DNA of 42,928 bases, taken from IMG/VR virus record IMGVR_UViG_3300047382_000745, positions 1-42,928 of that record; one strand, given 5' to 3'. The notes beneath the pieces were generated by a model. It was not told the DNA's origin and made no database searches. It saw only the letters and a list, made by a program, of their open reading frames with translations. The translations under genes and the position numbers were made by a program. This document shows positions 1-42,928 of this stretch, piece after piece; within the stretch, counting starts at the first letter, position 1, and each line of letters begins with the position of its first letter. The stretch is from a virus.

Positions 1-390
1 ACAAGAACCGTAATTAATACTTTTGCTTGTAGTGTTGTCGGAGAACACTGTTACAAGATTACCTGTGTTTTCACCATTAGCATTTTTCTCACAATACGTT
101 CGTGTTACTGTAACATCCGGTACCGGGAGTGGACAAAGGAATGCACTTGTTGTTCGTGTTTCTGTACCGTCTGACATTTCTACTATAAACACACCTGTGT
201 TGCCATTACTATCTTGTTCACAATACGCCTTCACTACAGTAGGTGGAGGTGGAGGTGGAGGTGCAACCGGCAATGGACATGTGCTAACATCATATACTTT
301 CTTTCGACTGTCATCATCGTAGATATCTATACGATAACCAGTGTTCACACCACCCGGTCTTTCGCAGATTGATTCTATAACTGTAGGTCC
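1..390 (-). repeat. Three tandem Cys-containing repeats of about 42 aa in the fibre
   Basis: The translated minus strand shows three successive units of the form TVxxxxCExxxGxNTG...CPLPV. Unit 1 runs about 388-262, unit 2 about 246-121, and unit 3 about 120 to the edge, where it is cut. Units 1 and 2 both end in CPLPV, and each complete unit has two cysteines that could pair in a disulfide. The units are separated by proline-rich spacers. The array probably continues beyond the left edge. Confidence 0.75.
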
Positions 391-3300
391 ATCAGGCGGT
401 GGCGGAGGTGGTGGCGGCGGAGGTGGCGGAGGTGGTGGCGGAGGTGAACCAGGTGGTACATCATAAGCGTCTGTTGTTACACCTATTCCAAAACTTGCCC
501 AATTACTCACTTTAGTAGTATCATTGCTCCAAACTACCCTATACTCACCATTGGCCGAAACTGAAAAATGTATAGGCATGCCAATCATGTTATTTCTTGC
601 ATTTTCCAATTGTCGCCAGTTTCTTGGTTGTGGTTCGTACTCAGCCGCAATCCTAAATTGTAGACCGTTGGTTGAAAAAATGGGAGGATTTGTGTCGCCA
701 CTCTGTGAAAAATTCACATTTCTTGTTTGAATAGTCCAACCGGAATCAAACGGTGGGTTACTTGCCCAAGTGAAAGGAGTAAAAACATTACCAACACGAT
801 TACCATTGTTATATGTTCCGTCTAATGCTAATCGTAAAGTAGCTCTGGTAAAAGGTCCCACCGTATTAATTGTGCTATCCTCAGTCCATACATCAAATTT
901 TTCGACTGAGTTGATATTAGGTACAGTAAGTGCAATATCTGTGTTTTTACCTATAACAGTAAAGTGGCCGAATAAAGTACCATTGGGTTTATACACCTGG
1001 ACGTTGGCTACTTGATCTTCGTAATTATTTGGGTATGCAGGCACATCAACACGTATATCATTTCTATAATATTTTGTTCCGGCATCCCATACAAGATCAA
1101 AACTGCCGCCTATGTTTCCTGTTAACGTAGGATACGTCCATGTCCAGCCGTTTCTCTCAGCAGTAGTAACATTACTTGCAAATACTCCAACTCCTGCAGG
1201 AGTAGTTTCGCCTTCGTCTACTATTACTTTTGCAAATGTATTACCATACGATGCTGATTCATTGTTAACTGTGACTGTTTTTGACTGATCGTTATTAGAA
1301 AAATCAGCCGCTTGTGCAACTACTCTGGCTACCACAGAACGTGATGTATGTAATTCCCTATCAAATTTGGGAGTATAACTAAATTTAATAGTGTCACCAT
1401 CTACTGCTGAAGCAGGTGAGGTAAGTCTTTTAGAAAGACTTGTCACTGCTAAGGCGCCATCAATATACTCTTTAAATTGGCATGCAAATTCTTTGCCGCC
1501 TACATTAGCACCCAGCAATTTTATAGTCATTGTTATGATACGTCCTTCTGTTACACTACTGCTCGATTCTAATGAGAACGTAGGTTTAGGCGGAATAAAT
1601 GCTCTTACTGCCACAGAACCTGATGCCCAATTACTTGTTGCTTGTCCATCTGTTAAATAATAACTAAAGGGTAATGTATGAGCCGCAGTGTCTGAAGATT
1701 TAGGAGTTACAGTGAGGTTGTTACCATTCAAAGAAAGATAAGGAATTTGTTGCCAACGTTTTACATCGCCTACTGATAACGTATCACCGTCTTCGTCGGT
1801 GCCGTATGCTGTTAAATCAATTGTGATAGGTGTATTATAATCTGTTTTCTTAGTAAAGTCATTTGCTATAGGAGCCACATTAGCCACTACTAATGTTCCT
1901 GTTACATTACCAATACTACTCACCGAACCACAACTGTTTTTAATTCTATATGATAAGTTAATTGTGCCTGTGTCACCTATACCACTAAACACAGTTCCTT
2001 TTAACGATCCGGGGCCGTTATTAGAGAGTTCAAAAAGTTCAAACGTGTAATTATTAACACTGGCGGAGTTAGAAGCACTATTGACTAAAAGTTGTTCTAA
2101 TTCTAATGTTCCATTATTTAAGATTGTTCCTAAGTCAACACCCGAAACGCTCACTTGTGGGCAGGCTTCAGCAACTGTGGTTATTGTTAATGTGGCTGAT
2201 CTTCGTCCACCAGCGGAATCTTCAATTTCGATGACGAATCTACTTTGGGTGCCACTTGCAACTCCAGAGGCATTTACGTCAATTGTGGTGTTGTTGTTTA
2301 ATGATATTGACGCACCATTATTACCGCCCCCGGGCCATGGTGTAATATTACTAATTGCCACAGGGCTACCTTCAAAGTCACTCATGTTCATTATGTTGAA
2401 CAATTCTATTGTGTTAGTAGCAAACTCTTCTATGAATATGGTTGCGTTTTCAATAAACGGTGCAACGTTAGTTTTCTTGACTAATATTGTTGCAGTGTTA
2501 AAGTCACTGACTGCACCTTGTGAGTCTTTGACCTTGTATTGAAAAGATGTTGTTCCTGCATAGCCTTTATTAAATGTCATTCCAAGTTTTGTGTCATTTA
2601 ATCTTAATCCAAATCCTTCAGCAACACCTGTTATACTTTTAGGTAAACTTGCTTCATCAATTGTCAAAGAATCATTGTTTACATCAAACGAATTACGTAA
2701 CAAACTAAAGTTAAGTTCATTTGGCGTCAACGCAGGATCGGGCGGTGACCAATTTATTGTAACATTGTATCCACCGTTTACTGGTGGATTATTACCAGGT
2801 GTCCAAGTAATAGTAGAAGTTTTAATACATGGGCCTCCTGGACGAGTGCTGTTATCAGTTATATCTACCTGCATAACTTGTGGCTCTCTTTCATTTGTGC
2901 CAGCCATATTTAATGTTATTTCTGTTCCTGATTGTAAAACAGTTCCAACACCGAGATAACCGATACCATCAATGGCAATTGCTTCGCCATCTGGATCGCT
3001 AACAATATCTGCCATGTCGATAGTTTTAGTACCGTTCACTGGTAATGCAACTTTGATATTCTGTGATTCAGGACATTGATTATCATTCTGAATAAATGTA
3101 CGTATTAATGATAATTGATGACCAGGGGTGGTGCTTGTATGCCTCTTTGTCTCTGCCACACCTGCTACATCATATGTGGCTTCAGCAACTACTTTTATTC
3201 TAAAATAGTAATCATCCCACCAAGGATTAGGTGTTTTAGATGTATCATAAGCAAAATTATTCATGCTAAATCGTGTTGAGAATTTATAACTGTGAGTAGG

Positions 3301-4239
3301 CTGACTGTTGTCCATTCCTACAGAAGGGCTATTACTTCCATTTTTAGTACCGTAAATGCCGTATTCGAAAAACGTAGGTCCAGGCCAAGTATCGTCTGTA
3401 ATGGGTGCCGGTCTACCTATACCTGCTTCTTTCATGTCTACCCAAGTTAAATTATCTTGGCTATATTGAAACGTTACATCTACAGTGGGTAATGATATGA
3501 ATGGTCTACCAAAATTTGTGCCGTTTACAAATTCAGTATCTACTTGTGCTATTTCATATCGAAAGGCACCGGAAGTGTCTTGTTTTGTAGTACTCTCGTA
3601 ATCTACTACTTGTAATTTTGTCGGACTTGCACTAACTCCATTAAAGAAAACGTACGGATCGCTGAGTTCAAATTCACTTACACTAAATGTAAATTGTTGA
3701 CTTGCAAAACTTGTAATAACCGGAGTTTCGTCTCCTGGGCTTGTTGCACTATGTGGATCTTGATCGTTAGGTGCATAGGCTGTATGGCGAATTTCTACTT
3801 TGTATGTGCCTGCATTTGCATCTGTGGGCTCTAATGTGATTAATTCGTTATTGGTATAACCAATATCAGTCCAGGTTGAACCTGACAGTTTGAACCAAGT
3901 TATTTCTGTTTCAAATCGTGTAGGCTTTGGTCTAAATATTGGATAAGCGGGTAGTTGTATTGATACACCTGTAGAAACTTGTACATTAGTTGAGTTATAA
4001 AAACCTCGATATGATGATTGTAAAGATTTTAAAAGTATAGTTGATTCTGAATATTCTTCTGGCGGTACTTTGCTTGTCCCCAAAAAATCTGTCATGTACA
4101 AATTATTTGTAGGCAGTTGAACTAAATTGCCATCGAAGTCAATTACTTCCAAACCTTTGTATGCGGCTAATTCAAGTCCTAAACCAAACTCAGCATTTAT
4201 GTCAGTTAGACTGATCGGCGTGGAAGTTTGTAATGCCAT
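1..4239 (-). CDS. Large tail fibre/adhesin with cadherin- and Ig-like domains, 3' end outside window
   Basis: The frame is open from the ATG at 4239 to the window edge, so at least 1413 residues are present without a stop. The N-terminus (MALQTSTPISLTDINAEFG) matches the short 'SGxISLxxINxEFG' motif that begins many phage virion proteins. The body is beta-rich: Ig-like segments lie around residues 90-300, and cadherin/tandem-95-like units follow, with Ca-binding-type motifs DPDGE (about residue 420) and DEDGD (about 810) and 'NVAPIANDF'-type unit starts. Near the edge come a 17-proline run and Cys-containing repeats. The start overlaps the stop of the upstream S74 fibre as TAATG, so the two are probably translationally coupled. 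This context suggests a host-binding distal fibre or adhesin. I cannot assign a T4 equivalent; the C-terminus and any receptor-binding tip lie outside the window. Confidence 0.85.
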   Translation of the reverse strand, partial: MALQTSTPISLTDINAEFGLGLELAAYKGLEVIDFDGNLVQLPTNNLYMTDFLGTSKVPPEEYSESTILLKSLQSSYRGFYNSTNVQVSTGVSIQLPAYPIFRPKPTRFETEITWFKLSGSTWTDIGYTNNELITLEPTDANAGTYKVEIRHTAYAPNDQDPHSATSPGDETPVITSFASQQFTFSVSEFELSDPYVFFNGVSASPTKLQVVDYESTTKQDTSGAFRYEIAQVDTEFVNGTNFGRPFISLPTVDVTFQYSQDNLTWVDMKEAGIGRPAPITDDTWPGPTFFEYGIYGTKNGSNSPSVGMDNSQPTHSYKFSTRFSMNNFAYDTSKTPNPWWDDYYFRIKVVAEATYDVAGVAETKRHTSTTPGHQLSLIRTFIQNDNQCPESQNIKVALPVNGTKTIDMADIVSDPDGEAIAIDGIGYLGVGTVLQSGTEITLNMAGTNEREPQVMQVDITDNSTRPGGPCIKTSTITWTPGNNPPVNGGYNVTINWSPPDPALTPNELNFSLLRNSFDVNNDSLTIDEASLPKSITGVAEGFGLRLNDTKLGMTFNKGYAGTTSFQYKVKDSQGAVSDFNTATILVKKTNVAPFIENATIFIEEFATNTIELFNIMNMSDFEGSPVAISNITPWPGGGNNGASISLNNNTTIDVNASGVASGTQSRFVIEIEDSAGGRRSATLTITTVAEACPQVSVSGVDLGTILNNGTLELEQLLVNSASNSASVNNYTFELFELSNNGPGSLKGTVFSGIGDTGTINLSYRIKNSCGSVSSIGNVTGTLVVANVAPIANDFTKKTDYNTPITIDLTAYGTDEDGDTLSVGDVKRWQQIPYLSLNGNNLTVTPKSSDTAAHTLPFSYYLTDGQATSNWASGSVAVRAFIPPKPTFSLESSSSVTEGRIITMTIKLLGANVGGKEFACQFKEYIDGALAVTSLSKRLTSPASAVDGDTIKFSYTPKFDRELHTSRSVVARVVAQAADFSNNDQSKTVTVNNESASYGNTFAKVIVDEGETTPAGVGVFASNVTTAERNGWTWTYPTLTGNIGGSFDLVWDAGTKYYRNDIRVDVPAYPNNYEDQVANVQVYKPNGTLFGHFTVIGKNTDIALTVPNINSVEKFDVWTEDSTINTVGPFTRATLRLALDGTYNNGNRVGNVFTPFTWASNPPFDSGWTIQTRNVNFSQSGDTNPPIFSTNGLQFRIAAEYEPQPRNWRQLENARNNMIGMPIHFSVSANGEYRVVWSNDTTKVSNWASFGIGVTTDAYDVPPGSPPPPPPPPPPPPPPPPPDGPTVIESICERPGGVNTGYRIDIYDDDSRKKVYDVSTCPLPVAPPPPPPPTVVKAYCEQDSNGNTGVFIVEMSDGTETRTTSAFLCPLPVPDVTVTRTYCEKNANGENTGNLVTVFSDNTTSKSINYGSC
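241..261 (-). repeat. Seven-proline tract (hexamer microsatellite)
   Basis: The plus strand reads aggtgg three times followed by agg, giving seven prolines between Cys repeat units 1 and 2. The period is a multiple of three, so slippage would change linker length without breaking the frame. Confidence 0.85.
394..444 (-). repeat. 17-residue polyproline tract
   Basis: All 17 consecutive minus-strand codons are CCT, CCA or CCG, giving an uninterrupted polyproline run between the folded beta domains and the Cys repeats. It probably forms a stiff polyproline-II rod. On the plus strand it appears as a G-rich agg/tgg/cgg microsatellite. Confidence 0.9.
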
Positions 4240-6479
4240 TAGTCTTTACCTAATTGTTTTTTTAAATCGTTAACTTCTGTTCTTAATTCTTTTACGGCTT
4301 CTACCAGCAGTCCAACCATGTTGCCATAAGCAAGGCTTAACATGCCGTTGTCATCTTCGTGTACCGCTTCAGGTAAAACTTTTTGTACTTGTTGTGCTAA
4401 ACAACCTGTTTGTGTTGCTTCAATATCTGTACGATCATATATTACGCCATCAATTTGATCTACCTTGTCTAAAGGATTTGATATAACTGAAATATTTGTT
4501 TTTAATCTTTCATCTGATGTTACTACAACATCGTTTGAGGCACTAAACGTACCGTCCATTCCCATGACAAACTGGTTTGTGACCGCTCCGTTAACTCTTG
4601 TTGCAAAACCAAAGTTACTGTTAAATATAATTTCATTTGTTTGATCAGAAAATTCTATTCCAGCATTAACATTTATTCTCTGAGAAAAATCATTTACTCC
4701 AGCAAAAGTATTAGCAATATCTCTACGTGCAAACTTACTTGAATCTAACCCGTCGAGTGTGTCTGCATCAACAGTTGAATTGAGACCAATCACGCCAGTT
4801 GAACTATCATACGTTACTGGTGAACTTGCACTAATTAAATCTCTAACTTGGGCATCTGTTCTTTCAGTGAAACTAATTCCACCAGTTGAACTATCATACG
4901 AAATAGAACCACTTGCACTGATTGTGCCTCTGATTTCACTTTCACTTGGTCCAGTGTGAGTGAATACACCAGTTCCACTATCATAACTTAAATTGCCAAA
5001 TCCAGAAGATGTTGCACTGACGTTACTTCTTACTCTTGCAGGGGTAAAGTATAATTTATTGCCTTCGGTTATATCTGTTGTGCTAAATTGATTTATGTCT
5101 ACTTCAATGTTATTTGCGTTTACAAGTATGCCAGTTCCTTGACCAACATCCATTGTGATAACTTTACGTGACACTGCTCCACCAGGTCCAAATGCATGGG
5201 CTGAATCTGATATTGAACTTAAACCATTTCCGGCCGCAACATCAAAAATATCACTTGCTGGCTCTTGAAAGAACATTGCGCCACTGCCATCTGAGTACAT
5301 AACTTGTCCAGTTGTGCCTGCTGATGTTGGTAATTGGTAACCATCTACTGTTAAAGTAGTTGTGTTAATATTATCTGCATATATGTTATCAACTCTTTCA
5401 GAGGGAGAACCAATTTCAAATGTTCCACCTAAATTTAAACTTGTATTAATTGTTAGATTATCAAAGTAACCTGCATTAAAAGGTTCTGCAACAGATCCTG
5501 CATCAACAGTACTGCCTGCTTTAATTTGTATACTACCAGTTGTGCCATCACCTACAAAAAAGTTTGTACCGTGTATATCGGCAAAGTTAGAACTGCTTGA
5601 ACCTAAGTCATATGTATTGCTTGTGGCTGGAACACTGTCAGCACTGTCATAAAATACTTGACTTGCTGATATGTTTGCTTGATCTAAACCATATGAACCG
5701 AGGTTAAGTGCATAAGATGTATTTGCTCTATCGGATACATTTGCAACTTCAACTCTTGTTTTGTTATCTCGTCTATAGTTTGCACCTGGAACAATTGTTG
5801 TTCCAATACTTGTTGCATTATTTAATTCTGTATAGTAATTCCACTGGAAGCCTTGTGTTGTACTTAATGTATCTGCAACTGTGAACTCTGGATGATTACT
5901 GAATATAGCAATAATTGTTTCTGAATCAGGCGTATGCGTTGTTCCGTTTACTTCTACTAATGCTAACACAGCCTTTGTTAATGCTGTAGGCGATGTTGTA
6001 TCTTTTAAGAAAATTGTTCGCAGTTTACTACCGTATAAAGAACTTACACCTGCCTCTGTTGAATAATCATCGCTGACTTCTCCGGGCATGTTTGTTCTTA
6101 AATAATTGCTACCATCATGTATGAATAATTGGCCAATGTTTTTATTGTAGTACATTGTGCCTTCTATATTTTGTGCATTTGTATTTGCAGGAATTGATGT
6201 TTCAGTTATCAGAGGACCAATAGGTTGCCACGAGTTTGTAGCACTTCTAAATACTCTCATTCTAAATTCTGATCTGTCAAACCATAATTGACCATCTGTG
6301 GGTCTTAATGGAGCAGTCGAACTTGAAAAATTATCTAATAAATCTATCTGAGTTTTTGCAATTTTTTCACCGTAATTTTCATAATTACGTCCGACAAGCT
6401 CAATTGAAAAATCTTGGTTTACGCCACCGTCAGGTATAACTATTTGTTGTCCGTTGCTGTTGTCTATTACGTATGGCAC
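4239..6479 (-). CDS. Tail fibre with C-terminal peptidase S74 intramolecular chaperone
   Basis: This 746-aa protein has the N-terminus typical of T4-like marine phage fibres (VGRNYENYG at residues 30-38, then LRPTDGQLWFD). A long beta-rich shaft carries three exact 29-aa repeats (residues about 482-568). The last 92 residues form a peptidase-S74/endosialidase-type chaperone: SDERLKTNI begins at residue 655, followed by GCLAQQVQKVLPEAV and a terminal helix (LVEAVKELRTEVNDLKKQLG). In this family the C-domain assists trimer folding and usually releases itself by cleavage at the Ser-Asp site. The start is GTG, chosen because AGAGGA lies six bases upstream. The gene follows the virion protein at 6492-7157 and overlaps the adhesin start. 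It is likely a side or distal fibre; its receptor is unknown. Confidence 0.9.
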   Translation of the reverse strand: MPYVIDNSNGQQIVIPDGGVNQDFSIELVGRNYENYGEKIAKTQIDLLDNFSSSTAPLRPTDGQLWFDRSEFRMRVFRSATNSWQPIGPLITETSIPANTNAQNIEGTMYYNKNIGQLFIHDGSNYLRTNMPGEVSDDYSTEAGVSSLYGSKLRTIFLKDTTSPTALTKAVLALVEVNGTTHTPDSETIIAIFSNHPEFTVADTLSTTQGFQWNYYTELNNATSIGTTIVPGANYRRDNKTRVEVANVSDRANTSYALNLGSYGLDQANISASQVFYDSADSVPATSNTYDLGSSSSNFADIHGTNFFVGDGTTGSIQIKAGSTVDAGSVAEPFNAGYFDNLTINTSLNLGGTFEIGSPSERVDNIYADNINTTTLTVDGYQLPTSAGTTGQVMYSDGSGAMFFQEPASDIFDVAAGNGLSSISDSAHAFGPGGAVSRKVITMDVGQGTGILVNANNIEVDINQFSTTDITEGNKLYFTPARVRSNVSATSSGFGNLSYDSGTGVFTHTGPSESEIRGTISASGSISYDSSTGGISFTERTDAQVRDLISASSPVTYDSSTGVIGLNSTVDADTLDGLDSSKFARRDIANTFAGVNDFSQRINVNAGIEFSDQTNEIIFNSNFGFATRVNGAVTNQFVMGMDGTFSASNDVVVTSDERLKTNISVISNPLDKVDQIDGVIYDRTDIEATQTGCLAQQVQKVLPEAVHEDDNGMLSLAYGNMVGLLVEAVKELRTEVNDLKKQLGKD
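4776..5036 (-). repeat. Three 87-bp (29-aa) tandem repeats in the fibre shaft
   Basis: The 19-base core ccagttgaactatcatacg occurs at 4795-4813 and again exactly 87 bases later at 4882-4900; a diverged copy is at 4969-4987. Each 29-aa unit contains a SYDSxTG-type turn and an xhRxxISAS-type segment. These are shaft repeats expanded by duplication. Confidence 0.85.
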
Positions 6480-6486
6480 TGTTTAT

Positions 6487-6493
6487 TCCTCTT
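6487..6493 (-). promoter_or_regulatory. Ribosome binding site supporting the GTG start at 6479
   Basis: The minus strand reads AAGAGGA-ATAAACA-GTG. The Shine-Dalgarno overlaps the stop codon (6492-6494) of the upstream gene and fixes GTG at 6479 as the start of the S74 fibre. Confidence 0.7.
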
Positions 6494-7157
6494 AACTTAG
6501 TTGTACACGAACAGTATAAATCACTTCGATGATTCTATTTGCACTTTTTTGCACAGGGTGAAATATCACGTGTGTCAACATAGTGCTGGTATTAATTTTT
6601 TCTTCTTCAGTTGCCAACGTGTCGTCTGTTGGATAACTGAATAATGCAAGTTCATCAAATATATAATCGCCTTCGTTAGTTGTGCTACTGTCAAACACGT
6701 CTTGGTCGCCTGGCTCTCCGTAATTTAATGTGCAAGTAATTTTTATATCAGTGTAGCTCACACCGTTTATAATTTGAACATTGTTATTTGCAGTGTCAGT
6801 GTTAGAACTGTGACTGCTTACTGGTTTCCAGTATGTTCTGCTGTATAAGTTTGCACCTGATTCATATGCTTCTGTTACTCGAGGAGTTTTATATGCAACC
6901 TTGCCTGCTGTGTCAACGCTGGTTGCACCATTACCGAAAGACATAAAATGAATAAATGCATCTGCATTGTTGTTTAATGCTTGACCAACAATATAAGCCA
7001 TATTACCATAATGAATTGCATTACGTTTGTTTACAATCTCTTGGCCTGTTTCTTTGTCACGAATAACAATGTGTCCTGATACATTCAGTCCCATATTGTC
7101 ATCTGGTTTTTCTACATTTTTCATATCGTTATTCTCTTTGTTTTTTTCCTCGCTCAT
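6492..7157 (-). CDS. Virion structural protein of marine T4-like phages (function unknown)
   Basis: The protein is 221 aa from the ATG (MSEEKNKEN). A charged, probably disordered N-terminus of about 25 residues precedes a compact domain with NVSGHIVIRDKETGQEIV, RNAIHYGNMAYIVGQAL, FMSFGNGATSVD and a C-terminal TMLTHVIFHPVQKSANR. I recognise this as a small structural protein recurrent near baseplate and fibre genes of cyanophage-like myoviruses; no T4 counterpart comes to mind. An in-frame GTG at 7172 would add five residues, but it lies inside the late promoter, so the ATG at 7157 is preferred. It is the first gene of the fibre unit, and its product may link baseplate and fibre, which is inference from position only. 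Confidence 0.75.
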   Translation of the reverse strand: MSEEKNKENNDMKNVEKPDDNMGLNVSGHIVIRDKETGQEIVNKRNAIHYGNMAYIVGQALNNNADAFIHFMSFGNGATSVDTAGKVAYKTPRVTEAYESGANLYSRTYWKPVSSHSSNTDTANNNVQIINGVSYTDIKITCTLNYGEPGDQDVFDSSTTNEGDYIFDELALFSYPTDDTLATEEEKINTSTMLTHVIFHPVQKSANRIIEVIYTVRVQLS

Positions 7158-7162
7158 GCTGT

Positions 7163-7172
7163 TATTTATCAC
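7163..7172 (-). promoter_or_regulatory. T4-type late promoter for the fibre unit
   Basis: The minus strand reads GTGATAAATA, containing GATAAATA, one mismatch from the T4 late consensus TATAAATA. With T4 geometry (-13 to -6) the start site is 7157, the A of the ATG. The same ten bases precede gp25 and gp48. AAGGTGAT overlapping the box could act as a weak ribosome binding site on read-through transcripts. Confidence 0.7.
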
Positions 7173-7194
7173 CTTTTTAAATACTTAGTTTATA

Positions 7195-10100
7195 TTATAG
7201 TTCGTGTAAGAATCTCATAATACTTGATGCTGATGTAAAGTCTGCATTGGCTCTATCTGCTAAACTTAATGCACTATCGCTTAATTGTACTGCTTTATCC
7301 CATGCATCTTCTACATCTGTTGCATAATCATATGAACTTACTTGTACATTTGCTGAATCTACAAACAAATTAGTAACATCTAAGTTACCTGCTGTTCCGT
7401 ATGCAAAACTGCTTGTTATTGATATTACACTGCCGTTTATTGCAGAAACTCTCACAACATCATTGTAACTACCGTCAGTTACATTTGTAATTCTAATACC
7501 TTCGTTAACTTCAAGACTTAATGCACTTGATAATGTCACGTCAGCAGTTGTGTTTGTAACGTTACTAACAGTTGCAAAAGCATTGCTAATAGTTAAATCA
7601 CTTCCTGATATTTCATCCCATGCCTTAGTTGGAGTCCATATATCATCTGCTGTGCCTAAAACACCATCCGGGCCCACACCGCTAAATACTGCTTGGTCCC
7701 ATGATGTAGGAGTTGAATATACTGCACCTAAGTCTAACCATATGTTTCCTTGCGGATTTAAACTATCAAACTGATCAACTTCTTCTGCACTGTAAACCTT
7801 TGCACCAATTGGGTGAGATTCAATACTTGTACCTTCTGCTCCACGTACTAATGCACTTAATTCGTTACCATTCTTTTTACCGTAGTAGATCAATTCATGT
7901 CCTACCCAAACTTTACCAGGTGCTATAGTTGTTACTTGCGGTAAGAAACTTGCATCTGCCATTGTTATACTGCTGGCAAATGTGTCGAGTGCTTTAGTCA
8001 GTGTACTACTTGTTCTATCAATAATACGTGTATGACTTACATCACCAAACAAGTTCATGTGCGTTCTGTACGTAACTGGTCTTGCACTTGGAGATACTTT
8101 AGCATGTTGTATATTACCGTTTGCATGTGAATGCGTAGTAACTGTGAATATAATACTTTCCAGTGGATCAATTAGTGCAAGTTCTTCTGGTCTCTCTTCA
8201 CCATATAATACTCTCTGGAACGTTACTCCATCGAATCCTTCGTAACTGTCATTGTTTCTACGCAACGTTACATTTCCTTGTTTCACAGTGTCGAATACAC
8301 CCTCATAACTAACAAGTTGTGTTACACTATCCCATTCAACATCACCAGTACCAACAGTTTGGATGCCACCATATGAGGCATCAGTTGTTACTACTGTGTC
8401 TTTGGTAGTATTTTCGTCCCACGGTATTGTGTCAAATCCAAAGTCTGATTGTACCTTGCTTAAATAATCAGTGTCTGCTAAGGCAGTTGCAAATACTTTA
8501 CCATCAAGTAATTCACCGTTAAAGTTACCACCTGACTTGTCTTTTACTAATGCAATAGTTCTATCAAGTGCTCCAGCAGTTACCATAGCAGTTATTACAG
8601 ATGCATTACCTACAATACTTGCATTCGAACTTGCCGTTACATCATTGTGATGAGTATTTATTTCTGCAACAAACAGTGCTTGTACAGCCTGATCAAATTT
8701 AAATATTCTATCAGTTGCTGAAATATCTGTATTTGCTGACACTTCTAATTTTGTCATTTGTGTTAACATTGCAATGTTTTCACCAATGCTATTATCTTCT
8801 GGTGTTGTTGTAGGATTCCAATTATACTTTGTTAGTTTCCAGTTAGTTCTATCAAACACAATCTTAGTGTTTCCTTTACGTATTGGATCCTGTGTTTTAT
8901 TACTGATACTGTAGTAATTTTTATACTGTGGGTCATTTGCTAATATGTCAGCATCTGCTTGTAAGAAGTCATCAAGTATTCTCACTGTGCCAGTTACAGC
9001 ATCAACATATGGTGCTTTATCAAAATCACTAATTGTTTGCGAACCTATACTTTCAATAGGTGTACGTTTACCATCTTTGTACTCACGTATTTTACTACTG
9101 AAAGGCTTAACCTCATTCATATAGTCGAGTACTTTCTGGAAGTTATCTGGTCTAAATCCTGTGAATTGTATTAAGTCATCTTCTTCTTTTTCGATGTACA
9201 AATAAGAAGTTTTGAATGCCCAGTTCAATTGTTGCTGTTCAATGTATGCATACTTCAGCATTTCAAAGAATAACTCGTTCCAGTATTCAGTGTTCACAAA
9301 CACATTATCTTTAAGTGCTGTGAGTAACAATCTTAATTCATTTGCCAGTGTACTGTTTTGTTCATCAGTGTAAGTTGCTGGCTTTAATCTAATAGTATCG
9401 TTAATACTTGCAATTAGTTTAAAGTCTGCTTTGCTTGCCTGATATATCCACAGTTGCGAAGCAGTTTCTTTTTTGGCTTTTACTTGTACCACAGTGCCAT
9501 CAGTAATATTGTTTAATCGTTTAAGTTCAGATACACTGCTAACATTAAACACAGGCTTATAACTTTGATTATATCTTATTTCTTGATTAGTAATAGGATC
9601 TATTCTGTCCACTGCATACCATGTGGTATTTTCTATGTATGTTCTGGTAGTAGGCAGTGTGTTATCCCAATTGTTAAATTGTGTGCTTAGTTTTAATTTA
9701 GACAACGTATTGTTTAACACATTTACCATAACTCTACGTGCTTCAGTGATATCTTTAAACATTGTCTGTCTTGGACGGAATGCAATACCGTATCTTTCAA
9801 TTTCACTTAATCTTGTATCAGGTACACTTTGCCCAATTGCATTCTCACCTGATAAACTATCAATCAGTTTATCTGTGATATGCTCAGGTATGTGGCTATT
9901 GTTATCGCCTTGTCTTAACAGTTTCCATGCTTTGTGATTTATGCTTGACGGTAATACATTTCTACTAAAGTTAATTTGTAGATTGTTTTCTGCATCCATT
10001 GTTTGATCAATGTTTGTCAGTGCTAAACTTTCATCGCTGATAAAACTGATCAAGTTTAGTCCGTAACCACGTGGATTAGAAATATATTTTGCAAGTGTCT

Positions 10101-13100
10101 CTGTAGATATTGTTCTACCTGTTAAGTTTGTAACTCGTTGATCTACTGTATTTCTATTTTGTATCCAATAGTAGTAGTACAACTTATATTCACCTGTGAC
10201 TGGATCTTGTCTACGCTCTGTGACAAATCTATCACTCCAACGTGGACTTCCTGCACCCTGCCAATTTTCTGGTTTTGCAATACTTTCTACCCACTCACAA
10301 ATTGTAACTGAACTGCCTGGGAATGCCTTACCCCAATTTTCTGCACGTTCTTTGTTTGTGCCTTGCTCGTACCATTCGTAACGTATTGTGCTGGTATCCC
10401 ACCACACTTTACCAACCATGCTGTGTCCAAACATTGTTCTTGCATTGTTGTAACTCACAGGATCTACTTCTGTGATATAATCTAATTCGTTACTAACAAT
10501 AGAAGGTACTACACCTTTGAACGGATCCCATTTGTACAAGTCTTTTATATCGTTGCCTGTTTCAGGATTATAAACTATTGCATTATTGATACTGTTAACA
10601 TCAACTAAATTTTCTTGTTGTGCTTTTACCACACCGTTTTCTAAGTATGCCCATTTGCCTGTGTCTTGATAATTGTCAATCCACACATTGGCTTCTAACT
10701 CGTCGCCTACTTCGCCTAATGTTGCATCTATTTGTTCTTGCTGTACAGGATTATTTTCGTTAAATCGTTTGCTGTCAAATACAAGAACGTTTGTTTGTTC
10801 TGAAGGCACTGATTGCGGCAATGATATAGTTTGACCAAACACTGTGGTAATATCATATTCGTATAACTCTCTGAGTGTGGTTATTCTACCTGGTCCAAAT
10901 AAACTGTTATTGTCATTTAGCGGTATTGTAGCAAAATCTGGATCAGGAGATCTTGTTTGATTAGACCTTTGTGGATTCATATATCGTGTTAGTAGTCTGT
11001 CACCTGGTCCGCTTGGCTCTAAAACGCCAGGCTCATCACCACCGGCACTATCATCGTCATCGCCACCTGGATTAAATACCAGTGGATCGCCGGATGTTGG
11101 GTTGTTGGGGGTGGCATCACCATTTACTAATTCCCACGGTATAGCACCAACGTCTGTTACACATGCTAATACCATAACACCGTAATTATTTGGTATATCT
11201 TCTACATTGCCTTCAAACCCTGGTGGCGGATTTTCTGCTGTGAATATACCCAACGCACCACTGTCAATAATTGATTGCGTTGCTTCTTGCTGTTGGTCTG
11301 GTGTCAATGATGATAAATCTTCGTTATTGTTTTCTAATTCTGCTTCTATACACAGCGATGCCACATTGTAGTCACCTTCTGGAATACCAACTTTTGCTAA
11401 TAGTCCTGGATTTGGTGATGAGATGCCAATACCTGGTAATTCTGTAACAAGATCTACAGTTCCAATATCTCCTACTAAAGTAGGATCAAATCTGATATCT
11501 TCTGGTCTATACCCTGCGCCGGCTAAACCATCATTTAATGCCTGTGCAATAAATTCAGGTACATTTAATTCTGTAATTAAATCTGGTAAGCCAAGTGTTT
11601 CTTGTGCTCTGCCCTGTTCTGTACATGCTGGCACATCTTGTGCTGTTAAGAATACTTTAGCACCAGTACCACCTGGTACTGTCAGAGGTTGAATATATCT
11701 ACCAAATGTTTGTGAATTACCTGTGTTTTCAGTATCTATTGCAAACTGTTTATTAAGCAGTACACCGAGAGCCTTTGCCCGTTGTGCCAATGCATTAGCA
11801 CCGCTTGAACCCTGGAATTCTGGATTACCTGGGTTAATTCCTTCGTAATCTACTATCACATATGTTACTGGGTCGTATGCACCTGGTGAACCTAAGTAAT
11901 ATTGATACTGTGAACCATCCCAATAAAATTCTGGGTATGGTTGCCAATCAGGATGTTTGTTGCCTTCATTAAATGAAGATGTACTTGTAGCAGTACTGAA
12001 TGGAGAAACGTTATATTCAGGATGTCCAGGCCCATATAATATATTATTTCTAAATGGATCTCCTACACCTAACAATGCTTTACGTATACTGTCAGTGATT
12101 ATAGCAGGATCGCTGGTACCACTTGCTTTATACCCTAATGTTCCTGCAGGAGCATGGTCGTATTCTAATGGTAAACCATATGTTAAGTCTGCTGGGAATA
12201 TTTCATACAAACCTCTGTCAATAATTTTTAAGGTTGTAATAGCACCTGTGGCATCAACGCCTGTTACAATAAACTTAGCAACTCTTAATGGTCCGCCGAG
12301 TGATTCGTATCCAGTAGCCAATCCGCCTTTGTCATTTATTCCGACTTTTGCACTTAATACAGGCTTTGCTTTGCCCATTCCAGGATTAGGTATTCGTTCA
12401 AGCGATGCTCTATTACCCTCTGAAGCCAGTGTTGCTAAGTGCCATGGTTTCTTAACTCTCAGTTCTACCGTTGCTGTAGTGAACAACGATGCTATTGCTG
12501 TCACACTTGTTAATCTACTGTCGTGTACTACAAACGTTTTATTTACTGTATCAACAACCTTTTCAGCATCTGCAAGTGTGGTACCTTGAAGTCTTTCAGC
12601 ATCTGCAGGTATATAAAACTTCTGTGTTTTTCCTGCCCAATTAAATTCAACGTAAGTATCTTCCTGTAGCCATCCTTCGTTTAATGAAGTTGAGGCATAG
12701 TTAACTCTCATCATGCCAGGTTTAGTGCTGTCAAATGTGAAAAGAGATGTTTGTATGTCTACGTTTGAACTTTCTCCGAACACAACTGGTCCAGTTGTTC
12801 TATAATATAATTGGTCAATTGTGACTTGCTGAGTTGGATTTCCGTTTATATCAAGACCAACTGATTGCCTGTTAAGTTTAATTACAGAATCGCCTGCAAC
12901 TTCTCTGTATGCAGGAAACTGCGAATCTATTTCAGGAATATTTGTAAATACCTGTGGGCTTCTATCGTACACAGTAACAGTAGGAGGATTTTCTAAGTCG
13001 TAACCTGCGCCACCGTTTGATAATGTTATTTCTGCTATACCACCATTTTCGTCCAATGATAATACTGATGCCGCGGCACCAATACCTGTACTATCTTGGT

Positions 13101-16100
13101 TAGGATTATTTTCATTAAATATAATTTGTATGTTTGCTGGGTTAGTAAATCCTGCTCCTGCACTTTCTATACAAATTTTAGTTACTGGTGCTTTTGTGTT
13201 TGTTACTGGTGTACCACCAACTAAACGTAATCTATCGCCTACTCTATAATCACTGCCACCCACTGAGTAAACAGAAATATTTGAAGTTGTGTCAGTTACT
13301 ACCGGTAACAATACATTCTTATCTTCTTGCCTACTTAAACCATTTACTGCTACATCATCAAAATTGTAAACAAAATTTGTAGTTGGATTGCCTTCGCCAT
13401 CAAGTTGTGGTTTTAGATTATTAAACTCATCGTATACCACAGTAGGTATAGAGAATCTTTCAACATTAGTTCTAATTGTAGAAAGTTGCCCATTTTTATT
13501 TGCAGATGTTAACTGTGTCAATCGTTCTTTGTTAGATAATGTATGTGGTATAATAGTAGCATTATTGGCAACAGACTTTGTTACATTAACATTACGTTGT
13601 TGTTCAAAACCTCTGTTTACATGGAAGTCACCAACCTGTTTGAACTTGCCTGCGCCACAGCCGTTTGCAACAGTAATACCATTAGAACTACAACTCTTAA
13701 TTATGAGGTCGCCTAATCCACCTGCACCCGGTGTAAGGTCTGCTGTTAATCCGTTATCTGCACAATTAATTTGTGATTTTATATCTTGTGGATCGTTTCC
13801 TCTGATAACAACTTTTCTACTGTTTAGGAATATTTCTGTACCGTCCTGTATATCCATTAATTTGTTTGCTGGTATTTTAAACTGCGGAGTAGGTTTTCTT
13901 AACGTTGCTCTTGCAGTAGGACCTGCGGGTACAAGTCTACCAGTTGGACTAATAATCTTAGGCGTAATATCAATACTTCCTTCACTTGGGTATCTGATAT
14001 TTTTACTGTCAAATGATGCATATTGTTCTGGAACAAGCATCTCAGTAAATTCTTCTGATGCAATTGGTGTAACTGCACTTGAATTAATTGCTGTTGATAA
14101 TGCTGGTTCATCAAATGCCGGTGGATTAAATACCACTGTGTCACCACCATTAATACCTGGAGATCTAACTGCTGGCGAAACTGCATCACCGCTTACAAAC
14201 GGTGCACCTGATTGCATTACGCCAATTATGTCTCCCGGTGTGCCTCCTGTATTTGGCACTGACGACATTCCTCCTGCGGCTTGTCCTCTAACAATTTGTT
14301 GACCATTATACAAACCACCTACTAAACCTGCTGGTGCTGTACTACCTAATGCGTCCTGTGGACCAGCACTGGTATTAGGTATTTGCTTGTTTACAACATT
14401 GCTAACTTTTTGTCCGTTAACATAAATTGTACTGCCAACTTTAACAGGATTGTAGTCTACGTATCTTGTGGTTTTATTCAATCCGTCTAAGTTTTGTAAA
14501 TTCTTTGCCCATGGTTGTTCGGTTACTGTACTACTCTGTAATGCTCTTGATTTCTGTGGTCTTACAGTTAATTTCTTTGCAAGAGGCACAACAAATCCAC
14601 CACTCACACGTTGATGTGTAGCACTTACATATCTATTAGGGTCTATGTTGTCAGTAAATCCAAACTTTGCAGGATTAACAATTTTCTTCTTCTCTTGTAT
14701 TTTAAACGAGGAAGGCATAAAGTTATAGCCTGTCATGGGTAATTGACCTGGAGTAACACTATTTCCAATGCTGTAAATCTGCATATCACCAAATGGCATT
14801 TTAGGATAATCGACTTGCCCAAATTTGCCAAAGTCTTCCATCATTTGTATCTGATCAAACGGAGTATCTGCAGGTATACCTGGTGCTGGATTCCATATTG
14901 GAGTATCATCTCCGCCACCTGGAACATTGCCGCCACCTCTGCATATAGCATTTGTATTGTTACTTACACCTGGAGGGCATACTCCTTGTTGGGCCCAGCA
15001 TCTAAGTTCTGCTGTATTCCATTTAATATGTTGGACTCCGGAGAATGGTATTTTAGTTCTGTGGAATTCGTCAACGGTTGTATTCATACATGCAAAGAAG
15101 CCACTTATTTGTCGTTCTGATGCCCAACCCCATATATTAGAATAGTAATTTAGCAATTGGCCTTGTTCGTAACTTTCTACGTTTGCATTTGTGTTGCCTT
15201 CGCCATCTACACCATCACTGACATTATTATTTTGTCCGTTTTCATTTCCTACACCTGAATTAGTATTACCACCGCCTGTGGTTCCTGTGGACGCACCCGG
15301 GTCAGGTGATTCGTTTTGACATACTCTTCCACTGAACGAGATTGAACCAGATGCCGTTAATGCGCCTGCTGAGTCAGTTAATTGCACATCATATGCTAAT
15401 TTAAAATATCCTGGGCCTGTATGGTTACCAACAATACATCGTGTAAAGTAATATGCGCCTGCTTCGAGATACACATAAGAATCTGATTTTTGCATTAATG
15501 TTTTTTGATCCCAGCCGTTAGTTCTCCAACCGGTACGCATTAAGTTATTACCTCTGTGGTAATTTTTACTTATATTATAATCGTTTTCTAATAAAGGACT
15601 TCCGTTTACTATTCCTTTATAACCGTCTTCTACAAAATATTCATCATTACTTAAATCATCTTTACCAATTCGCAATTTGTCAGTTCTGTAATTGTTTGGT
15701 ATTTTTAATTCTTCTTTGTCAGAATTGGTAGCCTGACTACTTGATATCCATAACCACATTCCATCGTCACATAGTCCTTTAAATGTGTACACACCAGTTT
15801 GCGGTGCTCGGAAGTAACCTTTATATTCATGTGTAGAATTTTTACCAATAGATCCACTGGCAAAGTACCTAACTGTGCGAGTACGTTGTAGTATGTTAGT
15901 AGAGTATCCACCCCACTTTTGTACTTCGGTACTGTGTTCATACCTACCTGCCATGTAAGAAGGATAATGTCTTTTTGCATACTGAGTGTAGCCTTTGTTT
16001 AGTGCAACACCTGTTGGCCCACTCTTTGGCAGAGGATTATACGGATAGTATATGTTATCTACTGAAGGATGTTTTTTACCACCAGCGGAGTAACCATTAA

Positions 16101-19100
16101 AAGGTACATCTTCGTGACCTGCATGGTGTTGTCCAAAATAACCATAACCATTTCTACCTTTCCATGATCTCATTACGGCGCCATTTGCATACGCTCTACT
16201 TGTGCCTACGCAATCTGGGCCTTCTTCTGGTGGATTAATTGGGCCATTAAATGTATCATTGAAATCTGTGATATACTCTACAATTGTTTGGAAACCTACA
16301 TTGTCACCGAGATCCGATGCATCTCTGGATAAACGCACAAACACTGTTACATATTGACCATCTTCACATGACAGTTTTTGTTCTATAAATCCAACACCTT
16401 TAACTGCTGTATCTGGGTGGTCATTTAGTGTATGACCAGCAATATCAAACGAGTTATCTGGTTCGGCTTGATATGCATACGTGTCCATTGCTATGTGGTT
16501 TGTGTCTACTTGTATTTCTGTACTTGCTGTGGTAGAGCCAACATCAAATATTTGGTCTGCCGCAACAAACTCTTGGCCTTTTTCTATAATAGTATCAACT
16601 ATAGTTGTGTGTAGTGCAAGATTAGTAAATTGATCTGCATCTGCATTCTGAATAAATTTTGTTGTTTCGCCGCCGCCCTTAATAGGTGTCATAGGAGCGA
16701 CACCATATTGATTAATCTGTGAACCGTTATTAAAGAAATCGTTACCGCTACTAATAGTAGACCTTCTAATTATAGTACTTGGGTTTGCAAAGTATTCTTT
16801 TATTGATTCAATTTTATTTGCGTTTGCTTCTGTTGTATCACCAATCTCAAAATCAAACTGCATATCACTTTGTACAATAAACACACTACCGGCATTATAT
16901 AAGTCTTGCGATGCTAAGAAGTTAAACAACACACGGAATGTATGTCCTGTATTAGTAACATTTTCAGCAGGGTCATTATAAATCTTGAATGTTTTTGACC
17001 ATATCTTAGATGATATATCTGGATTGTCTGAAGAGTTTTGATTATAGTCGAACTCTGCATCACCTGTTATACCATTTAATGCAACTGGCATATTATATGT
17101 AAACCATTCTTCTGATGTATTATCTAATAGCACCTGCTTATGCGAAGGTGTAGTATTACGCACACAACTATCCGATGAGTTATTATCTGGTGTGGTATCA
17201 GGAGCCGCTATTACTTCACATGGGCCTACAAGGCCTTCAAGTATAGCACCTGTCATAATAGGTCCTGCTTCAGTGGCAGGAACTTTGTCTAACCCTTTTG
17301 TAGTGTCTAACAATCCATTAAACATATCTATTGGACTGGATCCTGTTGGTGTAGCAAGATCTATATTTTTGCCTACTCGTGGAATTGATTCGTTGGCGTC
17401 ACCTGTGCTACCTGCTACAACTGGTGTTGGATCAAAAATATTCCAAATATCGTCTTCGCTCGTTCCTGTAAATGCAGGTATCACATCGTCGACTCGTAAG
17501 TTATTCCATTCCTTACCGCCCCATCCTGTGTCTGGTATAATTCTTCTTGTTTGAGCTGTGGCTGGTAATTCTGATAATCTAATATACTTAACTCTTGTTA
17601 CTGTACCCTCGTAATTTTTATATACTGCTTTAGGGTAAGTGGCGCCTGTTAAATCATTACTTAAATTACGTCTGTCATAACCTACTAACTGATTTTCATA
17701 AGTATGTGGTTCAGTCCAGAAACAAGCAACAAATACTTCTTCGGGTCTAAATTTAGTATTAACAATGTTTTCATCATTTGTAGATGCATAATTATCTGAA
17801 GGTACATAACTGTATGCTACAACACCCTCTTCGCCTTGTTGATCAACATCAACAGGGTTACCTAAATTATCTAAATAGAATGTATTTTCATAATTTTTAA
17901 ATTCGGGTATTATTTCAAAATTCTTACTGTACAAGAATCTTGGCATTGGTCTATCCCAACGTAATCTTCTTTCTACAGGATAATGACTTGACAAATGAAC
18001 ATCATCTGCTGTATAATATCCTCTGCCGTAACCTACAGATGTTAAATTATTATTAGCACCTTCGAGTCTACCTGGTCCTTTTTCATCTGGTCTATATTTA
18101 CCAGGTGTTAAACCTGCTGTCCACATAAAGAAGTCATTATAACCTGGTTTGAACACATCAAAGTATACAGTTTCTCCTTGTGGGCCAACTTTTGTAGAGG
18201 CTCTAAATCTTGGCATACCTTCAATGTTTGCTTCTGCATCACTGCCGTTACCACCTGACACAGCAAACGGTTCTGGTACTATTGTAGGACCAAAATACAA
18301 TGCTGGTTCAACTGGCGGAAGTTGTATGTTAGATGATTGCTGTGTACTTCTCAAAGGACATCTTGCATTAGTAATTTTTCCACTACTGTTAGTGCTTGGC
18401 ACCATGTCATTTGTGTACCAGTAATCGTTGTGCGGATAGCCTTGCATATCTGCATAAGCATTAACTGTTTCAAAGTAATCGTGTGCTCTTAGAGGAGGGT
18501 ATGTTTTGTCTATGAGCGTGTAATAGATATCATTGTCGGTGTTTTGTATAAGTTGGTATACTTCGAAAATGTTTTCTCTGTTAGGCATCAAACGATATGC
18601 TGGTAGTGTGATATCACTACCACCTGCTGGATTAGTAACTGCACGAGTCTGTAGCATGTCATATTTAGATAATACGTGTCCTGCTGTGATGCTACGACTT
18701 CCATGTCTTCCGGAGCCAGGTATCTTTTTAAGTATTAAACCAGAGTTTATTTCATCCAATAATGGCTCAGGCTTAGTGCCTATATTTTCCCATTGATCTT
18801 GTCCGCTAACACTTGTGGTAAATGTTAAGTTATGCTCAACTACTATGCCACCTAATGCTTGATAATATTCATTATTATATTTTACAATTGTGCCGCCACT
18901 GTATACTTGATCACCATAATTAGATGCTATGTCTTCTGATGCTTTCCATTCCGGAGGTGCTGTTCTAATCCTAACCGGAGTGTGGAACTCAGGTAGTAAT
19001 TGCTGGAAGTCACTTGTTGCTGACAGTTTAACATCAACATATTTTTCTTCTATGTCGTGCTTACTTGGCAAGTATGCTCTTAAATCTGGTCTGTAAGAAT

Positions 19101-22100
19101 ATTCAATTTCTGTTGCTGGATCAGAATATGTTAGTCCCTTAGATGGTCCTGACTTTAATGGCCCTTTATTAAATGTGTTGTCTAAATCTAACTCTTGATC
19201 ATCGCCCATAAAGATTGTTGACTTTTGTGATAATTTACCATTACTTAAATTACTAATCAATCTTGGGTCTCTTACATACGGACCATAGTTAGGAATTTGT
19301 GCGGCTGGTAAGTCACCCACTACAGGTGTTCGATAATCTTTTAAGAATGCCAATTGCATTGATAAACCGTCGCCACGTGTATCAGTTTTAACCATTGCAC
19401 GTCTAATGTCCATCTGTCTGTTAATGCTTTTAACAAGTGCAGTTGGGTTGTTATAATTATCAGCGGCAATTGATACGCCGTTCATTTCCACCTTGTTATG
19501 ATCAACAGTGGTCACTACAGGTAATCTATTATCGTTTCTTGTTATTTGTCGTTGTATCACAAACTCAGTACTGATATCTGTATTTGTTGGCAATGCTTCA
19601 GTATCTATCCACATTACACATTCTACAGGATCAAAGTTTACATATTTTGCAGGCACAATCTCTGCATTACTCTTATATGTTACCACAGTTTGATTAAACT
19701 TAGGTGTGTCTTTGAGTAACTTAATTGCGTTTGTGGCTGTATCTGTATTACCACCACCGGTATACGGTGTACCACCACTGAATATAGCAGTGCGATGTTC
19801 GTAATAATGTAAAGTTCTATCGTCTAACGGCCAGTGATTTTCTATAATAATTTTATCTGGTGTTACACTTGAAATAGGGAACACTTTGTTATAATACAAT
19901 GGATTATTAAAGTGTAATGCAATTCTTTTATCTTTTAATGCATAAAGCGGTGATATACCATGTGGTTCTATGGTTTCAATAATTATGCCTTTGCCAATTA
20001 CATTACCTCTTGTTACTCCACTAACGTAAGGAGCTCTGATTGTAAATGACATATTGTTTATCACAGAATCAACAGTGTACATACCACTGAATTTATCAGT
20101 GAACACTCTCACTACATCTGCCTCTTGATATGTGTGAGGTTGATCCATTACTAATTTTGATTTGTTGTAATGTTGTGCTGATGCCGGGAATGAGCTTTCA
20201 GTGTTTGCTCGTGTAATTGTAAATGAACCTGCTGTTACATTACTAATTGGGTAATAAGGATTTGCAACACCTGTGCTGTAATCATTAAATACTGCAATAC
20301 TGTAACTGAAGTTTTGTATCTTAGTTAAAATATTTGTATTAAAATTAGTATTGTCAACAGTGAACGTTCCTGTTCCTGGATTAAATGATTTCAGTTGATG
20401 ATACTTTCCTAAAATACTTTTAAGTTGTTGCATTTCAAGTTTTTCAGCAGTAGTTTGATTTGCTATAAATTCTAATTCTGGTAGTATAGTACCTTCAAGT
20501 TTTACTTTAACATTACTGTAACCACCTTTTGCAGTAACTTCTGCGGCAAGCTCTGTAGTGTTAGGTGTTATAATTGCTGTTCCAGATGCTGGAGTACTTG
20601 GTACAGCATCATCTACGTGTGTTGCAAAAGTAACAGTTGGTGCTGAAGTATATCCTACGCCTGGATTTGTGATAGTGACGCCTGTTACTATACCATTTAA
20701 AACTGCTTCTGCAGATATAGTAGATGATTCTCTAATTCCTTCGCCTACTACATTAACTGTTGGGTAACTGCTGTATTGTCCGCCTTCAATCATTGTTACT
20801 GTAGGCGTACCCCTTACAACAACTTCCATTGTTGCTTCTTGATTATTACCGTTAGTAGGGAAAGTCACAATTGGTGGATTATTTTTACTGTATCCTGAAC
20901 CTGGATTGACAACTCTTGCACGTATTACTTCACCTGCTTCTGACACATCTAATGTGCCATCAATTTGAACAATTAAACCACTACCGCCATTGTGTGTTAT
21001 CGTGGCAGTATGTGTTGTGGTATTTGAATATGCTATGCCCGGATTCGTTATCTCAACAGAATCAATTTCACCTATGATATCAACTGTGAACGTTGCATTA
21101 TCTTTTGTTCCATCTGATTTAAGTTTTGCAAACTCACTGCTAATAGAAATATCTGCATTGAAGAAATCTTCGCTGTTAGTAACATTGATACCAGTTATTG
21201 GACCAGCAATTGTTGTGGTGCCTTGTGCTGTAACTCTGTTTGTAGACGATGCAGGTGGTGATGAGAATTGAACAGATGGTGGTCTATTATATCCTATGCC
21301 GCCTGTGCTAAGATTAACACTGCTTACCGCACCTGGATTAATTGTTAATGTAGTGCCAGTTAATGGCCCGTATGCAATTGGTTTAATTACTGTAGTACCT
21401 ACATTGTCAACTAACTTAACTAAATCGCCTTCTGCAAAATTACGCATTCTTGTTGCAGGACCTTCAACTAATACAGTATTACTGCCATCATCTAAATTTG
21501 TAATAGTAAGTCCTGATACTGTATTACCAATTGTTGGTTCAACTGAATCAATGGATGCTCTGCGTAGAGGTCTAATATTTTTAATATTTGCTTCAACTAA
21601 ACGAGGTGCTTCAAAATTATCAATTTTGCTTGTATTTTCTTGTGAAATGTTCTCGTTTGTCCATACCACAACATTATCAACATTATTAGCATTTTCTAAT
21701 GTTAATACATAATCTAAATATTTTCCTGTGTTATTCAAACCAATTTGATTTGTGTCTAAGAAATTAAACAAACTTACATCTGTATATAATTTTGTTTGAC
21801 CAAGTTTGTTTTTACCAACATAACTTACACTTGCACCAATGTTTTGTAATTTATAAACGTTCCAGTCTGTGTTTTCGCTTACTGCAACATGTATGAGATT
21901 ATCTTGTTGAGGTTTAATAACAAATTGATCATCAAATAGATCTGGTAAACTGCCAATGTTAAATGCTTTGAAGTTTACATTTGCTGAGTTTACATAACCT
22001 GAATTTAATATTGTAGGATACTTTTCAGTGTTTAATCCTGTAGCATCTACATCAGATAATGTAGGCCATAATTTGTGCTGTCTAATTCCTGTTGGCTTCT

Positions 22101-25100
22101 TGAGGAATCTCTGCGAGTCATCAACATCTATAAAAATAACATCGTCATCTTTAGCGTCAGCAGTAACTTCATAATTACGTGCCGCCCTAACGTTTGTTAC
22201 AACTCCCTCGTTTGATAATACTTTTATGTTAATATCTGTATTAGGCAAGTCGTCTTTAAATGTTGTGTCTAATTCTATCGTTGATTTTTCAACGATTCTA
22301 ATTGTATCGTTTGCAGTCAGGCCATAGTATAGTTCACGTTGTTTCCCATCAATCATTTCGTATTCTGACGGTGGGTTGTACAATGCTGTAACTACTTCGT
22401 TTGGTAGTTTTGTTACATCATGGAAAGTAATAACATTTTGTGTCAGTGTAAACAATGTACCTGAAATATTCCCTGTAACATTACCTTCCCAGAAATAGTC
22501 TGTTGTTGTATTTTCTATCTTAACACCGTTTATATAAACTTCTACAAACTTATATTTGCCGTTGTTGTCTTTGGCAAGATTGTTTACATCAATTGCTGTG
22601 CCAAAAGTATATGCTAATTCTTCACTGTTAGCAATCATATCAAATGTATAATCACCTGCAGATAAGTCTCTGCTTGTTGTGTCAATGCGTGGATAGTTTT
22701 GTGTAGGACTAAATGTTTGGTCACTACCTTCATCAAAACTAAAGTATGAATTAGCAAGTGCTGTATCGTTTACTGTTATAACACAGGAATCTTCTGTAGT
22801 AGGATTTAAACTACTGGCCGCAGTTCCTTGTACAGCAAATCTCTGCACTGGTTGGTATGTACCATCTGCTACACCTAATGCAGAACCGTTTGCAACTGTA
22901 AAGTCTTTACCTGACAACATCAATATATAATTTATTGTTGTGCCTGTGTGAACTGCATCAATTCTTGCACTAACGTTGCCACCCAATTCTGGTTTAGTAT
23001 TAATAGCATCAACTAATTCTGTTGGTGTTACATTACCTGACTCGCCTGTTACACTGATAGCAATAGCACCGTTGGCACTTTGGTTATCTGTGATAGTAAT
23101 AGTGTTTGTTGTTGCAAAAGTAATATGACTGTTAACACCACTTAGGTTATCAGCAGTAGGCACGTTAAACGTATAATCGTTTGTGCTTACAAGAACATTA
23201 CTTGAAATAATTCTTGTTGTTGCATCACCTGAACTATAACCGCTACCTGCGTTAGTAACAGTAATCTTATTTAATTTGTTTGTTGCTGGGTCAAGTGTTG
23301 CTACGGCAGTTGCTTGTACACCGTCAACATCAGTTGGTGCTGACACTTCAATTAATGGTGTAGTAATATATGTTTGTCTTGCTTCATATATTCTAATAGT
23401 ATCAACTACGTTTGTAACATCTTCTGGAAAGCCTAATGTAAACTGCTGTGGATTTTGTCTAAAGTCTACTTTCTCTAACTTTAGTTCAATGCTTTGATTA
23501 CTGTCAGTGTCACCGAAGTCGCCCACTTTAAGAGCCCATTCGTCAAATACACTAACATTACCTTGAACAATAGCACTACTTCTTCCTATTCTGCTTAATG
23601 CTTCGGCAGTACCTTTGCTTTGTACCATGCCTCTATAGAATTCGTATTGTTGCTCATCGAGAACATCTAACTCACGTAAGTATTCTTTTTCTGTGTAACC
23701 AAACAAAGATCTACTTGCTTCATAAACTTGTTTTTCAACTGGTATAAATCCAAACTCGTGATAGCGACCTAAACTTTCAGCCATGTTATCTAAGTTTGGT
23801 TTTAATTCGTTGCCATCAATAATAAAACCTTCTGTGACAAAACGTCCTTTCCAGTTAGCGGCTCTGTTAGCCTTAACTTTAATTCTATTCTGTCTTTGAT
23901 TATATAAAGGATTGTATATAGTGTCGTTAAATTCTGTTGTGTTATCAAATATAACAGCATGTTCAATTTCTTTAGTGAACAATACGCAACCGTAAATGTC
24001 TACACCTGCTGGTGAAGAAATTACAATAGTGTTGTTTTCTCTAACTATCTCACAGTCGTTTGGATCAATAACTGCACCTGTTTGGTTAACAATGCTAAAT
24101 TGTTCTCTGTCTGATCTATTAATTTTAGCAATAAATCCACGTGGTGCTTCAAATATAACTTTATTTGCACAAGGTGATAATTCAATTGTGTTACCAATTT
24201 CCCATCTGCCTGATGCCCAAAATAGTGCTTGTTTTCCAGCATACGCCCAATTGCTAACTTCGCCTAATGAACTGTCGTGTTCACCAAATGAATATCCTTG
24301 TGATTCTTGATATCTACCTAATCCAATAAAGAAATCATATAGTTGTTCTTCTGCTGTGATATCGTTATCTGCGTCATGCTTAAATTCAGTGTTGTAATGT
24401 ACACGAGTAATTACGCCTGTTGTTTCTTGATACAGTGTTCCTCTTACTGCACCAATTTGCGGTAGGCTTGGCAACGGAGTCCATTGCTTTTGTACAAACT
24501 TATCACCTTGGCTTAGTGTTATAGGTGCTTGGTAGTATCTACCCAGTCTCTCAACAATAATGCCTTTTTTGTAAGTGATGTTTGGTTCCCAAATTGTGTA
24601 TGATGCAGGGTCGCCGCCTACTTCAACACGTTGTCTCTTACCATCTTTTTTACTGTCTAATACATTAAAGAAACCTAAATTATTGTCGTAGCCTTTAACT
24701 TTATATCCGTGTGCTGATTTCTCAACAATTACACCACTGTAGTTTGCACGTGTTTTGTAATTTGAACTGTGCAATGATACATTAATATTTTCTTTAGGTA
24801 TAATTAAACTTGTTGCATTACCTGTTGTACTGTATTGATCAGTACGTGCAACCATTGTATCTCTGTCAATGAAGCCACTCATTCTGTGACCAAGTTTCAT
24901 GTTTAGTGTTCTAACTTTTTCAACAAAGTCTATGTCTGTGGTTAGGCCTTGGAACTGCAACCAACTGTTTATAAATTGAGTGTAACCAATATTTGTTAAG
25001 AAGTTACCGTTGTCGTCTATGTCACCGTGTATGGTAAAATCATCTGCACTGTTAAACATCCAACGTTTTAATGTTGTTTTGTTAAACAACTGTTTTCTGT

Positions 25101-28100
25101 TTGCTCCGTGTCTTGCAAGTTTTGTTGGGTCTGAGAATACAGTAGCAAATCTACCTGGCTTAGAAATTAATAATGCTTCTGCCTGAGCAAATGCAAATAG
25201 TTCACTGGACTTCCACACATATTCAACTGGTGCATTATCACCAAATTTCCAAATGCCGTCTGTGTTACCAGTTTGTGCAAATGTTTTAGTTAATATCGAA
25301 TTACTTGCAATAGTTAAGCCTGTTGTTGGTACTACTGCATTGTGATTACTGCTATCACTGTTGAGTACAAATGCTGATGCTTTAGCTCTAACTCCGTCAC
25401 CTGTGATAGTCACAACAGGGTTTGTATAACTTTGTCCGCTGTTGGTTACAGTTATGCTTGTTATAGCACCATCTTCAATTACTGCTGTTCCTACTGCGTT
25501 GATTCCTGTATCGTCTGTGATAGTTACAGTTGCATTAGTATATTGTCCACCTTTTTCTGTGACAATAAATTTGTTAATGCCATTGATTGCTGGACCTTGT
25601 TGATAGTATTCGTTGTTCCATGTTATAGCAGTATCGAATGTGGTTGTGTTACCACCAACTGCATAAGGGAACATAGGAGTACCACTGTCGTCTACTGTAG
25701 CAACATAATATCTAATAGGTGTTGTAGGACTGTCCGGAGTATAACCATAACGCATGTTAAACTTATCTGCATAGCCATTTGCAGTTGACAATGAATTATC
25801 CCATGTGTAGTCTTGTACAAATGAACCTGTAAACGTTCCGCCGGGTCCTGTTAATCTTGTTCCTGTTTTTACAATGAATGAACTTTTTATGTTTGTTATG
25901 TCACTGTTAACATCCATTGGGTCAGTATAACCGTATGGTCCATAAATAGGTGAGCCATCAAATGCCCAACCAATCAATGGTGAATGTGTGGTTGTATCCC
26001 ACTCCAATAAACCTGCAATTGCTGGAGTTGGTACATGATAATGATCTAACTTTGTATCATGTGTATGCTCTTTTGCAATTCTATCATAGTGCCATATATT
26101 TTCATTGTTAAAACTTAAATTGCTTTTTGGATTATATAAAGGTTTACCATCTATCATTACTGCCACAGCATTTTCTTTCATCTGTGAAGAATTTTGTGGG
26201 TCTTGACTTATATCTCTTTCCGGAAAATTATATTTTGCATCTATACCGTTATTTGTTATTTCAACAAACACAGAGTTGCCGTTGTGGCTAATTTTTAAAC
26301 TGTCTATATCTCTAAATGTGTTAGTCTGCAATCCGGCGTGTGTTCCAGTAGTTGTTGTCCATGTTTCAGCAATTTCAGTTGTACCTGTATTGCTTATTCT
26401 ACTTGGCGGAATTCTGTTGCCGTCTATGTCAACTGGTAATAAAGATGACAGTCCAACTCTTCTAAATGGATTGTTAATCAAATAACGATTGTCTGCAATA
26501 TTTTCTCTGGAGCCTTGTCTTATGATACCGTTTTCTAAATCAAACCAAAGACTTTTATTTGCTAAAGAATAATTACCTGTTAGCAATGTTTGTTCTAATA
26601 AATCATCTTCTGCATAAAAAGAATATTGTTCATCCCACCATGTAGGCTTTTCTGTGAAGCCTAACATTTCCCAAGGATGTGTATGAGGTCTAATTGTATC
26701 ATAATGATATTCGTACCAGCCTCTCCATCCTGCAGGCAAATCTTTGTTGCCTACGTTCCATGTCCACTCATCGTTTGTGTCATAAAATTCGTTTGTGGTA
26801 GGATCTAATTCATTAACCGTTGTCCATGTGTTAAAGTAGTAACGCATTAAGTCATGGAACTCGTTGTATGAATAATTTGTTTGTCTAAATGCACCATTAC
26901 GTACATTATATAAACTGTAATCACTTACACTGTTTGCTTGACGGAATTCTGCTTTTGCGGCGTTGTAAACTCTCTTTTCAAATTCGAGTAGTATATCATC
27001 TCTGATATCATTTACTGCCATTGTCTTACTGCCATCGTGTCCTACAACAACTTTAATAGGAGTTACATAACTGTTATCCATTGTTATTTCTGGTTGGAAT
27101 AATGGGTACAGACCCATTGTACTCGGAGTAGGTGGACACTGGGCACTGTCTCTTTCTGCATTGTATATTTTAAATACAACGTCACTGCCTGCTTGTAAAT
27201 TATAATTTTCGTTTACTACAACTGTTAATGGACTGAAAGAACTTATAGTATAATCTTTGTCCACTACTAATAAATCTGTGTCGACATAAACTAATAAACT
27301 GTTTTCTATTTTATCTAAGTCTGCAATATTTGTGCTAACAAATGTTCTATCAATTTCTCTGATCTGATTAGATGCTACAAATAATTCTTCGGTGTAGTTA
27401 TCGCCGAATGGTACAATATATGTTCTGTTAAATACCTCTCTGCCTATTTTGTATGACAGTAAGTTTCTCAAAACAGTTTCTAAAATGTACTCCTTGCTTA
27501 AACCGTCAGTTGGTAATTGCTCGTAGTATTTGTTTACTTCACTTTTTAATCTGTTTTTGTACTTGTTATATTCAGTACCGCAGAAACGCATAGCATCTAC
27601 TAAGTTGTGCGGTTGATCGTCAAGCAAGAATGCACCTAATATAATGTCTTGATTTGATTGTACTATATCGGTTGCAAATGCATTATCTTTTTTGCTGTTA
27701 GCAAAGTTGTTACCACCAAGTGGCTCGCCAACAAATCCATCTTGTCTTTCGATGTATTTTTTAAAGTGTGGCAAATACTCTGGTTCAGTGATATAACTTA
27801 TATCGTCGTTCAACCAGTTTCTATCCCAGCTCAATGGAATTTCAAAGTTACTTATTGTGCCTTCTTTAATTAAGCCTGACTCACTGGTTGCAATAATTTC
27901 TATGAAGTCACCTACTTCTAAATTTAATTGGTCAAAGTCAATATATCCTTCTTGCAATCTTCCATATGTGAAATCTGTTCTAATAATGTTATTAACTTTT
28001 ATATCAATATCATAACCACTTGCTGTTGATCTATTAACATCTGGTTTACAACCTATCCAGAAATCTTTTTTAGACTTATCAAAATCAAATTGATTATAAT

Positions 28101-29841
28101 CGTAAGTTGTAATTATTCTTTGTTCGCTGACTTTATCAGACACTTTCATGTATGCCTGGAATTCAGATTTTGCTTTTAGTAATTTATAATAGTAATAACC
28201 AATTACATCTGTGCTTGAACCACTACCTAACGGAGTGTAACTATAAGAATCAGTATACTGATAGTTTTGGAATAATATTTCACTGCCGGCTACATACTGT
28301 TTGTAAACAACTTTAAAACCAAGTTCTGTGTCTTCGTTAACACTTAATGTAGAACTTGTGACACTGGCTTTTTCTGCATAACCAAATATCTTGTTACCAG
28401 CAAAATTGTTTTCTGGGAACACACCCTGATCACCTAAATATGTGCCATCGGTGTTATATAAATTAAACAGAGGTGCTTGATTAACTCTTGTTTTTTCTTG
28501 TGCTAATACCCATTCTAAGCCTGTCCATTTATACTCTTTGCCAATGCCCACCGAACCTGCTTGTACTTTTATGAGATCATCTACTGCAAATTCAAATGGT
28601 ATAAATGTATCACTGTTATTGTCAATTATGTTATCAACATTTTTTACTGGATCACCCACACGTCTTAGTGCAATAACACCACCTTGAGATTCTGCAATGT
28701 AAATATGTTTTGCAACGTCTTTGTTTTCTGTTGGGAAAATCAGTGTTGCATTAATTATATTTACGCCGTCAACTAAAGTGTCTTCTGATAGGCCTTCTAA
28801 TGTTTCTTTTGTGTAGTTAACACATGCAACTGTTACACTACCTTGCGATGTAACACCGTGGCTGTGTAGTTCTAATTCTTTATCAAATTCTATAATAGGT
28901 CTTACAGCACGTTTAGTTCTGTCAGGTAAACCGTCACCTGCATCTAAGAAGTTATCTTTGTGGAACCAAAAGTTTACTCTGCTCCACGTGTTGTCATTTT
29001 CTGCACCACGTTCTTGTAATATGTAATCTTTTGGTGAAACAATGTCATTACTAACTTCGCCAACTTTTGCCCAATTCAATGAGCCTCCAGCAAATGTAAA
29101 TTTATTTGTATTTGGGTTTACTAATACTTTAGCATCTGTTTTAGCATTTACAACATTGTCTGAATTATACAACGACTGTTCTGCACTTGAATATGCAGTA
29201 TTATAATCGCTAAACCAATCTAATAATTTAATAGACTCGCCAACACCACTTACAATATACTTTCTGCTAACTTTGTTTTGTGGTATAACAAATGTACCAC
29301 TGAATTCAACAAGCATGCCGTTACGGAATTTTTTGCCACCGTTGGGTGTGTAATTTGCCTTGCCAATAATATCAGTGTCTATGTCTATTGGATCAGATAA
29401 TGTTCCTGTTATAGTAATCGGAGTAGGACCCGATGTTACCCAATAGTATTCTTGATAATTTAATAATTTATCTGCGTCAATTGGAGGAGTATAAGTTGCA
29501 TACCCTTCGCTAAAAATTTTATTTTGATTTTTTGTGTCAACACCATATACTCTGAGAGTATCAATTAACTCATCGTAGAACATCATATTTTCACTGTCAC
29601 CAGATGAAACGTTAATGGTGTTTATAACTGGACTTAGAGCATAGGATCTTTTTGTTGCAGTTGGCTCTGACAGGAACTTACTACTTGCACCCACGTCACT
29701 GCTTGTTGGAGAACCAATATAGCCTTGAACATTATCTACATTTGCTTTACTAAATAATTGCTCAACTGTACTCTCGAAGAAGTTTTTAATTGCAGTAGTT
29801 TGCAATACTCCGGGAAGTTTTTTATAAATTTTATCAGCCAT
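7195..29841 (-). CDS. Giant multidomain virion/baseplate-associated protein, 7548 aa
   Basis: One uninterrupted frame of 7548 codons starts at an ATG preceded by TAAGGT and lies six bases after gp6. The N-terminus (MADKIYKKLPGVLQTTAIKN) and motifs such as RPHTHPWEMLGF and KPTWWDEQY (residues about 1010-1035) resemble a family of very large structural proteins in marine myoviruses. A YHYH domain lies at about 1150-1330 (LDHYH, then GWAFDGSPIYGPYGY). GxGY-type beta repeats occur near 1415-1480, 2190, 2835-3070 and 5550-5625. A PA14/GLEYA-like lectin domain lies at about 4615-4830, followed by Gly/Asn-rich linkers. An acidic linker (GGDDDDSAGG) lies near 6260, and DGVLGTADD occurs near the C-terminus. 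I saw no signal peptide. Its place after gp6, where T4 has gp7, gp8 and gp10, suggests a wedge or peripheral baseplate component with surface-binding modules. That role is inference; the reading frame is certain. Confidence 0.85.
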   Translation of the reverse strand: MADKIYKKLPGVLQTTAIKNFFESTVEQLFSKANVDNVQGYIGSPTSSDVGASSKFLSEPTATKRSYALSPVINTINVSSGDSENMMFYDELIDTLRVYGVDTKNQNKIFSEGYATYTPPIDADKLLNYQEYYWVTSGPTPITITGTLSDPIDIDTDIIGKANYTPNGGKKFRNGMLVEFSGTFVIPQNKVSRKYIVSGVGESIKLLDWFSDYNTAYSSAEQSLYNSDNVVNAKTDAKVLVNPNTNKFTFAGGSLNWAKVGEVSNDIVSPKDYILQERGAENDNTWSRVNFWFHKDNFLDAGDGLPDRTKRAVRPIIEFDKELELHSHGVTSQGSVTVACVNYTKETLEGLSEDTLVDGVNIINATLIFPTENKDVAKHIYIAESQGGVIALRRVGDPVKNVDNIIDNNSDTFIPFEFAVDDLIKVQAGSVGIGKEYKWTGLEWVLAQEKTRVNQAPLFNLYNTDGTYLGDQGVFPENNFAGNKIFGYAEKASVTSSTLSVNEDTELGFKVVYKQYVAGSEILFQNYQYTDSYSYTPLGSGSSTDVIGYYYYKLLKAKSEFQAYMKVSDKVSEQRIITTYDYNQFDFDKSKKDFWIGCKPDVNRSTASGYDIDIKVNNIIRTDFTYGRLQEGYIDFDQLNLEVGDFIEIIATSESGLIKEGTISNFEIPLSWDRNWLNDDISYITEPEYLPHFKKYIERQDGFVGEPLGGNNFANSKKDNAFATDIVQSNQDIILGAFLLDDQPHNLVDAMRFCGTEYNKYKNRLKSEVNKYYEQLPTDGLSKEYILETVLRNLLSYKIGREVFNRTYIVPFGDNYTEELFVASNQIREIDRTFVSTNIADLDKIENSLLVYVDTDLLVVDKDYTISSFSPLTVVVNENYNLQAGSDVVFKIYNAERDSAQCPPTPSTMGLYPLFQPEITMDNSYVTPIKVVVGHDGSKTMAVNDIRDDILLEFEKRVYNAAKAEFRQANSVSDYSLYNVRNGAFRQTNYSYNEFHDLMRYYFNTWTTVNELDPTTNEFYDTNDEWTWNVGNKDLPAGWRGWYEYHYDTIRPHTHPWEMLGFTEKPTWWDEQYSFYAEDDLLEQTLLTGNYSLANKSLWFDLENGIIRQGSRENIADNRYLINNPFRRVGLSSLLPVDIDGNRIPPSRISNTGTTEIAETWTTTTGTHAGLQTNTFRDIDSLKISHNGNSVFVEITNNGIDAKYNFPERDISQDPQNSSQMKENAVAVMIDGKPLYNPKSNLSFNNENIWHYDRIAKEHTHDTKLDHYHVPTPAIAGLLEWDTTTHSPLIGWAFDGSPIYGPYGYTDPMDVNSDITNIKSSFIVKTGTRLTGPGGTFTGSFVQDYTWDNSLSTANGYADKFNMRYGYTPDSPTTPIRYYVATVDDSGTPMFPYAVGGNTTTFDTAITWNNEYYQQGPAINGINKFIVTEKGGQYTNATVTITDDTGINAVGTAVIEDGAITSITVTNSGQSYTNPVVTITGDGVRAKASAFVLNSDSSNHNAVVPTTGLTIASNSILTKTFAQTGNTDGIWKFGDNAPVEYVWKSSELFAFAQAEALLISKPGRFATVFSDPTKLARHGANRKQLFNKTTLKRWMFNSADDFTIHGDIDDNGNFLTNIGYTQFINSWLQFQGLTTDIDFVEKVRTLNMKLGHRMSGFIDRDTMVARTDQYSTTGNATSLIIPKENINVSLHSSNYKTRANYSGVIVEKSAHGYKVKGYDNNLGFFNVLDSKKDGKRQRVEVGGDPASYTIWEPNITYKKGIIVERLGRYYQAPITLSQGDKFVQKQWTPLPSLPQIGAVRGTLYQETTGVITRVHYNTEFKHDADNDITAEEQLYDFFIGLGRYQESQGYSFGEHDSSLGEVSNWAYAGKQALFWASGRWEIGNTIELSPCANKVIFEAPRGFIAKINRSDREQFSIVNQTGAVIDPNDCEIVRENNTIVISSPAGVDIYGCVLFTKEIEHAVIFDNTTEFNDTIYNPLYNQRQNRIKVKANRAANWKGRFVTEGFIIDGNELKPNLDNMAESLGRYHEFGFIPVEKQVYEASRSLFGYTEKEYLRELDVLDEQQYEFYRGMVQSKGTAEALSRIGRSSAIVQGNVSVFDEWALKVGDFGDTDSNQSIELKLEKVDFRQNPQQFTLGFPEDVTNVVDTIRIYEARQTYITTPLIEVSAPTDVDGVQATAVATLDPATNKLNKITVTNAGSGYSSGDATTRIISSNVLVSTNDYTFNVPTADNLSGVNSHITFATTNTITITDNQSANGAIAISVTGESGNVTPTELVDAINTKPELGGNVSARIDAVHTGTTINYILMLSGKDFTVANGSALGVADGTYQPVQRFAVQGTAASSLNPTTEDSCVITVNDTALANSYFSFDEGSDQTFSPTQNYPRIDTTSRDLSAGDYTFDMIANSEELAYTFGTAIDVNNLAKDNNGKYKFVEVYINGVKIENTTTDYFWEGNVTGNISGTLFTLTQNVITFHDVTKLPNEVVTALYNPPSEYEMIDGKQRELYYGLTANDTIRIVEKSTIELDTTFKDDLPNTDINIKVLSNEGVVTNVRAARNYEVTADAKDDDVIFIDVDDSQRFLKKPTGIRQHKLWPTLSDVDATGLNTEKYPTILNSGYVNSANVNFKAFNIGSLPDLFDDQFVIKPQQDNLIHVAVSENTDWNVYKLQNIGASVSYVGKNKLGQTKLYTDVSLFNFLDTNQIGLNNTGKYLDYVLTLENANNVDNVVVWTNENISQENTSKIDNFEAPRLVEANIKNIRPLRRASIDSVEPTIGNTVSGLTITNLDDGSNTVLVEGPATRMRNFAEGDLVKLVDNVGTTVIKPIAYGPLTGTTLTINPGAVSSVNLSTGGIGYNRPPSVQFSSPPASSTNRVTAQGTTTIAGPITGINVTNSEDFFNADISISSEFAKLKSDGTKDNATFTVDIIGEIDSVEITNPGIAYSNTTTHTATITHNGGSGLIVQIDGTLDVSEAGEVIRARVVNPGSGYSKNNPPIVTFPTNGNNQEATMEVVVRGTPTVTMIEGGQYSSYPTVNVVGEGIRESSTISAEAVLNGIVTGVTITNPGVGYTSAPTVTFATHVDDAVPSTPASGTAIITPNTTELAAEVTAKGGYSNVKVKLEGTILPELEFIANQTTAEKLEMQQLKSILGKYHQLKSFNPGTGTFTVDNTNFNTNILTKIQNFSYSIAVFNDYSTGVANPYYPISNVTAGSFTITRANTESSFPASAQHYNKSKLVMDQPHTYQEADVVRVFTDKFSGMYTVDSVINNMSFTIRAPYVSGVTRGNVIGKGIIIETIEPHGISPLYALKDKRIALHFNNPLYYNKVFPISSVTPDKIIIENHWPLDDRTLHYYEHRTAIFSGGTPYTGGGNTDTATNAIKLLKDTPKFNQTVVTYKSNAEIVPAKYVNFDPVECVMWIDTEALPTNTDISTEFVIQRQITRNDNRLPVVTTVDHNKVEMNGVSIAADNYNNPTALVKSINRQMDIRRAMVKTDTRGDGLSMQLAFLKDYRTPVVGDLPAAQIPNYGPYVRDPRLISNLSNGKLSQKSTIFMGDDQELDLDNTFNKGPLKSGPSKGLTYSDPATEIEYSYRPDLRAYLPSKHDIEEKYVDVKLSATSDFQQLLPEFHTPVRIRTAPPEWKASEDIASNYGDQVYSGGTIVKYNNEYYQALGGIVVEHNLTFTTSVSGQDQWENIGTKPEPLLDEINSGLILKKIPGSGRHGSRSITAGHVLSKYDMLQTRAVTNPAGGSDITLPAYRLMPNRENIFEVYQLIQNTDNDIYYTLIDKTYPPLRAHDYFETVNAYADMQGYPHNDYWYTNDMVPSTNSSGKITNARCPLRSTQQSSNIQLPPVEPALYFGPTIVPEPFAVSGGNGSDAEANIEGMPRFRASTKVGPQGETVYFDVFKPGYNDFFMWTAGLTPGKYRPDEKGPGRLEGANNNLTSVGYGRGYYTADDVHLSSHYPVERRLRWDRPMPRFLYSKNFEIIPEFKNYENTFYLDNLGNPVDVDQQGEEGVVAYSYVPSDNYASTNDENIVNTKFRPEEVFVACFWTEPHTYENQLVGYDRRNLSNDLTGATYPKAVYKNYEGTVTRVKYIRLSELPATAQTRRIIPDTGWGGKEWNNLRVDDVIPAFTGTSEDDIWNIFDPTPVVAGSTGDANESIPRVGKNIDLATPTGSSPIDMFNGLLDTTKGLDKVPATEAGPIMTGAILEGLVGPCEVIAAPDTTPDNNSSDSCVRNTTPSHKQVLLDNTSEEWFTYNMPVALNGITGDAEFDYNQNSSDNPDISSKIWSKTFKIYNDPAENVTNTGHTFRVLFNFLASQDLYNAGSVFIVQSDMQFDFEIGDTTEANANKIESIKEYFANPSTIIRRSTISSGNDFFNNGSQINQYGVAPMTPIKGGGETTKFIQNADADQFTNLALHTTIVDTIIEKGQEFVAADQIFDVGSTTASTEIQVDTNHIAMDTYAYQAEPDNSFDIAGHTLNDHPDTAVKGVGFIEQKLSCEDGQYVTVFVRLSRDASDLGDNVGFQTIVEYITDFNDTFNGPINPPEEGPDCVGTSRAYANGAVMRSWKGRNGYGYFGQHHAGHEDVPFNGYSAGGKKHPSVDNIYYPYNPLPKSGPTGVALNKGYTQYAKRHYPSYMAGRYEHSTEVQKWGGYSTNILQRTRTVRYFASGSIGKNSTHEYKGYFRAPQTGVYTFKGLCDDGMWLWISSSQATNSDKEELKIPNNYRTDKLRIGKDDLSNDEYFVEDGYKGIVNGSPLLENDYNISKNYHRGNNLMRTGWRTNGWDQKTLMQKSDSYVYLEAGAYYFTRCIVGNHTGPGYFKLAYDVQLTDSAGALTASGSISFSGRVCQNESPDPGASTGTTGGGNTNSGVGNENGQNNNVSDGVDGEGNTNANVESYEQGQLLNYYSNIWGWASERQISGFFACMNTTVDEFHRTKIPFSGVQHIKWNTAELRCWAQQGVCPPGVSNNTNAICRGGGNVPGGGDDTPIWNPAPGIPADTPFDQIQMMEDFGKFGQVDYPKMPFGDMQIYSIGNSVTPGQLPMTGYNFMPSSFKIQEKKKIVNPAKFGFTDNIDPNRYVSATHQRVSGGFVVPLAKKLTVRPQKSRALQSSTVTEQPWAKNLQNLDGLNKTTRYVDYNPVKVGSTIYVNGQKVSNVVNKQIPNTSAGPQDALGSTAPAGLVGGLYNGQQIVRGQAAGGMSSVPNTGGTPGDIIGVMQSGAPFVSGDAVSPAVRSPGINGGDTVVFNPPAFDEPALSTAINSSAVTPIASEEFTEMLVPEQYASFDSKNIRYPSEGSIDITPKIISPTGRLVPAGPTARATLRKPTPQFKIPANKLMDIQDGTEIFLNSRKVVIRGNDPQDIKSQINCADNGLTADLTPGAGGLGDLIIKSCSSNGITVANGCGAGKFKQVGDFHVNRGFEQQRNVNVTKSVANNATIIPHTLSNKERLTQLTSANKNGQLSTIRTNVERFSIPTVVYDEFNNLKPQLDGEGNPTTNFVYNFDDVAVNGLSRQEDKNVLLPVVTDTTSNISVYSVGGSDYRVGDRLRLVGGTPVTNTKAPVTKICIESAGAGFTNPANIQIIFNENNPNQDSTGIGAAASVLSLDENGGIAEITLSNGGAGYDLENPPTVTVYDRSPQVFTNIPEIDSQFPAYREVAGDSVIKLNRQSVGLDINGNPTQQVTIDQLYYRTTGPVVFGESSNVDIQTSLFTFDSTKPGMMRVNYASTSLNEGWLQEDTYVEFNWAGKTQKFYIPADAERLQGTTLADAEKVVDTVNKTFVVHDSRLTSVTAIASLFTTATVELRVKKPWHLATLASEGNRASLERIPNPGMGKAKPVLSAKVGINDKGGLATGYESLGGPLRVAKFIVTGVDATGAITTLKIIDRGLYEIFPADLTYGLPLEYDHAPAGTLGYKASGTSDPAIITDSIRKALLGVGDPFRNNILYGPGHPEYNVSPFSTATSTSSFNEGNKHPDWQPYPEFYWDGSQYQYYLGSPGAYDPVTYVIVDYEGINPGNPEFQGSSGANALAQRAKALGVLLNKQFAIDTENTGNSQTFGRYIQPLTVPGGTGAKVFLTAQDVPACTEQGRAQETLGLPDLITELNVPEFIAQALNDGLAGAGYRPEDIRFDPTLVGDIGTVDLVTELPGIGISSPNPGLLAKVGIPEGDYNVASLCIEAELENNNEDLSSLTPDQQQEATQSIIDSGALGIFTAENPPPGFEGNVEDIPNNYGVMVLACVTDVGAIPWELVNGDATPNNPTSGDPLVFNPGGDDDDSAGGDEPGVLEPSGPGDRLLTRYMNPQRSNQTRSPDPDFATIPLNDNNSLFGPGRITTLRELYEYDITTVFGQTISLPQSVPSEQTNVLVFDSKRFNENNPVQQEQIDATLGEVGDELEANVWIDNYQDTGKWAYLENGVVKAQQENLVDVNSINNAIVYNPETGNDIKDLYKWDPFKGVVPSIVSNELDYITEVDPVSYNNARTMFGHSMVGKVWWDTSTIRYEWYEQGTNKERAENWGKAFPGSSVTICEWVESIAKPENWQGAGSPRWSDRFVTERRQDPVTGEYKLYYYYWIQNRNTVDQRVTNLTGRTISTETLAKYISNPRGYGLNLISFISDESLALTNIDQTMDAENNLQINFSRNVLPSSINHKAWKLLRQGDNNSHIPEHITDKLIDSLSGENAIGQSVPDTRLSEIERYGIAFRPRQTMFKDITEARRVMVNVLNNTLSKLKLSTQFNNWDNTLPTTRTYIENTTWYAVDRIDPITNQEIRYNQSYKPVFNVSSVSELKRLNNITDGTVVQVKAKKETASQLWIYQASKADFKLIASINDTIRLKPATYTDEQNSTLANELRLLLTALKDNVFVNTEYWNELFFEMLKYAYIEQQQLNWAFKTSYLYIEKEEDDLIQFTGFRPDNFQKVLDYMNEVKPFSSKIREYKDGKRTPIESIGSQTISDFDKAPYVDAVTGTVRILDDFLQADADILANDPQYKNYYSISNKTQDPIRKGNTKIVFDRTNWKLTKYNWNPTTTPEDNSIGENIAMLTQMTKLEVSANTDISATDRIFKFDQAVQALFVAEINTHHNDVTASSNASIVGNASVITAMVTAGALDRTIALVKDKSGGNFNGELLDGKVFATALADTDYLSKVQSDFGFDTIPWDENTTKDTVVTTDASYGGIQTVGTGDVEWDSVTQLVSYEGVFDTVKQGNVTLRRNNDSYEGFDGVTFQRVLYGEERPEELALIDPLESIIFTVTTHSHANGNIQHAKVSPSARPVTYRTHMNLFGDVSHTRIIDRTSSTLTKALDTFASSITMADASFLPQVTTIAPGKVWVGHELIYYGKKNGNELSALVRGAEGTSIESHPIGAKVYSAEEVDQFDSLNPQGNIWLDLGAVYSTPTSWDQAVFSGVGPDGVLGTADDIWTPTKAWDEISGSDLTISNAFATVSNVTNTTADVTLSSALSLEVNEGIRITNVTDGSYNDVVRVSAINGSVISITSSFAYGTAGNLDVTNLFVDSANVQVSSYDYATDVEDAWDKAVQLSDSALSLADRANADFTSASSIMRFLHEL
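12960..13190 (-). repeat. GxGY beta repeats in the giant protein, C-terminal cluster
   Basis: Two consecutive translated units fit a pattern of hydrophobic strand, small-Gly-x-Gly-(Y/F), then Pro-x-hydrophobic strand: one contains ESAGAGFTNPANIQIIF, the next SNGGAGYDLENPPTVTVY. They match the units near 20.6-21.3 kb and 25.5 kb, pointing to duplication of one small beta module. Confidence 0.6.
15350..15990 (-). other. PA14/GLEYA-like carbohydrate-binding domain in the giant protein
   Basis: Residues about 4615-4830 read as a PA14/GLEYA-type domain. The diagnostic stretch is EYKGYFRAPQTGVYTF followed by CDDGMWLWI, and later strands include VYLEAGAYYFTR and GPGYFKLAYDV. Such domains commonly bind glycans in adhesins, toxins and glycosidases. 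The ligand is unknown. Confidence 0.6.
20600..21340 (-). repeat. GxGY beta-repeat cluster in the giant protein
   Basis: At least five units are visible in residues about 2835-3070, with cores STGGIGYNRPPSVQF, ITNPGIAYSN, VNPGSGYSKNNPPIVTF, EGGQYSSYPTVNVVGEG and ITNPGVGYTSAPTVTF. The spacing is irregular, about 40-50 residues. The alternation of hydrophobic strand, Gly-rich turn and Pro-led strand suggests a repetitive beta structure. Confidence 0.65.
25400..25600 (-). repeat. GxGY beta repeats in the giant protein, N-terminal cluster
   Basis: Two units at residues about 1415-1480, with cores IVTEKGGQYTNATVTI and ITVTNSGQSYTNPVVTI. They follow the YHYH domain directly and match the other clusters. 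Confidence 0.6.
25850..26390 (-). other. YHYH domain in the giant protein
   Basis: Residues about 1150-1330 contain the hallmarks of the YHYH family: LDHYHVP, then SPLIGWAFDGSPIYGPYGY. This domain of unknown biochemical role occurs in secreted marine bacterial proteins and in virion proteins of marine phages. The clustered His and Asp residues could bind metal, which is inference. Confidence 0.75.
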
Positions 29842-29849
29842 TAGTTACC

Positions 29850-32800
29850 TTATCGATCCGCTCGTAATGTTTGGTTATCAAGTCTGCCAATGATTTCTAT
29901 ATCATTAACACTTGCAGTACTTAAGAATAATTCGTTTGGCTCCGCTTTTACCTGGAACATCTCACCAAATTTCCCTGTAGTGTTTTTAGGTAATATAACT
30001 ATACTACCTATTGAGCTACCTAATTCTTGATGTATATATGTGCTTAATTCTGTGAAGTAAAATGTTTCGCCAAATTCCCAATTGCTGACTACAAAGTAAG
30101 AATTAATCAATGCAATGATACGTGACTTTAATTCGTTATCGCTGAATTGATCTGATAATTTTACCACTCTAAACTTAGCCTTAACTGTGTCGTCTGCTTG
30201 ATTGCCGAACAACAATTTAAATTTAGCACTTCTAAATACTAATGTATCACTTGCACTCTTATACGTATTTAGCCCTGCAAATTCTGAACCTAACTGATCA
30301 CTGGTTGGCGGTGCTGGGAATGTGCCTGTTGGTCTTGCAAGCCATTTATTAACTTGGGCATTATAAGAACTTGTTAGTACCAACATCTCAACAACGTTGC
30401 TAATACTTGGGTCTATGCGTACATCATTTGGTGCAACATGACTCCACTTAATTGTGCCTGGGTTAATACTTGCTGATGCAGTGTTTTGAGTTTTACCTCT
30501 ACCACGTTTAACAAAATAATCTTTAGTTTCAACCAGTTTAATTTCGCTTGTTGTACCAATTGCTAATAGTTGATAAGTTTTAAATTCATCAACAACAAAT
30601 ATAACAGCACCCTTGGCGTTTGATTTATTTTGTAGTGTTTCTGCTACAACTTTGTTTTTTACAATCAGCCAATTAACTGTGCTTAACTTTTTCCAATCAT
30701 CATAACGTGCTGGTGTAATTCTATCACCGGCATTATCAATAGTTAGTTCGTCTTCATTTCTGTAATCTAAAACTATGCCTGACACAGGTCTGTCATATCT
30801 ATATCCATCGAAATCAGTGTAGTATTCAAAAAATACTTCATCTGTTGTGTCTACATATTCTTCGAACTGTAAAGGTCTGTCTGGAACTAAGTCGCCATTG
30901 GAATTAATTGGTGCTACTCTAATTTTACGAGGATCAGTGTATCCATCTGGCTCTCTGTAAGTTTCAAGTACTTCCCATTTAATTTCTTGGTCTAATTTTT
31001 CTTTGTTGTTTTCGTAATATACTTCTAACTTGTCTGATGAGAACAATGCTGTTCTATCCTGAGAGTAGTGTAAATCATTTTCTTGTACATTAACATATTC
31101 GAGGCTACCTATTCCAGTGGCGGCATCGTATGTTTTAAAATGTAATCTACCTGTTATAGTATTATCAAATGAGTCACCGTTAGTGCCATATGAAGATACA
31201 GTAACATTACCAAGTTCTGCTTTCCATATAACTTCACTGCCACTGCCTTGATTCTCAACTATTTGTCTATATGTTATAAATGGTGTTGAACCTGTAGTGT
31301 CAACAAAATTTGTACCAAATGTTGCATTGTTAAAAGGTATGCTAATTTTACTTGGCATTGATGTAATTCTACCTGTGTTATTTGCTATAACAACGTTAGT
31401 CTCTGTGCTAACACCACCTACACTGTGGAAAGTGTTAAGAGGTATAATAGCATCTGTAACGTATTCGTTATGTTCTGCATATAACTGCTGATTTGTTTTT
31501 GCAGGATCAGGTGCATTTACTTCTGTTTTGAGTATGCCAAAATTACTAATCCAATTCACTGACACGTCTCTCCATGTTGTGCTTCTTGTACGTAACGGAA
31601 TGTCTGTGATTCGATTTACTGGTGTGACTGTTAAACCTAATTCTTCGTTTCTCCAAAGATTGCCCTTCCATGTATAATTTTCGTATGCACCTGGCTTAGT
31701 ATTAACAGTTGTGAAAGTAATCACATCTTTAGATGTTCTATTATTAGAATTACTTTCATTTAAATTATTGATATTGTAAAACTTCAATGAGCCTTCACTT
31801 TGAATAATATAATCTAAACATCTGTAAGTAATGTTGTATCTGTAGTTGTTTACATCTATTGGACTGTATTCCATTAGTAGTAACCAACTGTTAGGGCCTT
31901 TGCCGTTTATGTCTAATGCAAACTCGCCTTCTTTAGCAGATGTAGATAAATCACTATTAGGTATAACATACCAGTAGTCATCTTGTAAATGGTATCCAAT
32001 ACCAAAAGTTCTTTGTGCAGTAATTTCTGCAACAATGAGGTTAAACTCTGCTGTGGTAAACAGTTTTCTAAGAGAAACAATAAAGTCTCTCATTTCCCAT
32101 CCTGCTGGAATCTCTTCACTGAGTGTCCACGGACCAGTTGCTGTTGATATTGCTGAGCCCAATACACCATTGTTTTCTATGTTTGTTACTCTTGCCCACT
32201 TGTAATCTGTTACATTAGTTGGGTCTACCCATTTGATAAATGTATTATCTTTTAAGCCTTTAGCAAGGTTGGCTGTGGCAATATTCGAATTGTTGATTAA
32301 TACATTAACACTACCGGGTGTAAATTCTTCTGTGATATATCCTACTTTACTTTCTGGTTTAACAGGTTGTGCATTCCATCTAACATTATCGCTGTCTTCG
32401 AATGTAAAGTTTGATAAACTTCCGCTTGGCTTTGTAGGATTTTTCCACTCACTTCGCATACCGTAATATACAAAATCATTTACCTTACGTAATTTAAGTA
32501 TGTTTGTGATCACACTAAGCACAACTTCTGTTGGTGTTGTGGTATTGTTTACAATAACTTGTTGGCTTGTCTTGTGTATATTATTATAGATATATGCATC
32601 GTCGGCAAACGTGTCCACATTATGATATGCACCTGTTGGATCATTGATATCAATGTATCTGCTATGTCCAGAATGCGTTCTATTTGTAGACTTTATTTTA
32701 GCAATGTTTGTGCTTTGACTTTGAGGGAACACATTATAATCTTGTGCTGACACCATTCTATTTTGTGTATAGAACACTTGTGGCGCACGTTCTTTGATTG

Positions 32801-34043
32801 CCGCTAAACTTTCTGCTGGTGTACTGTTATTAAGTTCGTACTGTAAATTAAATGTTAACGACACAGCATATTGCTTACCTGCCGCATTTTCATATGGCAC
32901 TGTAATACTTAAATTCTTTGCTTCACTTGGACTAATTGTGTATCTGGCAGGATCACTTGTTCTATACCAAACACGGAATATACCCACTGGTACATTACCA
33001 AAGTTTCCGTCTGGGAATCTAATTTTAATTCCATCGGCGCCTGCATTTTCTACAGAATATAAATTTCTTGTGTTTAAACTTTTACTGTTATAGTTTAATG
33101 TTTGCCCAACTGTGTTAGGAATTTTAGTCCAATTGTTTAAAACAAGACCGTTGCTGTCAATTTCCTGTAAGTACACATCGGTTTCATTGATGTTAGGCAC
33201 AGTAATTGTTTCAATTCTATTTTCTATTGGCGCAGTATAATTAAAGTCCTTAAACTGTAAATTACCCTGTTTTATTAAACTAAAGAATCCAGTGTTTCTA
33301 CTTGCAAGACCACCGCCATCATTTCTATAAATGATGTTCATTAAATTTGTTGGACTTGGCTCTCTTTCGTAAAAGTGACTGTTATCTTTAAATTCTGGAT
33401 TAACAACATTAAACTGTCTTTTTGCACCCGATGATGTGATATTAAGATTATGCACAATAGGGGAATTAATTGGTGTGTTGAACTGATAAAGTTCAGTAGG
33501 TATGTTGTTTATATTACCCGACTTAATTGGTGATGAGAATTGGTTAGTGTTACTCATAGCCGCATTCATTATTGTAATGAATTGTTCGTAGGATTGGCTG
33601 TTATTTGAGTCATCCCAATACACAGTTCTATTTGACAATGAAGTGCCTAAACTGTCTACTAAAGGTTCAGATGTTTTCACGCTCACTAATTTTAATAAGC
33701 CACTTGCAGGTAAATTACGTTTAGGATTGTACCCTAACATTCTTGCAAGTTTAAATACTGATTCTCTTCTTTCTGCTGTTTCTAAAAAGTTTTCTCTGGT
33801 ATTAACATCCATTCTGAATGCTAAACTTTGGCTGAGGAATGCCAATAATTCTATGATAGATACAAATTCTGAGCTTTCAATAAAGTCATTGAAGTTTTCG
33901 GGATAGTTTGTCCTGATGTAATCCACCATTGCGGAACGCATAGTGTCAAAGTCGTACGCCTGAAAATCTACTTTGCTATATGCTTTATAGGCAATTTTCC
34001 AATCTTCTGCCGCAAATAAGTTATTTTGTCTACTACTGGCCAT
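29850..34043 (-). CDS. 6: Baseplate wedge protein gp6-like
   Basis: This 1397-aa protein has the conserved gp6/baseplate-J-like N-terminus of cyanophage-type phages (residues about 27-118): YDFDTMRSAMVDYIRTNYPE, then SSEFVSIIELLAFLSQSLAFRMDV, RENFLETAERRESVFKLARM and GYNPKRN. The C-terminus (about 1305-1397) returns to family sequence with INSYFVVSNWEFGETFYFTE. In T4, gp6 dimers form the inner ring joining the wedges around the hub. T4 gp6 has about 660 residues, so roughly 700 extra residues lie in the middle; that part is beta-rich and unfamiliar. AGAGGG lies ten bases before the ATG, within the end of gp25 three bases upstream. The giant gene follows at once. Confidence 0.88.
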   Translation of the reverse strand: MASSRQNNLFAAEDWKIAYKAYSKVDFQAYDFDTMRSAMVDYIRTNYPENFNDFIESSEFVSIIELLAFLSQSLAFRMDVNTRENFLETAERRESVFKLARMLGYNPKRNLPASGLLKLVSVKTSEPLVDSLGTSLSNRTVYWDDSNNSQSYEQFITIMNAAMSNTNQFSSPIKSGNINNIPTELYQFNTPINSPIVHNLNITSSGAKRQFNVVNPEFKDNSHFYEREPSPTNLMNIIYRNDGGGLASRNTGFFSLIKQGNLQFKDFNYTAPIENRIETITVPNINETDVYLQEIDSNGLVLNNWTKIPNTVGQTLNYNSKSLNTRNLYSVENAGADGIKIRFPDGNFGNVPVGIFRVWYRTSDPARYTISPSEAKNLSITVPYENAAGKQYAVSLTFNLQYELNNSTPAESLAAIKERAPQVFYTQNRMVSAQDYNVFPQSQSTNIAKIKSTNRTHSGHSRYIDINDPTGAYHNVDTFADDAYIYNNIHKTSQQVIVNNTTTPTEVVLSVITNILKLRKVNDFVYYGMRSEWKNPTKPSGSLSNFTFEDSDNVRWNAQPVKPESKVGYITEEFTPGSVNVLINNSNIATANLAKGLKDNTFIKWVDPTNVTDYKWARVTNIENNGVLGSAISTATGPWTLSEEIPAGWEMRDFIVSLRKLFTTAEFNLIVAEITAQRTFGIGYHLQDDYWYVIPNSDLSTSAKEGEFALDINGKGPNSWLLLMEYSPIDVNNYRYNITYRCLDYIIQSEGSLKFYNINNLNESNSNNRTSKDVITFTTVNTKPGAYENYTWKGNLWRNEELGLTVTPVNRITDIPLRTRSTTWRDVSVNWISNFGILKTEVNAPDPAKTNQQLYAEHNEYVTDAIIPLNTFHSVGGVSTETNVVIANNTGRITSMPSKISIPFNNATFGTNFVDTTGSTPFITYRQIVENQGSGSEVIWKAELGNVTVSSYGTNGDSFDNTITGRLHFKTYDAATGIGSLEYVNVQENDLHYSQDRTALFSSDKLEVYYENNKEKLDQEIKWEVLETYREPDGYTDPRKIRVAPINSNGDLVPDRPLQFEEYVDTTDEVFFEYYTDFDGYRYDRPVSGIVLDYRNEDELTIDNAGDRITPARYDDWKKLSTVNWLIVKNKVVAETLQNKSNAKGAVIFVVDEFKTYQLLAIGTTSEIKLVETKDYFVKRGRGKTQNTASASINPGTIKWSHVAPNDVRIDPSISNVVEMLVLTSSYNAQVNKWLARPTGTFPAPPTSDQLGSEFAGLNTYKSASDTLVFRSAKFKLLFGNQADDTVKAKFRVVKLSDQFSDNELKSRIIALINSYFVVSNWEFGETFYFTELSTYIHQELGSSIGSIVILPKNTTGKFGEMFQVKAEPNELFLSTASVNDIEIIGRLDNQTLRADR

Positions 34044-34046
34044 CTA

Positions 34047-34418
34047 TTACATACCCTCTGCTGTTTCTCTGATATACATTAAGTACAGAGTATCTTCGTT
34101 TTGTGTGGGTATAAATCTTAAATCTATGTCTACCCTAATTGCATGTTCTAATGCTGTTACTGTAGTTTTTAATAGTGATACTCTTGGATCACGTGCTACA
34201 ATTTTATCGACATCTTCTTCTATGTCTGTAACCACTTTTGGTGACATTGGATCCATTAATAAATCCCAAACAATGCTACCAAAGTTTGGTCGCATAACTC
34301 TTTCTCCACGTTTTGTGTAGAATTCGTTTTTTAAATCACGCTTCACAAGTTCATCGCCCGACAATGTATACGGAGCGTTAATTGTATCTACAGTATTAAA
34401 TCCTCTGAAGTTTGCCAT
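34047..34418 (-). CDS. 25: Baseplate wedge protein gp25-like
   Basis: From the ATG (MANFRGFNTVD) this is a 123-aa protein, close to the 132 residues of T4 gp25. The GPW/gp25 family signature is clear: KNEFYTKRGERVMRPNFGS, then VWDLLMDPM, and a C-terminal beta-alpha part with IRVDIDLRFIP. In T4, gp25 sits in the inner baseplate with gp6 and gp53 and helps trigger sheath assembly. An upstream in-frame GTG at 34433 would add five residues, but it is the first base of the late-promoter motif, so the ATG is preferred. No clear Shine-Dalgarno precedes it, consistent with a leaderless transcript. It heads the unit gp25, gp6, giant gene. Confidence 0.92.
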   Translation of the reverse strand: MANFRGFNTVDTINAPYTLSGDELVKRDLKNEFYTKRGERVMRPNFGSIVWDLLMDPMSPKVVTDIEEDVDKIVARDPRVSLLKTTVTALEHAIRVDIDLRFIPTQNEDTLYLMYIRETAEGM

Positions 34419-34423
34419 ACAAG

Positions 34424-34433
34424 TATTTATCAC
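34424..34433 (-). promoter_or_regulatory. T4-type late promoter for gp25-gp6-giant unit
   Basis: The minus strand reads GTGATAAATA, followed by CTTGT and ATG. With the octamer at -13 to -6, +1 is the A of the gp25 ATG at 34418. It is the only evident late signal between the terminator at 34817 and gp25. Confidence 0.75.
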
Positions 34434-34467
34434 TGAAATTAAATGCAGTTTTAATTTACCAAAACTC

Positions 34468-34496
34468 TTGACAAATCAGCCAAGATGTAGTTAAAT
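34468..34496 (+). promoter_or_regulatory. Sigma70-type promoter for the 80-aa gene
   Basis: TTGACA (34468-34473), a 17-base spacer, and TTAAAT (34491-34496). The -35 box is perfect; the -10 box matches four of six. The predicted start near 34503 gives a leader of about 68 bases. It is oriented opposite to the flanking late genes. Confidence 0.6.
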
Positions 34497-34524
34497 ACAC
34501 ATAAGCACTTTAATGTGTGACACC

Positions 34525-34539
34525 ACAGCACATTGCTGT
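34525..34539 (+). other. Small hairpin in the leader of the 80-aa gene
   Basis: ACAGCA-CAT-TGCTGT is a perfect six-base-pair inverted repeat with a three-base loop, about 20 bases before the ribosome binding site. There is no T tract, so it is not an obvious terminator. A regulatory role is only possible. Confidence 0.3.
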
Positions 34540-34570
34540 TACATTCACCCTATAGCAAAGGAATACGTAC

Positions 34571-34813
34571 ATGCGTAAACTTTTGAAAGGTTTCGACGAG
34601 ATTTGGGCGAAAGCACAACTTCGTAATGAAACAGAGAAAGGTCGTTTTCACAAGATATTTTTCCAGCATAAACGATACTTTCATTTAGGACTGTACGATA
34701 CTGTTACTAAGAAGTATGTTATCTTTGATAGCATTAATCTTGTGGGTAACTATCGTTACAACTCGAGCGTACACCCGCCAGAGTATGCAGAAATGCGTAA
34801 AATGGTTGGTTAA
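34571..34813 (+). CDS. Small unknown protein, 80 aa, plus strand inside late cluster
   Basis: The start is supported by AAAGGA eight bases upstream of the ATG. The product is basic and aromatic-rich (MRKLLKGFDEIWAKAQLRNE, then KIFFQHKRYFHLGLYDTVTKKYVIFD), probably a helix followed by a small beta sheet, with no signal peptide, membrane segment or cysteines. I do not recognise the family. It is a single-gene unit with its own sigma70-type promoter and terminator, inserted between gp5 and gp25 on the opposite strand. The host-type promoter suggests expression before the late phase, so a host-takeover or regulatory role is more likely than a structural one. That is inference from context only. 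Confidence 0.75.
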   Translation: MRKLLKGFDEIWAKAQLRNETEKGRFHKIFFQHKRYFHLGLYDTVTKKYVIFDSINLVGNYRYNSSVHPPEYAEMRKMVG

Positions 34814-34816
34814 AAC

Positions 34817-34842
34817 AAAAAGGGGGCTATGCCTCCTTTTTT
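34817..34842. terminator. Intrinsic terminator between convergent genes, probably bidirectional
   Basis: AAAAAGGGGGC-TAT-GCCTCCTTTTTT forms an 11-base-pair stem with one G-U wobble and a three-base loop, ending in a T run on the plus strand. Read on the minus strand it is also a hairpin ending in TTTTTG, with the wobble becoming an A-C mismatch. It starts three bases after the 80-aa gene, and its arm overlaps the stop codon of gp5. Confidence 0.8.
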
Positions 34843-37513
34843 ATGAGTCGAGATTATTAATTGCGTCTGCTATTGTGAACTTCAGGCTGGTAGGATTAAG
34901 TACTTCTTCGTAATATTTGTCTCTGGAATTATCTACTGCTTCTGCTAACAACAAGAAGTTTACACTTCCACCCTCTGTTCCTGTGGAAACATCAATATTT
35001 TGACCTTCTTGACCGTCTGGTGTTTGGAATACACTTGCTTGATACTGTCTCATTTGATGTAAGTTTGGATTTTCTACTAACTTAGATGAACCTGGTTGTT
35101 TACTCAATACCCACCCAGACATAAAATACGGTACTCTGTGATATTCACCGTTGTTTAATGCTTGTAGTACGTTGCTGTTTTTAAAGTTATCCGGGCCTAT
35201 ACTTCGTGCAAATTCAGTAAGTGCTAATTGCTGGTTGTCATTGATAGGAACTGCAATACTATCGCTTACATTGTTCCATGTTTGTTGCATATCACCAACA
35301 AGACCTAATGTTTCTCCCACAGGACCAATACCTTGTGAGAAGTCAACAATTTTATTGCCAAATTGATCTTGGAATATTTTACCAGGGCCATCTGGTATCA
35401 TGTCTATGCCCTGTGCTTTTAATTGCGATTCGAGATCTTGTAAAGAACTTGCTGATGCCATTGCTTGATCGATTGCACCTTTCATTTGTCCTAATTGTCC
35501 TTCTAATAAATCTGTAGGTAGACCGAGATCGTCTAAACTAAACATTTTTAATCTTGCTTCTACTTCCTGCAATTGTTTCCCAATACCAATAATCTTTTGT
35601 CCAAGTGCATTTGTAGTTGGAAAACGTATAGGAGGAATAGCCGCTTTGAGACCATTTACTAATGCTCCCAATCCTGCTATTTCTAATAGTTTTGTTGCCG
35701 CGGCATCTTTGAAATTATTTAATACACCTTGGACATCAGCATACTGTGGTATGCCATCTAAGTACCCTTGAACATCTGGTAATGCACTGTCTATGAGAGC
35801 TCCTGCTTGGGCTGAAGCGTCAGTGACTGCATTGCTAACTGAGGAAATAGCCGCCCCTGCTTCGTCTACATATCCTGTGCCAACTTCTGCACCGTCTGGA
35901 GTTTGTGCATCGGCCGGCGCCTGTGCCTTCTGACTCACAGCATTTGCTGGAGTATTTTTAAGCACACTTTCTGATTGAGCTTGTTCTTCTGCTTCACTGG
36001 CCGCTATTGGATCGTATTGAGAGTGTCCTATATAAGGTTCGTTTGTGAGCAATACTCCTACTATGGTTTCTATTTTATCTTGCTTACCTTGACGTTTTCC
36101 GGCAGTTGGTGCTCCTGCACTGTCTCCAGTTGTTGCACCTGCTTCGTCAAATTCTGCTTTTTCTGATGGCGCATCTTTTCTACCAGTGAGTCCCATTTGT
36201 GGTGCAGGTATAGCCGGGAGAGCAGGAAGTGCCGGAGGACCGCCACTGTTAAGTAATATTGTTGGTGCTAAAACACTGGTAGGTCCACCTGAACTTACAT
36301 TAAACCCAGCCGCACTTAATATGCTTGTGGGCATTGTACTTTGCATCTTGATTGGTCCGGTAGCCGCTAATAAGTCCATGCCTAATGGGCCACCGGCAGT
36401 TGCCGCTAATCTTCCACCAGCATTTAAATCAATATCGCCGCCGTTTGCAGTAATTTGCGTATTCAATCCACCGTATGCTGTTAAATCTCCTGAGCCTTCA
36501 ATTCTTAAATTACCGCCTGTTCCTAATGGTGGTAATCCTATAGCACCTAATGGATTAGAACCTTTGTATTCGCCACCTGTGGTATCACCTGCGGCTTTTA
36601 TATTAATATCTTGTCCTGCTTCAATGTTTATGTCTTGATCAGCACGTAAGTGGAAACTGCCTTTTGCTCTAAAGCCTATACTGCCTTCGCCAAAGAAATT
36701 TATATCACCTGTGCGTGTTAGTTCTACCCATGCAGAACCTTCCTTGTTGATCATGTAAATAACACCTGTGGTGTCATCCATTAAAATTTGATTACCGCCT
36801 GCTGTTCTAATTCGTATGTTTCTGCTATTGAGATTATCATCCATCACAAATTGGTGTCCACCTAATCTGTGATTAAAATTTTCAGGGTCTCTGGGCCCTG
36901 GTGTTAATATACCAAATACTTCACTGGGAGATTCTCTCCTTGCACCAGCCGTTCCTGCCCCTCTAAGCGGGTCATTTGCTAACCCTTGTCTTACTAACCC
37001 TTTTGCAATATCTACGTGTAGAGGGCGTGTAGCGTCGTTGTGCGTGGTCTTTTCGTCACGTTTATTCTTTTCAGCAACAGGTAATTTCATAGAAGGATCA
37101 GAGTAACTTTTTCCTGCAGGCATACCAGGTACCATGTGATTATATCTATCTGGGTACAAGCAACTTACTATAAAAGGAAACTTTGAATTACCGTCACCAA
37201 AACAACAAAGTACAAGGTTGCCTATGTCTGGTGGTACCATCCACATGCCGTAACTTTGTTGTGTGTCTACGTAACTTTCTATTTTTTCACCAATGCCTGC
37301 TGGATCAGTTCCACCTGCAAACGGCGAACTCCACATTGCGTCAAATAAACCGTCGTTAGATGATTTGTCTTTTGCCAACGTGGCTATGAAAACTTGTATG
37401 CGTCCTGTTCTGCTTAAATCTTTTGTGGCAGTAACTTGCCCAATATAAATTCCAAACATCGGACTGTTCTTTTGTATTCTTTTATAAGATTGATTTGATC
37501 GACTAATTGACAT
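34841..37513 (-). CDS. 5: Baseplate central spike gp5-like, without internal lysozyme
   Basis: The protein has 890 aa against 575 in T4. Residues about 17-130 are the gp5/VgrG OB-fold (FGIYIGQVTATKDLSRTGRI, MWSSPFAGG, GMWMVPPDIGNLVLCCFGDG). Residues about 240-420 are a repetitive spike-like beta-helix (INIEAGQDINIKAAGD). T4 gp5 carries a lysozyme between these parts; here that interval (residues 130-240) is short and lacks it. After the spike come an Ala/Pro-rich linker with EPYIGHSQYDPI, helical segments (about 530-720), and near residues 750-835 a stretch (LALTEFARSIGPDNF, NNGEYHRVPYFMSGW) resembling the C-lobe of GH24 phage lysozymes. The GH24 N-lobe with its catalytic Glu is not recognisable. 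In T4, gp5 pierces the outer membrane and digests peptidoglycan; only the piercing role is clearly supported. It is the last gene of its unit. Confidence 0.85.
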   Translation of the reverse strand: MSISRSNQSYKRIQKNSPMFGIYIGQVTATKDLSRTGRIQVFIATLAKDKSSNDGLFDAMWSSPFAGGTDPAGIGEKIESYVDTQQSYGMWMVPPDIGNLVLCCFGDGNSKFPFIVSCLYPDRYNHMVPGMPAGKSYSDPSMKLPVAEKNKRDEKTTHNDATRPLHVDIAKGLVRQGLANDPLRGAGTAGARRESPSEVFGILTPGPRDPENFNHRLGGHQFVMDDNLNSRNIRIRTAGGNQILMDDTTGVIYMINKEGSAWVELTRTGDINFFGEGSIGFRAKGSFHLRADQDINIEAGQDINIKAAGDTTGGEYKGSNPLGAIGLPPLGTGGNLRIEGSGDLTAYGGLNTQITANGGDIDLNAGGRLAATAGGPLGMDLLAATGPIKMQSTMPTSILSAAGFNVSSGGPTSVLAPTILLNSGGPPALPALPAIPAPQMGLTGRKDAPSEKAEFDEAGATTGDSAGAPTAGKRQGKQDKIETIVGVLLTNEPYIGHSQYDPIAASEAEEQAQSESVLKNTPANAVSQKAQAPADAQTPDGAEVGTGYVDEAGAAISSVSNAVTDASAQAGALIDSALPDVQGYLDGIPQYADVQGVLNNFKDAAATKLLEIAGLGALVNGLKAAIPPIRFPTTNALGQKIIGIGKQLQEVEARLKMFSLDDLGLPTDLLEGQLGQMKGAIDQAMASASSLQDLESQLKAQGIDMIPDGPGKIFQDQFGNKIVDFSQGIGPVGETLGLVGDMQQTWNNVSDSIAVPINDNQQLALTEFARSIGPDNFKNSNVLQALNNGEYHRVPYFMSGWVLSKQPGSSKLVENPNLHQMRQYQASVFQTPDGQEGQNIDVSTGTEGGSVNFLLLAEAVDNSRDKYYEEVLNPTSLKFTIADAINNLDS

Positions 37514-37515
37514 AT

Positions 37516-39996
37516 CTATGTTCCAGGCTCAGTAGTAGGAGGATTATCTGTAGGAGGATTATCTGAAGTAGGAGTAGCCGCAGAATCTGTTTGTGTAGGC
37601 GGCACTTTAGCGTCTGGTGTTATTGGTAAAACACGTTGCCCACTTACACTGGAAGTAAATACACCTCCGTTAAATTGATTTGTTACTTTAATAATTCTAT
37701 ATACTCCGCCAAATGTTCTTGCTTCACCCGACATATCCCAATACCCTGAGTTTAAGTTACTGTCTTCGTCCGTGTAATCTGGGTCGTATGTTATTGGTGC
37801 ATTGATATTTAAGAAAAAACAGTTATCATCACCTTTATGATTGGCGGCGGTTGCATCGCTCTTTTTAGTGACTCCGTCTAAACCAGTGCCTTTTGATCCA
37901 AGATACCACGGATCTCCTCTTAATCCTAACTCTATCTGCATCATAAACTGTGTATCTGAATGCGAGCCTGCAATAAATCCAAGTAACTTGTTTTGCACTG
38001 AGCCTGCTTTGTACGTACCCCCGGCAACTTTACTGGGTGTGTCAGTGGTGCTTGATGTACCTTGTTTAGATTCTAATGCTTCCTGCTCTGTAATACCTGC
38101 CGCGGCAAGTTTATCTTGTACATTAATATAACCAAGATTTTCCAGCAGTGTTACATCAGGGTATGATACACCTGGGTTTAAGAAATCTGAACCGTATGCA
38201 TAACCACTAAACTCAGGTTTGTAATCCGGTGCTATTGTGGGGTCTAACACAGTAGGTGTTGAGGTACTGATATTAACACTGGCGTTAAGTTGTTTTGTTG
38301 TTGCGGCGTCTAATTGTTCTATAAATGCTTCTTTGTTAGCATTTGTTCCAAAATTAACTAAATCAATTAATTGTGCAGATGATAGTCCAACCGCACTTGC
38401 TAATTGATCCACTGCTCCTGTGGCTGTGTTAAGCAGACTTTTTAAATCATCTAAAAGTCCTTTTAGAGAGCTTTTTTCAAGTGCGTTTTCACTTTTATTA
38501 AATAAATCATTTACCTGCCCTTCGAGTGATAAATCTTTTGCTTCTGGCACTGTATTTGCTAAAGAATCTGATGCAGTAATAGATATATCACCCATTGCAC
38601 CACCCTTAGGAGGCAATAATAAATCTAAACCTTGATCATAACGAATATCAAGAGACTGTATTTGATCGTTCAATCCTGTAAACATATAATTGTAGGCTTT
38701 TAACAATGTGTCATTCCCAATCATGTCTTCTATTACTTTTCTTGTATCTTTAACTTCAGTTTCTCTGACATCGACTGCTACATCACGTCTTGTAGATTTA
38801 TATATAGTTGGTATAAAAGTATATTGTTGAGCATACTTATTTCTTCGTTTATCAAATCCTAATTGCTTTGTGTCAGCATTTATTCTCAACCAAGATATAA
38901 ATGTTTGATCCTGGTCTATATTGTCATCTTCGGGATTATCTATTTCACTCTTGCGTGATATTTTGCTAATGTACTCTTCATTCATACTTAACAGTGTTAA
39001 GAAATAATCATGTATGCTTACACCTTCTGCTACAGAAATTTTATCTTGCTCTATTTCTTGTTCTGCTGTTTCACCTGAATCTTTGGGATTGTCTTCTAAT
39101 GCTTTTTGTCTTTCTATTGCATCTGCAGACTCTATGGATTCTAAATTTATCACCCTGTTTGTATCTTCAGCATCAGCATCAGTATTAGATATCAACGTTT
39201 GGTCATCAATTAAATCATAACTTGAACCACCACTACTACCACCTCCGGCGGCGGCAATTAACTTACCTGTATCAAATGTTATAACATCTTTAACTTCGCT
39301 ATCAGATGATTCTTGAAGTTCGTTTAGTTTTTTCTCTAAATCATCGACATGCTCTTGGATTGTTTTACCCAATGTGTTTAATGTTTTAGGTATTTTATAT
39401 ACATCGTCTCTGAATGCATACGATGCCGTTGCTACTGTTTCGAAGTCATATGTACTGCCTGTGGAGTCGATTGCTACCCTAATTTGTGTTGGTTGAATTT
39501 TATATCTAAATGGGCCGGCTACTATTTCAGGATCACCGCCTGTGTCAGGATCCCACTCAACATCGCTTGGACCTAAATCTGATTCTCTGTAACCTTGAAA
39601 ACGTATTTCCAAAAACATTGTTGCATGAGCAGTATTTTCATGATCTAAATAAACTTTTGCCAATTGTATTTGGTCTGGGAATGTGGCCGCCCCTGGTTGC
39701 TTAATTGTAAACTTTATTGTATTTGCTTGTGGGCCATCATTGGCTGTTACAACACTGGCTATTTCTAAATTGTCAATTTGGGTGCCTGTTACTCCGGTCT
39801 GTGCAAGTATTACTGTGGCCCCCGGGGGTGCCGCAAGATTCTCTTCTGCTAATCCAAATTCAGCAGGTGCATTTTCGGTGTAAGAATTTTCCACCATGTA
39901 TAATTTTAAATTGTATGTGGCATTATCGTAGTAGTCAAGTATGTTGCCATACACTTTACCAACATAAGGATCAAAATATTCTGGAATTTGTGGCAT
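37516..39996 (-). CDS. Putative baseplate hub protein (gp27 position)
   Basis: This 826-aa protein starts at an ATG with AGGAG six bases upstream and ends three bases before gp5. The N-terminus (MPQIPEYFDPYVGKVYGN) leads into beta-rich sequence to about residue 210. A coiled-coil-like helix (HVDDLEKKLNELQ, about 215-235), a Gly/Ser linker, an acidic region and a Pro/Thr tail (DNPPTDNPPTTEPGT) follow. Near the C-terminus, GVYRIIKVTNQFNGGVFTSS has the look of tail-hub proteins that end in 'Y.V..V.h.fs.G.f.t'. In T4, gp27 precedes gp5 in the hub and has 391 residues. The position just before gp5 supports a hub role, but I cannot show homology to gp27 by eye; gp26 or a phage-specific component are alternatives. 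Confidence 0.6.
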   Translation of the reverse strand: MPQIPEYFDPYVGKVYGNILDYYDNATYNLKLYMVENSYTENAPAEFGLAEENLAAPPGATVILAQTGVTGTQIDNLEIASVVTANDGPQANTIKFTIKQPGAATFPDQIQLAKVYLDHENTAHATMFLEIRFQGYRESDLGPSDVEWDPDTGGDPEIVAGPFRYKIQPTQIRVAIDSTGSTYDFETVATASYAFRDDVYKIPKTLNTLGKTIQEHVDDLEKKLNELQESSDSEVKDVITFDTGKLIAAAGGGSSGGSSYDLIDDQTLISNTDADAEDTNRVINLESIESADAIERQKALEDNPKDSGETAEQEIEQDKISVAEGVSIHDYFLTLLSMNEEYISKISRKSEIDNPEDDNIDQDQTFISWLRINADTKQLGFDKRRNKYAQQYTFIPTIYKSTRRDVAVDVRETEVKDTRKVIEDMIGNDTLLKAYNYMFTGLNDQIQSLDIRYDQGLDLLLPPKGGAMGDISITASDSLANTVPEAKDLSLEGQVNDLFNKSENALEKSSLKGLLDDLKSLLNTATGAVDQLASAVGLSSAQLIDLVNFGTNANKEAFIEQLDAATTKQLNASVNISTSTPTVLDPTIAPDYKPEFSGYAYGSDFLNPGVSYPDVTLLENLGYINVQDKLAAAGITEQEALESKQGTSSTTDTPSKVAGGTYKAGSVQNKLLGFIAGSHSDTQFMMQIELGLRGDPWYLGSKGTGLDGVTKKSDATAANHKGDDNCFFLNINAPITYDPDYTDEDSNLNSGYWDMSGEARTFGGVYRIIKVTNQFNGGVFTSSVSGQRVLPITPDAKVPPTQTDSAATPTSDNPPTDNPPTTEPGT
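37535..37564 (-). repeat. Two perfect 15-bp repeats
   Basis: gtaggaggattatct is repeated directly at 37535-37549 and 37550-37564 and encodes the duplicated DNPPT unit in the hub-protein tail. It is a recent-looking in-frame duplication in a disordered region. Confidence 0.85.
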
Positions 39997-39998
39997 GC

Positions 39999-40313
39999 CT
40001 AACTCCTGGGTGCTATGTAGTTAGTTACTGACTCCTTGGATGGCACAAAAATTGATAGGCCGGATTTAAAATCTCGGATTGGGTCTTTGAGCTCATCTGG
40101 GTTTCGCAACGCAAATATCCACCACAGTCTACTATTGCCGTATAATTTATGGGCAAGTAGGTCTGGTCTTTCTTCAAAGGCATGTCCAATTTTATACCTC
40201 TCGTCTTGTAACGAAGCAGGCACTTTAGGTAAATTATTAACGCCTAAGAAAATATTGTCAGGACCGACACTTGCGTTTTTAAGAAAACTATCTGCTCTAT
40301 GTTTAGTAGACAT
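39999..40313 (-). CDS. 53: Baseplate wedge protein gp53-like
   Basis: This 104-aa protein contains the gp53/LysM-like core at about residues 45-95: ERPDLLAHKLYGNSRLWWIF, then NPDELKDPIRDFKSGLSIFV, where the 'LA..lYG...lWW.ia..N' and 'G..i.vP' elements are typical. T4 gp53 has 196 residues, so this is a minimal version. In T4, gp53 joins adjacent wedges and binds gp25 and gp6. Its start overlaps the gp48-like stop as TAATG, indicating coupled translation. It lies three bases before the putative hub gene. Confidence 0.8.
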   Translation of the reverse strand: MSTKHRADSFLKNASVGPDNIFLGVNNLPKVPASLQDERYKIGHAFEERPDLLAHKLYGNSRLWWIFALRNPDELKDPIRDFKSGLSIFVPSKESVTNYIAPRS

Positions 40314-41263
40314 TAAATAAATCCACCTTTGTATAGTTGTCCACTTGCAAGTGACTCGAGATTGAAATGTCTTCTGAGTTTGTGTGGTGTGTATGTAGGT
40401 TTAAGGTTAACCATAATATTTGTTCTTGTAGGTACATAAGTTATTTCTTCGTTAACTTGTACTGGAACATAATCAACATCATCTGGATATTGAACTGTAT
40501 AGTTTTGCACAACAACTGGCACTTTGTTAAATCCGTGATCTCCAAGATACTCAAATACCATAACTGGAGGCGGTGTGCCTGCTTTGCCTGCCGCAACTGC
40601 TTGATCACCAAAGTAACCTTTGGTAGCAATCTTTAAAAATGTTAATACTGCTAACAAGTATCGTGCTTCATATATATCATCTGCTGTGAAGTCTGCCGCT
40701 ACTGGAATGTCAGGCGGCGTACTGCTTTGATATGTGTTTATAGGATAGTTCATGCCTTGCATTTCTGCAGAGTCATAGTTAGCCATGCCGCTTAAAAATA
40801 TCTGCGGTGTATATTGCCAAACTAAACCACCTGATTCTTCTATTGGTTTTAACAAGTAGTCGGCGTTTGAAATGCCTTCATTGTCCAGCATCTTAGCATA
40901 AAAATTTGCCTTGCCACCGTTTTTGGGTCTTAGCCTTGCTCTCCAATCATATGTATTTTGTAGTTGTGGTGTAGTGGAATTTCCCACAGGCTGACCAGCA
41001 ACAATATTGTTAAGTTCAGATCTTGCTTGGGCCGTTTGACGTGCAATGATATCACGATATCCACTGTTTGTGAATTGATCGTTGGGTGTGCCTATTAAAT
41101 TATCTAATAAGCCTCCTGCTAATCCTTGCAATGCAGGTGGTAATTGATTGACGCCGCCGCGAACAAAACTTGCTAACTGCTGATTTACAGCATTAACTGA
41201 TTGCGGTGCTACTCGGCCTATGCCTGAAGCGAAAGAATTGTCTCTACCGTCTGTATCTGCCAT
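40313..41263 (-). CDS. 48: Baseplate tail-tube cap protein, gp48-like
   Basis: This 316-aa protein starts at an ATG with AAGGAG eight bases upstream. T4 gp48 has 364 residues. The first 100 residues are Gly/Gln/Asn-rich. The folded part contains DWRARLRPKN, WQYTPQIFLSG, NYPINTYQSSTPPDIPVAADF, YEARYLLAVLTFLK and FEYLGDHGFNKVPVVVQNYT, a pattern I recognise from baseplate tube-cap proteins of marine T4-like phages annotated gp48. gp48 caps the hub and starts tail-tube polymerisation. It is the first gene of the late unit gp48, gp53, hub, gp5. The T4 paralogue gp54 is the main alternative name. Confidence 0.75.
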   Translation of the reverse strand: MADTDGRDNSFASGIGRVAPQSVNAVNQQLASFVRGGVNQLPPALQGLAGGLLDNLIGTPNDQFTNSGYRDIIARQTAQARSELNNIVAGQPVGNSTTPQLQNTYDWRARLRPKNGGKANFYAKMLDNEGISNADYLLKPIEESGGLVWQYTPQIFLSGMANYDSAEMQGMNYPINTYQSSTPPDIPVAADFTADDIYEARYLLAVLTFLKIATKGYFGDQAVAAGKAGTPPPVMVFEYLGDHGFNKVPVVVQNYTVQYPDDVDYVPVQVNEEITYVPTRTNIMVNLKPTYTPHKLRRHFNLESLASGQLYKGGFI

Positions 41264-41271
41264 TACAGCAT

Positions 41272-41277
41272 CTCCTT
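41272..41277 (-). promoter_or_regulatory. Ribosome binding site of the gp48-like gene
   Basis: AAGGAG on the minus strand, eight bases from the ATG at 41263. It lies within the predicted late transcript. Confidence 0.75.
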
Positions 41278-41291
41278 GTTTATATGTGTAA

Positions 41292-41301
41292 TATTTATCA
41301 C
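41292..41301 (-). promoter_or_regulatory. T4-type late promoter for the gp48-gp53-hub-gp5 unit
   Basis: The minus strand reads GTGATAAATA, as at 34424 and 7163. T4 geometry gives +1 near 41286 and a leader of about 23 bases containing AAGGAG, so unlike the other two this unit has an ordinary leader. Confidence 0.75.
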
Positions 41302-41346
41302 CTTTATTAAAGCATGTGTTAAATACCAGAAAATGGCAGGTTTAGG

Positions 41347-41375
41347 TTGACTTTCCTATAACTATATTGTATACT
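41347..41375 (+). promoter_or_regulatory. Sigma70-type promoter for gp55-gp47
   Basis: TTGACT (41347-41352), a 17-base spacer and TATACT (41370-41375); each box has one mismatch to consensus. The predicted start near 41382 gives a leader of about 18 bases that contains AGGAG at 41390-41394, five bases before the ATG. Confidence 0.7.
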
Positions 41376-41399
41376 GTATAACTTATTACAGGAGTCAAT

Positions 41400-42275
41400 A
41401 TGGCAGTTGCTAAAAAAACAAACTACCTCAACAACAAAGATATATTAAAAGAAATTCACAAAAGCAAAATTACATTTTGTTGGGTTATGGATGACAAATA
41501 TATACAAAACGATATTATCCTCGATGACGTCAGCAAAATTGATGCTACTGCATTACAGATTGCAAAAGACAATCAAGCATCGAGAATTCAATCAGAAGGC
41601 TACGCACAGGCAATGCTTGGTCATGACAAGAAAGATTACAGAAACAAACCTAAGCAAAAAGACTTTGCGGTGGACACTGCTACAATCAGTGACGAAGATG
41701 TGACTTTTAGAGTTATGACATACGAGCATATTCCTTTAGAGCCAGGTAGAAAAAGAAACCCAAAAAACGAAGCCGAAACAAAAGCCAAAGTAAACTTCCC
41801 ACCATTCAAGCATTATGCTTATGTTAATGGTGAGATCAAAGAGGTTGTAAGAAGCCACTGGGAAGGAAGTTTAAGTAATGGCCACTTCGAGCCTAACAAA
41901 GGACGTATTACAAATACACTCGGTACAATGTTTTTGAAATTAGTAGAAAGATATTCTCACAGGGCAAACTGGAGAGGGTACACATACGTAGATGAAATGA
42001 GAGGACAAGCACTTGTTCAACTTAGCCAAGTAGGCCTACAGTTCAACGAAGCAAAATCAGACAACCCATTTGCGTACTACACAGCCGCAGTTAATAACAG
42101 TTTCACAAGAGTTCTTAATCTTGAGAAACGTAATCAAAACATTAGAGATGATATTTTGATTGACAGCGGACATCTTCCAAGTTATAGTAGACAGATACAA
42201 CACGAAGATGAAATGCGTAGACTAAGAGAATCTACTGAATCAGAAACTAACGATATCGAGGCATTTGACCAATAA
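41400..42275 (+). CDS. 55: Late-transcription sigma factor gp55-like
   Basis: This 291-aa protein begins with YLNNKDILKEI (residues 9-19), aligning with the start of T4 gp55 (YVNNKELLQAI). It resumes the family core at about residues 169-262: TNTLGTMFLKLVERYS, then WRGYTYVDEMRGQALVQL and NPFAYYTAAVNNSFTRVLN, matching the sigma2-like region of gp55. T4 gp55 has 185 residues; the extra length is mainly an insertion at about residues 25-160. In T4, gp55 binds host RNA polymerase, recognises TATAAATA and contacts the gp45 clamp through a hydrophobic C-terminal tail. Here the tail (TESETNDIEAFDQ) is acidic with few hydrophobics. A sigma70-type promoter and AGGAG precede it, and it overlaps gp47. 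It is the likely reader of the three GATAAATA promoters. Confidence 0.88.
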   Translation: MAVAKKTNYLNNKDILKEIHKSKITFCWVMDDKYIQNDIILDDVSKIDATALQIAKDNQASRIQSEGYAQAMLGHDKKDYRNKPKQKDFAVDTATISDEDVTFRVMTYEHIPLEPGRKRNPKNEAETKAKVNFPPFKHYAYVNGEIKEVVRSHWEGSLSNGHFEPNKGRITNTLGTMFLKLVERYSHRANWRGYTYVDEMRGQALVQLSQVGLQFNEAKSDNPFAYYTAAVNNSFTRVLNLEKRNQNIRDDILIDSGHLPSYSRQIQHEDEMRRLRESTESETNDIEAFDQ

Positions 42276-42928
42276 TGAGTTCGCTGTTCAAGACAGCGGC
42301 TTGCTTTACAGATATACACTACGGACTAAAGCAAAATAGCCGCGTACATTTACAAGATTGTCACAGGTACATAGACTGGTTTATTGCAGAAGCAAAAGCC
42401 AGGAATGCTGAGACATGTATTTTTCTGGGCGATTGGAGCCATCATAGAGCAAGTGTAAATGTTGCTACTCTAAATGCTTCAATCAAAGACCTTAAAAAGT
42501 TAAACGACAACTTTGAAAAAGTATATTTCATTACAGGTAATCATGACTTATACTATCGTGACAAACGTGAGATGAACAGCATTGAATATGCTCGTGACTT
42601 GTCTAACTTTGTTATGGTAGATGACATGTTTGAACAAGATGATGTTGCTATTATACCGTGGCTTGTAGGCGACGATTATAAAACAGTGTCTAAAATGAAA
42701 TGCAAATACATGTTTGGGCATTTTGAATTACCTTACTTTAAAATGAATGCAATGGTAGAAATGCCAGACCATGGTGGCATCAATGATAAAATGCTAAGTG
42801 GTCCTGAGTATGTGTTTAGTGGACACTTTCACAAACGTCAGTACAAAAACAACATTCATTATATTGGCAATGCGTTCCCCCACAACTATGCAGACGTAAG
42901 CGACAACGAACGTGGTGCAATGTTCTTG
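42275..42928 (+). CDS. 47: Recombination nuclease subunit gp47 (Mre11-like), 3' end outside window
   Basis: The ATG overlaps the gp55 stop (TAATG), and the frame stays open for 218 codons to the edge. Metallophosphoesterase motifs of the SbcD/Mre11/gp47 family appear in order: DIHYG (residues 13-17), GDWSHHR (52-58), GNHD (88-91), GHFELP (148-153) and SGHFHKRQ (182-189), with the Asp, Asn and His metal ligands all present. gp47 forms the exonuclease complex with gp46 (Rad50/SbcC-like), which resects DNA ends for recombination-dependent replication; gp46 would be expected just beyond the right edge. T4 gp47 has 339 residues, so about two thirds is visible. Confidence 0.93.
   Translation, partial: MSSLFKTAACFTDIHYGLKQNSRVHLQDCHRYIDWFIAEAKARNAETCIFLGDWSHHRASVNVATLNASIKDLKKLNDNFEKVYFITGNHDLYYRDKREMNSIEYARDLSNFVMVDDMFEQDDVAIIPWLVGDDYKTVSKMKCKYMFGHFELPYFKMNAMVEMPDHGGINDKMLSGPEYVFSGHFHKRQYKNNIHYIGNAFPHNYADVSDNERGAMFL

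Follow-up and report, generated by a model that had tools for sequence, protein, structure and literature searches.

The minus strand of the viral DNA studied here (the window, meaning the whole stretch of 42,928 bases that was analysed) reads GTGATAAATA ACAGC ATG from 7172 to 7155, and raises the question of whether a late promoter placed this close to a gene would start transcription on the start codon itself, so that the message would carry no leader. Our reading, to which we assign a probability of about 0.85 on the basis of the sequence comparisons described below, is that a late promoter recognized by a gp55-type sigma factor probably sits at a fixed distance of 5 nt ahead of the ATG in a subset of late genes, where it would give rise to leaderless late mRNAs.

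The late box and its gene unit

The initial annotation had placed the end of a late box five bases before the ATG, and this was correct at every position (Table 1). GATAAATA agrees at 7 of 8 bases with TATAAATA, the late box of T4, which occupies positions -13 to -6 and whose T at -13 is poorly conserved among T4-like phages (PMC1524935). With such an arrangement and a spacer of 5 nt, the predicted +1 would fall on the A of the ATG. T4 late promoters, which depend on gp55, gp33 and gp45, and those of the window belong to one box family, are accompanied by a gp55-type sigma gene, and are used in front of virion genes; in the window, the octamers resembling TATAAATA lie on the strand of these genes. 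Unlike in T4, the box of the window group usually has G as its first base, and in a large subset of cases 5 nt separate it from an ATG, an arrangement counted 0 times in T4. The sigma factor is 45% identical to that of the PA5oct group of phages, its nearest isolates being PA5oct and jumbo phages of the GAP32/121Q type.

Table 1. Positions of the promoter elements and genes discussed, in window coordinates
Feature	Position	Strand	Remarks
Late promoter box GATAAATA	7163..7170	-	Extended form GTGATAAATA, 7163-7172; box present in 73/77 ortholog loci
Spacer ACAGC, 5 nt, box to ATG	7158..7162	-	Pyrimidine at -1; 5 nt in 33/47 distinct ortholog promoters
Predicted +1, A of ATG start codon	7157	-	From T4 late spacing (-13 to -6) and the YA initiator signature in leadered promoters
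phrog_11259 gene, 221 aa	6492..7157	-	Virion-region protein, function unknown; predicted leaderless mRNA
Tail fibre gene with S74 chaperone domain	4239..6479	-	Downstream in the phrog_11259 unit
Second late promoter, predicted leaderless, GATAAATA + CTTGT + ATG	34424..34431	-	Spacer exactly 5 nt; ATG at 34418
gp25 baseplate wedge gene	34047..34418	-	Predicted leaderless mRNA; orthologs retain the 5-nt spacer
Third late promoter GATAAATA, leadered comparison	41292..41299	-	28 nt before ATG at 41263; AAGGAG; 316-aa gene
gp55-type late sigma factor gene	41400..42275	+	phrog_12791, E=3.5e-92; phrog_234

The window has three copies of the extended form GTGATAAATA, at 7172, 34433 and 41301, each of them on the minus strand and at a gene start. 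The name of fibre unit given earlier to the first of these transcripts was only loosely appropriate, since a fibre gene of the S74 type does come second but the first gene, phrog_11259, has no known function; a search of GTDB genomes with its protein, carried out for host inference, found no relative. Three long reading frames, all on the minus strand, were also noted in the window. A single ORF of 7548 aa (7195-29841) lies directly upstream of the phrog_11259 unit, and in Sinorhizobium phage Phosso a giant virion protein is likewise found upstream of the phrog_11259 homolog; an ORF of 1413 aa with polyproline stretches (1-4239) overlaps the S74 fibre gene at its stop and runs off the contig end; and 34841-37513 encodes a gp5-like baseplate hub protein of 890 aa in which a lysozyme domain is embedded.

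Two classes of late promoters

When one mismatch is allowed, TATAAATA is found 107 times in the window against 118 expected from shuffles, which is chance level; the motif alone therefore proves nothing, and the evidence resides in its position relative to the ATG. The spacer was measured from each NATAAATA to the first following ATG that opens a reading frame of 60 aa or more, in the window and in four related IMG/VR contigs of 340, 251, 120 and 73 kb (G001, G002, G003 and G008), with gene starts in these metagenomic contigs taken from ORF calls made in the present analysis. No spacer of 0-4 nt was seen; 47 were of 5 nt, 6 of 6 nt, 6 of 7-8 nt and 2 of 9-15 nt, and beyond these 79 spacers formed a broad class between 16 and 45 nt. 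If spacers were spread evenly over 0-15, the excess at 5 nt would have a binomial probability of 4e-42, and permuted motifs in the same five sequences gave no comparable peak. That an AT-rich motif simply happens to precede an ATG would fit the chance-level frequency of the one-mismatch motif, but is already refuted by this histogram together with the conservation of the arrangement between orthologs at 30-73% protein identity, and we give it practically no weight. Recurrence at dozens of late genes looks like genome-wide design and not like coincidence. Sigma-70 -10 boxes placed in the equivalent leaderless position showed no clear peak at a start-compatible spacing. Among the matches to AGTGATAAATAN{0,14}ATG listed from the whole viral contig collection, unrelated phages were represented, and these matches were kept out of the evidence.

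The two classes also differ in what surrounds the start codon. A Shine-Dalgarno-like sequence precedes only 3 of the 47 spacer-5 genes as opposed to 65 of the 79 in the long class (Fisher 7e-18), the start codon at spacer 5 is ATG at 47 genes, GTG at 1 and TTG at 1, and 5' structure is weaker at leaderless than at leadered starts (-2.1 vs -3.2 kcal/mol, p=0.005), the first 60 nt of the predicted phrog_11259 mRNA forming no stable fold. Within the leadered promoters, a pyrimidine-A step is present at positions 5-6 after the box in 40/79 compared to 21% elsewhere (p=6e-9). These are the positions where the C or T and the A of the ATG fall in the spacer-5 class, and the step thus provides support for +1 at the sixth base that is independent of the spacing transferred from T4; together, the two suggest the start site given in Table 1. 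A second, weaker YA peak at positions 7-8 (33/79) was also seen in the leadered promoters of the window and the four contigs; it is perhaps an alternative start position, and suggests some start heterogeneity.

Because the distance to the ATG is fixed in one class, the box could be imagined as a translation or RNA signal instead of a promoter. We consider this highly improbable, as an identical box is found 16-45 nt upstream of genes with a Shine-Dalgarno sequence of their own, fits the known gp55 late box, and is accompanied by a gp55 gene in the window.

With regard to gene content, the predicted leaderless class includes, besides many genes of unknown function, gp25, a gp13-like adaptor, the terminase large subunit, phrog_11259, a tail tube protein and virion structural proteins, and the leadered class the tail sheath, the portal, a tail fibre and ribonucleotide reductase. 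In the relatives, too, late boxes precede virion genes (terminase, gp13, gp25 and sheath).

Conservation among orthologs and distribution in other phages

Among viral contigs, 77 loci related to the phrog_11259 gene were identified, nearly all of them with the box, and their 47 distinct promoters have spacers of 5 nt (33), 6 nt (7), 8 nt (5) and 20 nt (2), the 6- and 8-nt spacers implying leaders of 1-3 nt in some orthologs. The gp25 spacer is 5 nt in the window and in all four contigs. More generally, 58 of 61 ortholog pairs between contigs keep their class (27 leaderless, 31 leadered and 3 mixed), whereas leadered spacers drift between orthologs, for instance from 17 to 28 nt. In 49 further contigs with GATAAATA-N0-15-ATG, most of the matches listed have 5 nt. 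Two proposals of the initial annotation, a T4-type late promoter with its predicted +1 on the A of the ATG and a leaderless late transcript, are supported by these results: the spacing is kept in orthologs and repeated across the genome, and spacing, class conservation and the absence of a Shine-Dalgarno sequence all point to a transcript that would begin with the start codon.

The same annotation had further suggested that a read-through mRNA could use a Shine-Dalgarno sequence, and this part was not borne out. Such a dual mode, with leaderless late mRNA next to a leadered read-through message translated by way of AAGGTGAT, would draw on the AAGG that AAGGTGAT does contain, and read-through itself is plausible, as the 7548-aa ORF upstream stops at 7195 and a search for terminator-like sites between that point and the gene found none. 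The end of the AAGG, however, is 14 nt from the ATG, a distance too great for a good Shine-Dalgarno sequence. Only 3 of the 47 distinct ortholog promoters have an AAGG-like sequence at -20..-13, and none of the 47 has a Shine-Dalgarno-like 4-mer at -14..-4; moreover, the same AAAGGTGATAAATA is found at 41301, where the gene that follows has an AAGGAG of its own. We therefore consider a dual mode to be quite unlikely.

The spacing also bears on where the protein starts. Mechanical ORF calling chose the GTG at 7172, the first codon of GTGATAAATA, which at a 5-nt spacer is in frame (GTG ATA AAT AAC AGC ATG) and would yield a 226-aa protein from a leadered message. This GTG, however, is out of frame in orthologs with 6-nt spacers and missing in some others, and at many other spacer-5 genes the G is replaced by A, C or T, or there is no GTG. 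Of the 47 spacer-5 genes, 31 have no possible upstream start and 6 have an alternative in-frame ATG upstream, and no Shine-Dalgarno sequence was found before the alternative upstream starts of these genes. Due to the loss of frame in orthologs and the lack of an upstream Shine-Dalgarno sequence, the GTG was rejected as the start codon, and we regard it as very unlikely to be the real one.

Outside of the window group, the clearest cases of the spacer-5 arrangement are two cultured SAR11 phages. In HTVC008M (NC_020484), 9 of 45 NATAAATA boxes have a spacer of 5 nt, and all nine ATGs are annotated starts, the genes including gp25, gp48, gp2 (DNA end protector), tape measure, curli CsgF and a 2OG oxygenase. 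Mosig has six such genes, with five on annotated starts and the sixth outside the stretch examined, and gp2 is among the spacer-5 genes of both phages. These pelagimyophages resemble the window group in having NATAAATA-N5-ATG, and differ from it in their smaller genomes (141-147 kb) and in belonging to a different T4-like branch. Spacer-5 genes were absent from T4, 121Q, Vibrio jumbo phage 2.275.O and Phosso; there were 2 in PA5oct, 1 in P-SSM2 and 3 in methylophage Melnitz, the latter a weaker case. The RaK2 record had one raw 5-nt match. Among cyanophage, alphaproteobacterial and vibrio T4-like phages, which also include P-SSM2, S-SSM5 had one such match and phiM12, Cr30 and KVP40 had none; Atu_ph07 had 5 among 38, counted with no ORF filter. 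Judging from these genomes, the arrangement appears to span the marine jumbo group and the SAR11 myophages, and to be rare, if present at all, in the enteric, vibrio and cyanobacterial relatives examined.

The Rak2-like jumbo phages (CBB, GAP32) are the nearest isolates by both sigma factor and phrog_11259 protein. The available part of the CBB account describes a late ATAAATA motif before structural genes in these phages, the same box as in the window group, and in that part a leaderless arrangement is not described (PMC5259590). They differ from the window group in that 121Q lacks a spacer-5 class and the RaK2 record has its single match.

Proposed initiation at a 5'-terminal AUG and its implications

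Taken together, the window phage would belong to a marine group of T4-like jumbo phages whose gp55-type sigma factor would read the GATAAATA (NATAAATA) late promoter. In a defined subset of late genes, to which phrog_11259 and gp25 belong, the A of the ATG would be the first base transcribed, and the 5'-terminal AUG would presumably be bound by the 70S ribosome, or by the 30S subunit with initiator tRNA, without a Shine-Dalgarno sequence. Other late genes, such as those for the tail sheath, the portal and a tail fibre, would be transcribed from the same promoter placed 16-45 nt upstream, and would have an ordinary Shine-Dalgarno sequence.

The message of lambda cI is a leaderless phage mRNA with a 5'-terminal AUG and no Shine-Dalgarno sequence, and mRNAs of this type share both features with the class predicted here. 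Leaderless phage mRNA is usually discussed by way of single genes, and the classical cases are indeed single genes, whereas the arrangement described here would be regulon-wide, taking in late genes both for the virion and for other functions, all controlled by one promoter family. Phage transcripts have also been asserted to be often leaderless (PMC5312081). The parts, namely the T4 late box and leaderless mRNA, are already known; we found no description in the literature of late genes that form a leaderless class in jumbo or T4-like phages, with most subscription papers lying beyond the search.

A bolder extension would be a two-track late programme run from one promoter, in which position alone would sort leaderless from Shine-Dalgarno mRNAs, leaderless messages would be favoured late in infection through changed ribosomes, perhaps by way of a phage bS21, and gene dosage would be set at translation without regulators. 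We regard this as speculative and rather unlikely. A gene for a bS21-like ribosomal protein (PF01165, E=1.7e-12) is present at 145827-145979 on the minus strand of the 340-kb contig G001, and HTVC008M also encodes bS21. As a common factor, bS21 was found in only 1 of 12 fragments (G001), and was set aside as a general explanation.

A search for late promoters in pelagimyophages was reported as unsuccessful by its authors (PMC7029224), and promoters abutting the ATG, as our reading would have it, could account for this, as one possible reason. The reading also corrects gene starts, and the cultured SAR11 phage offers a system in which to test it. If it is true, the virus would select the route of translation initiation gene by gene through promoter spacing, regulon-wide, under its gp55 late promoter.
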